From Phytophthora colocasiae (lineage: Eukaryota > Oomycota > Peronosporomycetes > Peronosporales > Peronosporaceae): a stretch of DNA of 64,000 nt. Positions within the stretch are counted from its first letter, which is position 1; every line of letters begins with the position of its first letter. Where the stretch lies: assembly GCA_018806915.1 (NCBI GenBank), contig JAGKQI010000047.1, positions 496,001 to 560,000 on the forward strand. Direction: 5' to 3'. This document shows, in pieces, positions 1 to 64,000 of this stretch. Both the position numbers and the translations under genes were made by a program. The notes below the pieces were generated by a model. That model saw only the letters and a program-made list of their open reading frames with translations, made no database searches and was not told the origin of the DNA.

Positions 1-42
1 CAGGCCAGTAGCAGCGATCAATATATTGTCTGTACTCTGCGG

Positions 43-202
43 ATTCATTGTGGCTAATCAGGAAAACCATAATGGAGAAAACCTGTTCACCGATCCATTC
101 CTCGCAGTCAATTATGCGGCTTTAGATATTAGATGCGGTTGCTTCATTGCATGGTTGGTTATTCAGGAAAAACCGTATTATAAAGGAAAAATCCTGTTCA
201 CC
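43..202 (+). repeat. imperfect direct repeat pair, AT-rich
   Basis: Two related stretches, about 43-91 and 141-202, share TTCATTG near the left, a TCAGGAAAA core, and AACCTGTTCACC / ATCCTGTTCACC at the right. They differ by small indels. No coding potential is seen; the 61-codon frame across them has no recognisable motif. Probably a decayed repeat. Confidence 0.3.
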
Positions 203-1417
203 AATTTGTGAATCTTCTCAAAATTAGAGTCTCCGTAAGAGCACTGTTCTTCGTCATGAGCGTTAAAGAGGTTAAAGCTTCTCTATTTGTGAGGACATTC
301 TTCTTCTCACTGACACAGCATCAGACATCTCGTGTAGAGGGTACTGTGTTGCCTGTAACTTAAAGTCACTTCATATCTCTATTGATGAACTTCATGTAGT
401 TAACTTTAATGGGATTTCTTCCATATTGCCGCGTAACAGCGGGCTTAACAGCAATTACTGAGGCAGATAAATATCATTGCTACTAGTAATGCTGAAGCTT
501 TAGATGTAGTACTAGAAGATGCACATGTTCATTGCCATTAACGGCAGATAAGTGCTTGGCATTTATGCTCATGGGATAAACTAGGTGAAATGAAAGAAGC
601 GATAAAGTCATGCTATCTATCTCAATGCTGGGATATTCATCGTAGAACACAGAAGCGATGTATTCGTGCATGTTGTTCATGGTAGGAGACATACGAGGTT
701 CATTTTCAAGACAGAGGCATAGAGTTTGCTTGTCAATCTGGCCAATATGCGTTTAATCGTGCATTTCAATGACAATGTGCTAACCTTACATGTCCAAACT
801 GTTACTGTTGTGCATTAGCGAAATTCGTGCTTGCATCACTATTTTATGGCGTTTGTATTTTACGTGCCATGCATTTCGATAAGCGATCATATTCGTGCTT
901 GTAAGAGTGCTAAACAGAGGCGTAGTTCGTGCATGTTGCTTGTAAAGACAGATGCGTAAATCGTGCATGTCAATAGGCCAGTTTTTTATAACGAAACTTG
1001 TTCAAGGAAAACTCGCTTAGGAGAAAAACCTGAGTTACGTTCTTTGTTTGTTCATGGTTCCCAGTTTCTGGTAGTGTAGTGTTGACTCAACTTGCATACC
1101 GTACGGGGCAGTCTTACAGTGTGTTGTACATGTACACATGCGAGCATCCAGGGCTTTGCTTCCTGAGATCAACTACATGGTCTCGCAGGTACCGACAATA
1201 TGCCATGGCATTTAGTAGAGCTCCTAGCACGGGGTAGCATCCGGCTTTGAAAGGGAGTAGCTAGGGATTTCATCTAGCGTAGCCATTGTCACAGGACGGC
1301 ATTCAGCCAGGGTAGCTTTGGCTTAGGCAACTTGTTCCGATTGTCCGCGGAGGCATCATGGCCTCTAGATGCGTTCAACGTGCAGTCCAGACCTCCATGC
1401 AACTTTGGGCTCGTTAC
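203..1417. other. gene-free stretch with degenerate short repeats
   Basis: No credible coding region. Between about 640 and 980 the motif TCGTGCATGT or a close variant (TTCGTGCTTG, ATCGTGCATT) recurs roughly every 30-70 bp, suggesting an old degenerate tandem array. The remainder shows nothing I can name. Confidence 0.3.
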
Positions 1418-1723
1418 CTATGACTCGTCGTCAGGGTCAGACGATGGTTTGAGCTCATCGTCGCTTGCTTCGTAGTCTACGGCATCGGAGTCAAGGTCGT
1501 CATTCTCTGCCGGCTTGCACTTCGGCGTAGTTTTCTTGTCTGGATGGTTGGTCTCGTTTTCATCAGACTCGTCCTCGGAAATGCCATCGTAGTCGGGTTT
1601 CTTGACAAAGCCGAGTAGGTGTTTTCCGTCGAGGGCTGCGCACACGCGGGTCTTCCACACGTCAAAGTTCTCAGCGCCAATGAGGCGTGGAAACTCGTCG
1701 CTTGAGGCTTGGCTTGGGCTCAT
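1418..1723 (-). pseudogene. Ty1/copia gag N-terminal fragment
   Basis: A 101-residue frame begins MSPSQASSDEFPRLIGAENF and continues with WKTRVCAALDGKHLLGFVKKPDYDG, followed by an acidic tail. The pattern L-x-G-x-N-F-x-x-W-K-x-R-x-x-A-x-L-x-x-x-x-L is typical of the copia-type gag polypeptide (DUF4219/UBN2-like), where the element protein starts. Nothing downstream encodes protease, integrase or reverse transcriptase, so this is a solo gag fragment. It sits next to Crypton debris. Confidence 0.55.
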
Positions 1724-1861
1724 AACCTATGGCACGTCGAGTAGAGATGCAGTAGAGGAGATGGTTATGTAGAAGGTGTCAAAAGACGAAGTAAGCATTG
1801 TAGCAGTTAGCGTGGAGGTGTGCCACCAACCTAATGGTTGGCTGCTGGAAACTAAGCTAGT

Positions 1862-3024
1862 GCTGAAGTACTACTGATTAAGAAGGGAGACATACAACTT
1901 GGCCTACGACGCAAGTCTCGCAAGACCGGTGCCGCGATTCGATTTGGCTGCTTCACAATCCGTGACCGCAAGACCGACCATGACCCCCTTGCCAGTCGAA
2001 CGTACTCGCTGCATCTTCTCCCGAAGGAAGAGAAGGCCGCTGAGGCGCTGACGTATCTGAGTCGATGGTTCCACCACGCGCAGACGGAACTACATCACAG
2101 GTGGAGCAGTGACTTCGCATTCCACTCGCTGACGAAGATTCCTCGTCATGGAGCGAACCGACAGCGGTGCGCCGGGGATGGCAGCAGGGTTCCATGCGGC
2201 AGGGTTTCATTTGCTAAAGTTGGAGTCAAATGGGGCGCACCAATGACGGACAGCAACTTTACGCAAGTTCTCAACATCGTCGCTGCGGCTGCTGGAATCA
2301 GCAGGAGTGTTCTTGGCGACGAGATCTGGTTTACGTCGCACTGCTTTCGACGGGGAGGTGTTCAGTACCGGTTCATGTTTGCTCCTGAAAAAAGACGCTG
2401 GACGCTAAAGCTGGTGAAATGGGGGTGGGCACCGAGTGAGAAGGCTGAAACGGTGACGCGGTATCTTCTCGATTATGTCATGGACCGAGCACGTATTCCG
2501 ATGCTGACGACGATCCACAGTTCAACCCCACATATGCAGCCCCCGATCAAGTTCCCCATGCATTGCACCCGTCGACCATTGCCGAGCTCAAGGACGCTTT
2601 ACTGGAAGGTCTCCGTGGCATGATACAGGGCGTCAAGTGCGGACAAAACGATACTCAAGAAACGGAAGGTGGTGAACACGCTGAAGATACGTGTGAAGGA
2701 ACTGATGAGGAAACCGCTCGCCTCGTGTCTGAGCTTTCGGATGCCAAATCATGGCGCGACTACGTTCATCAGTACTGGCACCCAAATCCTGCGTGTCACC
2801 AGTACCGAGCCGGCAAGGACATGCTTCCACACGAACGCAAGATACACAGGTCGCGCCTCTCCAGAATGAAAATTATCGTGGAGTTTATTCGTGCAGAGTA
2901 CAACGACGACCAAGACTTGTTCGAGAAGGATTTCGGTGGCCGTCTCCAGGGAGACTTGACGGTCAACAAGATACTTGCTGCGATTCGAGCGAGTAGACGC
3001 GCCATCGTACTGTTGTTACCCTAA
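1862..3024 (+). pseudogene. Crypton tyrosine recombinase, C-terminal half
   Basis: Reading plus-strand from about 1862 gives EVLLIKKGDIQLGLRRK, then a tyrosine-recombinase core with the catalytic box HCFRRGG (about 2340-2360) and YLLDY. The stretch after VKWGWAPSEKAET is shifted: from about 2490 the reading moves to another frame (FNPTYAAPDQ, then a C-terminal domain with KSWRDYVHQYW and a helical tail ending at 3024). No start codon or N-terminal core-binding domain is present on this strand. The missing half lies at 3531-4109 in reverse orientation and ends exactly where this half begins in family terms. The copy is non-functional (split and frameshifted). Confidence 0.75.
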
Positions 3025-3025
3025 T

Positions 3026-3250
3026 GGTACTTTTATCGTCGTCCTTGTTGGTACTGTCGTCCTACATTGTACTTTAATCGTCCTTTATTGTACTTTAGTC
3101 GTCCTTTATTGTACTTTAGTCGTCCTTTATTGTACATTAGTCGTTCTTTATTGTACATTAGTCGTCCTCTATTGTACTGTCGTCCTCCATTGTACTTCAG
3201 TCGTCTTGGATTGTACTGTCGTCCCTGATTGTACTATCGTCCTGCATTGT
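3026..3250. repeat. tandem 17-21 bp repeat (GTCGTCC...ATTGTAC)
   Basis: About twelve tandem units alternate GTCGTCC-type and ATTGTAC-type blocks; the commonest unit is 21 bp and later ones shorten to 17-18 bp. It starts two bases after the stop of the Crypton C-terminal half. A shorter degenerate stretch of the same motifs occurs at 4183-4236, beyond the other Crypton half. This suggests subterminal repeats of the element. Confidence 0.7.
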
Positions 3251-3530
3251 ATGATTGCAAACACACCATCATCAATAAAATATCAATTTTCTGATATGCA
3301 TTTTATGTATTTGGGACCCTCCCTCCGTACCTACACCTGTCTAGGCGTCGTCCGAGTCCGAGGAACTATCGAAATCGCTCTGGTGGTACTCGTCGGCGCT
3401 TCTTTCTCCTGCGATGATTCCTGATCTTCCGTATAGTTGAATGCGTTGTAGTTGTTGAGACTAGCCCTTTGCATAGATACGGTTCACAAAACCTGCCTAT
3501 GGTGATACCTATAGAGTTCACTATAAGCGA

Positions 3531-4109
3531 TACTTTGATGCGGCACATTCCGTAGAAGGCAAGAGAGCATACCGCCGAAACCCACAGTCTCATCGTCTTG
3601 TTGAACATCGGGTCTGACTCCAGGAAGGCGATAATCTTTGAGACCATGGTCAGCGACATCGGGGTGGCGCGCTTAGGGGTCCTTTCGCGTTTCTTCACCT
3701 TACTTAACCCGGCCAGAATCTGCAAAATGGTGGCAGACTTGGCGGGATTACCTCGCGGGGTAAGAGTTCCGTCCGCAGCCGTGTCGACAACCCAGCGATC
3801 GTGTGGATGGCCACCAGCAAGCATCTGTGGCTTTGTGTAGTGCCAGCTGATCGCAGCACGAAGCTTTTCAGCCGGCCACTGACTTGTGTTGGCCGTCGCT
3901 AGTTGGTGAATGTACGCCGCGAGGACTCCTGGGAGCTGCACGAACCGTTGCTTGAGTGGGACGGGATATCCTTCAGAGATACAGAATGCGGCGAATCGAC
4001 GAAGGCTGCCGTTGTAGTCCGTCCGCGTGCGAATCTTGAGCCTCTGATCCGCAAGCTTGGCCACGGTGATAGCCGCTTGGTACAGGCGACTGGATTCCGG
4101 AAGCTCCAT
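3531..4109 (-). pseudogene. Crypton tyrosine recombinase, N-terminal half
   Basis: The minus-strand frame starts at the ATG at 4109 (MELPESSRLYQAAITVAKLA). It encodes the helical core-binding domain (RTDYNGSLRRFAAFCISEGY, LPGVLAAYIHQLA, KLRAAISWHY) and enters the catalytic domain as CSLAFYGMCRI at about 3537. Recognisable homology then stops; the next residues (KVSLIVNSIG) do not fit the family, which continues with an N/E-V-x-x-x-K segment. The missing continuation is the plus-strand fragment beginning at 1862-1865. A GTCGTCC/TTGTAC repeat patch lies upstream at 4183-4236. Confidence 0.72.
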
Positions 4110-4530
4110 GGTGGGTCACTGAGTGCTGCGGTCTGTGGCGAGAGCTGAAGTGAAGGAATTCATTTGTACGGACCCTGCTATAATCGTCTTCAATTGTACT
4201 CGCATGTCGTCCCTCATCGTACTGCTGTCGTCCCGGAATGATACAGACTTTTGGGGGCTACTGTAGATCTGGCATGGCTACAATAACTGCAAATTTTAGC
4301 CAATCAACTCGCGTCGCACGACAGTTTTGGTCCCTCACTGGCCGCTTATCCGCTTGGTCGAGAAAATGGATCAGCAGTTTAGAGAGGGGTCATTATTTCG
4401 AGGGAAGTCACTCTTTTTTAGTCTTCGTCCCGCAAAACCGCGCGAAACAATCCGGGGAGCCTAGTCCTGGGCGTCCACACGTCGTGTCCGTGCCAACAGC
4501 ACCCTCGTCGGCAGTACATCGCGGCTTATT

Positions 4531-7500
4531 ATGGCGAAGGTGTGTCTTTACTTGTATCTAGGTTTTGAGCAGCCTACTCGCCGCTACCTGTACACTAATC
4601 ATATATCAATTCACGCTCCTTCTACAGCAAAATAAAGGGTCCAAGCAGGCCTCAATGCTCAGTTTCTTCACGCCCAAGAAGCCTGGCGAAGAATTAGATG
4701 TGTTTGCAGCAGACGCAGAGGCCAAAAACGCTGAATCTAAACGACCTCAAGCTTCTGTTGAGCCGGAGGTTACTGCCGCTGATGCTAAAACAGAGACAGA
4801 GTCTAAACCGAAGGTTCCACAGGGCAAAATGAAAGGTAAAACGAAGCCAAAACCCAAAGCAAAAGGTAAGACGAAGGCGTCTCCTAAAGCAAAGGCTAAA
4901 CCTAAGAAGAAGAGGCAGACACGAGGCATTTCTCCTCATTTTGCAGCAGGGGATGAGAGTGACGAGGACGAGGATTTGAGTGATGATGAGGCGTTCAATA
5001 CACCCGAAGCTAAGCGAGCCAGAGCTGAATTGGAGACGGGAGGAGAAGTGGTTCCTGCTGGAGCTATCATATCGGGCGATGCTATAGTGGAGGGGACAGA
5101 TATTGTGGATGTTAGTGCAGAGGAAGTAATTTTAGAGACACATACTAACAGGGAAGCTGAGGGGAAACCAGCTCAGGACGAGGATGTAAATGGAGAAGCT
5201 GTGGTGGATCTGACTGCGCCGAATTCAGCAGATGACGAGCCGTGGACGGAAAATGGAGATAAGAAGAAGACACGAGGCAAAACAACTGCAGCGAAAACTA
5301 GTAAAGCAGCAATTAAGAATCCGACAAAGAGGCAAGCGAAGATGAAAGAAAAAGCAGCGGTCGAAGCTAAGACTGTTCAAGTGGAGCCTTTAGATCCTGC
5401 CGTTCAGGCCAGAGTCGACACTTACAAGATCAAGATGGAGGAGCTGACTCGGCAGTATACAGAACTTCTGACTTCGAAGCAGAATAGTGATGCGGTGATG
5501 CAAGAAATCTATGGTGCAGCTCTGGATCGTGACTTGGATATCAATGTTGACACTGAAAAGTCCCAACAAGTGCTGGCTGAGACGTGGCAAAAGCTTCAGG
5601 GCCATGTGAATTCATCTGCCAGCACTACAGACTCAGCAACTCTGTCAGCTACAGTTGAATTTCCTCACGAAGTAAAATGTTTGGTCGCCAAGGACGTTCA
5701 AGGACGCACTGCAAGTTTATCAGTGATAGCAAGCGATATTCTCGCTTCGTTCAAGAAAGCTTTGAGGCTCGATGTAATTGATTTGGTGTCAACAGAGGAG
5801 TCAAACTCATCCGAAACGAAAAGTGTTGACAGCTCCGTACTGCTGGCACTGGAAATGGAGATTAAAATGCTTGCACAACGCACACCGCATGGTGTCCGCC
5901 CAGGGAAGTCCAACGTGTTCGAAGACACAAGTGTCGACGCGTTATGGACATGGGAAATTGGTAGTGTGGATAAATATTTCGGGGATGAGGCTCAGAAGGT
6001 CATAAAGCGCATGCGCAAACACCGCAAGCGTCTTGGTCAGCAACTGAAAACCCTTGCTAGAGTTGTGCAATTGCTGCACCAGAAACCAGTAGACGAGGCG
6101 AAGGTTAGTGCTGAGGAGGCGAAAGTGGGAAAATTTGGTTTGGTTATCGATGCAGAGCTGCAAAAAGCCAAAGATCGGGAAGCCAAGGAAGAGGAAAGAC
6201 GTAGTGCTGCAGAGGAGAGGAAGCGACATGGTATGGAACGTCAACAGGCTAAGGAAGCGAAGGAGGCCGAGAAGAAAAAGCGTGAACGTGAGGAGGAGGA
6301 TAGCAAGAAGAAGGTGTTAAACAAGCGACTGAAAGTGTTTCAGAAGCTGTTTACAAGTGCTCCTGGAACCGGTGATTCCACTATAGATGTTACCGACGAC
6401 CAAGCTACAGACAAGACAAAGGATTCTGGGGAATCCAAGAGCGCCGAGATGGATCGAATAGACGCAGCTATCAGCTTTTTGAGTTCCAGTGGAGACGCAT
6501 TTTCGTTTTCTGCTGAAGGAGCTGAGTCAATTATCTCGTCACTGAAGAGCCAACGAGATTCAGACAGAGCGTCTGATGGTTGCTGGAGCGCAAGAAGACA
6601 TCGCGACCCGAAACTCGGCGTAATGAAGCTGCTTCAATTCTACGAGAACAACCGACCAGCGTATTACGGCACGTTCAACTCCAAAAAACGCCTGCTTCGT
6701 GCTGGACGTCGGCCACTCACACATTATGCTGAGTTTGACTACTCTGTGGACAGTGATGATGAATGGGAAGAGGAAGAGCCTGGTGAGAGTTTGTCGGACG
6801 ATGAAAATGACGCTGAAGATATTGGGGGAGACGACTTAGACTATGGAGACGATTGGCTGGCGTACGAAGACGACGTGGAGTACATGGATGACGTTGCCAC
6901 AGAAGATCGCGGTGACGAGACGGTGAAACACAAGAAGAAACGCGTGAAAGTGAAAGCCTTGAAAGCTGTCCAACCGGCGAAGTTGGAACCTCAGATTATC
7001 GGACCGTTCTGGTATAGTGGCAACGCAAGCTCAGATTGCACAGATAACCATGTTGCAGGTCTTGCAGGCGAGCTTTTGTGCGAGCCGGTCTTCGAGTCGA
7101 CTTTGATGCGGAAAGCCAGAGAATACAAGGAGGAGCAGAAGCGACTGGAGGCTGTTCGGCAGGAGCAACAGAGGAAGAAAGAGCTGCAGGAGGAGAAGCT
7201 GAAGGCGCAAGGGGCTAAGCAGAAGCTTGAAGCGGCAGCGAATCAACCAGCTCAGTCTACTCCTGCAAAGGCGGTCCCCCAGAAAAAGACTTCTCCTGGC
7301 AAGACGACGCCTGCCAAGGCCACACCGGTCAAGGTCACTCCTCAGAAGATCAAGGCACATAAGACACTATCAAAACCGTCTCCGAGCCCGCCCAAGGCAG
7401 TGTCCGCATCTCCGTCTCCAGCCAAGCCGCCACAGATAGATTCGTTTTTCAAGAAGGTGGCGGGGCCCGTGTCAGTGCCTCCTAAACGTCACGATCTTAA

Positions 7501-7564
7501 GTCAGCAGCAGACGAGCAGCAAAAGCCGAAGGATGGCAAAGTGGATGTCATTTCGGTGGATTAG
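4531..7564 (+). CDS. chromatin assembly factor 1 large subunit (CAF-1 p150-like)
   Basis: Deposits H3-H4 on replicating DNA with PCNA in the nucleus (family knowledge). Best model: a 9-nt exon 4531-4539 (Met-Ala-Lys), an 88-bp intron 4540-4627 (GTGTGT...CTAAT...CTACAG), then exon 4628-7564, total 981 aa. This keeps Q10-A-S-M-L-S-F-F17, a canonical PCNA-interacting (PIP) box; starting at the next ATG (4655) would remove its Gln. Seen in order: a Lys/Pro-rich basic region, a KER-like charged coiled coil (about 490-575), the conserved core KLLQFYENNRPAYYGTF (about 669 on) followed by a long Asp/Glu tract, a second coiled coil, and a C-terminal IDSFFKK that resembles a second PIP box. Gene symbol withheld because naming in oomycetes varies. 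Confidence 0.85.
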
Positions 7565-8086
7565 CGGGTTTGAAAGCACGATCTTTTTAAGCTGACGAAT
7601 ATAACGTGCTGCTAGATGCAGTATTTGTTGCACTCGGGTATGCTCAATTAGCATGCAGTGCAAATGCAAAGTTGAAGCAAAACAGGTTGTGGTGGTGCAA
7701 GTCGGTTGTGGAAGTAAACTATACACTGTCGTGTATGGCTGAAGATGGCTCGGTGCTGCTTGACTCGTGTCTTTGTCGTATTTTGGTACATTGTACCCAT
7801 TACACACTCCAATAATAAATACTTTGAAGAGGGATAATATTTTACAATATCGTTATAAGAAAAAGAATAAACATCTGAAATTCAATGCTTAATATAAATG
7901 AAACGCTTAAAAATAATAAGCTATAGCAAATATATTCTAACGTCATATCACTGTTTACAGTTTTTCAAAAACCGGTACGTACCGATAATCCGATGGTCTA
8001 GCGAGTCGCGTTTTTTTTTCTCCTTGGCTCTCAGCCGCACAACGGTCAGTTCCGCTTTCCCCGCCCCCAAGACCATCACCATCAGC
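7565..8086. other. intergenic region, CAF-1 3' end and COX5B promoter
   Basis: No gene seen. The left part is the 3' flank of the CAF-1 gene and has several AATAAA-like runs (about 7813-7870). The right part is AT-rich up to about 7970, then becomes pyrimidine-rich before the next start codon. Confidence 0.5.
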
Positions 8087-8488
8087 ATGAGCCTCGTGAC
8101 GCGCGCGTTCGCCCCCCTCCGCTCGTCGGCCCGCCTGGCCGTGCGCAGCTTCGCCTCCACTGGCGGAATCCCCAATGATCTCGAGCATGCCGTTGGCCGT
8201 GAACGCGAGGAGCTGGAGGCCGCTGAGATCGGCGTAGAGAAGTTCAACCGCGACCCTCTCGAGTCGGACGAGTCTCAGGGCAACTCTAAGGACGACCCGA
8301 TCCTCGTGCCGTCCTTCAACGACGTGCGCACCGTGGGTGTCTCGCACAACGACGCCTCGTACCTCTACTGGTTCAACATGGAGAAGGGCAAGGTGCACTA
8401 CCTCCCGCAGATCGAGAAGTACTTTATGCTCTACAACCCGGAGGAGCTGGCTAAGCTCGTTAAGGAGGTGGAAGCCAAGCAGCAGTAA
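8087..8488 (+). CDS. cytochrome c oxidase subunit Vb (COX5B/Cox4-like)
   Basis: 133 aa from the ATG at 8087. The frame is open further upstream, but only this Met gives a clean Arg/Ala/Ser-rich mitochondrial presequence (MSLVTRAFAPLRSSARLAVR). The mature part has the family signature GIPNDLEHAVGREREELEA, VPSFNDVRTVGV and YWFNMEKGKVHYLPQIEKYF. It is a nuclear-encoded accessory subunit of respiratory complex IV in the inner membrane. In animal and fungal homologues a zinc ion is bound by a Cys-x-Cys and a Cys-Pro-x-Cys pair; here those positions read VGV and YLPQI, so all zinc ligands are replaced. Confidence 0.85.
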   Translation: MSLVTRAFAPLRSSARLAVRSFASTGGIPNDLEHAVGREREELEAAEIGVEKFNRDPLESDESQGNSKDDPILVPSFNDVRTVGVSHNDASYLYWFNMEKGKVHYLPQIEKYFMLYNPEELAKLVKEVEAKQQ

Positions 8489-9042
8489 AAAAACACCTCG
8501 ACCTTTAGGCTTCAGACAAGATTCCTGACTCCCTCTGTCGACCCGTTGGAGGTGATCGATGATACTTTGAGAGAGAATGCCCAAAAAACAGTGTGACAAA
8601 TGAAAACCCACAGAAAAATTGATAACTATTGCCCGCATTCGTTTCGGTCGCCTCGTCAGGCTCGCTTCTCGGCTGTTCTGGTGGTCGGTCTCGTTCAAGA
8701 CGCCTTTTTTGAAGGAAATTGTGGGGGGGTTGCGTGAATGATCTGCTTGTGCAAGACACGCTTGCCGAGATCTATAGTCACGACTATGGTTGTTCGAGGA
8801 TAGTAGCTTTAGCTACTCCTGTCCTCGCGATGAGCTCCAAGGTGATGTTCGTCTATATTCCTTTCCTACGACTAGTCAAAATCGAAATCCTACAACCCAA
8901 GCACCGACAGACTCGGGTTCGCTGCGACTGAGGGACCAAGAGCGCGAGTAAACCTGCACTCTCTAATACGTCGCCGCCATGTCAGCAAAATTGGTTCCTA
9001 CGCACACGTTAGCGTGTCAGGTAGTCAGTCTCCAGCAACGAG
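8489..9042. other. intergenic region between convergent genes
   Basis: 3' flanks of COX5B (plus strand) and the RWP-RK/Myb gene (minus strand). No further coding region, RNA gene or repeat seen. Confidence 0.5.
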
Positions 9043-10512
9043 TTACGGTATAACCTGCTCCTGCTGGGCAAAGTACTGGAAAGAAGCTGGGGCTGTTCCA
9101 TCCTGCGCGGCCTGCTGCTGCTGGAATGCCACTGTCTGTTCCATCTTGATCCCCATTCGGGCCGGAAGCGGAGGAAGCGCGAAAGATCCACCGTGAAGTC
9201 GTTCTACCTGAGGGCTTCCGTTCAAGATCATGGCCATGGCCGGTGGCTGAGCCTCCTCTGCATTCCAAGATCCATTGCTCATACTGTCGTCGCTTGCAGG
9301 TGTCATCGCAGTGTTACTTGATGCCACACTCGTGGTCGGACTCAGCATCGATGTACCAGGCTTGTCAGATGCAGATACGAACTGCGGTTGAGTCTGTATC
9401 GGAGCTGGGTGATGATCCTTCAGCATCCCATCGGCATCGAAGGGGAATCGCCCAGCAAATTTCAATAAATACTTCTGAGCGTGAGTACGCGTCTGCACTG
9501 CACTGCGCGTCATGACCACCTGCGCCACACGGCGCCAGTCTTTCCCGTACAAGCGGATACCTTCGAGGAAAGCGGCGTGCTCTTCGCTGGTCCACCGTCC
9601 TCCTTTCGAAGGACCAGTGGTTGAAGTACTTGAAGTCGGGACTGGAGTACCTACCGCCAAATTCTCCATTTTGACAGTAGGTGTGACCGGATAGCTCGGA
9701 GGCGAAGCTTGACCATCAGAACTGGGTCGGGGAGACAGCTTCGGATTGGAAGGAGCGTGGGGGATAGCACGCACAGTGTGAACGGGAGGTTCACAGTGCG
9801 GCAGCGACATCTTAGGACGCATGGAGCTGTCCTTGTTTGGGTCCGCAATGACGGACTCACGCTTCATCTTCAAGTTGACAATCTGGTCCCGATACTTTTC
9901 CCGTTCACTGCCGTGAGCACTGAGCATTGCAGCCTCCATGGACGCGATACTCTTGGAGAGCGATCGGATCTGACGGTGCGGCCACCTCTTGATACCGTTG
10001 CGACGGCAGATCTTCTTCATGAGGGTGATGCAAATGCCAAAGTCCTTCGCCACGTCGATGATGGGTCGGTCAAAGTGGGCACGCAGCTCCTCAATTGAGA
10101 TATGTTTCGTGACTAAGCTCTTGACGCGGTTGCTTTCGTTTCGGAAACGATGGCTGAAACCCGCGTCGTCCGTGAAGTCGAGTTTGCTGCCTTTCGGGCC
10201 ATCAAAATTGATTTGCTGCACCCGATGAACCTTGCCGACGCCGCTAACAGCTCGACGATGTGAGGCTTCTTCTTCCTCATCGGAGTCGCCCATGTCCTCT
10301 CCGTCCGAGTCAGGGGATCTAGACTCTGCAGAACCTGAGAATCCCTTGCTCAGACTAGTCAGGATCATGGCTGTCTCCTCAGGATTAAGGCCCGGAGTAT
10401 CCGTCTTGGACTCATCTGCTTGAACACCACCACAGATGCCGTCGGTCTTGGCCGGTGGCGTCTCCTGCTCACCTGTCGCCGCGCGGCCCTCGGCGTCGTA
10501 TGCCATACCCAT
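9043..10512 (-). CDS. RWP-RK plus SHAQKYF-type Myb transcription factor
   Basis: Single-exon protein of 489 aa, start ATG at 10512. Two DNA-binding domains are visible. An RWP-RK domain spans about 137-187: helix ISIEELRAHFDRPIIDVAKD, then KKICRRNGIKRWPHRQI, with RWPHRQ at 176-181. A single Myb repeat spans about 303-354: GGRWTSEEHAAFLEGIRLYGKDW ... VQTRTHAQKYLLKF, the plant/protist SHAQKYF class in a THAQKYL variant. The N terminus carries an acidic patch (DSDGEDMGDSDEEEE); the C terminus is Ser/Pro/Gln-rich and low complexity, as in activation regions. Likely a nuclear regulator; targets unknown. The two-domain combination is unusual. Confidence 0.85.
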   Translation of the reverse strand: MGMAYDAEGRAATGEQETPPAKTDGICGGVQADESKTDTPGLNPEETAMILTSLSKGFSGSAESRSPDSDGEDMGDSDEEEEASHRRAVSGVGKVHRVQQINFDGPKGSKLDFTDDAGFSHRFRNESNRVKSLVTKHISIEELRAHFDRPIIDVAKDFGICITLMKKICRRNGIKRWPHRQIRSLSKSIASMEAAMLSAHGSEREKYRDQIVNLKMKRESVIADPNKDSSMRPKMSLPHCEPPVHTVRAIPHAPSNPKLSPRPSSDGQASPPSYPVTPTVKMENLAVGTPVPTSSTSTTGPSKGGRWTSEEHAAFLEGIRLYGKDWRRVAQVVMTRSAVQTRTHAQKYLLKFAGRFPFDADGMLKDHHPAPIQTQPQFVSASDKPGTSMLSPTTSVASSNTAMTPASDDSMSNGSWNAEEAQPPAMAMILNGSPQVERLHGGSFALPPLPARMGIKMEQTVAFQQQQAAQDGTAPASFQYFAQQEQVIP

Positions 10513-11245
10513 GATTCCAATGCCCCAGCTTGCCTAACTTGGTTGTCAATTGAAAGAGATCTAGTGCCTCGTCGCAGGTCGATGCAAGCTTCGACACTAC
10601 ATGATACGCATGAGGGATGTTAGTGAATATACCTAAGCAATGATCATCATTTTGCTAGTGTAACTTCAGTCTGTATCCCCTATATAACCCCTCCGATATG
10701 AGAAGCGTGAAAGGGCACAGAGCTATTTATACTCTATGTGTTATCAACGGTGGAGTGACATGTTATTCCTACCTGACTGCAACTCGTTGGGTCTGTGTCG
10801 ACAGCTGAGTAAAGTGCTGTCTGTCTTTTCGTGCTCAAGTGGTGACGTCCGATGCTGCCGAACGCTCTGCGACTCTCTGTGTGTGGCCTTTGGGCACCCA
10901 CCAGTGGATCGACACGAGGTTCGAAATCGTCAATGCGTTGGGGGGAAACAAGTAACGCTTAAGTGGGGTAAGTTAGACTTGCTTTTTGTATTGAAGCACG
11001 TGTCGTTAATTGTGATTGGCCAATTTTGGCGGTGATAAAAAGCGTTCTCAAAGAGCTACTTAGCATAACTACTTAGTACATACTTCTGGATCAACCTACT
11101 TCTGGGACGAAGAAACCATCTCCAAAGCAAGGCATTGTCAAGAATTCCAGGAAGCTATTAGCTTAGATTCAATAGACTCTCCTTATCTATCTGAAACGAA
11201 TTTGAGTTGATCTCACTTCCCTAGTACGAAAGAAAGTGTTTTCTC
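10513..11245. other. intergenic region
   Basis: Contains the promoter of the RWP-RK/Myb gene (minus strand) and the 3' flank of the FGE-like gene. A 99-codon plus-strand frame (10736-11035) has no recognisable motif. No repeat seen. Confidence 0.4.
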
Positions 11246-13504
11246 TTACTCCACGACACCAAACTCTCTGGACGGGTTAAGGCTCTTGGCACAGCGGAAT
11301 CCGACCATAGGAGAGCGGTCGTAACCTTCGCTGATCATGAGGAAGCGGTTGTGGTGCTGAGCGTCCAAAGCCTGTGGGAAATACCAGTTCGGGTCGCTAT
11401 GAGTGGCTGAGATCGGATGATAACTGCTTCCTCCTCGAAGAAGAAGGCCACACGTGTGCGAGTCGCAGAACTGATCAGTCATCTGCCACACGTACCCAAC
11501 AAGGTCTTCCACTTGGAATTTCGTCGAGCGAGAGCTCTCGAACGAACCAACCGGGCTCAAAGGAGGCAATTCTTTGCCGTGAACGACCTTTGGCACCTTG
11601 TTACTGTCGAATTTAGGTCCCCATGGATAGGCATCGTAGTTTTCTCCATTGGAGGCGACATACTGCCATTCCCAGTCATGAGGGAGGCGCTTCCCATGGA
11701 AATTGGCGTAAGCCTCCGCGTCCTCAAGAGCAACGTTAACAACAGGACTCTGCTCCAGACCATTAGGAACACTCCAGGAAGCAGGAACACCCTCACGGTT
11801 ACTCCAGTGCAACAAGAAGCGATCCAACACCTTTGGAATGTAACCACTGGCTTTGAGGAACGCCGAATACTGTGCGTTTGTCACCGGATGCTTGTCGATC
11901 AGGAAGTCCTGGATGAACAACCGTGTCGAATGGTTGTTCCAAGGTCGGTTCTCCCATGGGAACTGCACTCCCGTCCCAAATTGAGCGAAGTTTGGAGTCC
12001 ACTCTGACACAGGTTCAATCTGCACGCCGCTGACGTTGAACCACCAGTTTTCGGTGCCCGAAACACGCACCATGTCATCAGCGTTCGAGTTACTACTAGT
12101 GCTTGTAGAGTTGCTGGAATTACTGCGAACAAGCTGCTGTTGAAGCAGGTTTCGGACCGTGGAGTACTTGGACAATGGCTTGGTGGTCATGGCCTGCATC
12201 TCACCGAGGAATTCGGTGAGATCATTGCCAGACTTCGTAACGTAGATCGCTCCAAAAGCACAGGGCTCCAGAGTCACCTTCACCACGGAACCATTACTCC
12301 CAGTTTCCTTCTGCAACTCTACTCCGTGGTAGACATCGTACACGTGGAAGTCGTCGCTTGATTCCTCAGTGGTGAGAGGCAACTCGAATGTCGTTTCATT
12401 TTGCACAGTACTGATGACTGTGTAAAGTGATTCTCCATTTGCCTCCAGCGTAAAAGCACTTGCGAATAACCCTTTGCCTGTCATGGCGTAGTACGGCGTC
12501 CATTTTCCAGTGGAGACAATGGTTCCGAACTTGCGAAGGATAGCAAACATCCTCTTGGCAGTCTCATCTTCTTGCTCCGTCATCGCGTTCCAGATGCCCC
12601 ACACGTTTTCCCAGACCACGTACCCGGCGCCGTTAAAGAACGACATGAGCAACTCGTTGGTTCTATCGAGCGACCAACGTGCACAGATCTGCACCATGTG
12701 TCTCCCTTCCAAGAACTTGGCTTTGGACACGGGTGGGAAGTGCGACAAACCCCAGAAGTAGCCCCAACTCATCGGGTTGTTACTTAGACACGCAGTAGGC
12801 ACTCCACCCTCCGGTGCAGCTACCAGTGGTTTACTGCAGTTGTAGAACGACTTGGGAACTCCATACATTGTGTCCCCATTGAATCCGTCAGCTTGCAACT
12901 CCGGGATCAGTTCATTCAATGTCGTAATGTCTGCATTGTACATCCGCACAACATCCTCCAGCCCAGTTTCGTCGCGGGTGCCGATATCCCAAGGGTTATA
13001 TGGGATAACCACTCGGATATCGCGACGATGGAAGTCAGCAATTACCGCTTTCAGGCCGTCAACTCCACCTGGAAGATCCCGCAGTAGATCCCATTGATTC
13101 CGGTTGTCAATACCGACGTTCGGATACGCTGGCCAGATCAAGACACTGTCGATGGGACCCACGCGTTGCGTCATGTCGTCCACGTACTTGTCCACCGTGT
13201 ACTGCTGCGTCTCACGGTCGTAGATATCCCGGTCGTTCATCATGAGAAACACTTGGACGAAGTTCTGCTGGGTCCATTGCGTTTCTTGGATGTTGTATAC
13301 ATTGCAAGCATCTTTAGGATTGTAGCGGTTCGTGGCCAACTCCATCTTCTTCCAAGTAGTCCAGTCACTTCGCCAAGCGTCCACAGCATCAGGACTGGCA
13401 GGGCCGTCGATCAGCTCGTAGCCGTCGGGCTGTTGGTCCCACGCAGACGCTTGGCCCAGGACGCAGCAAGCTGCAGATAGGTAGAACCCAGTTAGTGCGC
13501 GCAT
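11246..13504 (-). CDS. secreted FGE/sulfatase-modifying-factor-like protein
   Basis: 752 aa from the Met at 13504, chosen because it begins a signal peptide (MRALTGFYLSAACCVLGQASA); an upstream in-frame ATG at 13573 would bury it. Residues about 25-470 look like a glycosidase-type barrel domain (SVLIWPAYPNVG, VVIPYNPWD, GFNGDTMYG), function not recognised. After an Asn/Ser-rich linker, residues about 480-745 form a formylglycine-generating-enzyme-like fold: FLIDKHPVTNAQYSAFLKA, GKRLPHDWEWQYVA, YPWG, RGGSSYHP, VGFRCAKS. True FGEs use a Cys pair after the GGSY motif; here that segment has no Cys, so sulfatase activation is unlikely. Secretion and carbohydrate binding are inference. Confidence 0.75.
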   Translation of the reverse strand: MRALTGFYLSAACCVLGQASAWDQQPDGYELIDGPASPDAVDAWRSDWTTWKKMELATNRYNPKDACNVYNIQETQWTQQNFVQVFLMMNDRDIYDRETQQYTVDKYVDDMTQRVGPIDSVLIWPAYPNVGIDNRNQWDLLRDLPGGVDGLKAVIADFHRRDIRVVIPYNPWDIGTRDETGLEDVVRMYNADITTLNELIPELQADGFNGDTMYGVPKSFYNCSKPLVAAPEGGVPTACLSNNPMSWGYFWGLSHFPPVSKAKFLEGRHMVQICARWSLDRTNELLMSFFNGAGYVVWENVWGIWNAMTEQEDETAKRMFAILRKFGTIVSTGKWTPYYAMTGKGLFASAFTLEANGESLYTVISTVQNETTFELPLTTEESSDDFHVYDVYHGVELQKETGSNGSVVKVTLEPCAFGAIYVTKSGNDLTEFLGEMQAMTTKPLSKYSTVRNLLQQQLVRSNSSNSTSTSSNSNADDMVRVSGTENWWFNVSGVQIEPVSEWTPNFAQFGTGVQFPWENRPWNNHSTRLFIQDFLIDKHPVTNAQYSAFLKASGYIPKVLDRFLLHWSNREGVPASWSVPNGLEQSPVVNVALEDAEAYANFHGKRLPHDWEWQYVASNGENYDAYPWGPKFDSNKVPKVVHGKELPPLSPVGSFESSRSTKFQVEDLVGYVWQMTDQFCDSHTCGLLLRGGSSYHPISATHSDPNWYFPQALDAQHHNRFLMISEGYDRSPMVGFRCAKSLNPSREFGVVE

Positions 13505-14028
13505 CGGACGGAGACTTGAGCACGACACTGGAACTTGAGGAATGACGCTTCGGAAGCAAGGAGCGAGGCTCAAAAATCGTCAAACGTAGCGCTACCGGTA
13601 CCCAGCCACGAGTGCCATCTGATCTGCCGTTGTATGGAGACAACTGTCGCCTGCAGTGTTTCCAACAGATTCCATGCTAGGATAGGTAGATTGGTGGTGT
13701 TGAACAGGGTCGTCATGATAACGCACGCAAAATAACATCAAGTGACGTGGTCTTAGAGCTTGGTATCGACGCGATACTATCGAGTAATTTCACGTTAGAG
13801 CTCCATGTATCAGTCCAAGGCTTACAGCGACTCAGAACATCGATGGTCGGGCGTTCATTTGCTTGGGGCAGAAAGAAAAACGTTTGACGATAGACATTGG
13901 CCACCAACCATGGCGTGAAATCGCTTTCGGGATCTGTTGTGCCGTGAGGAATTGAGATCTGTTGCCATTGATCGGCTGGTTTGGAACCGACATGTGAAGT
14001 TCACATAAATTCAAATTGTTACATTCCC
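13505..14028. other. intergenic region
   Basis: Promoter side of the FGE-like gene and 3' flank of the CHAT-STAND-SH2 gene (both minus strand). No gene or repeat seen. Confidence 0.4.
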
Positions 14029-17000
14029 TCATGTACATATTTCCAGGTTGTGCTGTCCTACGAAGGCTGTTTCCTTTGGCGTGTGTGGGAAAAGGAACCT
14101 GAGCACATTGACACTCAAGATCAACTCTTGCAACGTGGAGAAAGTCACACCATTACTCCCAGCTCCACCATTTGCCTCCCCTTGCAGAGCAACGAACCAT
14201 CCACTACGCTCTGGCTGCCAAGTAACGGGCACAAACTGCACGTATTGATCGTCACGTACGTAGGCAATCACCAAGCAACGCACACGCGTCTCACTGAAGC
14301 GCAGCAAGAACGTTCCTGGCGGCGCACGCTCCAGCATACTCACGCAAGCACCTTTGGACAGGAATCCATGAAGCAGTCGCGGTTCCGTGTGAGGCCACAG
14401 TGTGGAATACAGGATACAGTCAACAAGTGGACGAAACCAAGCCCAAAAGGCTGCGAACATGCGTAGACTCACTGCACCACCACGTTGTGCCGGTGCGACA
14501 CTGCCAGGGCCCCAAATGAGCGAGCTTTTACTCAGAAAATCGATGCTGCGCGTAGATAACGGGCGCTTGGCAGCTTCTCCTTTCAGCTTGGAGGCGAAGA
14601 AGCAGCTTACTTGAGGCGCTACCCAGTCCAACGGGATGTCTTTGAGTTCCTGCATCTGACGCACAACCGCCGCGGAATAACCGTCTCCCTTCGAACTGAG
14701 ATAGTCAGGCAGCGCTGCGTTAATAACCACAGCTCGAGCCCACACCAAACTGCCACCTTCGCTCTGGATGATCGGCCTGACGTGGTCTGCCACTTTGAGA
14801 AGACACAACTGTTGAAGTGACGTACTTGGTGCCGTAATGGATCCGGTCAAACTCGGTTCACTTCGAGACGAGATGAGCGGGTGGAGTTTCGGTGGGAAAT
14901 CAGTGCTTTTGAATCCGTCGCTAATCGGTTTATGACTTGATGGGACTTCCAGCGACGATTTGGCTGTGAGCACGTCGGAATGGGAAGCTATAGGTTTCAT
15001 CCGTCGTAGAGCAGCCTCGTGAGCGCTTAGTCGGTGCTGATACTCCACTTCTTCCTCGATACTAGTACAAGAGATACCATGGTGATGATGGTGATGTTCA
15101 TGCGAATGGGAGTAGCATCCGTCCATGGAATTCGCCTTCGTTAGAGATAGCATTTCCTGATCTTGTCGCTGATGATTTAAGCCGCAATCCAAGCTCGTAA
15201 CGTCAACTTTGCCCATCCAAAGCCCTGTATTCACCGACGGTATGATGTAATTGATGAACTCAGACTGATCCAGTTCCATGTCTTTATTTTCCAAGAATTG
15301 TGACACCTGGACAAGTAGGAGCACAGTTAGGTACACATTTGCAAGAATGAAACAACATAATGATCGAGAAATACCGCGCAAATAGTTCGAGGATGGCCTC
15401 GCAGACTCTTGATAATTGGGTGTTCACCAAACGCTTCAAGATCGGTGCTGCCGCCCATTTCATGAGCTTTAATTTTCCGTGGGGCACGAAGAGTGAACAG
15501 TAAGGCTGCATCTGCCGGCGGAAGAGGCCCCACGGAGATAATCTTCTCTCCTACGCCATCCAAAACACCAAATTTCCCATCACCCGTCAGTAGTAGCGCT
15601 AGTGAGTTCACACGTCTCAATAACATGGCAACAATAGCACGGAATCTCGAGTTCTGTCGTTGGGATCGGTTGCATCCATCCAATATCAACAGAAAACAGC
15701 TCCCACCTCCTTGACTTTCAGTCTCGCACCGCTGACGAGCTTGTTCCGCCAGTTCATCGAGTGACGTCGCGTGAAGACCCAAACACTTAGAAAACCTTGG
15801 TACAAGTGCTGATAAGTCGAGTTCATGTTGTTTACACGAATCTTCACCCTCACTTTCGGTATTCAATCGAAGATAAAATATATGACGAAACACTCGTCGT
15901 TCTGTGGCATATTGCGCACACTGTAGTGCCACCTCCGTCTTGCCAATGCCACGTTCGCCCGTGATACTCACAAGCCTCGCCCCTTCCACTAAAGCTTTAT
16001 ACACTTGATGAACTTCCAGTGATCTCCCAACAAACACCTCCGCTACCGTATCACACTCGTTAACTGTCATGTGTCCTCCCTTCCTCCCACCCATATCAGT
16101 CTCGATGCAATCTCCCATCGGCACATCTCGAAACAAAGCATCATTATGATCTCCATCTCCAAGTAACTTAAACTCCGACGGTCTTCCAGAGGCTCCTGAA
16201 CTGCTAGCAACTGCAATATCTGCTTGAACTCGTCCGATCTGGAAACTTTTAGCAACGGAATGTCCTGCAAACAACGCCGTGTAAAAGGCTTTCGCGAATT
16301 CCATCGCTTTCCTGTCCAGAACCTTCTCCTCTTTCGACACCACCACGACATGGGGCACCCCGGCACTCACGAAAGCTTGAGCCACACTCTCCGAGTGACA
16401 AGCACTCACAAAAACCAACTGTAACGGAACCTTGGGTTTATCATGGACTGGAGGTGGGGATAAGGCCACCCAGCCTCGTTCCACCCTGTGACTGGTAACT
16501 GCAAGCCCCGACGTGGCGTCACTACTGCTGCTCGAATCGCTACTGCTGCTATAACTAGAGCTCGAATCACTGCTGCTACTACTGGATTCTGTATTTCGCC
16601 GTCGGTTTTGTCGATTTCTTACCTTTTTGTCGCGTTTTCGTCTTGGACGACGTCGACTTTCAGCGCCTCCTGCAAGCAGCAGGTCCTGCAGCTCCTGCTG
16701 GGAGACGAACTGCGCCTCGCCCTTGCGCGTCTCGAAGATCACTTGGCCCGGTACTCCATGGCCAGAGAAGTGAAGTGCACGACATCCGAACGACAAAACT
16801 TTCCGGAACGCGTGCAGATCGGCCACCTCCGAGTGCCAAGCGAGACGGCGACCGGATTCCCTTAATGTTTCGAGCAGGAGATGACGCTCCGCTTTAACTT
16901 CGATGAGCTCCACCGCTTCCAACCCACTGGAAGAACCGTTGGCGTCTGCGTGTGGACTGAGACTGCGCCAGTTATCGCCCGAGCGGCGACGCACCACCAG

Positions 17001-17039
17001 CGGAGACGAGTGCAGGTGCGCGAATATTGGCGACGGCAT
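14029..17039 (-). CDS. CHAT protease - NB-ARC/STAND ATPase - STAT-like SH2 fusion
   Basis: Two exons, complement(15375..17039) and complement(14029..15306), joined by a 68-bp intron (GTATTT...CCTAAC...GTCCAG, phase 0); predicted 980 aa. CHAT domain (caspase-like): ALHFSGHG with catalytic His94 and LVFVSACHS with catalytic Cys214, separated by an Arg-rich then poly-Ser insertion (about 130-175). ATPase: EVFVGR at 335-339, Walker A GERGIGKT at 361-368, Walker B CFLLILDG at 448-455, and LRGHPRTI at 546-552 in place of the NB-ARC GLPL motif. Exon 2 has a His-rich patch (HEHHHHHHG), then an SH2 domain (about 855-962) with GTFLLRFSETR, phosphotyrosine-binding Arg at 891, most like STAT SH2. Likely a nucleotide-gated signalling protease recruited by phosphotyrosine; this is inference from the domains. 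There may be another 5' exon (see 17040-17566). Confidence 0.85.
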
Positions 17040-17566
17040 TGTATCCGAAATCTCCAGCTGTCAGATGTGTTATCAGTCGAGACAAGTTTTATTTGTTTCG
17101 ATGTATTATTAAATGTAACAGGTAATTCCCTGTAAGAAGATGCGACCAAAAGGCACGCGAAGTGTCACACACCTGCCGAAAAACAATGACGAGTGCTGCT
17201 CGTCTTGAGCTGCGCGAGGCTGTTGTCGTCGTCTTTGACTAGGACAACAACTCCACAGTTTGCAGTCATTGAGCTGACACAAAAGTGTGTCAATCTCGGT
17301 TCTCGCTGATCGTTTCAAGCAGTCGATGAAACGTCGTAGCGCCACGTGACCTTTGGTATCTGATACACTCAAGCTCTGATATGGCTACCCGTTTTTTGAC
17401 TTTTGAACCTCTTTAATCAACTACCCTTGCAAATTCAACTCTATCGTCTTTTGCAAGTGATGTCGCCGACAGTTGCATCCGCCTGGACTATGCCCCATTG
17501 TCTTCCTTTCACTATACCTCGCTCTGACCGAGGAAAAAGCCAGCCGAGTTTGACACTACGAGCAAA
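17040..17566. other. intergenic region; possible extra 5' exon of the CHAT gene
   Basis: On the minus strand, 17372-17165 is open without an ATG (DTKGHVALRRFIDCLKRSAR, DTLLCQLNDCKLW) and follows an AG that could be a splice acceptor. A second acceptor, CTGACAG just before CTGGAGATTTCGG at about 17060, would extend the CHAT frame upstream as LEISDT-MPSPIF. I could not find a donor of matching phase, so the extension is unproven. The plus strand holds the upstream region of the aspartic protease. Confidence 0.3.
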
Positions 17567-19220
17567 ATGCACAACATAGAGAAAATCAAGGTCGAAGGCC
17601 CATTCATCAAGCTCCGACGTCTACGTCAAGCTCAGCTGAAGGTAGGTGTAACCTACTCATACTGAGTGCAAGTACAATTATCTGTCGCAGAGCTGCCTGT
17701 ACCGACGTTCTATAGTAACAATTACCGGTCGGAAGTGGACACGATCGTCGGTTCATCCTCAAAGGTTGATTTCCTAAATCGACTAGCAACCGACAGGTTA
17801 CATGACGTCGAAAGCTTTGACGAAGATCCCAATGCGGAGGGGCGATTCGCCCTGGACGCGCTCTCGTCGACTAGTAAGCAGTGCCAGCAACTCAAATGCT
17901 GTGGACATGGAGAACTACAGCGGCACAATCTACTTCGCCGATATCGTGGTGGATGGCTCGACGTTCGTCGTACAAGTGGATACAGGTTCCTCCGACTTGT
18001 GGATCTCCTGCTATTACCTCAAGGGTTCTACATGTGAAAGTACTTGTCCATCAGATGCCAGCACCATCTCTTACGGCTCTGGTGATGTCTGCGTCGAAGG
18101 ATCGTCGGCCGACATCAAGTTCGGCAATGTCGCCGTGTCAAATTACGTAGTTGGCGTCGCACAAGGTGCCAATGTTAACCCAAGCAGCTCCAGTTCGTTG
18201 TTGGTGGGTGATGCCCAGGGCCTTTTTGGATTAGCCTACAGCTCGTTGGCGACACTTCCGTCGCCTGGTGGACAGTTTATCGACTATGTCAACAGCTTTT
18301 CGATGTACTTGACGGTGGAGGACAGTTCTGCCGGTAGCTTCTTGCTGCTTAATGGCGTGGACGATGCCCTCATTTCTGCGAACGGATTGACGCCGTACAC
18401 TATCAACCTTAAGTCATCGACGCCGACGCACTGGACGATCGGCATGACCGCTCTACAGATCGGCAACAACACAGCGGTGTTCCCGTGCTCTACTGCTAGC
18501 AGTGGGAGCTGCGACAGTATTGTGGATTCCGGTACATCTCTACTGGCTATGCCCAGCTCCGTCTACTCCGATTTCGTATCGACGTATCTTTCAAACTGTC
18601 AGTTGTATTCGTCCGGATCGGAGATTTACATGTGCTCAAGTGACATTGAGCTACCAAGATTGGCACTTACGTTCGGAGATGTGACGTTCTACTTGGAGAA
18701 AGACGACTACATTATCAACCTGGGGGCGAATATGGTCGTTGTCGAAGTCCAAGCGACCTCCAGCACCAGTGGCGCCTACGCCAACACATGGATCATCGGC
18801 GAGACGTTTCTTAAGGTGTTCTACACCAGCTACAACGTGAACGAGTCCGTGGCGTTCTACTGCGTCGAAAACAGCACATGCACACCTGGTTCACAGGCAG
18901 TTTCGCTGCCAGCCTCATCAGATTCTTCCGGTGACAGTACAGGCGGTGGCGGCTTTGGTGGCGATAGTGGAGGCACATCCGGTACTACGTCAAGTGACGA
19001 CAACAAGAGCAACCTCGTGACGATCCTCGCGATTGTACTGGGCGTCCTCGCATTCTTCTTTATTGTTGCAGTCGTAACATATATCTTCCGCTGTCTGTGC
19101 AGACGCAAGCGTGCGTCTCGCCACGAGCAATCGTTGCAGCCAGTCTTGGTTGTACCCGGTGGCTACTACCAGCCACAACCTGCCATCCAACCTTCGCAAG
19201 GATACTACGCCCAGCACTAA
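17567..19220 (+). CDS. membrane-anchored pepsin-like aspartic protease (A1)
   Basis: The firm part is 17802-19220 (472 codons): VDTGSSDLW (Asp about 60) and IVDSGTSLL (Asp about 242) are the two catalytic Asp motifs; then a Gly/Ser-rich stalk, one transmembrane helix (about 404-428, ILAIVLGVLAFFFIVAVVTY) and a basic cytoplasmic tail. The 5' end is uncertain. Codons 17567-17641 (MHNIEKIKVEGPFIKLRRLR) look like an A1 propeptide. A possible join uses introns 17642-17691 (GTAGGT) and 17754-17799 (GTTCAT...GACAG), which would bring KLPVPTFYSNNYRSEVDTIV into frame. The alternative is a start at 17802. No signal peptide was found, although one is expected for this topology, so a further upstream exon is possible. 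Confidence 0.75.
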
Positions 19221-19356
19221 GTTGCTTTGGGGTGCTACAAGTATAATGCAGTTTTGAAATCTATAACTGCAGCTAACAAGAAAAACAACGGAACTGCTAC
19301 TGTAACAAGCGTGGATATCGATACAGATTCATATATTTATCTCAATTCCGTTGGCT

Positions 19357-20508
19357 TTAGTTGCTGATTTGGAGTACTTCGGACAGGCAAATGTCCAGCA
19401 AGTAGGCTGTAAGCCCCCAAATAACGTGTGGGCCGCCTGTGAACACCGGGGTCGCGTTACTGTGTCGAACCCAGTTGTCCTCGTTCATCAGGTCGCGCAG
19501 AGGAACCGTAAAGAGAGACTCGACCTCATCCTCGTTGATGGCCACGGACCGGTCGCTCATTTCGCCAATAAAGCCCACAACAGGCGTCACGGCAATGCCA
19601 GTGATAGAAGTGACACTGGACCAGTCACAGCGCAGCACTCCGAGGACATCGACGCTCTCAGGAGCCAGACCAACCTCTTCGTTCATTTCACGAAGACACG
19701 TTCCTTCAATGCAAGAGTCGTGAGGGTCCACCATTCCACCAGGGAAACACACTTCACCTTTGTGTTTGCCAACGGTGAGGGATCGCAGTGTGAAGAGTAC
19801 AGACGGTTCGCCCTCGAATGTGCAAAGTGGAATGACAACAGCAGCACGTGCTGAGTAAGCCTTGGTGATTTGGCGTGGGAGGCGACTTAAACGCTTGCGA
19901 ATGCGTTCAAGGTGGCGCTGGCCAAATGCCCCAGAAAGTGGTGTTTGCCTCTGTACGTGCATATCGTGTTGAGCAAAGTCTGCAGAAAGAAAAAAAGTTG
20001 GATTAGGAAGTTTCTTCAAAGGCACACAAAAACGCAGGATTTGCTTACCCTGATATGGCTTCAGCACCGCTTCCAGCTCGTCCAACTTGCCCTCGCTGAG
20101 CAACTCGGCACAGAGCCAAAGGGTGTATTCTCGGTCTTGGTAGGCTGCAGCAAGAGCTGGCGCCGTGTAGTTATTGACCAAGAAACTCGCATCCATCCTG
20201 GGCTTCTCGAACTCTCGCGAGAAAGAGCTCGTGTCTTTGACTTCCTGTTCATGATGATGGTCGTGATTCCACACAGCTTCGTTCTCTCCTTCTGAAGCAG
20301 TTCCAGCATGGCTACTGCTGTGGTAGTACAGATAATGGTGGTTGTGGTCGTGCTTGACGGCAGAACGACCAGAAGACAACAGCGTGTCGTTCTCATTCTT
20401 ATGAACTCGTGAAACTGTGGCGAATGCACGAGGCAATGGACGCAGCCGCGTGGTGAGTGGCTTGGCACGGCTTGACGCCTCGATCAGAGTGCTGCCGACT
20501 CGTCGCAT
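19357..20508 (-). CDS. mitochondrial/peroxisomal-type CoA Nudix hydrolase (NUDT7/8-like)
   Basis: Model: exons complement(20049..20508) and complement(19357..19979), intron 19980-20048 (69 bp; GTAAGC...CCTAATCC...CTGCAG, phase 1), giving 360 aa. The start at 20508 gives an Arg-rich mitochondrial presequence (MRRVGSTLIEASSRAKPLTT); the frame is open upstream but has no better start. Motifs: the CoA-pyrophosphatase signature LFTLRSLTVGKHKGEVCFPGG, and the Nudix-box end CLREMNEEVGL. Expected role: hydrolysis of CoA or acyl-CoA to 4'-phosphopantetheine derivatives and 3',5'-ADP. The first Glu position of the consensus box reads Ser here, next to an Asp. The intron length is a multiple of three with no stop, so retention would still give an open frame. 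Upstream residues are His-rich. Confidence 0.8.
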   Translation of the reverse strand: MRRVGSTLIEASSRAKPLTTRLRPLPRAFATVSRVHKNENDTLLSSGRSAVKHDHNHHYLYYHSSSHAGTASEGENEAVWNHDHHHEQEVKDTSSFSREFEKPRMDASFLVNNYTAPALAAAYQDREYTLWLCAELLSEGKLDELEAVLKPYQGKQILRFCVPLKKLPNPTFFLSADFAQHDMHVQRQTPLSGAFGQRHLERIRKRLSRLPRQITKAYSARAAVVIPLCTFEGEPSVLFTLRSLTVGKHKGEVCFPGGMVDPHDSCIEGTCLREMNEEVGLAPESVDVLGVLRCDWSSVTSITGIAVTPVVGFIGEMSDRSVAINEDEVESLFTVPLRDLMNEDNWVRHSNATPVFTGGPHVIWGLTAYLLDICLSEVLQISN

Positions 20509-21481
20509 GTCGGTGTTGGTGCTTTGGGTTGTTACTTGCTCTGGAAGCTGCAATTTGTCAACTGGACGCGAGCCAACCCAAAGAAGGAGGAGCGTTTCGC
20601 TTGTGCGCTCGTTCGCAGGAGCCTTCCGCTGGTGCCAGATGCGAGTCCTGCGGCGTCTTTGGCGCTTGGTGCGTGGAGTGATTCGCGGTCTGGCGGGATT
20701 GGCGAGGTATGACTGCGGCGAGTCAGCACGAGAATAAAGTTGTATACGTAATTCTAGATAAATGAGGGTAAAAGATGGCACTATTTCAGGTTTGCCACAC
20801 TAGTCCAGGCTCCAGAGGACACGCGCCCGACTGGATCCTGGAGGTTTGATTGCACGGTGTCTTTCGACCAATGAATGAGAAGTAAGAGAGATTTCATTGG
20901 TTGAAAAGATGTCTGACGGCGACACGTTCGTTTCCAAACTTCAGTTTCCAGTTCCAGCTGTTCCGATCGTCTCTGCTTCGAGTGCCGTGTCTCACCTGGA
21001 GCGGCAAGCTGAAATTTGGTTGATTCAACACCGAGATGCCGTTCGGGATAGCGGAGATTCGGGTGCTCAATGAGATTTTGCGTGGTGAAGGGGTAATACT
21101 TTACAGCAGATGGCTGCACTGAAAATATTGCTCTTTGGAGATGTCTTTATTGCGCGGTCAACGATGTCAGGAGAACGATTAATACTTGTACTCGAGTTGA
21201 AGCGGTCGAACGCGGGACATCCAGCTAGATACGCCCGCTCGTCATAGCATCGTTGGAAAGCAGCGTTTGCACAACCGTGAATGGATCTCTACATTTACTG
21301 CACTTTCAGCAAAAGTAGCAGGCTTAGACTTCTTGCACATGTAGGTCGTGAACAGGATGGATCTGTATGACTATCAACAATTTAAACCTACAATCATTCT
21401 AGTTTCTTTCCTACAGTCAATTCTGACACAGTTGTGTGTCGTACACATAATTATGTGGTCATTATCCATTGAACTGTCCGA
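20509..21481. other. divergent intergenic region
   Basis: Lies between the Nudix gene (minus) and the KH gene (plus). Open frames here on the minus strand are N-terminal extensions of the Nudix frame or have no recognisable motif. No repeat or RNA gene seen. Confidence 0.4.
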
Positions 21482-24187
21482 ATGCAGCAGCCCTCCAGCC
21501 TGGACGCCGATGGCGGTGACGGCACTCGCAAGGCGAAACTCCTGGTGCTACTGGACCAGGCGCGCGTGAATCGCGGCCTTCAACCAGAGCAAAGAGTCTC
21601 CATAGATGAAGACCAAGCGATGGACAGCAATCCTCCTATCAAAACGGAGTCTTCTGCAGCAATTAAAGCCGAGATGATTCATTCCCCACACTACCAAAAC
21701 CAGTTCAGCCACAGTCACCCGTCGTCTCCAGTCTTTAGGGGGACGACACAAAGGAGGAACAAGGACGAGGCCATGCACACTGAGTCCAGTGCTGAGCATC
21801 GAGATGCTGTCCTAAATTCAACACAAAAACCCCGTATCGCGGACTTAACTGGAGGCAGGGAACGAATTTCAGCCTTGCAACAACTCAAACCACTCGGAGT
21901 GCCAAAAATTAATACCCAACCGGTCCAGGAACCACGAGAGAAACACACAGGGAAACTGGAATCACGAGAAAAATACAAAGAAAAAAAGGAACTTCCTCTA
22001 CAAAATCATTCCAAGCATCCACGGAAAACACCAGCTAACACTTCGGTTACTCTGAAGAAATTGCAGCTCCTCACACCAGACGAATACGAGGACTCCGAGC
22101 TACACAGTGATTTCCAGCACATGCTACACATTTTAATCCCGTCCAATGCTACTGCAGCACTGCTGGAGCGCCGCGGACAACCCATACAGAGCATCAGCCA
22201 ACAAACAGGCTGCACACTATCGATTCGAGAGCCAGATGCGTCGCCATTTAAGGATGATCGCCTACTCCGCATTTATGGGAAAGCCAAGGGCATCAGTCTA
22301 GCGCAACGACTTGTCATCGCGCACATTCGTGCCTACAGGGTGGAGAGAAGAGACCCCAACTACATGGATCTGTCGGAGGAAACCCATCCTGTTGCACTGC
22401 CAGCCACATCTATCACGAAAGCTATGAGCGTCGCTGTTGCTTCTGGAAAGAAGCCTGAGCTGGAAATCACAAGTCCGTTTGTCTGGATGATCCAGCGCGA
22501 AGACGCCGGGAAGATAATGGGTCTGAAAGGAAGCATTATAGCTGCTATCCGCCAAAACACAGGAGTCGCGATTCGACTGGATGACACCGTCGTCCCTGGA
22601 ACCACCGAACGTCGAGTGGTTTTAACTGGATCGGTAGACTCAATCACTGCAGCAATTGAGGAGATTAAATCCAGAGCTGGTGGACGGCCGGAGGTAGCTG
22701 CAAGTACGGCGAGTGGTCGTCTTGGTCAGTATTTTGCCATTCCGTATCGTGCTGCCGGTTTTCTGATCGGTCCGCAGGGATCCACAGTCAGAAGTATCAC
22801 AGATCGCACAGGTGCACGGCTACAAGTTCCTTCAGCCGAAGACCTGCCGCTGGGTAGCATAAACCGGATTCTTCACATGCAAGGCAATCCTAAGCAGGCT
22901 GAACACGCTCGACGAATCATTGGAGCCAAGTTGCGCGACTTCCTGTCCTCCTCGTCGTGCCCGAGAACGTTAAATCCTTCTTCCACCGGTAAAAAGGGCG
23001 ACAAAGTGACGATTAAAGTGTTGCTCCCCTCTCGAATCTGCAGTTTAATGCTGGACCAGCGCGGCAAACTCATTCGGGAAATTTCGGACAAATCTGGGGC
23101 CTACACGTATTTCTTGGCTCCCCACGACGAAGAGAACCGTGTGTGTGTCTTCTCCGGTGATATGAGCTGTGTACTTCGCGCACAGCGTCTCGTGTTGCAG
23201 GTTATTGCTGGAGATGCCATTTCTTCGAAGCGAGTGGTTCCCCCACGAAAGCGGAAGCGTTCGCAACGTGAAGAAGTGGTGGAATATGCTCAATTGGAGG
23301 AAGAGGATAAGTACGTGGATGAAGAAGAGCATTATTTTGAGGATCGTGTTGAAGAGGAGTACTACAGTGACGAATACGAAGAAACTCCCAGACGTCCTTA
23401 TCGTGAGAACCGATTTGAAGAGGAGTATTACGCTGACAAGTATGAAGCTCCTAGACAGCCAATTAGACGGCAAATCATACGTCACCAGCCACCTCGCCGT
23501 CCTCAACACAACTATGAAGATGAAGAACACTACAGACATGGGGATTTTGATGAGGTCGAGTACGAACGCCGCCCACGCCAACCAGTACGCAAGCAATCTG
23601 CTGCTACTCGCCCGCGGAAATATATTGAAGATGAATACGTCCACGATCAGCATACCCGAGACGAATATGTTGATGAGTTTGATCCTGATGAGTACACGTA
23701 TGCTCCTGATACTGAGCATAGGGCTCCACGTTTGCGACAGCCTAAAAGACCGCTCGTTGTTCGTCGACCTCCTCCCAGTAGACGTCGCGATAAATACGAA
23801 GGCGAGTACGCTGAATACGACGATGAGTACACTAACTCGAACGTCAGCGACGACTACGCTTCTGACAGTTGTGCCGAAGAGTACGAGCACTCGCTACTTA
23901 CCAGGAAACAAGTGGTCAAGCGTAGACCTATTGCCGATCGCCTGGATACTCGCCGGCCTCCTGTTCTTCGCCCCGGTCGAAAGGTGCAGATGGTTGTGCC
24001 GAGATCAGGGTCCCGTGAAAGCCGTCCTAGGATGAGCCCTACGGATCGCCCACACACCAATGGACATGGCACTATTCGTCCCAGTCGCAGTGGATTAAGT
24101 CGAAGCGTTCCTCGAGGTGGAAGAGGAGGCGGACGAGTCAATGCTAGTCGCGGTCGTGGCAACCCCAACAAACGACGTCGGCAGTAA
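21482..24187 (+). CDS. four-KH-domain RNA-binding protein with acidic/Tyr and RG tails
   Basis: Single exon, 901 aa, start ATG at 21482. Four KH domains resemble the PCBP/hnRNP K family: about 215-290 (loop ERRGQ), 332-397 (loop GLKGS), 415-482 (loop GPQGS) and 510-578 (loop DQRGK). Loops 2 and 3 keep the GxxG consensus, while loops 1 and 4 replace the first Gly, which usually weakens RNA binding. Residues about 590-820 are a highly charged repeat-like region of Asp/Glu/Tyr with Arg/Pro spacers (EEEYYSDEYEETPRRPYR type). The C terminus is RG-rich (VPRGGRGGGRV). Likely a post-transcriptional regulator or condensate-forming RNP protein; target unknown. Only 57 bp separate its stop from the convergent coiled-coil gene. 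Confidence 0.82.
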   Translation: MQQPSSLDADGGDGTRKAKLLVLLDQARVNRGLQPEQRVSIDEDQAMDSNPPIKTESSAAIKAEMIHSPHYQNQFSHSHPSSPVFRGTTQRRNKDEAMHTESSAEHRDAVLNSTQKPRIADLTGGRERISALQQLKPLGVPKINTQPVQEPREKHTGKLESREKYKEKKELPLQNHSKHPRKTPANTSVTLKKLQLLTPDEYEDSELHSDFQHMLHILIPSNATAALLERRGQPIQSISQQTGCTLSIREPDASPFKDDRLLRIYGKAKGISLAQRLVIAHIRAYRVERRDPNYMDLSEETHPVALPATSITKAMSVAVASGKKPELEITSPFVWMIQREDAGKIMGLKGSIIAAIRQNTGVAIRLDDTVVPGTTERRVVLTGSVDSITAAIEEIKSRAGGRPEVAASTASGRLGQYFAIPYRAAGFLIGPQGSTVRSITDRTGARLQVPSAEDLPLGSINRILHMQGNPKQAEHARRIIGAKLRDFLSSSSCPRTLNPSSTGKKGDKVTIKVLLPSRICSLMLDQRGKLIREISDKSGAYTYFLAPHDEENRVCVFSGDMSCVLRAQRLVLQVIAGDAISSKRVVPPRKRKRSQREEVVEYAQLEEEDKYVDEEEHYFEDRVEEEYYSDEYEETPRRPYRENRFEEEYYADKYEAPRQPIRRQIIRHQPPRRPQHNYEDEEHYRHGDFDEVEYERRPRQPVRKQSAATRPRKYIEDEYVHDQHTRDEYVDEFDPDEYTYAPDTEHRAPRLRQPKRPLVVRRPPPSRRRDKYEGEYAEYDDEYTNSNVSDDYASDSCAEEYEHSLLTRKQVVKRRPIADRLDTRRPPVLRPGRKVQMVVPRSGSRESRPRMSPTDRPHTNGHGTIRPSRSGLSRSVPRGGRGGGRVNASRGRGNPNKRRRQ

Positions 24188-24244
24188 CTGGATTGGAGCG
24201 ATCTCAAACAAACCACAAGCTCTGCATGTTTTTTTTATCATCAA

Positions 24245-26128
24245 TTACCGACGGACCAGGAGACCAGCTGCAGTGGCTGCTGTAGCACACGCTATGAATG
24301 AAAGACCCAAGTACAGTGGCGACTTGGGTGGCGACTCGGTGGCTTCTCTTCGAAGCTCATCAATTGGCAGTTCTCGACGCCGTACATGTTCCACATCACG
24401 TGCTGATCGGTGCTCAGTCCCGTACAAACACATGTCTAAACTATTCGCTTCGGTGGTTCCGCAAATGACGCAGTAATCATTCACACGACCCAATCGCGAA
24501 AGTACCGATGTTGTTCCTGCTCCTCCCGTGGCTTTCTCTTCCCCGTCCTCTCTCACCGCCGTATCAACACTGGAAGTAGCGACTCTATCGACCCAATCCA
24601 ACTCCAGTGACATTTTGCGTCGCTTTTTCCCGTCCCCAGACAACAATTCTTCCGGTTTTACAGTGTTTATAGTCTCAATCTCAAGCGGTGGCAATGGTTT
24701 GTGCATCTCAATTTCACTCCCGCTTCCACTGGAGTTCGTCTCTTTCTTGGACTCCCGAATTCCAAGTGCCAACACGTCAGCAGCAGTCGTCGCAGAGTTC
24801 CCAGTGCACATGGTCTTGCGTCTCCTGCCACGCAGCCGATTCCCTTCTGTAGTAGCTTCCGCTGAGCTTTGACGCCGAAGAATTCTGTTTTCGAGTCGAA
24901 GAGCTGCAACTTCCCGTGTGGCATCATCCAGTAGTTGTTCCATGTCGTCCGTGCTCTTTTTACTCGTTTCCCGTGTCGTATCACCGCTTCCCGGATCACT
25001 TCCACGTCGTAGCGCGTTCTCCAGTTGCTTCTGCAATTTTTCCAACGTCTCGCTAACTCTCTTCGTCTCGGCTTGTGCACTGGCTGTTCGGTTCTCCGCG
25101 ACTTGCAATTGCGTCGCTGCTCTAGCTTTGCTGTTCTCCAGCTTCGTCACAAGAGCCTCACGGGCCTGCAGACGTTCTCGGAAGTCCTCGTTCTCAGTTT
25201 CCAGCCGTCGAGCAGTGCGTCGTAAAGTATCTCGAACAGCTTGAACTTGTTCCAGCTCCTGTGTCTGCTGCTCCAACTGTGCCGTGATGATCTCAAGGTC
25301 CTGCTGGGCGCGAACAGTCTCGAGATGTTGCTCTTTGTTGTGCTGCTGCAGTTGGTTGATCTCCTCCGCGAACTCTCGCTGGCGCTGGAGTTCCCGTTCT
25401 CTAGCCAGTTCCAACTCCAAGCATCGACGTCGGAGCTCGTCTGCCCGTTGTTCCAGTTGAGTGACTTCCACCTCACGAGAAGCACAGCGTTCACATGAAT
25501 CCGTTCTAGTAAAGCTTCCGGATCGAGAGGTAAGCGATGACCGTCGACGCTGTTGCTGCATGTTACTTAGTGCATTCTGTTGCCCCGTAGAGTCCCACGA
25601 GCCGTACGGAGCATCGTACCGTTCCAATTCATTCTCCAGAGCCCCAATCTGCTCTCGGAGACGCTGAACTTCTTGTACCGATTGATCCCGATCAACCTGT
25701 GCAGCTTCCAGTTCGTCATGTAGCGTATCAATTTCTTCCCGAGCAGTACTGAGCTCTTCCAACAAGGCATTTCCAGCGTTTGCAGCCAATCGGAGATTAT
25801 CTTGTTCGCTCGCGAGTTCCACCAATACACGCGCCAATTTCTCCTCGAGCAGCCTCTCCCTCGTGTCTTCCTTCGCTTCAGGGTTGTTACTGCGGTGTTT
25901 CGTTCCAGTATGGGATGCTGCAGCCTGGGAACTGCGTTCATCCACCATCAAATCAACGATCAACTGCCTCACTTGCTCAATCATGTCGTCACCTTCAGCC
26001 TCATGAATGTCGACGTCGCTAGCGTCATCCTGTCGGTCACCACTTGTGAGACGTAAGCGACTGCTTCGACTGCTGCTGCTCGCAGTGGGCGACGTCAATG
26101 CCCATTGGTTGGGACTTGCGCAGGCCAT
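24245..26128 (-). CDS. tail-anchored long coiled-coil protein
   Basis: 627 aa, start ATG at 26128, single exon. A low-complexity Ser-rich N terminus precedes heptad-rich coiled coil over about 85-435 (many Glu/Leu/Arg heptads). A less structured region follows, then a small Cys-containing patch (YCVICGTTEANSLDMCLYG) and a C-terminal hydrophobic segment (LYLGLSFIACATAATAAGLL) ending in VRR, which fits a tail anchor in ER, mitochondria or another organelle. No named family recognised; golgin-, kinectin- or adaptor-like tethering is one possibility (inference). Confidence 0.7.
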   Translation of the reverse strand: MACASPNQWALTSPTASSSSRSSRLRLTSGDRQDDASDVDIHEAEGDDMIEQVRQLIVDLMVDERSSQAAASHTGTKHRSNNPEAKEDTRERLLEEKLARVLVELASEQDNLRLAANAGNALLEELSTAREEIDTLHDELEAAQVDRDQSVQEVQRLREQIGALENELERYDAPYGSWDSTGQQNALSNMQQQRRRSSLTSRSGSFTRTDSCERCASREVEVTQLEQRADELRRRCLELELARERELQRQREFAEEINQLQQHNKEQHLETVRAQQDLEIITAQLEQQTQELEQVQAVRDTLRRTARRLETENEDFRERLQAREALVTKLENSKARAATQLQVAENRTASAQAETKRVSETLEKLQKQLENALRRGSDPGSGDTTRETSKKSTDDMEQLLDDATREVAALRLENRILRRQSSAEATTEGNRLRGRRRKTMCTGNSATTAADVLALGIRESKKETNSSGSGSEIEMHKPLPPLEIETINTVKPEELLSGDGKKRRKMSLELDWVDRVATSSVDTAVREDGEEKATGGAGTTSVLSRLGRVNDYCVICGTTEANSLDMCLYGTEHRSARDVEHVRRRELPIDELRREATESPPKSPLYLGLSFIACATAATAAGLLVRR

Positions 26129-26539
26129 TTCCTACGGGTATCAAGAGCTTCTTAGGCAATTGGCCAATGAGTGGAGAAAACGTCGGTCTTCTGCGACGCA
26201 AATGGGACGTTGGTGTCTTCAATTGCCGGTAGGAATTCGCTTTAGGAATCGCTCGAGTCAGCCGTTGCGCGTTGGTAACGGAGCTCTTCGAGCAATTGTA
26301 CCAGGAATATGGTACAATGGTGTGTACCACAGAAGGTACTAAATCTGGATGATCTGGAAGATGGACGCCGTTCCAATTCCTCCGCTCTCCATTGCAACGC
26401 ATTGACGACATCGCGGTGTTGTGTATTGTGTATTGTGTATTGTGTGGCAACGGTTGACTCAGGACTGAAGAGCTCGGTGGTTTGCTCCTGTGGAGTAAAA
26501 ACTTGTCAAATTTAAAAGTCAAGTTGAAGTTGTAGACGA
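26129..26539. promoter_or_regulatory. bidirectional promoter region
   Basis: Separates the divergent coiled-coil gene (minus) and the small gene at 26540 (plus). It contains CCAAT-type sequences near 26155-26170, a near-palindrome TTGTACC-AGGAATA-TGGTACAA (about 26294-26315), and a 7-bp tandem repeat TGTGTAT, 3.6 copies, at 26420-26447. Assignment of regulatory function is inference. Confidence 0.4.
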
Positions 26540-27294
26540 ATGGCGCATCTAAGTAAGTTTTGTAAATGCTCGATAGGTTTTATCATAGTTCTTTAACTAG
26601 ATTTCATTTTTTTGTAGGTGAAAGACATGGAGATGCCACGCGACGACGTGGAGAATTAATGCGTGAGCGGATGCAGGTGCTGGCGGTTCGTACCGGTTAT
26701 CCGGAGGTTTTCTCTCGCTCTCGCAGTTCGAGAGCTTCTGCAGTAACTTCCACGTCAGTTGTCGTTGCTAGTGAGCAAGTAGGGGCGAGTGGGTCTGGTG
26801 CTTCTAGTCGCGATAGCTCTTACCCGCACCATCATCGCCGGACATCCGAAGAAATGGCGGAATTCGTACGTCTTCATTACTTTTTAGACTTAAAAGTTGT
26901 CTAACCTTTCCACTTTGATATCCCACAGAGTCGACAATGTGAACAACGTGTGGTACTTGCAAAAGAGAAAGAGATCCAAGCATTACGACGAGCAGAAGCA
27001 CTGCAACAGGAACGTCAAGCTCGCAGTCAACTAGCAGGTGAAGCGGCTCCAGCTGAAGCAGTTCAGAGACTTCGCGAACGACGAGAGAAGCGCCGTCAAG
27101 CTGCAGAAGCGGAGTTAGAAGCACTAGTAGACCAACAAGAGTCTTCGTTGGATGCAATGAACATCGCCAGAATGCTGTCACCTCGGTTCCAAGAGCGTCT
27201 GCAATTTGCACCTGCTGTGGCCAAATATTCCGCTGAAGACGAACGCGTCAAGCAACTTCTATCCACTACGCGTATAGGCTCCTATTACCAATGA
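26540..27294 (+). CDS. unrecognised small basic/coiled-coil protein
   Basis: Three exons: 26540-26552, 26618-26865, 26929-27294. The introns are 65 and 63 bp (GTAAGT...TTAACT...TTGTAG; GTACGT...CTAACC...CCACAG) and the phases join cleanly. Predicted 208 aa. The N-terminal half is Arg-rich then Ser-rich (ERHGDATRRRGELMRERMQV); the C-terminal half is an Arg/Glu/Gln helix (LAKEKEIQALRRAEALQQER) ending in RIGSYYQ. No domain recognised. It is divergent from the coiled-coil gene and convergent, 32 bp apart, with the next minus-strand gene. Confidence 0.65.
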
Positions 27295-27326
27295 AGGGGC
27301 TGTATAATTGCATGTCGATTCGATGG

Positions 27327-28033
27327 TTAAAATGCTCCACGTAGACTAGATTTGCTTTTTGCTAAGATGTTGCCGTACTTCGTGTGCATTGTACGGCGTC
27401 GGTGCTTGTCTGCAATAGGTTGTCGAGGCTCGATCTTGCGCGGATAGTAATCTAAGTCCGTCTGCGTGGAAAAGCGACCAGGAATCTGCAACTTGTGCCG
27501 CTCGTAGTCCACTGCATCTCGAGGAACTAATTCCTTTAGGTACTTTCGATTGATTTTTTGAGTCACCTGGAGGAGCTTCATCTGCAACAGATTTTCTTCT
27601 TGACGTAAAGCCATTCGCTCCTTCTCAGCGGTGCTCAACTAAAGTCTTGATGGTTCCTTCGCTAGTAGTTAGAGCCACGTTGAAATCCTTCAAACTCTTC
27701 ATTTCTCGAGCAAATACTTGAGGGAGTTCGGGGGATGAAGCAGAGGAGCTCAACAAGTCGTTGAGGTCCATCGTTCGGATTATTTTCCCTGCAACTAACC
27801 GATGGTGAATAACTGGTGTGGTCTGAGTGAAGCACGCTGCGCCTGCAGGTATAAAGTTTCGTTAGTTTTAAAGTTACATGACTTTGAAGATGTGTTTTAC
27901 TCACTAGTTGGGTTTGAAGTGTAGCAACTTGGTGTATCTCCTGATGGGTATCTAGAGGTATGCGATCTAGTAGCGTTTCCTCGCTGGAAGCGACATCATA
28001 TGCGTCTCGAGTTTGTTGCCTTGTCAGAGTCAT
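27327..28033 (-). CDS. unrecognised three-exon protein
   Basis: Proposed exons: complement(27905..28033), complement(27718..27822), complement(27327..27638); 181 aa. Intron 1 (27823-27904, GTGAGT...CTAACG...CACTCAG) and intron 2 (27639-27717, GTATTT...CTCTAACT...CTTTAG) are both phase 0, which makes all three blocks one frame. The sequence runs MTLTRQQTRDAYDVASSEET ... VIHHRLVAGKIIRTMDLNDLL ... QKINRKYLKELVPRDAVDYE. It is helical and charged; I do not recognise the family. A shorter variant of intron 2 (27639-27678, 40 bp) would also keep the frame. Confidence 0.55.
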
Positions 28034-28134
28034 CGAGTGACCCTACCGTTAACACCGAACAAGTGACCAGGATAGCCAAGCGGTAACGCCCAGAAAACCC
28101 AGCATGGAGCTCGAAGACGCCGTGATTTCATCAC

Positions 28135-28142
28135 TATATAAA
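28135..28142 (+). promoter_or_regulatory. TATA-like element
   Basis: TATATAAA lies 119 bp before the ATG at 28261. Oomycete promoters more often use initiator-type elements than TATA boxes, so this is only a candidate. Confidence 0.3.
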
Positions 28143-28260
28143 GCAAAACTCCGGTGGATCAGATCACTAAGGACCAAAGTTTCCTCGAAGATATCGTAAA
28201 TGTTGTCCAAGAACACAATTCAAAGTGCAGTCTTCAACTCAAGCCAACGCCTCCACAGTC

Positions 28261-29361
28261 ATGATCCGACCAGTGTCGCACCAGCAGATGCAGCTTCAAT
28301 CGCCTCGAAAGCCTCGCGTCAATACATCAGCTCCGAATCCTTTGGCACCGCCCAAGTCTCCGATCAAGAAGCACTTCCAAAATGCATCAACCTTTGCATC
28401 GGAAGCGCCATCTACTGGACCAAGCGAACTTGATCGCTCTACGCCGTTGAAAGCCAAGCTGCGTGCTTCCGTTCTTCAATCAGTACTGAAGTTGCTGGAC
28501 CAAGACGTGAATACTCTCGTTGGAGCTCAAGAAGTGCTTCAAGCAGCAGCTGCACTGCCTTTAGCTGAGCCGAGCGTGCAACGTGCATGCTTGCAAGCCT
28601 TACGTGATCTCCACAAACCTTCATCCTTGAACTGTGACGCATACGAGAACGCGATCCCTCCCGCAAGTCCACGGAAGTTCAAGGCTCTGCAACAAGCTCG
28701 AAGCAATTCGTTGACTTCCAACTCACTTCACCACTGCAAGGAGTTTCTACTGGCGTGTGCAAACGAGATCCACGAGCTTGAAGATGTTCGGCCACTGACT
28801 TTCGACTATGCTGAAGACACATCAAGTCTCGGGTCGCAGTCGGAGAAAATGTGCAAGCAGTGCGGCGCGGAGAACTTCGACTACGCTTCGACAGTGGAGT
28901 CTTCGGACGCCTTTGGCAGTGAGATTTCTGGATTAGATGACGATACGCGAGCGGACCAAGGCTCACAGTTCTCGGAAGTTCTTCACCGTGCCGAGTACAT
29001 AAGCGAAGTTGATGAAGATGAAGCGTTCAGAATGTCCAACAGCGAACGAACGGCGTGTCGTCAGGTTCTTCGAGCTCTGAACGAATACGTTCAGTCCCAG
29101 CGTCGCCGTTCGAGCGCTCCAAACCTGGCGACGAAGTTCCGAGTCTTCGAGGCTCTCAAGCTTCAAGCGAGTCTTACGCGCAAACGCCTGGCCTTCCAGA
29201 CTCTCAAAAGTGGTCTCCGTAGCTTGAAGCCCAAGGCGCTAGTCAAACGGGAACAATACGTGGTGACGTTCCAGATGCTGATGCTTCACCACTCGGACGT
29301 CTTGTTGCTTCTCCTGGCTCTGGTCTTCCTAGCACACCTGCCAGCAAAGTACATCATGTAA
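28261..29361 (+). CDS. unrecognised tail-anchored protein
   Basis: 366 aa from the ATG at 28261 (the frame is open slightly upstream but lacks an ATG). The N terminus is Pro/Ser-rich. The middle has helical segments (ASVLQSVLKLLDQDVNTLVG) and one CxxC pair (MCKQCGAE). A basic helical region (ASLTRKRLAFQTLKSGLRSL) precedes a C-terminal hydrophobic segment (DVLLLLLALVFLAHL) ending KYIM, consistent with a tail anchor. No named domain seen. Confidence 0.6.
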   Translation: MIRPVSHQQMQLQSPRKPRVNTSAPNPLAPPKSPIKKHFQNASTFASEAPSTGPSELDRSTPLKAKLRASVLQSVLKLLDQDVNTLVGAQEVLQAAAALPLAEPSVQRACLQALRDLHKPSSLNCDAYENAIPPASPRKFKALQQARSNSLTSNSLHHCKEFLLACANEIHELEDVRPLTFDYAEDTSSLGSQSEKMCKQCGAENFDYASTVESSDAFGSEISGLDDDTRADQGSQFSEVLHRAEYISEVDEDEAFRMSNSERTACRQVLRALNEYVQSQRRRSSAPNLATKFRVFEALKLQASLTRKRLAFQTLKSGLRSLKPKALVKREQYVVTFQMLMLHHSDVLLLLLALVFLAHLPAKYIM

Positions 29362-29599
29362 GAATCAAAACTAAAGCTACTGTCGAGTTGATACAACTAG
29401 GAGGATATAGCACAGAGTAGCAGCGCTAGAAACGTCGGAGGTCTCAACATAAATTACAATGGCGGCGTTTAAACACTCAGGTCGACAGCGCATAGAGCAG
29501 TCCGCGGGTTCCGTCGCCTCGGCTGCTGCGAGCCTCCAGGATGAGACTCGTTTCACTCTTTCACTCACTTCCCATTCTAACTCCACTCGGCCAATTGCT

Positions 29600-30703
29600 T
29601 TACAAATTACCCGACGATCGCAGCAAGCCACCACTCCGTTCAGCCAAAAACGTGCCGCTGGGCACAACAAAATCAGTAAAGCGGCCAAAACCGGAGCCCT
29701 GAGCAGCCAGCGCCACATGCAGACACCGAAGCCACTCCTTCATCTCTCCTTCCGTATACGCACTGAGCAATACACGACCCTTCTTGCCTCGGATAGCGAA
29801 TCTCCACATCGTGGCTTGAGAACCATCAAACACCGAGTCGCGAGGCATAATCTCGATACTCTTGCCGTTGCACTTGGCCAGGTCGATTTCTCCGCGTTTC
29901 CGACCGTGCTCCTCTCTAAAGAACGTCATTTTGGTGCTTGTAAGCACCACAAAGCGGACTTTCCACCCTCCAGAGCGAAGACCGAAGCCCTGCTTGAACA
30001 ACAGACCGGACTTGATGACTCCTCCACGTGGCACATTGGCTGCACGCATCATGACGCTCTCTCTGGATAAAGTGAAGCCATCTTCATCCACAATCAGTGT
30101 GCGTGGCAGTCTCGACGGGTCACAGATGATTGTATCGATGTCATTGTCGTCGTCTTCGCTTTCCATCCGTTCCAGCAACGGAATTGGCCCGGAAGCGGGC
30201 ATTGCCATGACAGCCAGCAAGGACTCTGCTCGGTTGAGTCTATTGCTATTGTTGGCATAGTTCTCCTTCTCTTCGTCTTCATCTACGGTCGACACAGTGC
30301 GCGTTTCTCGGTTCCTCACGGGGGACGGGAAGTACGTGGAACCAGCGTCGGAGCTACCGGCCTCACTGCCTTCGTACCAGTCGTCGTCACTGGTATCGGA
30401 CGCTCTTCCACCCACTGGTGACCGGTTGTTGTCTTCACTATTGCGACCAATTGCACGCAAAAGCTGCGCCTTGTACACTGCGTTCTGGTGCTGCTGATTC
30501 GACACGCGCAGCATTCGCGACGGCCTGAAAGCCAAGAGACTCGGACGGGGGAGCATCTCCTCGCTCTGCGGGTCCATCATGGCCGGCACTTCCGGGTCGT
30601 AGTTGTCGTAGCTGTAGCGGACTTCTGCCCCTGGCCAGCTGGGCTCCAGTACCGCGCGCGGAGCGACGGTGGACGGCGTGGACGGATCTCGTCTCGGCGC
30701 CAT
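29600..30703 (-). CDS. pleckstrin-homology domain protein
   Basis: 367 aa, start at 30703, single exon. The N-terminal 225 residues are disordered and Ser/Asp-rich (SEAGSSDAGSTYFPSPVR). The PH domain spans about 226-335: GGVIKSGLLFKQGFGLRSGG, WKVRFVVLTSTKMTFFREEH, then the closing helix EMKEWLRCLHVAL with its invariant Trp. PH domains bind phosphoinositides or proteins at membranes; a basic beta1-beta2 loop (K-x-G-x-G-x-R-S-G-G-W-K-x-R) would allow lipid binding. Partner unknown. Confidence 0.8.
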   Translation of the reverse strand: MAPRRDPSTPSTVAPRAVLEPSWPGAEVRYSYDNYDPEVPAMMDPQSEEMLPRPSLLAFRPSRMLRVSNQQHQNAVYKAQLLRAIGRNSEDNNRSPVGGRASDTSDDDWYEGSEAGSSDAGSTYFPSPVRNRETRTVSTVDEDEEKENYANNSNRLNRAESLLAVMAMPASGPIPLLERMESEDDDNDIDTIICDPSRLPRTLIVDEDGFTLSRESVMMRAANVPRGGVIKSGLLFKQGFGLRSGGWKVRFVVLTSTKMTFFREEHGRKRGEIDLAKCNGKSIEIMPRDSVFDGSQATMWRFAIRGKKGRVLLSAYTEGEMKEWLRCLHVALAAQGSGFGRFTDFVVPSGTFLAERSGGLLRSSGNL

Positions 30704-31453
30704 TTGGCTACTGGCGGCACGGACACGCCTTTGTGTATGGAGCTGCTCGCACTTTAGAGAGTGATCGTTCGATCAGGTTTGAGGGTTACTTACGAACTGA
30801 ACACATGAGGGAGGGGCCATGAAAAACCTGTTACAGATGGTATTATGAGAGAAATGATGTGATTATTAGATGCAGAGTATTGGAAGAATGTATGATGAAT
30901 GACCTGTGATATTGGATGATCATGTGAGACTTGGTGCGGCAGTCACAAAGTGGGATATCTCATGCAGCGAGACGTATTGATAAATAGACGTGCTGCTTGG
31001 AGCTGCTGGCTCCTTTAGAGAGGAAGCGACTTGACTGGCGCGACTGGCGCTCTTTGCTAAGGCCACCACGGTCAACAACACGGTGGACTTGCTTGGAATT
31101 CGCGTCGTATAGTCACTGTAGTGTCCCTTAGCTAAAGGTGGTTTTGCTTCCTGTCTACCAGCATGTTGCAGCAGAACCATTTGCCGCACTCTCGTCCATT
31201 CCGCAGGCGGGAGAATCGGCTGAAAAAAGTCCTCATTAGCTTTTCAGCAGCCGACAATCCACCTGCTGAGCTGTTATCATAGTCGAGTGCGGATTTCCAC
31301 TGAGACGTTTAGTGAGAAGCTCGGCCAAAATCTGTGGCCGAGGACGCCTCGAAACAGCCTAGCGAGTGGGCAGATCCGATAAATATACAAGACGAAAACC
31401 TCCTCAAGATGAAACCTTCCTGTAAAGGTCAATTGGTCATCCTGAAGGAGCGA

Positions 31454-31509
31454 CAGATTGACCCGAAGGCCGCCTTCGGGTCAATCTGGAACGCCTTGAA
31501 GGCGTTCCA
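31454..31509. repeat. two abutting near-perfect palindromes
   Basis: Palindrome 1: 17-bp arms at 31454-31470 and 31472-31488 with a 1-nt centre (core GACCCGAAGGC / GCCTTCGGGTC). Palindrome 2: 11-bp arms at 31487-31497 and 31499-31509, 1-nt centre (TGGAACGCCTT / AAGGCGTTCCA). The two share two bases. The hairpins would be strong in RNA or single-stranded DNA. Function unknown. Confidence 0.75.
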
Positions 31510-31652
31510 ACCTTCGCGTGTTTGCAAGCGCTTCCGTCTGGATCGTGAGCCGAAAAAAACCAAGCGGGAATCTTCGATTGTCGCATTGCACCGCTCACAC
31601 AACCAAAGCGTGCCGCGCTTTTCGTCGTTTTGCATGGCTGGCGAATTCGCTG

Positions 31653-31786
31653 TTGGAACGCCGCCTTTCAAGTCATCACCTGTCAGACTGTATCCACTAC
31701 AAACAACATGTACAAACGGACGGGTGGTAGTATGTACTAGTACATGTACTACAAACTGACGGGAGGCATGAAAGGCAGCGTTCCAA
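31653..31786. repeat. fold-back (inverted repeat) element, possible MITE remnant
   Basis: Arms 31653-31670 and 31769-31786 match in 17 of 18 positions (TTGGAACGCCGCCTTTCA against its inverted partner). Weaker pairing continues inward to about 31694/31745. The centre is rich in GTAC-type palindromes. Outer bases share TTGGAACGC with the palindrome at 31487-31509, so both may derive from one element. Confidence 0.55.
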
Positions 31787-31882
31787 GTTGGAACACTATT
31801 TCGGTGCACGTTTTTTGCAATATTTTTTACTACTACAGTAGTAGTATTATTTAGAAAAGCAATATATTTTTGCCAATTCTGA

Positions 31883-32911
31883 ATGGAGGTGAGCTTCAAG
31901 AAGAAGAGCAAGCGCTCTGGTAGTCGCAAGCGTTCTCGGCGGCCTCTAGACGACGCAGACGCCTTTACCAATGACGGAGGAGAAGATGCGGATGTAGATC
32001 AGATCCAGCGATCCATTGAGGAGCTACGTGAGGACCAAAAACTGCGAGATCAGGTGCTACGAGAGGAATTGGCCAGCCACAAGCAGGATACAGCCACAAA
32101 GAAACAGAAGAAGGCTGAACCGGCCACTGATACGAACCAATATGGACTGCATGACCCTAAAAAAGATGGATCGACAAACAAGAAGCTAATGAAGCTGTTG
32201 GATGGACAATTCACGGGGCAAAGCGCCACGACGGACAAGGACCAGCACGAGGAACTGATGAACAAGTTTATTGAGGAGAGATTGCAGAAGAAAAGGAGAG
32301 CAGGTGATCAGAAGAATGCAGTCAATGGATCAGACCCAGCTACGCCTTTAAAGAGTGCAGAAGACAAACTCTTTGAGCTGCCCGACCACCTGAATCCCGA
32401 TGTGGGTAGTGGCAGCAAGAGCTACGATGACGGAGCGGACAACGGTATGCTCATGGGGGGAACTGGAATAGCAGAGGTGGAACTGCCGACGTCGTATGCG
32501 GAAGACACGGAGAAGGCGACGAGGAAGGCATTGGAGAATAGAACGGTTGCAGCGAAGCTGGACGCTATTGGAGGACTTGCCAGCTCGGCGGTACCCGGCA
32601 ACTTTAGCGCCGACTTCAATCGACACAAAACGGACTACGTCGCCGAGATGAAGAGCATGAATAAGGGTAAGGAGAGGATTCGTGCTGGACTAGGATTGTT
32701 GCTAACGATTTATGTTTCTGGTTTGTAGATGAACAGCGTGAACGAGGATTTCAGCAAGGTACAACTGCTGGTCGTATCATTGATTGTGCTTTTCATTAAC
32801 CTCTTCTTTCTGCTGTTTATTATCTTTCACACAGTCGGCAAGAACCAGGCAACTGATGACCGTGCTGTATCAAAGTTTCGCAAGGCGGAGAGCCGCAAGC
32901 TACGCCGATAA
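31883..32911 (+). CDS. TLS1/C9orf78 (HCA59) family splicing-associated protein
   Basis: Exons 31883-32666, 32729-32758 and 32835-32911; the introns are 62 bp (GTAAGG...GCTAACG...TTGTAG) and 76 bp (GTACAA...TTAACC...CACAG). Predicted 296 aa. Family signatures: GIAEVELPTSYAEDTEKATRKAL, NFSADFNRHKTDYVAEMK and, after the second intron, NQATDDRAVSKFRKAE. The N terminus is Lys/Arg-rich (FKKKSKRSGSRKRSRR), a likely nuclear signal. The human and yeast members associate with the spliceosome (family knowledge). The second intron falls just before the conserved DDRAVSKFRKAE tail; without it the frame would enter a hydrophobic run. Confidence 0.85.
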
Positions 32912-33124
32912 AACTTCTTCCATTTAGAAAATGTAGCCATATGAAAATGGATACAAATTCTAAAACCTTTACCTCGCTTTAATGTCTCGAAACAAAATAG
33001 TGACGTCGTTCCACCCATCTGACTCTCCTCAATCGGCTGACGCCACGTCACGAGGAGCTTCTTGGTTCGATCGAGGCTCAAGACACGCGCATAGTCTCAA
33101 TCTCTAGACAGGAACCGCTTCAGT

Positions 33125-34207
33125 ATGAGCTGGCTATGGGGCAACGAGACGACGGAGCAAGCGCAGTTTGTGGTGAGCGCGCTGCAGAGCGAATTGGATG
33201 AACGCGAGAGCAAGATTAAGGCGCTGGAGGCGGCGTTGAAGCGCGAACAGCAGGACATGACAGCGCTACTGGAGGATGAGGTGAAGGAGCTGGAGGTGCG
33301 GCGTCTGGCTATTCAGAAAGAGCTGGCAGGCGTGGACAATCTGATTCGGGAGAAGCAGAAACTGATTCAGAAGACAAAGAGTGACAAGAAGAAGAAGAAA
33401 AACAAGAAAACCAAGACACCCGTCAGTTCACCAAGAGCTGCAGCAATAGAGGAGAAGCCACAGGCTGCAGTGAAGGAGAATGGAAAGGCTAAGGAGATGA
33501 TATCACCTAAGGCCAAGAAGAAACAGCAGAAGAAGGAGAGGTGAGCAATTGGACATCCGTTGATAGTTTGTAAGTGGATGCTGATGAGAGCTCATGGAAT
33601 TGTAGTGCTGCTAGTGCAGATGCAGCGCCCACTGGCGATGTAAAGACACTGCCTATGGACAAGAACCTGAAGAAGGTAGCGAAGGAGGAACCCAACGTGG
33701 CGTTCATCATCCAGCGTAGCAATGTAAGTGGAGTCTGTTGTGGTGTGTGAGTGTTGTAGTGCTCATGGATTTTATTTATTTAATCTGCAGAACTCGAACA
33801 CGGTTGTTTATGCTGGTTGCAAGACGTCGGACGGCAAGTCACTGGACGCGACGACACCGATTAAGGTGTACTGGATCATGTACGAGAAGGAAGGCAACCC
33901 ACGAGAGGACCTCAACATGATCGAGCGTAACACAGCCTACGGTGTTACGTCCAAGCCGTCGGATGTGGCCGGCGAACACTTGGCGGCGATTGCGTCACTG
34001 CGTGACCGTGACTGTATCTTGCGTCTGGACAAGCATGGCAATGTGCAGGCGCTGACTACCATCAACGGTAAGAAGGGCATGCTGCTTCGTCGCGTGTTCG
34101 TGCAAATGACTACAAGCTGGGGCATCCCGACGGTGGATTTCGTTGATATCTTTGGTGTTGACCCTAATACGTTGGAACCTGTGTACGAGAAGAAGAAAAA
34201 CAAGTAA
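33125..34207 (+). CDS. DUF4833-type protein with N-terminal coiled coil
   Basis: Exons 33125-33540, 33606-33723 and 33791-34207; introns 65 bp (GTGAGC...TTGTAG, phase 2) and 67 bp (GTAAGT...CTGCAG, phase 0). Predicted 316 aa. Residues about 10-80 are coiled coil (LQSELDERESKIKALEAALK), followed by a Lys-rich linker (KSDKKKKKNKKTKT). The C-terminal domain reads AFIIQRSN-NSNTVVYAGCKT, KVYWIMYEKEGNPREDLNMIE, AYGVTSK and NGKKGMLLRRVFVQMTTSWG, which I recognise as DUF4833. Biochemical role unknown. Confidence 0.75.
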
Positions 34208-34288
34208 CTTCCTGGGGTTAGAGAACCCACAGTATATGTGAAAATGTAGTGCTTTCCTTTTTGATCATGCTACACGTCTACTGTGAGT

Positions 34289-35485
34289 CTAAATGGCACG
34301 GCGCATCATGACGAGGGCTGCAGCTCCGAGTGTCGTGCCCAGTACACCACGCAGAACATCCTCTGGCACGTCCTTAGTGACATACTTGGAGGTGACGTAG
34401 ACTCCAACAGCCAGAGAACCACCAATACGAGCAGCAGTAGGTAAGTGGATCGACTTGGCCCTGAGGTTGAAGACTGTCGAGGACGCAGCAGTAGGCACTA
34501 CAGATAGTAGTGAAGTGCCAATAATGGTCGCTTGGGGCATGTCACTTGCAGCCGTCAGATACGACGTGATAAGGATTCCTCCTCCCAGTCCGCACAGACC
34601 CGAGATAAAACCTGCAGCTGCTCCAGCAAACACGTACTTGGCGTTCACCATAGCGAAACCTGTCCAGTCAGCCTTGACGCGTTCCATGTACTGCGCCGAC
34701 ACAGCAGCAGACGTAGCAGCCACGGAGGGATGTTCTTCGCCTTCACCAACTGCCTTGCGAGCCTTTTCCAGATCCTTTTGTTGCGGTACGAAGAACTGCA
34801 AGTCCAACGGGTCCTGGCCGTCACTCCACTTGGGCATGTGCGGGCTGTTCTTGAGGAAAATCAACGGCGAACACAAGAGCATCGCTGTGCCCACCACTAA
34901 CGACAATTTCTTGCTTGTTAGGCGGTGTGCAGTGCGTACACCGTACTTAGTAGCAATGATAGCTGGAATCGTCGTGGTGAGTGCCAATGGCACGTTGCAA
35001 GCCCCGGACTCGAGATAATTCCACGCTCCAACTGTCGCTGCAATAGCCACGGCACCCAAAGAAGTGCCATTGATGGCTTGTTGAGATAGCGACGTGAACT
35101 TGGCCATCGCCTTCGAATAAAGCAAATGTCAGTACCATATATATCAGATTTGCGTTGGTACCACTAATGACCCACCGGAATGAGGATAATTCCTCCTCCG
35201 ACTCCTGTGAGCGCCGACACCACACCAGCTACTCCACCTGCAGTTGCAATAAATTGCATAACAAATTGCACAAATTAATATTCACGTTACAGGCAGCAAA
35301 ACACTTGAAAAAGACAGCAAATAGGTTTTGACTGTACCAGTGGCGATACCGACGCCGAGAGGAATTGAAGCGCTCACAGTGCGTTCCTTAGGTGCAGAGC
35401 AGAGCACGCGGCGGCCGAGGAGACTGGTGCGCGGCGTGTGGCCGAGCGCACGGGCGCTGGAACGGCGGAGCGTGCTCGCGAGCAT
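34289..35485 (-). CDS. TauE/SafE family anion (sulfite/sulfonate) transporter
   Basis: Exons complement(35338..35485), complement(35176..35237), complement(34289..35110); introns 100 bp (GTACAG...CTGCAG, phase 1) and 65 bp (GTGGGT...TCGAAG, phase 0). Predicted 343 aa. The N terminus is an Arg/Ser-rich organellar-type leader (MLASTLRRSSARALGHTPRT). Then come several membrane helices with the two TauE Gly motifs: ALTGVGGGIILIPAMAKFT and ISGLCGLGGGILITSYLTA. TauE/SafE proteins export sulfite, sulfoacetate or other organosulfonates (family knowledge). A mitochondrial location is inferred from the leader; a sulfite oxidase lies 7.4 kb away. Skipping exon 1 and 2 would lose the first Gly motif. Confidence 0.82.
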
Positions 35486-35741
35486 GAGGAATGGGGAACC
35501 AAATGAGAGTAGTTGACGTCAAACAGAAAAAAATATTCATACTCGAAAGGATATTTATTATTCAAGGTTGTAGATTTAGTTTAAACATTTAAACAAAGAT
35601 GTTTCAATAAAATTACATTTAATATAGCAGGCTAAATGATTTGGAAGGGTTTTTCTGGTTACCCATCATCCTGATGACGTCGCCCTGTGACGCGTCTTTT
35701 GTTTTACATCATGGTTATTGGCCAATATTCGTTTTTCAGAC

Positions 35742-35984
35742 ATGGTGTCAAGACGAATATGCCGCATGCTCTCCACGAAGGTGTTGAGGCCTCTACAGCC
35801 TCCCCAGAAGGTCGACGAAGGGATCAAGACAGCCACACTACAACAGAACAGAGCAGTGAGTGAGAAAATAGAAGAATTGAGCCCCTGGAGCCACTTTTCA
35901 GCCTTCAACAGCATGGAAGACTACGTTGACACAACTCTAATCCAGTACAACAAAGAGGACGAGGATAGCGACAAGAAACCATAA
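35742..35984 (+). CDS. small protein, possibly mitochondrial, function unknown
   Basis: 80 aa from the ATG at 35742 (MVSRRICRMLSTKVLRPLQP). The basic start with RxxRML could be a mitochondrial leader. The remainder is polar and ends in an acidic tail (NKEDEDSDKKP). It sits between the divergent TauE gene and the MCM3 gene. No family recognised. Confidence 0.5.
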   Translation: MVSRRICRMLSTKVLRPLQPPQKVDEGIKTATLQQNRAVSEKIEELSPWSHFSAFNSMEDYVDTTLIQYNKEDEDSDKKP

Positions 35985-36104
35985 AACTCCATTACAGAAC
36001 TTGCGACCAACTAGTTACAACTGCAGAAGGTTTTTTGCTGCTTTTCTTTTCTCTTCCAGAAAACAAAATATAATTTTTTTACCTACTTGGGGACTCCTGA
36101 CTGC

Positions 36105-38801
<2,697 letters not shown>

Positions 38802-39019
38802 GGCCTTTTAGGTAGCTCTTGCCGCGCGCGGGAATCTCGAGTGGCCTCTCCCTTTAGTTCAAAAGACGTCAGTCAACTGAGGGAGGGAAAGAGTGACTTT
38901 AGAAACGCTGATTGGCTCGTTTGCACGTTTGAATTATTTGCTCTTCCCGCGTTATTTTAGTCCTGTACAAACCTTATTTTTACCGGTACTTTTGAAATCT
39001 GCGACGTGTGACGAGATGG

Positions 39020-39790
39020 CTACATCAAATTGCACACTTCTGAGGTGATATTGACCGCGTGCTTCTTGACGAACAGGTAGTTGTGTGGCCGCTCGTCTTC
39101 TAGAGCCTTCTTCTTGCGTTGTAGATCTGCTATTTCCTCACGAAGTTTCAGTCGTTCTTCGTCACCGAGTCGTGCCATGCGCTCCAATTCGCCATTGATT
39201 TCAACCAGCTCCGCCACCTCCGCACGATGTCGCTTCACAGTGCTGCAGACCCACAATACCAGCTTTGTATTGCTGCGTAAGGACTCTGGTATATCTGTTA
39301 GTCCTTCGTTCCCTTCGCAGCTCAATTCTTCTAGCAGTGGGCAATCACAAAGAGTGTGTGGCAGGAGTGTGAGCTTGTTGTAGCGGACATTGAGTACACG
39401 TAGGTGTTGCAACCGACCGAGCTCTGGTGGAACCGTAGTGAGGTCGTTGTAGGACGCATCCAATTCCTCTAGTCGTTCACAGTACTGCAGTTCACTGGGG
39501 AGTTTCTCCAGTCGATTGCGGCGGAGATCCAGTTTACGGAGGTTCACACAGCGAGAGATCTGGGCAGGAATGGAGGAGATTCGATTATTGGCCAGCACAA
39601 GTTCGCGAAGAAGCTCCAAATTACCGACGGCTTCAGAGATATGTACGAGCTGGTTGCGCGAGACGTTGAGAATTAACAGCGAATGTGAGTAGGTCCACAC
39701 GACGTCATCCAACGTTACCCAGTGTTTGTCCTGTAGGTCTAAAATCCCGTTTTCGTCCGGTACTAGGGACGCATCGACAAGATCTTCCAT
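39020..39790 (-). CDS. leucine-rich-repeat protein with C-terminal coiled coil
   Basis: 256 aa, start at 39790. Four to six canonical LRRs of the LxxLxLxxNxL type (LLILNVSRNQL, LRELVLANNRI, LRKLDLRRNRL, LEELDASYNDL, LRVLNVRYNKL) span about 35-175. A capping segment and charged helix (ELERMARLGDEERLKLREEI) follow. No signal peptide or transmembrane segment, so it is cytosolic or nuclear; similar Ras-suppressor-like LRR proteins act as scaffolds. Partner unknown. Confidence 0.78.
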   Translation of the reverse strand: MEDLVDASLVPDENGILDLQDKHWVTLDDVVWTYSHSLLILNVSRNQLVHISEAVGNLELLRELVLANNRISSIPAQISRCVNLRKLDLRRNRLEKLPSELQYCERLEELDASYNDLTTVPPELGRLQHLRVLNVRYNKLTLLPHTLCDCPLLEELSCEGNEGLTDIPESLRSNTKLVLWVCSTVKRHRAEVAELVEINGELERMARLGDEERLKLREEIADLQRKKKALEDERPHNYLFVKKHAVNITSEVCNLM

Positions 39791-40526
39791 CGCTCGCTAG
39801 GAGCAGAGCTCGCACAACGGCGTTCAGCACGTAACAACAAACCTTGTGCCGATGTGTACACAGGAATAGTCAGGCAGTTTCGACATTGTGGACGTACTGC
39901 GCTGACAAACTTCTGCATCGACCTGGATATATATTATTATTATTGGGTTTGCGCACTTCTCGTCGTCGTCGGATCTTAGGACGTGTTGAAGTTGTCATCA
40001 GCATCGCAACGATACTCTGCTCAAATTCTAACGCTCACAAGAATTGTCCTTGACTGCTCTTGCCCTACGTTCACGACCATCTGGCTTCGACACAAAGGCT
40101 TTGCTCGTTCGCTGAAGTATGCTAGCACTGGTGTGGACTTATGCAGTTTCATTTCACCACGCATTCGCCAAACAAATGGTTCAAAATCCGCCAAGTTTAC
40201 TGGAATCCGAAACACAGTCGCATATGCCACGATCTCATACAGCAAGCTTTATTCTGCTATCGCTGATCGAACAACAAGAAGCTGGGCTCGATCGCGTGGC
40301 GTAAGGTAGAATAGTTACGATGCAAAATCTAAGGTGGATTTGTGGCAACCAAGCTCCAATATTCCCAAGAAACGGTCATCTTTTTCGCGATGAAGCTCTG
40401 CTTGGTCGATTGTTCCGCATGGTATCGTCTTCTAGCTCTTGATACCGCGCGATCCGCTACTCAGCAACGATTCATTCTGTTATTTACCACTCACGACTCA
40501 CCACCATTCCTGAAAGCTTTAACACG
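39791..40526. other. intergenic region
   Basis: Divergent promoter area of the LRR gene (minus) and the GH6 gene (plus). Open frames here (for example 39983-40309) show no family motif. A short ATT/TAT run lies near 39925-39945. Nothing else seen. Confidence 0.4.
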
Positions 40527-41750
40527 ATGCTCGACAAAATACTGCGTTTGTGCTTAGTGCTTTGTTGTGCTGCACTCACAGTTAATGGGGAGGAGTTGTG
40601 CTCAGTTATTCCGTACTCGTATACAGTGGCCATGTCGACTTATCCTGAGCTATCGACAGCGATCGGAACGCTGGAGAAGTACGCCATTGCGTCGTGGTGG
40701 ACAGACCGATCGTCGAGCCAAGATCGAGCTGGAATGATCTCTCGGATGCTCAGCCAATGTCCAGAAGATTCTCGGCTTAGTATCGTGGTCTACGGCCTGC
40801 CGAACAAGGACTGCGAAGGTGGGTTCTCCACCGCCGGTAGCGTGACAGATACCAACAGCTACAGAACCTTCTTGAAAGAGCTCACAGACGCTGTCGGTGA
40901 TCGTCAGGTGCTGTACGTTGTCGAGCCGGACGCGGTTGGGCTTCTAGCAAAGGATAACGGATGTGGCGCGGCGGCTGGATACCTTGAAAACCTCAAGGTT
41001 GCGGTGGAAGCGCTGTCTGTGAACCCCAACGCAGAACTCTACCTCGATGTCGGATACTGGCTGTTGGCGTACGCTAACACTGTGTCGAAGGTTGCTACGG
41101 TGATGAGCGATATTGGACGCTTCGGGCGAGTCAAGGGCATTACGATCAACACTTCTAACTACCGCTCCAACCAAGAGTGTGCTGGATACTGCACCAATTT
41201 CCAAAATGCAATGGGATCGACAAGTATGACGTGCATTGTTGACACGTCCAGGAATTACAATGGCAACACGAATACAGATTGGTGCAATGTGCCCACCGCT
41301 GGCATCGGTAGACCCCCGACGTCGAGCACGGGATACGCGAACCTGGACTACTTTATGTGGATTAAACCTCCCGGAGAGAGCGATGGATACTGCTGGGGTG
41401 GTCCAACAGCAGGCGCGTTCTTCTACAATGGCTTTAAGTTGCTTTGGGATCAAGGATATTTTGCCAAGGAGCTGGGGATGCCGAGAATCGGTGAAAGCTC
41501 AGACACAACTTCAGCGCCTACATTAGCACCAACTGCAGCTCCAACTACAGCTCCAACTACAGCTCCCACTACAGCTCCAACTACAGCTCCAACGCCTACG
41601 GATACGCTTTCACCTTGGACTCCAGCACCGGTGACGGTGACACCAGCTCCAGTATGGCATACTTCAGCGCCAAAAACTAATGTTCCGCCTATCACTGCGC
41701 CATGGTCATACGAGCCCAGTCCTTGTCGACCCAGACGTCTGCGTCACTGA
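40527..41750 (+). CDS. secreted GH6 cellulase (cellobiohydrolase/endoglucanase)
   Basis: 407 aa, start ATG at 40527, signal peptide MLDKILRLCLVLCCAALTVNG. GH6 signatures: VVYGLPNKDC (the Asp of the family's general-acid segment), YVVEPDAVG, ITINTSNYRS and FMWIKPPGESDG. It hydrolyses cellulose from chain ends or internally with inversion. The C terminus is a Thr/Ala/Pro stalk made of TTAP repeats (about 330-355), as in linkers to a carbohydrate-binding module, but no module follows; the tail ends RRLRH. Typical of plant-associated oomycetes, or it may act on their own cellulosic wall. Confidence 0.88.
   Translation: MLDKILRLCLVLCCAALTVNGEELCSVIPYSYTVAMSTYPELSTAIGTLEKYAIASWWTDRSSSQDRAGMISRMLSQCPEDSRLSIVVYGLPNKDCEGGFSTAGSVTDTNSYRTFLKELTDAVGDRQVLYVVEPDAVGLLAKDNGCGAAAGYLENLKVAVEALSVNPNAELYLDVGYWLLAYANTVSKVATVMSDIGRFGRVKGITINTSNYRSNQECAGYCTNFQNAMGSTSMTCIVDTSRNYNGNTNTDWCNVPTAGIGRPPTSSTGYANLDYFMWIKPPGESDGYCWGGPTAGAFFYNGFKLLWDQGYFAKELGMPRIGESSDTTSAPTLAPTAAPTTAPTTAPTTAPTTAPTPTDTLSPWTPAPVTVTPAPVWHTSAPKTNVPPITAPWSYEPSPCRPRRLRH
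41520..41600 (+). repeat. in-frame 12-bp microsatellite in GH6 linker
   Basis: Repeating GCTCCAACTACA / GCTCCCACTACA units encode Ala-Pro-Thr-Thr. Unit length is a multiple of three, so copy-number change alters only stalk length. Confidence 0.75.
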
Positions 41751-41883
41751 TGAACACTATACTGTCCAGTTCAAGTACGTGTATGATGACCATACCTTAG
41801 TAAAGTTGCATAAAACTCAATGATACAGCGTATTCACTTTTCACACACTACTGAGTTCTAGATGTGGAAATAGGAGACAAAAG

Positions 41884-42630
41884 TTACACCCACGTGACCT
41901 TGTCCTGGATGGGCTTACGATCAACCTTAGGGATCTTGGCGTCTTCCTTGGGGACACCAACGTAGAAGAGACCAAGGCACTTGTCCTCCTCGCCGAGCTT
42001 CAGGTAGTCCTTCATCTCCTGCGCGAGAGTAATAGGAGGTCCAGAGCTCCAGTAAGCACCCACACCATGAGCCGTCGCCACCAGGTGCATGTTCTGCACT
42101 GCACAAGCCACGGAGCACATCTCTTCCCACTCAGGAATCTTACCGCTCTTCTGGCGCTTCATGCAGATAGCAATGACGTGCGACGAGGCCGTGCAGTTGA
42201 AGATCATCTTCTTATACTTGGACTCGAGGAACTTGTCAGCAGGGACATTGGTCTTGTACCAGTCAGCCATGAGCTGTCCGAGCTCCAAGCGCTTGTCCGC
42301 CGCCTCAAACACCACAAAGCGCCAAGGCTCCGTCTTACCGTGGGTGGGCGCCCAATTAGAAGCAGTCAGCATCTTGTCCAGCACTGCACGTGGCACTTTC
42401 TTGTCGCTGTAGTCCGGCGGGAAGATACTGCGGCGCTCGGCGATGAGCTCCTCGGGGATCCACAGTTTGTCCCCATTGGCATTGCGCACCGTCGTTTTGG
42501 TCACAGTCTTAGTAGTCTTCTTGCCAGCAGCAGAGGCAGCGAGATCCGCACGCAGCTTCAGTGCGTAGAGAGCCAAGCCAACACTCGTGACGGTGGACAC
42601 AGTAGCGACAGTAACAGCAGTCTCGGGCAT
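41884..42630 (-). CDS. membrane-anchored nitroreductase family protein
   Basis: 248 aa, start ATG at 42630. The N terminus contains a hydrophobic segment (VTVATVSTVTSVGLALYALKL), likely a membrane anchor. The FMN-dependent nitroreductase fold follows: RRSIFPPDYSDKKVPRAVLD, ASNWAPTHGKTEPWRFVVFE, CSVACAVQNMHLVATAHGVGAYW and CLGLFYVGVP. Such enzymes reduce nitro compounds or quinones with NAD(P)H; substrate unknown. Divergent from the sulfite oxidase gene with 259 bp between start codons. Confidence 0.82.
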   Translation of the reverse strand: MPETAVTVATVSTVTSVGLALYALKLRADLAASAAGKKTTKTVTKTTVRNANGDKLWIPEELIAERRSIFPPDYSDKKVPRAVLDKMLTASNWAPTHGKTEPWRFVVFEAADKRLELGQLMADWYKTNVPADKFLESKYKKMIFNCTASSHVIAICMKRQKSGKIPEWEEMCSVACAVQNMHLVATAHGVGAYWSSGPPITLAQEMKDYLKLGEEDKCLGLFYVGVPKEDAKIPKVDRKPIQDKVTWV

Positions 42631-42889
42631 TACGACTTGTGATACAGGGGGTCAAAGGGAAAGTGAAGGGCCAGCAGCTACGTACGTGAAGCGTTTTCCC
42701 AAGCCTTTTCATTGTCGGCGAATGATGGTGATTCGGTGTCAAAAATCGTAATCTTATTGAATCTAGTGACACCGAAGATTACTCTTCCGGCGAATCTCGC
42801 CACCAACTGGTGTGGGGAACTTCACACACGCGCTTCCTCGTCTACAATTGGCTGTTGATCACCGGGACCGTCGGATTCAGCTGCGTGCC

Positions 42890-44671
42890 ATGCTCTCCGT
42901 TCGCTTCAAGGCCGCTCTACGCTGTCTCTCAGCAGTTCGTACAACTCCAGTACAAGCTGCGTACACTCAATGGAGTCACCGCCGCAGAAATTCGACAAAT
43001 TCCTGGACGTTTCGAGCCTTAGGAGCTTCTGCTGGCGTCGTGGCACTTTGCGCTGCTCAATGCCAACAACCGGAAGAAGCGGAGACCCCTGTAGTGCCCG
43101 GACAAGTTCGTCCTGATCTACCAACGTTCAGTTTCGAAGAGGTGCAGAAGCACACAGGCGCCCATAAGAGCGGCACGTGGGTCGTGTACAAACATGGCGT
43201 GTATGACATCACTAAGTTCATCGCGTCGCATCCTGGAGGCACCAAGATCCTGTTGGCTGCTGGCAACTCCATTGAACCCTTTTGGCAACTTTACGCAGCT
43301 CATAACCATGCGGATGTGCACAAGATCTTGGAGAAATTAAGAGTGGGGAATTTAAGGGAAGAAGATGTGGTGGTTCTGGAACAACTGAGGAAGGAAAGAT
43401 ATGGAGACGGACCGTACAGTAAAGACCCGACGCGACATCCAGCGCTGAAGGTGAACTCGAGCATGCCTTTCAACGCAGAGCCACCAGCAGAACTGCTCAT
43501 GGAGTCATTTATCACGCCCAACGAGTTGTTCTTCGTTCGGAATCACTTGCCTGTGCCTGAAGTGGACATTGAGAATTTCACTCTAAAGATCACTGGAGTG
43601 GGTATTGACCAGAAGAAGCAGGTGGAGTTCACACTGGATGATCTCAAGACCAAGTTTAAGCACCACACAATAACGACAACAGTGCAATGTGCTGGTAACC
43701 GACGAGCGGAGATGTCTGGAGTGAAGCAGGTGAATGGCTTAAGCTGGGATACCACTGCATTATCGACGGCTAACTGGACAGGTGTGCTATTGTCCGATGT
43801 GCTTGCGAGCATTGGAATTACAGACGAAGACTCACGGATGGGAGAGTGCGAGTGCGAAGTGGGGGAAAACATGGAGAGCTGCGATGACTGCAATGCCGTT
43901 ATTCAGCACGTTCAGTTCGAGGGATTGGATACTGACACAGAGGGGAAATCGTATGGTGCTTCGATCCCTGTTGCCACAGCGCTGGACCCTAGGAAGGACG
44001 TTCTGCTGGCGTTTGAAATGAATGGAGAGACGATCCCTCGTGACCACGGGTATCCTCTACGAGTCATTGTGCCTGGTACTGTTGGTGCCCGCAATGTCAA
44101 GTTCTTGCATCGGATTGTACTGGCAAGCGAAGAAAGCCCGAGTTTCTGGCAGCAGCGCGACTACAAGGGGTTCCCACCGAACGTTGACTACTCTCGAGAC
44201 GACTACTGGAAGTTTGCCGGTGATTCCATTCAGGAATTGCCTGTTCAGTCGGCGATCACGGAACCCAAGAACGGGTCTATTCATTTAGTAGATGATCCCT
44301 CGGATAGCTCAATTGTGACTGTCAAAGGCTACGCTTGGAGTGGCGGTGGCCGCAATATCATTCGTGTGGATATTTCAGTAGACGGTGGAAAGACGTGGAC
44401 ACCTGCAGACCTGCACGAGTCAGGAAAACGCCAGAAGTATAACCGTGCTTGGGCTTGGACCCCTTGGGAACTCGATGTTGAAGTGCCGCCTGGCACACTG
44501 AAGCTGGATATCATGTGTAAAGCTGTTGATGCCTCCTACAATGTTCAGCCAGACACCATCGCTCCTATCTGGAACATGCGCGGTGTGTTGAACAATGCTT
44601 GGCACCGAGTTCACGTTACTGTGGAAGAATCTCAGGAAGAGGAGGAAGAAGAAGATGATGAAGAGAACTAA
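42890..44671 (+). CDS. mitochondrial sulfite oxidase (cytochrome b5 + Moco)
   Basis: 593 aa from the ATG at 42890; an upstream GTG extension lacks leader character. Arg-rich mitochondrial presequence (MLSVRFKAALRCLSAVRTTP) and a hydrophobic segment. Cytochrome b5 domain at about 79-158 with heme ligand in HPGGTK (His about 114) and a His in YAAHNHADV. Molybdenum domain: NELFFVRNHLPVP (substrate/cofactor residues) and VQCAGNRRAEM with the Mo-ligand Cys at 267. The dimerisation domain has GYAWSGGGRNIIRVDISVDG and W-x-x-A. It oxidises sulfite to sulfate and passes electrons to cytochrome c. The acidic tail EEEEEEDDEEN is unusual. Confidence 0.92.
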   Translation: MLSVRFKAALRCLSAVRTTPVQAAYTQWSHRRRNSTNSWTFRALGASAGVVALCAAQCQQPEEAETPVVPGQVRPDLPTFSFEEVQKHTGAHKSGTWVVYKHGVYDITKFIASHPGGTKILLAAGNSIEPFWQLYAAHNHADVHKILEKLRVGNLREEDVVVLEQLRKERYGDGPYSKDPTRHPALKVNSSMPFNAEPPAELLMESFITPNELFFVRNHLPVPEVDIENFTLKITGVGIDQKKQVEFTLDDLKTKFKHHTITTTVQCAGNRRAEMSGVKQVNGLSWDTTALSTANWTGVLLSDVLASIGITDEDSRMGECECEVGENMESCDDCNAVIQHVQFEGLDTDTEGKSYGASIPVATALDPRKDVLLAFEMNGETIPRDHGYPLRVIVPGTVGARNVKFLHRIVLASEESPSFWQQRDYKGFPPNVDYSRDDYWKFAGDSIQELPVQSAITEPKNGSIHLVDDPSDSSIVTVKGYAWSGGGRNIIRVDISVDGGKTWTPADLHESGKRQKYNRAWAWTPWELDVEVPPGTLKLDIMCKAVDASYNVQPDTIAPIWNMRGVLNNAWHRVHVTVEESQEEEEEEDDEEN

Positions 44672-44706
44672 GATACTTTTTTGTACGTACATAAATGCTC
44701 CCTCCT

Positions 44707-45864
44707 TCAAGGTCTCGCAGGGTATAGAATCCCTCGCATTGTCTTGAGCATTGTTTCGGACCACTGCGTAATTGCGTCACGTAAGTTTTCAAACTCGCAG
44801 AAGGTAATCGGAAACTCTGGCTGGCGGATCTTGTAAAAAGCGGCTCGATGCATTGTTACGACCACATCTGGATCTCCAGCCACGCTCTTGCTCTCTGTCA
44901 GCACAACGGCAGTGGATAGATCTTTGCGAACACGATTTTTGCTGAGATAGGGATATCTCTGATCCTCATCCACCGAATCTGCGACTAAAACAGCACAAGG
45001 TTGACCGTTGTATCCGTCTTCGAAAAATTCTCGAAATGACACGACGTTGCCTTCAGTGGTGATACCGTCTTCGTTAGTCGAGACAATCCTCGCGTGGAAA
45101 GCTTCTTCCTCCACACCATCGTAGTCGTCACGAATCGTGATGTGGCCCAACTGCTCCGAGATAATGATCTCCATGTTGTTTTTGTAGAATGACAGCGCAT
45201 CGTAAACCTGTTGGAGAGACTGAACGCCTGGGAACTGGATCGACTCGAAGCGAACACAGCACAAGTCACCGTCATCATTTTCGAACTGGTTCTCTGAGAT
45301 CTTCTTGAAATGATCGGAGTTATTCCCCAGTCCCATGACGAACTGGAGGGCGTTGTGAATCTTCTGATGACGCATAGCCAACAATGCAGCTCGTCTCTCA
45401 GTGCTGTCTTTGGTCAACTTGATACGACTGTAGAGTGGGTAGTGTTCCTGATCTGACAGACAACAGGACAGCGCTGACTGCATCTTAGCAACGTGCAATT
45501 GGTGCGTCTGCATCAAGTACAGTAGAGCGGAATACTGTACTGCTACAGGACGCAGCACTGGGTCCTTTTGTAATATCAACTGAGGCGATAGACCTCTGGT
45601 TTTAAGTACTGCTACCCCCGATTCCAACACCCGAATCTCCTCTTCCAGCTTCACCTGCACAACATAAAAGAGATAACCGATATTACTTTTTCAACCCATT
45701 CGTAAACAACCTGCTCCTACCTTCCGCTGTGCATGGCTGAGCTTGCGCTTCTTGTCTGACTTAGCAAGGGCACGTGTTGGAGATACATCGGGGCTCAGAT
45801 CGTCCACGTGACTCGGCCCTTTAGGACTAACATAGCCAACATCATCCTTGGTACTTGTGAGCAT
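44707..45864 (-). CDS. bZIP-like (atypical) coiled-coil protein
   Basis: Exons complement(45721..45864) and (44707..45654), intron 66 bp (GTAGGA...TGCAG, phase 0); predicted 363 aa, start ATG at 45864. A basic segment (SDKKRKLSHAQRKVKLEEEIRVLE) runs straight into a short leucine-zipper-like helix. The pattern resembles oomycete bZIP proteins, but the invariant Asn/Arg signature of the basic region is not clear. The remaining 280 residues have a globular mixed fold of no family I can name. The start codon lies 20 bp from the TA-flanked mariner insertion, so the normal 5' flank is disrupted. Confidence 0.6.
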
Positions 45865-45884
45865 TCTCCTCTTCAGATGTACTA

Positions 45885-45979
45885 CACCATTGCACGGCGT
45901 TATTCAGAAAGTGCGCACTGGAAATCAAACAATGCGCACTCAAATTCACAAAGCGCGCGCTGAAAATCAAAAACACCTG
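45885..45979. repeat. left terminal inverted repeat of the mariner-like element
   Basis: 95 bp; inverted copy at 46821-46915 with a single mismatch (base 45906). Contains repeated CAAATTCACAAAG/GCGCAC blocks. Confidence 0.9.
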
Positions 45980-46031
45980 TTATACTTTATACCTTTTAAA
46001 GAACATTGATTGTCAAATCTAATTGGAATTA

Positions 46032-46775
46032 TTATGTACCAACTTCCATGTCAAGCATGCCTAATGCACGTTGATGATGAACCAGTGAGTGGCAACAGGC
46101 GCGGTTGCACAGCTCTGGTGTTACCACCTCCGCAAAGAGAGGGTCAGCAGCCATCTTAAGAAATTCAGAGCGGTGCTCTGTAATCGTTGTTCCTGCCGGT
46201 ACACGTATGATGGCAGGTCGTTGCCGTGCAAGAAAACGCTTGACTGCACTTTGTAGACGGAAAACGTTCTCAATTGGGTCTAACATTGGCGAGTAAGGCC
46301 CAAGTTTTAGCATTTCTGCACCCTCGAATTCTTCTTCATCGAAAACGGCATCGGCGCGAGCGTGACACGGCGCATTGTCGAGCACCACCACCACATTGTC
46401 CAGCGAATGTGTCACTCTGATGTGACGCAAGAAGCGCCGGATGAACTCGTTGGCTAGGTCGGCAGTGAAGGAGCCAACCGCGACTCTTGGTAAGCAATCC
46501 CCAGGAAGTATCTTTTCTCCGATCCACCACGCTTTTTCTGCTTGCCACCCAGTCGCCAGACTCCTTAGCAGCCTTTATCCACCCCATGCTGTGCGCTCAC
46601 CAATATCGTACAGTTCTGCAGTTTCTTCCAGTTGCCTTCGCCTCTTGGCTACACGCAATACTGCTGCCCGAATGTAAAGGGGGTATCTCTTGTAGCTAGT
46701 TGGCATCGCGCCAAAATTGAGAATCAAGTGTCGCCAGAGGGAGAGTTTTGCGCCAAACGTGCCGAGCCCAGTCAA
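46032..46775 (-). pseudogene. DDE (Tc1/mariner-type) transposase, broken
   Basis: The C-terminal part (46032 up to about 46500) carries VVVVLDNAPCHARAD (catalytic Asp) and LGPYSPMLDPIENVF (catalytic Glu segment). The N-terminal DNA-binding part lies at 46575-46704 (SYKRYPLYIRAAVLRVAKRR, TAELYDIGERTAWG) in a different frame, and a third frame (46336-46587) bridges them. At least two frameshifts separate the pieces, and the first catalytic Asp segment is not recognisable. The element is probably dependent on a transposase made elsewhere. Confidence 0.75.
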
Positions 46776-46820
46776 TAAATCTACTTTATAATCTCATAAT
46801 TTGATGAGTATAAATTCGTG

Positions 46821-46915
46821 CAGGTGTTTTTGATTTTCAGCGCGCGCTTTGTGAATTTGAGTGCGCATTGTTTGATTTCCAGTGCGCACTTTGTGAATAA
46901 CGCCGTGCAATGGTG
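46821..46915. repeat. right terminal inverted repeat of the mariner-like element
   Basis: Inverted partner of 45885-45979; followed by the TA duplication at 46916-46917. Confidence 0.9.
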
Positions 46916-47016
46916 TAATAATATTACCATATATTATATGGTATGAATACTTTACGGTCAGAAGTGGACTGGCACAGTTGTCATACGATTACCGACCCCA
47001 CCCAAGTAGAAGACCG

Positions 47017-47922
47017 ATGTCAAGGTATCCGCTGCGGCGTTGGGCATTGCTGGCTACTGGGACAGCTACAGTTGCAGTATTTGCCCTGCGTGAGGATGAT
47101 AGCACTGTTAAGAGTGGAGACTTGAAGCCAGAGTTGCCAATGTTCTCGATGCAGCAGGTACAGCAGAGCTCAAGGTCCTGGGTCGTGTTCAGACATGGTG
47201 TCTACGATGTGACAGACTTCGCCAGGGACCATCCAGGAGGAACTAAGATCCTACAGGCCGCCGGAAAGTCTGTAGAGCTCTTTTGGCAGCAGTCAGAACC
47301 CCATTCTCGGGCGGGGGTACCTGAAACTCTGGAGGAGTTGAGGGTTGGTAACTTGACACTGGAGGACTATGACAAGATGCAGGATGTGAAAAGCAATCAA
47401 GGCATTGGTTCTGCTGCCTTACAGAGGTTCTTCTTCATCGAAGGAACGTTGTCGATTCCAGACGTGGCTTTAAACACCTTCCAGCTCTCGATTTGTGATG
47501 ATTCAGAGGTTTCGCTGTCTCTAGTTGACCTGAAAACGCTGTTTAAGCAGCAGACGGTGACGACGGCAATTCGATGCTCTACGCCTCGAGGTGACGGAGG
47601 TAAGACTGTGACTCGCGTTCCGGCAGAGTGGACAGGTGTGCTATTGGCGGATGTCCTTGCTATCGTCGGGATCGCTACAGAAGAAGGCATTGGACACGTT
47701 CGGTTTGAAGCGTTGGATGTCGATAAGCAGGGACGAAAGTTCGGCTCATCGATTCCTGCCGCTACTGCCTTGGATCGAGAGGTGGGAGTGTTGCTTGCGT
47801 ACGAAATGAACGGCGCTCCGATCCCGAAAGAGCATGGGTTTCCGCTTCGAGTCATTGTTCCTGGAACCACAGGGGCTCGAAACGTAAAGTTTGTTCATCG
47901 CATCATTATTTCGCGAGATTAA
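47017..47922 (+). CDS. degenerate sulfite-oxidase paralogue (cytochrome b5 + partial Moco domain)
   Basis: 301 aa from the ATG at 47017 (MSRYPLRRWALLATGTATVA, a signal-anchor-like N terminus). Cytochrome b5 domain retained: SWVVFRHGVYDVTDFARDHPGGTK with the second His in PHSRAG. The Mo domain keeps the Cys (AIRCSTPRGDG, Cys about 187) and the closing block GFPLRVIVPGTTGARNVKF. But the RNHLPVP segment of the 42890 gene reads IEGTLSIP, and the whole dimerisation domain is absent (593 versus 301 aa). The gene ends cleanly at TAA after IIISRD. Probably a heme protein that lost sulfite oxidation, or a decaying duplicate; the open frame argues for some function. Confidence 0.78.
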   Translation: MSRYPLRRWALLATGTATVAVFALREDDSTVKSGDLKPELPMFSMQQVQQSSRSWVVFRHGVYDVTDFARDHPGGTKILQAAGKSVELFWQQSEPHSRAGVPETLEELRVGNLTLEDYDKMQDVKSNQGIGSAALQRFFFIEGTLSIPDVALNTFQLSICDDSEVSLSLVDLKTLFKQQTVTTAIRCSTPRGDGGKTVTRVPAEWTGVLLADVLAIVGIATEEGIGHVRFEALDVDKQGRKFGSSIPAATALDREVGVLLAYEMNGAPIPKEHGFPLRVIVPGTTGARNVKFVHRIIISRD

Positions 47923-48343
47923 CGCTTAAGCGAGGAAGGGGCTCGGGGCATGGCACAGTGTAATGTAGCAGCACTGTACTGGGGCGTGGTTGCTTCAGAA
48001 TGAGACCTTCAGAATGAGAACTGTTTCTCACCTTGGTCGATGAGTTGAGAAAGATGCTGGCAGAACATCTCGTAGATGCAGTAGTGCACTGTATGGTTGC
48101 GGTAGGTACCTTGTACAACAAGCAATGGTTCAGGTACGATACAGTAGGTAGGAACAGCATCATCCTGACTGAGCAGTGCTGTGTCAAGAACACGACTCAA
48201 GTGCCCGAGGAATTGACCATGACATGGATCATACGGTACCGGTAATCCCGCAGCACATCTTGTCCACGATCATCTGGCTCGCTGCCCTTGGCAAACCTGA
48301 TGCTCTCACGCCTCTCGAGGCTCGAGTCGATGGAAAGTGTCTA
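47923..48343. other. intergenic region
   Basis: 3' flank of the sulfite-oxidase paralogue. No gene or repeat recognised before the TA-flanked element that starts at 48344. Confidence 0.4.
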
Positions 48344-48721
48344 CCGTATATGAGATCTCATAGTTCGGAGAGATCTCATAGTTCGCACCGTGTAATAGCC
48401 AATCAGCAACGTTACATCAGCGATTGAGATCTCATAATTCGTAGCGTAAAAATAGGTCAAAACTCTCAAAAACAGGGCGCTCACTTCGAGAAAAGCACCA
48501 TGGCCCCGGCCGGAAGAAAGGAAGGACGAGGACGACGGGCATCGGTAAAGCTCCTTAGCAATTCAAACGTGGTGCAGTATCGTACGAGCACAAACTACGA
48601 GTAATAGAGTTCCATGATGCAGTAGTGTTAGAGACGTGTCGGTACCTGTACGGCTCTCGTACATTTTACAACAATACAACTTCAATAACCTGGGGTCTGA
48701 ACTATGAGATCTCAAATACGG
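48344..48721. mobile_element. short TA-flanked inverted-repeat element (deleted DNA transposon)
   Basis: A 378-bp element with TA at 48342-48343 and 48722-48723. Tips CCGTAT(A/T)TGAGATCTC match over 26 bp with two mismatches. The sub-motif GAGATCTCATAGTTCG is repeated inside the left end (48370, and a variant at 48427). The interior starts an ORF with MAPAGRKEGRGRRASVKLL that stops after 34 codons, suggesting the N terminus of a deleted transposase. Confidence 0.7.
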
Positions 48722-48887
48722 TACGTACACAGTAATTAAAAGGGGCGATTTTAGCCCACTGTGGGACCTGTATCCCCTATCCACGCAGATGGTGCAGCCT
48801 TTCTGACGATCCAAGCCTGTGGCTGAGCTCCACCCGGTTCTCATTTCAAAACCCCCCCGTTGAACGCATACCCGACGCCACGCCGAC

Positions 48888-51800
48888 ATGCCTTCACGAC
48901 AGCATCGGGGACATTCTCGCAGACCACCGGAAGTGGAGTATAGCTCCCATGATGAAGAAGACTCGTCGCCACCCAGTGACAGCTCAGCAGACGAAGAATC
49001 CGCCTCGTCAACCGGGGAAGGAGGCGAAAGTGACTCGGAAAGCCCCGTTTCATCGACGTCGCGAACTCAAAAGAAGCGAAAGGCACGGAGTTCTCGTCCG
49101 CGTGCGCGCAAGAAAAAGAGGCCGAAGCGAAGGACTTCTCGGCGCTCATTGAGATCAACACGACACTCTTCATCCAATTCGGATAGCGAAACAGATAAAA
49201 CCTGGCACATATCTCCCCGTGACGAGAACGTGGGCGTTCCGGCGCTGGATGTGAAGGTGTTCGAAAGTTGGGAAGAGCTAGAACAATACCTGGGAAGCTA
49301 CAGTAAGAGGACTTTCCAGGTAATTCTTCAACCCGGGACTGCCTTCCAGTCTCGTACTGTGTACAAGTTTTTTTAACTTTTGAACTCTGTTTGTTGCATT
49401 TGGCGTAGGTGTACTCTGTGCGTACTGCCACTCCTGTTGGAACACGGAATACGCGCATCGCGAACAGTACCAATCCAGGCAACAAAATCCCCGAGCACTT
49501 CGGGTATTACAACAAAACGTTTGTCTGCACACACCACGGCAGCCCTAGACAAACCAGAAGTCGCGGTAAACGCCCCCATCAGCATTCACGGAAGATCGGC
49601 TGCCCTGCCCAGGTGCGGATGTCATTTTGCTGCTTTTCATTTGAATTTAATACTAAAGGTTGAGTAGATTAATGCCTGTGTGAGGGAGGCAGACGGATGG
49701 GAGATCGTCGTTACGAAGCAAATAACAAACCACAATCACGAAGTGAACCGCGATGTTTACGAGCACTACCACGAAGCTCGCCGAGTCTCGGATGAAGAGG
49801 TACTGTCTGGGGTTCGTACACTCCACCGGGCAGATGCAAACAGGAAAAAAATACTTGAGTACATCAGGGAGAACTCTTCCGTAGATCCATCTATGAAGGA
49901 CGTCCACAATTTAGTGGCCAAGCTGACGATGGAGTCGTACAGTTTTCCAACGGTGGAGGAGAGGGTCCGCGCTATCCTAGAGGACTTCACGGGTAAGCCC
50001 GGGAACGTGGCTCGGGTGTTGTCGAACGAAGAGGTTTGAAGTGTTTGTCAATTAGATTTTATGTAATGGTAACGCGTTATTTTCTGCCACAGGATGTGGT
50101 CGACTGCATCTACATCCAGACTTCACATATGCGCCAGATGTGTGCCAATTTCCCCGAAGTGTTGCTTATTGACGCCACGCACGACACCAATTCCTCCCGT
50201 TACAAGTTATTCAGCTTCATGATTCACGACGCTATGGGAAAAGGGCAGCACGTTCAGGTAACATCTGTGGTTGTGTACCAGTCTTAGACTGGGTAACTTT
50301 TTCGGGCACTATTTAACGGTGGGATTTACGTGTATGCAGCACTGTCTCCTTGAAAACGAAAGGAAGGAAACTTTACGACTGGCATGTACTCAGTTCAAAG
50401 AGAACAATCCATCGTACGATTCTGTGGCTGTGGTTATAGTGGACAAGGATTTCACAGAGATCTCGGTCCTGGAGGAGGAGTTTCCTGCTGTTCGCATTTT
50501 GTTGTGTCATTTTCACGTGGTGAAGTATCTGCAAGAGGAGGTGGCGAAGGAGAAATACAATTTGGATGTGTACACGAAGAAAGAAATGAAACGACTTATT
50601 CAGTTGCTGGTGAGCGCTCCTTCGGAAAAAGTCTATGAAGACACCATCGCTACCATGAAAGTGGTGCTGCGCACCAATGGCAAGATTCAATTGTGGTTCG
50701 ACTACTTCGATCGCAACTGGACGAGTTGTAAGAAGCGGTGGAGCTCCATTTACCGTGGAAATGTTCCACACATGGGCAATCAGACTAACAACCGCTTGGA
50801 ATCGAGCTGGCAGAAACTGAAGACTCTGGTTAACCGTTCCACCGCACTCGATGACTGTGTCGTGGGCAATCTTGTTCTGGCAAACAGTGAACGAGAAAAT
50901 CTGGCAGCGGAACATTAAAAAAATCGGAGTGTATATGAATGCAGAGTACGACACAGAAATGAACGCTCTGCAGAACACAGTATCGAGGCACGCCGTGGAG
51001 CTCATTAAGCAGCAGTATGATTTCGCCCTTCAGTCAACTACCCAGTTCCGATACTATCCTACTGGCCCGTACGTAATGATGCAGTACAGTGCCTCAGGAG
51101 ATGGCGACATACATGACGAGTATATGATGAACCCTCACAATTGGAGCTGCTCGTGCATTTTTCGCGTAACACGGCTTCTACCCTGTCGCCATATCATTTA
51201 CTACAGGAAGGTCACAGGATGCTGCGAACTTGTTCCTGAAAGCATCATTCATCCCCGGTGGTTACTGAAAAACTTCAAGAAGCTACAATCATCCAAAGGT
51301 GCTGCCGTTGATTTTCCATATGAAGACAAGAAGACCCGTCGCCAGACTGCAGTGCGTGCCAAACCTCAGAACGAGAAGTTCAACGAGTTACTAAGTATTG
51401 GTCGGCAGGTTGCGGATTATGGCGCATCGTGGGGGACTGAAGCTCACGGGAAGCTGAGGGTGGAGCTGGAGAAGGTTTTGGATGCGGTGCGAATCGGCCT
51501 CTGCCCACGTGTCGAACTTCCTGCACAGGAAGCCCGTAACTCTCTCAGGAATGCCGCAGCGGGTACGGTGGGAGAACGCATGAATGGTACACAGTTGGAA
51601 ACCAGTACACAGTCTGAGACTGGTTATGAAACCAGTACACAGTCTGAGACTGTAGACAAGTCTGGGGACTCAAGTATCGACCTACTCTTTGTCGATGTTA
51701 GCGATGAGGCTATCGAGGTGCACTCGCTGGATCCTGTACAGTTCGATGCCGATGCACAACCCAAGGCTGTGCCCACGGAACCTGCAGCAAATGACCGGCA

Positions 51801-53091
51801 GGGCGAGCACGCAGACACATACACCTTGGCCTCCGACGATGACAGTCAGAGGAAGCCACTACCCAGTTGGAAGATAGCGCCGTCTAAAAACAAGTCTGGG
51901 CAGGTGAAGGCTGCCAAAAAAGCTAGAAAACAGGCTCACAAAGAAGATGTTTTTAAACAAACGTCGAGGTTGGTTGAAGCAGTGGCTGCCGGCGCAATAC
52001 CATCTATGGAGAAGGTGCTGTCCGCACGCAATAAGGCATTCCGTTACAAGGACCGCAAGACTCTGCTGGGGATGACTGTCTTGAATCAAACTCGCTCAAC
52101 AAAAATCGTAGTGGCAGAGAGAAGAAAAATGCCATGCACGGATCCTACCATAATTCGCTCGGTATTACCCAAACAAAGGATCCAGTCGTGCCAGACCCAA
52201 GTCGCACGGTTCCAAAACAATTGGTTCGCTGACCACGAAGTAAGAATGCCGCCGTTTGCAATTTCCGTTAAAACAGGGGGAATTGTTTACAGCGTCGAGA
52301 TGCTTACTACTATGTCCGCGTGGCACGTAGCCGTCCAGCATTTTAACGACATCCGTGAGACTATTAGGTGGATTCTGAGAGTGGACTTGTCAAGCTGGAA
52401 CCCTGACGATAGCTGGAGGATGGGATTGCTTTACCCAGACGATTGTATCAGCCGTCTCGAAGATCTGGACGTTCTCGATAAATATTTCTGGGTGACAACA
52501 CTGCGAGACCGGTCCCTAGTGGAGCTATCATGTCTTGACCTTGCTCTAGCTGCGCTCGCCAAAATCTACGACGAAGAACATCAGGTTTTTTTCTTGCCCT
52601 CGTACATGATGAGATTTCCTGTAGTGGACAAAGAGTTCGTTCCTGAGACTAACGTTTTGGCCGACCTTCGAGCTGCCGTAGAAAGCGTGAATCTGTGGAG
52701 CAACTCCGCTGTGGAAGATTCTTCAAAACGAGTGTGGCTGTTCGCTGTTATTCTGTTCTCTGAAGATCACTGGTGTGCCACCGCTATCGACCTCAACGAA
52801 CTCACTATTACCATATTCGACCCTCAATTGACCGGAGACAGATTCCTCTCGCTGAGAAGCTATGTGCACGATGAATTGCTGCCGTTGCTTCCGCAGCCAC
52901 CGTCCCCCAAGCGCTACAGATTCAAACAAGTCGAGTGGGTGACGCAAATCGACAACTACAATTGCGGAGTCTTTGTGCTTATGTTCTTCGAGATGATGAT
53001 ACTGGACGTCGTTCCATTCGGCTTCGACACCTCCATTGCGCTCCAGTATTTTAGATATAGGTACATCAGTCATATCCTTAAGTCAATGTGA
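48888..53091 (+). CDS. MULE transposase fused to Ulp1/SENP cysteine protease (one frameshift)
   Basis: Exons 48888-49319, 49409-49612, 49668-50033, 50093-50257 and 50340-53091; introns 89, 55, 59 and 82 bp, all phase 0. N terminus: Ser/Arg-rich disorder, then a FAR1/FLYWCH-like zinc finger (VCTHHG, GKRPHQHSRKIGCPAQ, ACVREADGW, NHNHE). MULE DDE core: LLIDATHD (about 50170), VVIVDKDFTE with CHFH (50443-50510), NNRLESSWQ (50800). SWIM finger: WSCSC...PCRHI (51145-51194). The C terminus is a C48 protease with His in EDHWCA (52771), Asp in IFDPQL, and QIDNYNCGVF (Cys about 52964). A single extra G in GGG at 50864-50866 shifts the frame; removing it would be needed for a continuous product of about 1300 aa. 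Transposes DNA; the protease may remove SUMO (inference). Confidence 0.83.
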
Positions 53092-53780
53092 GCTCTGACA
53101 CATTAATTTCAAAAAGAGTTTTTCAATTAGATCGAACACTGCTACTCTTGCGTGTACTTCGCGATCTGAAGCAATTGTAATTTTTGCGAGGTGAAGGTTG
53201 ATGGGTTCGCCTCTGAATCAGACTCTGATACTGTGCGTACAGTAACAAAGGGCCTTTCTTCATCACACCGTTGCTTAGTCTATGAAGGGAAACGTGACTC
53301 CCATCCAGATACACTACAGATACCGCTGAGAAACTGGCGGATGCAATCATCAAATACATCGTCAAAAGCGATAGGAGTAACTTATCATTTTAAAGAGGGG
53401 GGATTTCTAATTTGATGTACCAACACGTGGCACCTCTGAAAATCAGTTTTCTGTACGGAAATTATACACTCTCGCAGTTGAAAAGATGACGATCCGCCAG
53501 TTTCTCAGCGGTATCTGTATCCACCATGCGGTAAGGTAATCCACCAGAAAGGACACTGAACTGTGTACGACTGTGTACGGCTTGGTATGACTGTGCACAA
53601 ATTACCCCCAGACTGTGTACGTAGTCTCTGCCCGAGTCGATGGCATGGAGCTCCAATCCTAGGATTCAGTGATCTACCGACGCGTTCATACTGACCGAAT
53701 GCTGAACCTCCGTTGAGAAAAGAAGCGTGTCATTTTCGTTTGTGCTTCGAGGTCGACACTGGCTGTATCAAGAGCTGACG
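53092..53780. other. intergenic region with inverted repeat
   Basis: Separates the MULE gene from the GH30 gene. Contains the inverted repeat listed at 53318-53516. No gene seen; this may include the MULE 3' end, but I could not match a terminal inverted repeat upstream of 48888. Confidence 0.4.
53318..53516. repeat. 25-bp perfect inverted repeat
   Basis: Arms 53318-53342 and 53492-53516 (core CCGCTGAGAAACTGG) are perfect inverted copies separated by 149 bp. Possible MITE or stem-loop; function unknown. Confidence 0.65.
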
Positions 53781-55199
53781 ATGCTCACAATTCGGTCTCT
53801 AGCGGCTTCGGCCTTGGTTTGCGCTCTCCTGTCTGCCAACCCTTCGCAGGTCGCTGCCGACTACACGGTCAAAGCGGACGCTGCCACGACGGTGCAGGGT
53901 ACGTGGGACGGCTGGGGCACGTCGCTTTGCTGGTGGGCAAATGTCTTCGGAGAGCGTGAGGACATCGCCGACGCCCTGTTCACGCTGAATGAGACGGTGA
54001 CACTGGACGGTGCGACTGGGGGAATCCCAGCACTGGGCTTCAACATTGCTCGCTACAACATCGGTGGTTCCAGCAGCAACGTCGTCGATGACAGCGGCAC
54101 GGAGGTCGCCATGAAGACGTCGGAGAACATGCCCGCCTTCAAGTTCATGGAGAGCTTCTGGCTCGATTGGATGAGCAAGGACCCGGCCTCCACTAGCTGG
54201 AACTGGAAAGTTGACGCCAAGCAGCGTGCTATGTTGACCCTTGCGAACCAACGTGGAGCTGATCAACTGGAAGCTTTCTCGAACTCACCGCCGTGGTGGA
54301 TGACGAACAACCGCGCGACTGCCGGTGGAGACAACGGTAAGAAAGACAACCTGCAGGAGTGGAACCATGACGAGTTCGTGCTGTACCTGGCTACGGTGGT
54401 GAGCAAGGCCAAAGCGGACTGGGGCATCAAGTTCACATTCCTGGAGCCGTTCAACGAGCCCTCAGAGACCTGGTGGGAGTTCCCTGGTAAGCAGGAAGGA
54501 TGTCACTTCGGTGTTGACACGCAGCAGACGATTCTACCTCTCCTCCGTAAGCAACTTGATGCACTTGAGCTGCAAGATGTGGCTATTGCTACATCCGACT
54601 AGAACTCGGCCACAGAGGCGCTTGCTACACTCACAAGTATGTCGTCGAACGCCGACGTTATGGGTTCGTTTGAGAAGGTGAACACTCACGGCTACGAGGG
54701 ACTTTCAGCGTATCGTGGCCCTGACCGAGGTGGGCTGAAGGATCTTGCGAACAAACTGACCAAGAGTCTGTGGGACTCCGAGTATGGCGAAAATGATGCT
54801 ACGGGTCTCACCATGGCTGAGTCGATCGGTCTGGACATCAACGAGATGGGTGTCTCGGGCTTCGTGTACTGGCAGGCGCTAGACAGCGGCGGCTGGGGCC
54901 TCATCCAGTCTAACCCGGGCGACAACTGGCTTGGCACGCCCAGCCCCAAGTACTACGTGATGGCTCAGTACTCTCGCCACATCCGTCCCGGAATGACGAT
55001 ACTCGCCACGGACGATGCGAAGACCGTCCTGGGCTATGACTCGGTGAAGAAACTGCTGGTGGTCGTGACAGTGAACATGGGCGACGCACAGAGTGTGACC
55101 TTCGACTTGGCGAGTTTCGGGGCTGTGGCTGGACCTGCTAACGCCTGGACGACCGAGACGAGCGGCAAAGGAGCACTATATTTAGTGAATCACTCTTGA
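53781..55199 (+). pseudogene. GH30 glycosidase gene with premature stop
   Basis: Secreted: start ATG at 53781 with signal peptide MLTIRSLAASALVCALLSAN. Domain order fits GH30 (glucosylceramidase / beta-1,6-glycanase type): GWGTSLCWWANVFG, ALGFNIARYNIGG, FSNSPPWWMT, the acid/base Glu in FLEPFNEP, then the nucleophile Glu in LWDSEYGEN, and FVYWQALDSGGW. An in-frame TAG at 54600-54602 follows ATSD; the frame continues without other stops through a normal C terminus to TGA at 55197-55199. In relatives this position is SDE or SDEN, so GAG to TAG is the likely change. Either a recent pseudogene, a read-through gene, or a sequencing error. Confidence 0.82.
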
Positions 55200-55259
55200 T
55201 CCGAAGACGACTTGCTCTTTACACGCAAAAAGGAGAACTAAATTAAAACGCTTAGAGTC

Positions 55260-55399
55260 CTGGCACGAGCTCTCACTACTCCCAGATTTGTATCCCAGTA
55301 TTCCGCTTGTCTCGCGCCTCCTCTCTCATACCGGTCTGATTTGCACTCCTGTTCTCAGCAACGAGTTCAACCTGGAGTACATGGACCTGAATTCCAACA
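55260..55399 (-). repeat. partial copia LTR (3' end of element)
   Basis: On the minus strand, a purine-rich tract (about 55402-55410, TGAGGGAGG) is followed by TGTTGGAATTC at 55399, a typical LTR start. The inner limit is unclear; GTGCCA at about 55262 could be its terminal CA. No second LTR copy is visible in the window. Confidence 0.55.
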
Positions 55400-55424
55400 C
55401 GCCTCCCTCAAAGCATAGCTTTGA

Positions 55425-58045
55425 CTAGTCCGCTACTCCAGCGCCAACAAGTACAAGTAAGTCCTTGAGCTTCGACTTGTCTAGAGGCTTCGTAAACGTG
55501 TCTGCCGGATTAACCGTTCCTTTTACCTTGTAGATCCCCACTACACCTTTCTCAACTTGCTCCCGCACATAGTGCCAACGCAACTCAATGTGCCGTGTGC
55601 GACGACTGTAACTTGGATTCACCGCCATAATGATCGCTGCTTGGTTGTCAATTCCAAGTCTCAGCTTAACACTGTGGTGCGGCAATATTTCCTGCAAAAT
55701 GTTGCTTTCCGCTACAGCCTCCATTGTTGCTTCACACGATGCCACATATTCTGCTTCCGCCGAAGAAAGCGCTACGATAGACTGTCGACGTGACATCCAC
55801 GAGATTGCACCTCCAGCTAACGTAAACACGAATCCTGTTGCGCTCTTACGTGACTCTGGATCATTTGCCCAGTCACTATCACAGTAACCTTCCAGCACAA
55901 CCTCCTGCGGTGCTTTCGTATTCCGGTTGTAAGTGATGCTATACTCAATTGTACCTGCCAGATACCGCAGCACACGTTTCAAAGTGCCCACATGCTTGGC
56001 CGACGGCTTGGCTACAAATCTGCTGAGCTGCCCGACAACAAATGCCAGATCAGGACGAGTTCCAGTAGCTAGGTACATGAGCATTCCAATTGCCTTTCGA
56101 TAAGGAAAGCTGGTATCCGACTCTTCACTATCTCCAAGCTTGCATTGGTCTCCATGGGGTTTCCCACTGCATGAGCATGCTCGTATCCGAAAGTCTCCAG
56201 AATCTCACGAGCATACTTGCTCTGACTCACAGTGATGTACTCGCTCGACTGCATGACCTCAATTCCCAGGTACTGCGTCAGTAACCCCTGGTCCTTGATA
56301 CCGTAGGCCTTATCAATCTCTTCAAACAAGTTGCACTTGCTTGCCTCACTGTTGGTCGCCACGAGAATGTCATCCACGTAAATGAGCACCATCATGATCA
56401 CGTCTCCATCAAAGTGATAGTATAGACAAGGCTCAGTCAGTGAGCGTTGAAAACCGTGCTCGCGCAGCCACCGATTTAACTCGGTATTCCACTCTCTTCC
56501 TGACTGCCTCAGCCCGTACAAAGCTTTCACCACGACGTACATGTGTCCGTCAATTTCACACGGGTAGCCATCAATGGACCGTAAGTACTGCCTGATACCT
56601 AGCAATGCGTTCAAATATGCCGTATTCACATCACCACCATATAGGTCCAGGTTCAGAACGGCTGCAAGCGCTATCAGCATTCGCAAAGATGACAAACGGG
56701 CCACCGGTGCAAAAGTCAAAACAAAGTCGATTCCAGGTCTCTGGTGATTTCCCAGAACAACCACACGTGTCTTAAACCGGATGACGTATCCCTGGTGATC
56801 TGACTTCAACGCATAAACCCACTGCGTGCTTATCGGCTTAGCATCAGCAGGTACCTGGTCACGTGAGATTTCCTCAATGACCCCTTTCTCCCTCAGTGCC
56901 GCCATTTCCAGCAGCTCTGCTTCTTTCCAGTAGTTTGCAAACCTCGAGCGCATTGCCTCCCTATGGTTCCGGGGCATCTTGATACTGTTCGCACGTATCG
57001 GTTGTCCACGCTCATCCAGTATGCGAGATGTGGCTTGCATCACGTTCACCACGAAATCATCCAAATACTTAGGCCTACGACGCTCACTTGCTTCGCGAAG
57101 TCCCGTCCGAGTTCGTTTTGCGTCTAGTTTGGCTGCGTCATGCTCCACTCTTTTCGCTTCTGAAGAAGTCTCACTGCGGTGAGTGCGTTTTCCAGTCTGT
57201 CTCGGTGGCATTAGTGTGCTAGCGTCTACTACTTCCGGCTGCACGCTTTCCCCATTCACCGATTCAGTACTGCTGTTTGCTGGTTCGAATGCACTCGCCA
57301 CTGTGACTTGATCATCATCGATTCCTTCCATGGCATATTCTTCACCATCGGATCCATCACTTGCTGCAGTCGATGAGCACTCAGCATCTTCCAGCTCACT
57401 TGGTGCCTCAATTGGTTCAGTAGGCACAGTCAAGTTCACCTCCACTGGATCTGCACTAGCTTCTTCAGCTGTACAGTTGCCATCCGCACTAGTTTCAGCA
57501 ACGCCACTACCTACGTCACTAGTTTCCGCCACATTACTAGCTTCAGCAAACTCCACGTTCAGTGAATTCGTCACCTTGCTAGGTTCCGTGTTGACATCAA
57601 ATTCCTGGGTCGGCGGTTGTTGTCCAAAGCGTACGTGACGATGTAGTTCTCGGTCAGTATCGTCCTCTACGTATTCTGCTCCATCCACGAAACTCACTTC
57701 GTCCACTAAACTCACTTCGTCGCCCCCCTCGAGCTCCATAGAGTGTTCACTCATGGGCTCGCCAAAAGTTTCGGTAGGTTCGACGCTGCTTAACTCATCG
57801 CTGACATTCACAGTTTCATTCTCAGCAAGTAAGCTAGCTTGCTTACAGTGTAATGACTCTAGGTCACTGTCCTCCACATCCACGTCGTGGCGATCACGAT
57901 ACACAGTGTCTTCAGATACTCTCAAATCTGCCACGAACTTGACCGTTCGTTCATCAGGAAAGTATACCTTGCATCCCACGACGTCCTCTGTAACGGGGAT
58001 GTTACACGAATGTTTCTCGTTGGTGTGTGACACACGTGGATACAT
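55425..58045 (-). mobile_element. 5'-truncated Ty1/copia retrotransposon (RT-RNase H part)
   Basis: The minus-strand frame from 58045 has an acidic, Glu/Ser/Thr-rich linker, then the copia reverse transcriptase: ISTQWVYALK, FAPVARLSSLRMLIALAA, GGDVNTAYLNALL, VVKALYGLRQSGREW and IYVDDILVATN (about 56375). At about 56130 the frame shifts by one; RNase H then follows (GTRPDLAFVVGQLSRF, ALSSAEAEYVASCEA, VKGTVNPADTFTKPLDK) and ends at 55425. Gag, protease and nearly all of integrase are missing at the 5' side, so the copy is dead. It ends in a purine tract and LTR start at 55399. Confidence 0.85.
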
Positions 58046-58110
58046 TTATGTGGGTACATAATAGTGTGTGACACTCATGATACATTTATGTGGGTACATA
58101 ATGGTGTGGC
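58023..58110 (+). repeat. tandem repeat of about 41 bp
   Basis: Two nearly complete copies (GTGTGTGACAC...GATACATTTATGTGGGTACATAAT) plus a partial third. It overlaps the 5' edge of the truncated copia frame and may mark its breakpoint. Confidence 0.6.
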
Positions 58111-58169
58111 ACACACGAGTAGATACGTAGATGGCCTCAGAGCCTCACGTTACATTTTGATTAGGATTT

Positions 58170-58409
58170 AGTATGTTAGATACTAAATCCGTTACATTTA
58201 GGATTAGGACAATAAAGTCAATAAAAATCAGTTTGCATTTTACATAGTTAGTGTTAGTCCTTTGTTATAGGGACACTGACTCTGTGAGTCCCGTATTTAG
58301 TGGACTACTTGGTTCTTGTATAGAACCGAAGGCTAGTGCCTTGCAAGCAGGACTCTACGAGTCAACTAAACTTCCTCTGTGCCGTGCACACCTACGCAGC
58401 CCCGCTGCA
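58170..58409 (+). repeat. probable 5' LTR of the gypsy element
   Basis: Tentative limits. The start is near TGTTAGATACTAAATCC (about 58170). Inside are AATAAA-type signals (about 58210-58228) and GAGTC-containing short repeats. The end could be CTGCA (58405-58409), two bases before TGGTAGCACTTG (58412 on), a possible tRNA primer-binding site. No second copy is in view to confirm the limits. Confidence 0.4.
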
Positions 58410-58466
58410 TCTGGTAGCACTTGTAGTCAATCCAACTCCTGAGTTGAAGACTGTTTCTCTGTGAGA

Positions 58467-59438
58467 ATGGAGCCAGAAGCATACGCTCACTTGACTCCGA
58501 GTCAGCGGGACACGCTTAACAAGCTTACGTCCTTGCTGGGCCCCGAAGGTATGGCGCACCTTGCGTCCCAAGGGCCGGAGGCCGTCAACGCGCGTCTTGA
58601 GGCATTTGCCTCGTACGAAAACGCTCTCGTTGAGCACATCCAACGGAATGTAAAAGGAGTTAACCCCGCTCCGAGAGCTAAGCCCGTCACGCTCAGCGTG
58701 AAGACCTTTCACGGGCACGAAGGAGAGAACCTCCAGTTGTGGACCCGAGAGGTCGAAATGGCCATGGGAGCCGCTATGCTCCAGTTGGAAGGCCAACGCG
58801 TGGCGTTCGCCATCTCTAAGCTCGAAGGGCGAGCACGAGAATGGGCCTTGACGTCTGGGACGTCGGTAGAAATGGCCTTCCCCACTTGGGGTGAGCTTAA
58901 GGTCAAGCTTACGCAAGTGTTTGCTCCGCCTAACCAGGCGTATCGCGTGCGGTCACGCTTCCTTGCTTGCCGACAGGGCAAGAAGGACCTGGTGGACTAT
59001 GTCCAAGAGCTGCGCACGCTCATTGCCGGCATGGCTGCCGACCCTCTACCTGAGGTGGTCACCGTGACCATCTTCATGGAAGGTTTACGAGCTGGCGTGG
59101 CCAGAACGGAGGCATTCCGTCAGAATCCTCGCACCTTCGAGGACGCTGTCAGCGTGGCATTGAATGCCGAACACAACTTTAAGTTGTCGAGGGTCGGTGC
59201 TAACAGCACAGGGTCCGGGGGACCCGAGCCCATGGACCTCAGCTATGCTGAAGATGAAGTAGCCGAGCTACGAGCTGCGGTGCAGCGTATGAGCACCTGC
59301 CGGTGCTACACGTGTGGTAGTCCCACACATCTGAGGCCCAACTGCCCTCTGCGCAAAGAGCGCGCCGGCCAGAATGGCCGCAACCCTGCCGCGGTTCCCG
59401 CTTTGGGCTCTGCCCAGGGAAACGAAGGCTCCCAGTAG
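58467..59438 (+). CDS. Ty3/gypsy gag with zinc knuckle
   Basis: 323 aa from the ATG at 58467. The capsid-like helical domain includes [23 protein letters not shown] sequence, [20 protein letters not shown], and [20 protein letters not shown]. The C terminus has one CCHC knuckle ([15 protein letters not shown]). Stops at TAG 59436-59438; the pol frame is already open there in the -1 frame, consistent with frameshift expression of pol. Confidence 0.88.
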
Positions 59439-62400
59439 ACGCGGGGCGGTCTACTGGGGAAGAACTGAGTTCTGCAGTGCGTGAGAGGCACTGGGGCTCA
59501 GCCCCGAAGAGCTCCGTGCTCTTAAACACGGAACGTGTGAGCAAGCAGGGCTTGCTGGTCGTCCATGTGGACGTGAAGGGCTTCAAGAAGCCGTGGATCG
59601 TGTTGATCGATTCGGGAGCGTCTGGCAACTATGTCAGACGCTCCACCGTTGAGGGTAGTCAGCAATATGCTGAGGCGCTTCGAGCGCGAAGAGGTGACAC
59701 CGTCACTGTCCGTCTAGCGACGGGCGTCCGTGTCACGGTGGCCAAGGTCCCCATGGACCTGCGGCTGAAGTTCTTGGACTTCGATAGCGTGGAACGCTGC
59801 TTGGTCCTGGACCTGGATTCGAGGTACGACCTCATCCTTGGCATGGCGTGGCTGGAGCGCCACGAGCCATGGATTGATTGGAGGTCGAAGACCTTAGGTG
59901 CTACGCACTTCTCTCCTAGTGGAGCTTTGGCGAGTCATGAACCCACCTCTGCTAGGAAGCAGAAGCGCTATTGGCGCGAGCATCGAGCCGAGTCGGCTAT
60001 GATGCTGGAAGTCGGTGTGTCCGAGTTGGTGGACAGCGCCGAGTGCGAGGACCGCAGTCCTGTTGAGCGCGTAGCGCTGGTTGACAGTGAGTCAACGTGT
60101 GGGCAAAGCTCACGTAACCCCTGTGGGGCGGCACGTACTCCGCCGAGTGACGCCGGTCATGGACCGTCACTGGATGCCGATGGCATCGGCGCCTTACCAG
60201 GCCGTGAACTGTGGGGCGGCACGTACTCCGTCGAGTGATACTGGTCGTGGACCAAGTCGATCGCTGAGTGTCTCTGACACTGGACCTGTTACGGTCATTG
60301 ATTGTGCAGCGGCACGTACTCCGCTGAGCGGCATCGGTCGTCGACCGAGTGGATCGCAGAGTGTCACTGACACTGGGCCTGAAGGGGCCGAAACCTGTGC
60401 GGCGGCACGTACTCCGTCTAGTGACGTCGGCGGTAGACCGAGTCAGTCACTGAGTGTCACTGACACTGGGCCGGGCAAGGCCATAACCTGTGCGGCGGCA
60501 CGTACTCCGTCGAGTGGACGTTCGTCGGCTAGGCGACGACGTCGTAAGGCCCTATGGGCGAGACGCTCTGCGTCTGAGTCGTCCGTGACGTCAAGTGTCA
60601 ACGCACGGGAGGGCTGTGGGCAGCTATACACTCTGGTTGATGGAGTGGACGGCAGTGCCGAAGGCAGCGTCCTGCTGGACGGACTGCCGAGTGTTGACAA
60701 GCTCCTTGAGCTAGAAGAGATGTCGTTCGCCGACTTTGGCGATGCCTTGAAGGCTGGCGAACTCGCCGAGGTGGTCATCGTTCGACCTGAGGAGGAGTTA
60801 AACTTATCGTCCCTCGTAGACGAGTCCGTCTTGGCCGAGGTCAAGAAGGCGCTGAGCGCCAGGAGTGGATCGGAGATCCTCAAGAATCCCTCGGATCCCT
60901 TCTACTCCTTGCTGAAGGAATATGGAGACGTTGTCTCAAAGGAACCACCGAGTGGCCTGCCTCCTGACCGAGGCGTTCGTCACGAGATCGACTTAGTTCC
61001 CGGAACTAAATACTGCGTGACCCGGCAGTGGCCTCTTCCTAAAGAGCAATGCGACGTCATTGACGCCTTCTTCCGTGCTAAGCACGCGGCGGGTCTCGTG
61101 CGCGAGAGCAAGTCTCCGCACTCCGCGCCAACGTTCTGTGTCAGAAAGCCGAATGGCAAGTGGCGTATCGTTCACGCTTTTAACAAGCTCAACGCTGCCA
61201 CGATTCCGGCGCAGACGCCGATTCCTAGGAAGGATGTTCTTCAGAACAACATGGTGGGTTGCACCATGTACAGTGCGCTCGACTTAGTCGATGGCTACTA
61301 TCAGCTGCTCATGCGAGCCAGTGATATTCCGCTTACAGCGGTGAGCACCCCGAGCGGTATGCTCTGGGAGTGGCTCGTCATGCCCCAAGGGCTGTCGAAT
61401 GCGCCTGCAACGTTCAATCGTCTAGTGACGCAGTTGTTCAGGCCCCTACGGGCATTCGCACAGACGTACTTTGACGATGTGTTCGTCCACAGTCGTGCTG
61501 AGCACGGGAAGACTGATGTCGAGGTACACGTGGAACACGTGAGAGCAGTGCTCGAGTGCATGCGCACCAACAAGTTGTACGCCAACGCGGACAAGTGCGT
61601 CTTTGGCGCGGAAGAAATCCCTTTCTAGGGTGCTTCATTGGGAAGCATGGCCTTCGTGCTGATCCAGCAAAGGTCAAGGCCATTGTGGACTGGCCGGTTC
61701 CCTTGAACCAGAAGGACTTGCGTAAGTGGCTGGGCTTGGCCAACTACTTGCACAAGTACAGCGAGAACTACGCTGAGTTGGCTCGGCCACTGTCGGATCT
61801 CCTTAAGAAGGATGCCGAATGGGTATGGCGTGCTGAGCACGAGAGTGCGTTCACTCGTATCAAGGATAGCCTGCTTCAGGCACCGATACTGGCGTTGCCA
61901 GACCCCGATCGTCCGTTCATCGTCGTCTGTGACGCCTCGGACTTTGCCATCGGCAGTGCGTTGCTACAAACGGACGCCGACGGGCGCGAACGCGTCATTG
62001 CGTTTGAGTCTCGGCAGCTCAAGGCTGCTGAGAAGAACTATCCAGTTCATGACAAGGAGCTACTTGCGATGAAGTACGCTCTCGTCAAATTCAGGGTTCA
62101 CCTGCTCGGCTCCAAGCCGTTTGTGATCTACACGGATCATGCGTCACTACGCACAGCGACGCAGTCGCCTCACCTCTCGCAGAGGATGGCCCGATGGCTC
62201 TCCTTCTTTGCGGAGTATAACTTCGAGGTGAAGTACAAGCCTGGCAGGCAGAACGTCCTCGCTGACGCGTTATCACGTCGCCCGGACTATGAGCTATCTC
62301 ATGTCACCTCGGTGACGTCGTCCGTGACGGACATGGTTCGAGCAGCGTACGCTCAGGACGACTCTTGTGTCGCGCTGCTTCAAGCTCTAGGGAGCGATGA

Positions 62401-63783
62401 GTTTAAGGACTCAAATGTGACTCTGTCACGACGCCTAAAGGCGAGACTCCAACGCTATAGCCTGGAAGGCGGTCTGCTGTACTACAGCACGGGTCAGGAT
62501 GACCCACCACGTGTGGTGGTTCCTCACGATGAGGACCTGAAGTATCGCATCCTCTATGAGGCCCACGACACGCCCACAAGCGGCCACCTCGGTCGCGAGA
62601 AGACCTACGGCTCGGTGAGCTCCATGTACTGGTGGCCGAAGATGTACAAGTGGGTCAGCACATATGTGCACACGTGCGAGACGTGTCAGCGGGTTAAACC
62701 CTCGCCGCATGCGGCAGCGCCTTTGGCGAGCTTGCCTGTACCCTCTGGGTGTTGGCAGTCCATGAGTATGGACTTCGTGTTTGGCCTGCCGAAGGATACG
62801 GCAGGCAACACGGGCGTTGTGGTCTTTGTTGACCGTCTGAGCAAGATGGCTCACCTAGCGGCTGTGCCGGACACCGTCGATGGCGCTGGTACAGCGACGA
62901 TCTTTATCGATCGGGTCTTCCGCCAGCATGGGCCGCCAGAGACTATTGTCTCGGATCGAGACCCCCGTTTCACGGGTCACTTCTGGACGTCCGTCTTCAA
63001 AGTGCTTGGCACTCGACTGGACATGTCCACGGCGGATCATCCGCAGACCGACGGTCAGACTGAACGCGTGAACCGCGTCCTGGAGGACATCCTCCGCAGC
63101 GTATGCGCTGAAACGCCGAAGCGTTGGAGCGCTATGCTCCCTCTCGTTGAGTTCTCAATGAACAACGCGGTGCATGCCTCGACAGGCTTCACCCCGTTCT
63201 ACGTGAACGGCCTTGCGCATCCGCGCGTCCCGCTCACTCCGCCACGCGGTAGCCTTGGGCTTGGTGGGGGAGAGGCTGTGCCGTCGCTCGACTCCGAGCT
63301 TGCTGATGTCAGCCCCTTGCTGTTCGCAAGCAAGTCGATGACTTCCTCTCGATGAGGCTTAGCGTCTTACGCCGTGTGCGTGACGCAATGGCTGAAAGCC
63401 AAGATGTTCAAAAGGAACAAGCTGATGCCAAAGGCAGAAGCAACATGTGGGAGTTCAAGGTCGGTGACCACGTTTTATTAAACGCTAAGAACCTGCCTAC
63501 ACACGCAGTGTCAGCCGTCTTCAAGACGAAGTTGCGGCCGCGCTTCATTGGACCGTTCACGGTCGTGGCCAAGAAGGGCCTGGCATACACGCTTGACTTG
63601 CCAAAGCGTATGCGAACACATCCTGTGTTCTACGTGGGCTTGCTTAAGCCATATCGGGACCCTGCTCTTGTGAGTTCTGGAGGAGCTGGCGCCGAGTCGG
63701 ACGAAGGCTGCACGGCAGCAGGTGGCAGAGCCACAGGTGGTTGCATCCGAACCAACAGGTCTTGTCAATCCGGAGCAACGTGA
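59435..63783 (+). pseudogene. Ty3/gypsy pol (protease, RT, RNase H, integrase), frameshifted
   Basis: Order: retropepsin LIDSGASGNYV (about 59603); a linker of five 93-bp repeats; RT with LDLVDGYYQLLM and YFDDVFVHS (about 61470); RNase H with VVCDASDFAIGSALLQ (61925), IYTDHASL; integrase zinc segment HLGREKTYGS...CETCQRVKP (62585-62700), catalytic core MDFVFGLP, SDRDPRF, TERVNRVL (63060); C-terminal GPFTVV and HPVFYVGLLKPY. Four breaks are visible: a 5-bp loss between the first two linker repeats (60128/60216), one base missing near 61622 (the frame hits TAG at 61626-61628), one shift near 63333, and one near 63680. The downstream frame (VASEPTG, RDARGHRP) remains open to the window edge. Confidence 0.88.
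60128..60560 (+). repeat. 93-bp tandem repeat in gypsy pol linker
   Basis: Five copies start at 60128, 60216, 60309, 60402 and 60495 at GCGGCACGTACTCCG. Spacing is 88, 93, 93 and 93. Each unit encodes about 31 residues (AARTPSSD...GRGPSRSLSVTDTGP type). The short first interval (88, that is 93 minus 5) exactly accounts for the change of reading frame. Confidence 0.85.
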
Positions 63784-64000
63784 TGCTCGAGGTCATAGAC
63801 CCGCTGATGCAGCACCAGAGGCGACTCAGACCGGTCCCCGCGACTCTAGGTCTCCTCGAGACCAGTCGCTAAGCGATGGGTCGGATGACCGACGTGGTGG
63901 TCGTGCTCCTTCACCGAGCCGACGCGGGTCTGCAAGCAATGCAGCGCGTCTACACTCGCAGCGCGAGAACCCATCGACCGCTCGTCCTCCTCCTGCTCTG
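63784..64000 (+). other. gypsy 3' coding tail, element continues beyond window
   Basis: Reading from 63779 (RDARGHRPADAAPEATQ) stays open to the last base, Arg/Ser/Pro-rich. It is the integrase C-terminal extension in another frame. The 3' LTR is not reached. Confidence 0.6.

What the first reader, a model, noticed from the sequence alone, without database searches (positions are those of the whole stretch)
14029..17039. CHAT protease fused to a STAND ATPase and a STAT-like SH2 domain
Sequence shows His94/Cys214 CHAT motifs, Walker A/B and a GHP motif, then, across one clean phase-0 intron (15307-15374), an SH2 domain with GTFLLRFSE and the phosphotyrosine Arg. CHAT with NB-ARC occurs in bacterial and fungal defence and death systems (family knowledge), and SH2 domains read phosphotyrosine. 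I know of no described protein joining all three. Inference: a receptor-like protease, released by nucleotide exchange and tied to tyrosine-kinase signals, possibly in oomycete cell death, self-recognition or antiviral response.
Basis: partly seen in the sequence, partly recalled or inferred. Interest (0 to 1): 0.93.

Follow-up and report, generated by a model that had tools for sequence, protein, structure and literature searches.

The report
Caspase-like protease with phosphotyrosine-reading tail
A water-mould (Phytophthora-type) gene encodes one protein that joins a caspase-like protease, an immune-receptor-type ATP switch and a STAT-like phosphotyrosine reader, a combination kept in relatives across the oomycetes, which suggests that kinase signals could directly control a cell-death-type protease.

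The parts
15375..17039 (-). Exon 1 (555 codons): CHAT protease, Ser/Arg-rich insert, most of the STAND ATPase
15307..15374 (-). 68-bp phase-0 intron, GT..AG; 10 relatives have models that diverge at this same residue and stop
14029..15306 (-). Exon 2 (425 codons plus stop): end of STAND, disordered His-rich linker, STAT-type linker domain, SH2
16125..17039 (-). CHAT caspase-like domain, residues about 1-305 (His94 codon 16758-16760, Cys214 codon 16398-16400), interrupted by a Ser/Arg-rich insert
16449..16655 (-). Low-complexity Ser/Arg-rich insert in CHAT, residues 129-197; absent from the three Saprolegniales rows compared (P0027, P0031, P0038)
15375..16067 (-). STAND-type P-loop ATPase, exon-1 part from residue about 325 (continues to about residue 599 in exon 2; limits carried over from the ortholog model)
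15936..15959 (-). Walker A GERGIGKT, residues 361-368
15678..15695 (-). Walker B FLLILD, residues 449-454
14407..14850 (-). STAT-type, mostly helical linker domain, residues about 708-855
14119..14370 (-). SH2 domain, residues 868-951, with Arg891 (codon 14299-14301) and Lys873

Best explanation
This is a conserved oomycete receptor-protease: an N-terminal CHAT cysteine protease held by a STAND (Apaf-1/NLR-type) ATPase, with a STAT-type linker-SH2 module on a flexible tether of about 130 residues, where STAND proteins usually carry their sensor. Shown by sequence and predicted fold: the three domains in one product, intact catalytic dyad, P-loop, Walker B and phosphotyrosine Arg, and conservation across oomycetes. 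Inferred: the SH2 binds a tyrosine-phosphorylated partner in trans (this protein has no Tyr after residue 910), this concentrates molecules, the ATPase oligomerises, and the clustered CHAT domains become active and cleave a substrate, probably in a stress or regulated-cell-death response. Substrate and trigger are unknown.
Against: No biochemical, expression or genetic data. The STAND part scores below the Pfam cut-offs for AAA_16, NACHT and NB-ARC, and a winged-helix domain is not evident, so nucleotide-driven switching may differ from NLRs. No gasdermin was found with PF04598; that search had no positive control over its cut-off among the 14 control genomes, and the model may miss fungal- or bacterial-type gasdermins. 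The long tether leaves no sign of a fixed autoinhibitory contact. Phosphotyrosine binding is inferred from residues only. Some relatives do have Tyr near the C-terminus: the column of F961 is Tyr in 15 of 37 rows and Phe in 18, so self-binding by Tyr is excluded for this protein's tail but not tested for them. Slow evolution as one ortholog fits a housekeeping signalling role as well as defence.
Confidence: 0.5

Rival explanations
1. A housekeeping or developmental protease: SH2 docks it on a phosphorylated scaffold during sporulation, zoospore or cell-cycle transitions, and it makes limited cuts without cell death.
For: One locus with both CHAT and SH2 in the genome searches (lower bounds). 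CHAT and SH2 are 62% and 48% identical to the Saprolegnia diclina ortholog P0038, and 93% and 89% to P. infestans P0006. Five neighbouring genes scanned are ordinary.
Against: The parts it matches in fold are death and defence proteins (ZAR1, Apaf-1, CED-4, SAVED-CHAT), and CHAT receptors act in fungal cell death (passages); related designs with TIR and FHA stand in the same genome.
Confidence: 0.27
2. The SH2 does not read phosphotyrosine now; it is a structural or autoinhibitory module, and activation comes from elsewhere (nucleotide, other ligand, Ser-rich insert).
For: Oomycetes have few tyrosine kinases and SH2 proteins (two and four in P. infestans; PMC3019232 passages). STAND receptors are usually held off by their C-terminal part (family knowledge).
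Against: R891 and S893 in 44 of 44 rows that reach them; K873 is K in 30 and R in 13 of these 44, with a gap in P0021. A long disordered tether separates it from the STAND part.
Confidence: 0.17
3. Two neighbouring genes or an annotation artefact: a CHAT-STAND gene and a separate SH2 gene.
For: Ten of the 43 proteins in which the junction motif was found have models that stop just past it, including the 98% identical P. citrophthora record P0016.
Against: 31 of the same 43 continue through the junction. The transcript P0049 and the single proteins P0043 and P0061 hold CHAT, an ATPase and SH2 (the ATPase of P0043 is below cut-off). The 10 stopping models all diverge at the same residue with a V (GTN, a donor) codon.
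Confidence: 0.02
4. A rapidly evolving self/non-self (allorecognition) gene like fungal het loci.
For: A predicted CHAT protein is encoded at a fungal het locus (hetB of Aspergillus fumigatus; PMC11138114 passages).
Against: Orthologs across oomycetes keep the same architecture, and no LRR, WD40, TPR or ankyrin sensor was found at E up to 1.
Confidence: 0.04

Closest known systems
CHAT proteases: bacterial SAVED-CHAT (PDB 8tl0) and fungal CHAT receptors tied to gasdermins
   Same: CHAT fold and His/Cys dyad; protease fused to a sensing part (PMC11229360 and PMC12881547, passages)
   Different: Sensor is not SAVED, TPR, WD40 or ankyrin but a STAT-type linker-SH2; no gasdermin found in this genome with PF04598
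STAND/NLR switches: Apaf-1, CED-4, ZAR1, NRC proteins
   Same: P-loop ATPase fold with conserved Walker A and B and a GHP motif, effector domain N-terminal to it
   Different: Protease built in instead of recruited; no repeat sensor found; winged-helix part not evident; below Pfam cut-offs for AAA_16, NACHT and NB-ARC
STAT proteins (STAT6, Dictyostelium STATa)
   Same: Linker plus SH2 module in fold and sequence, GTFLLRFS signature, phosphotyrosine Arg
   Different: No other STAT domain in Pfam and no Tyr after residue 910; fused to CHAT-STAND
Oomycete TIR-STAND(NPHP3_N)-HTH-SH2 protein (P0144; locus L012/L005 in this genome)
   Same: STAND protein with C-terminal SH2, found across oomycetes
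   Different: TIR effector instead of CHAT; other STAND subfamily; TANC1-like winged helix present

Membership tests
CHAT protease (PF12770) | Family profile over cut-off and CHAT fold | tested here: met
CHAT protease (PF12770) | His/Cys catalytic dyad | tested here: met
   His94 in 56 of 57 rows and Cys214 in 56 of 56 rows that reach the column
CHAT protease (PF12770) | Proteolytic activity | not testable with these tools
   needs a bench assay
STAND NTPase | P-loop, Walker B and Apaf-1/NB-ARC-type fold | tested here: met
STAND NTPase | Pfam family cut-off (AAA_16, NACHT or NB-ARC) | tested here: not met
   31.6 against 32.6; 18.7 against 26.7; 14 against 23.5. Many orthologs carry PF13191 or PF05729 in the database listing. 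I therefore say STAND-type by fold, not a member of one of these Pfam families
STAND NTPase | Winged-helix domain with MHD-type motif | tested here: inconclusive
   fold matches end at about residue 592 of the ortholog, followed by disorder; no separate model of this part was made
NLR in the strict sense | C-terminal LRR, WD40, TPR or ankyrin sensor | tested here: not met
   no such family at E up to 1 in the 980-aa protein (the program's filters drop most matches above about 0.1)
SH2 domain (PF00017), STAT type | Profile over cut-off, SH2 fold, phosphotyrosine Arg | tested here: met
STAT transcription factor | STAT coiled-coil and DNA-binding domains, phosphorylated Tyr after the SH2 | tested here: not met
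   no STAT domain other than SH2 in Pfam at E up to 1; no Tyr after residue 910, and Y910 is Tyr in 6 of 37 rows. Not a STAT
Known anti-phage defence families (PADLOC) | Profile match | tested here: not met
   0 families for the orthologs P0001 and P0049 (the window protein itself was not scanned)

The most novel reading that the evidence does not exclude
Oomycetes, and probably other protists, possess a class of STAND receptors whose sensor is a phosphopeptide reader (SH2 or FHA) and whose effector is a CHAT protease or TIR domain, so that what they monitor is the state of the cell's own kinase signalling rather than a foreign molecule. CHAT-STAND-SH2 would then be a direct wire from tyrosine phosphorylation to a caspase-like protease, and the STAT-type linker-SH2 an ancient module used outside transcription.
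Probability: 0.35. Interest if true: 0.93.

Novelty: new variant of a known kind. Interest (0 to 1): 0.8.

Why it matters
If true, it links two systems usually thought separate: phosphotyrosine signalling and NLR/caspase-like cell-death machinery, in a lineage far from animals. It would give a function to one of the few oomycete SH2 proteins, offers a testable trigger for regulated cell death in water moulds, and shows the STAT-type linker-SH2 module in use outside transcription factors. The TIR-STAND-SH2 and FHA-CHAT-STAND proteins suggest a design principle rather than a single odd fusion.

Tried and rejected
Two-gene reading: rejected. Chance SH2 signature: rejected. STAT membership: rejected, only linker and SH2 are present. 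Gasdermin in the genome: PF04598 found 0 matches at E up to 1; among the 14 control genomes only Escherichia coli rang, below the cut-off, so there was no positive control and divergent gasdermins are not excluded. A terminal intron that would give the relatives' C-terminus: no convincing acceptor. PADLOC gave nothing for P0001 and P0049, and four weak TIR-type rows for P0144. Copy number: a search of the genome with the whole ortholog P0001 did not complete three times, so 'one locus' rests on the two domain searches, which are lower bounds.

Literature (full text of open-licence PMC papers only; subscription journals mostly missing): oomycete with SH2 domain and STAT (13 papers, listing), CHAT domain with SH2 (0 papers), phosphotyrosine, Phytophthora and SH2 (5 papers), oomycete/NLR-like/TIR/NACHT (listing), CHAT with SH2 domain and NACHT (0 papers), STAND NTPase with SH2 (1 paper; passages name SH2 among C-terminal domains of a TRADD-N group and no CHAT), SH2, oomycetes, TIR (listing). 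None was seen to describe this protein.

Gene trees: with 38 rows, the SH2 label needed 4 changes; in that run four truncated proteins (P0047, P0066, P0072, P0082) counted as lacking SH2, and the very long branch P0056 was in. After leaving out P0056, P0051, P0094 and P0130 and setting the four truncated rows aside, the 15 SH2 rows fell on one side with support 80/75, not starred. One origin is neither shown nor excluded. Whether the SH2 lacks strands E and F, as STAT types do (PMC12470777, passage), was not measured.

Rows left out of the residue counts: the alignment used P0001-P0050, P0056 and nine of the proteins (P0057, P0059-P0065, P0075); P0051-P0055 and the rest were not put in. Many rows are gene-model fragments and species are repeated, so the counts are not independent. 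P0056 counts among the 37 by alignment only: Pfam sees CHAT but neither ATPase nor SH2 in it; P0048 and P0050 also have no SH2 in the precomputed Pfam listing. For the trees the CHAT-STAND core was cut by a motif rule.

Full report
What is there. On the minus strand, exon 1 (17039-15375), a 68-bp GT..AG intron (15374-15307) and exon 2 (15306-14029) encode 980 aa. Pfam gives CHAT 41.7 bits and SH2 24.5 bits, both over their cut-offs, and AAA_16 31.6 bits, one bit short of its cut-off. The window lies in a 92.5-Mb, 105-contig genome; P0016 of Phytophthora citrophthora is 98% identical over 57% of the query. That record is 570 aa long because its model reads into the intron, as the window's unspliced frame does.

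One protein, not two. Of the 56 proteins, 43 show the junction motif; 31 of these continue straight into exon-2 sequence, 10 diverge right after the same residue with a V (a GTN codon, as expected at a phase-0 donor) and stop within 12-75 residues, P0012 uses a different junction and P0020 skips a segment. P0049 is labelled as an MMETSP transcript and has CHAT, NACHT and SH2 all over cut-off. P0061 (944 aa, contig of 145,870 bases) has the same three over cut-off, and P0043 (821 aa, contig of 77,318 bases) has CHAT and SH2 over cut-off with the ATPase below it; that these two are uninterrupted genomic frames is my inference from the kind of source.

Conservation. In 61 aligned rows (window, P0001-P0050, P0056, nine), counting rows with a letter in the column, CHAT His is kept in 56 of 57 (the exception, P0013, looks like a model without its N-terminus), Cys in 56 of 56, P-loop Lys in 58 of 58, Walker B Asp in 57 of 58 (P0019 excepted, a model with a skipped segment), SH2 Arg in 44 of 44; 37 of 61 rows have all five. 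In the 44 rows with the Arg, the Lys of GFLSK (873) is K in 30, R in 13 and a gap in one; I recall from STAT1 structures that the equivalent Lys contacts the phosphotyrosine (recalled, no call). To Saprolegnia diclina (P0038) CHAT is 62% identical, STAND 49%, SH2 48%, the disordered linker 13%. Annotated relatives occur in Phytophthora, Peronospora, Nothophytophthora, Pythium, Globisporangium, Lagenidium, Aphanomyces, Saprolegnia, Achlya and Thraustotheca; not every record is full length (for example P0012, P0026 and P0040 do not reach the SH2).

Spread and origin. Searching with a distant alignment (A2) found proteins from unnamed sources with CHAT, NACHT and SH2 in the listing: P0057-P0065, 39-53% identical to P0049 over the aligned part. 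The same list holds CHAT-STAND proteins with TPR, LRR, kinase-ankyrin or PDZ parts. In a tree of 34 CHAT-STAND cores the 15 SH2-bearing rows fall on one side (80/75, not starred); 14 of them with four truncated rows form a group at 97/97. In the earlier 38-row tree, with P0056 in and the truncated rows counted as lacking SH2, the label needs 4 changes. One ancient gain is likely but not shown.

The wider pattern. The genome searches list three CHAT loci and four SH2 loci, lower bounds by the tool's own note; a whole-protein search did not complete. One other CHAT protein carries an FHA domain, another phosphopeptide reader (FHA 35.7 bits over 20.7; CHAT 32.5 over 24; its NACHT 21.9 is below 26.7). 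One other SH2 locus has, in order on one strand, frames with TIR_2 (35.5 over 28), NPHP3_N and HTH_TANC1 and SH2 (33.2 over 21); its annotated orthologs such as P0144 (1110 aa) read TIR_2-NPHP3_N-HTH_TANC1-SH2 as one protein, all four over cut-off, across oomycetes. That the frames form one gene here rests on those orthologs. So two of four SH2 loci are STAND proteins, and two of three CHAT loci carry phosphopeptide readers. A P. infestans kinome paper says that only four proteins hold plausible SH2 domains and predicts two tyrosine kinases (PMC3019232, passages); here one kinase with HRDLAARN was found by pattern and scores 209.7 bits for PK_Tyr_Ser-Thr, a profile that also covers TKL kinases. 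A protein tyrosine phosphatase scores 196.2 bits.

How it most likely works. Fungal CHAT proteins can activate a gasdermin (PMC12881547, passages), a predicted CHAT protein sits at a fungal incompatibility locus (PMC11138114, passages), and SAVED-CHAT is activated by cA3 (PMC11229360, passages); the PDB entry matched here is titled an activated filament. STAND ATPases oligomerise (family knowledge). The SH2 replaces the usual repeat sensor, is loosely tethered, keeps its phosphotyrosine pocket residues, and this protein has no Tyr after residue 910; some relatives do have one at the column of F961 (15 of 37 rows). Recruitment to a phosphorylated partner followed by oligomerisation is therefore the simplest model. 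Activity, partner, substrate and role are not shown. A developmental signalling role fits the slow evolution and is the main rival.

Novelty. No paper in the held library holds both 'CHAT domain' and 'SH2' or CHAT, SH2 domain and NACHT. The parts are known kinds; the combination and the sensor are new to that literature. I therefore call it a new variant of a known kind, with high interest because it makes phosphotyrosine control of a caspase-like protease directly testable.

Noticed in passing
L012:2095-5478, + strand (genome C34:2166094-2169477); the SH2 frame is L005:1375-1866: Frames with TIR_2, NPHP3_N plus HTH_TANC1, and SH2 in that order; annotated oomycete orthologs such as P0144 read TIR-STAND-HTH-SH2 as one protein. 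By eye P0144 also seems to hold a second, degenerate TIR-like stretch.
   Followed up: partly
L001:181-2895 / L014:2353-5067 (genome C50): FHA-CHAT-STAND protein in one 904-aa open frame: an FHA phosphopeptide reader on a CHAT protease.
   Followed up: partly
L013:1581-5708 (genome C84): CHAT-NACHT-TPR protein, 1375-aa open frame.
   Followed up: partly
L016:982-3024, minus strand (genome C54): Kinase with the tyrosine-kinase-type HRDLAARN motif, 209.7 bits for PK_Tyr_Ser-Thr; the only exact match of the DNA pattern in the genome.
   Followed up: partly
L004:1375-2124 and L006:1-3180, minus strand: The two remaining SH2 loci: one next to a TPR frame, one inside a 2139-aa frame with a weak IQ motif.
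   Followed up: partly
window 9043-10512, minus strand: One open frame with both an RWP-RK domain and a Myb DNA-binding domain; an unusual pairing as far as I recall.
   Followed up: no
P0016 (P. citrophthora record): Database model stops after 570 aa inside the intron and so loses the SH2 half; nine other proteins stop just past the same junction.
   Followed up: yes
P0097, P0103, P0128, P0129 (unnamed sources): CHAT-STAND cores joined to LRR, kinase plus ankyrin, or PDZ parts.
   Followed up: no
window 14029-14061, minus strand: C-terminal tail VGQHNLEICT differs from the TLQA-type ending of relatives; no convincing alternative splice acceptor found.
   Followed up: partly
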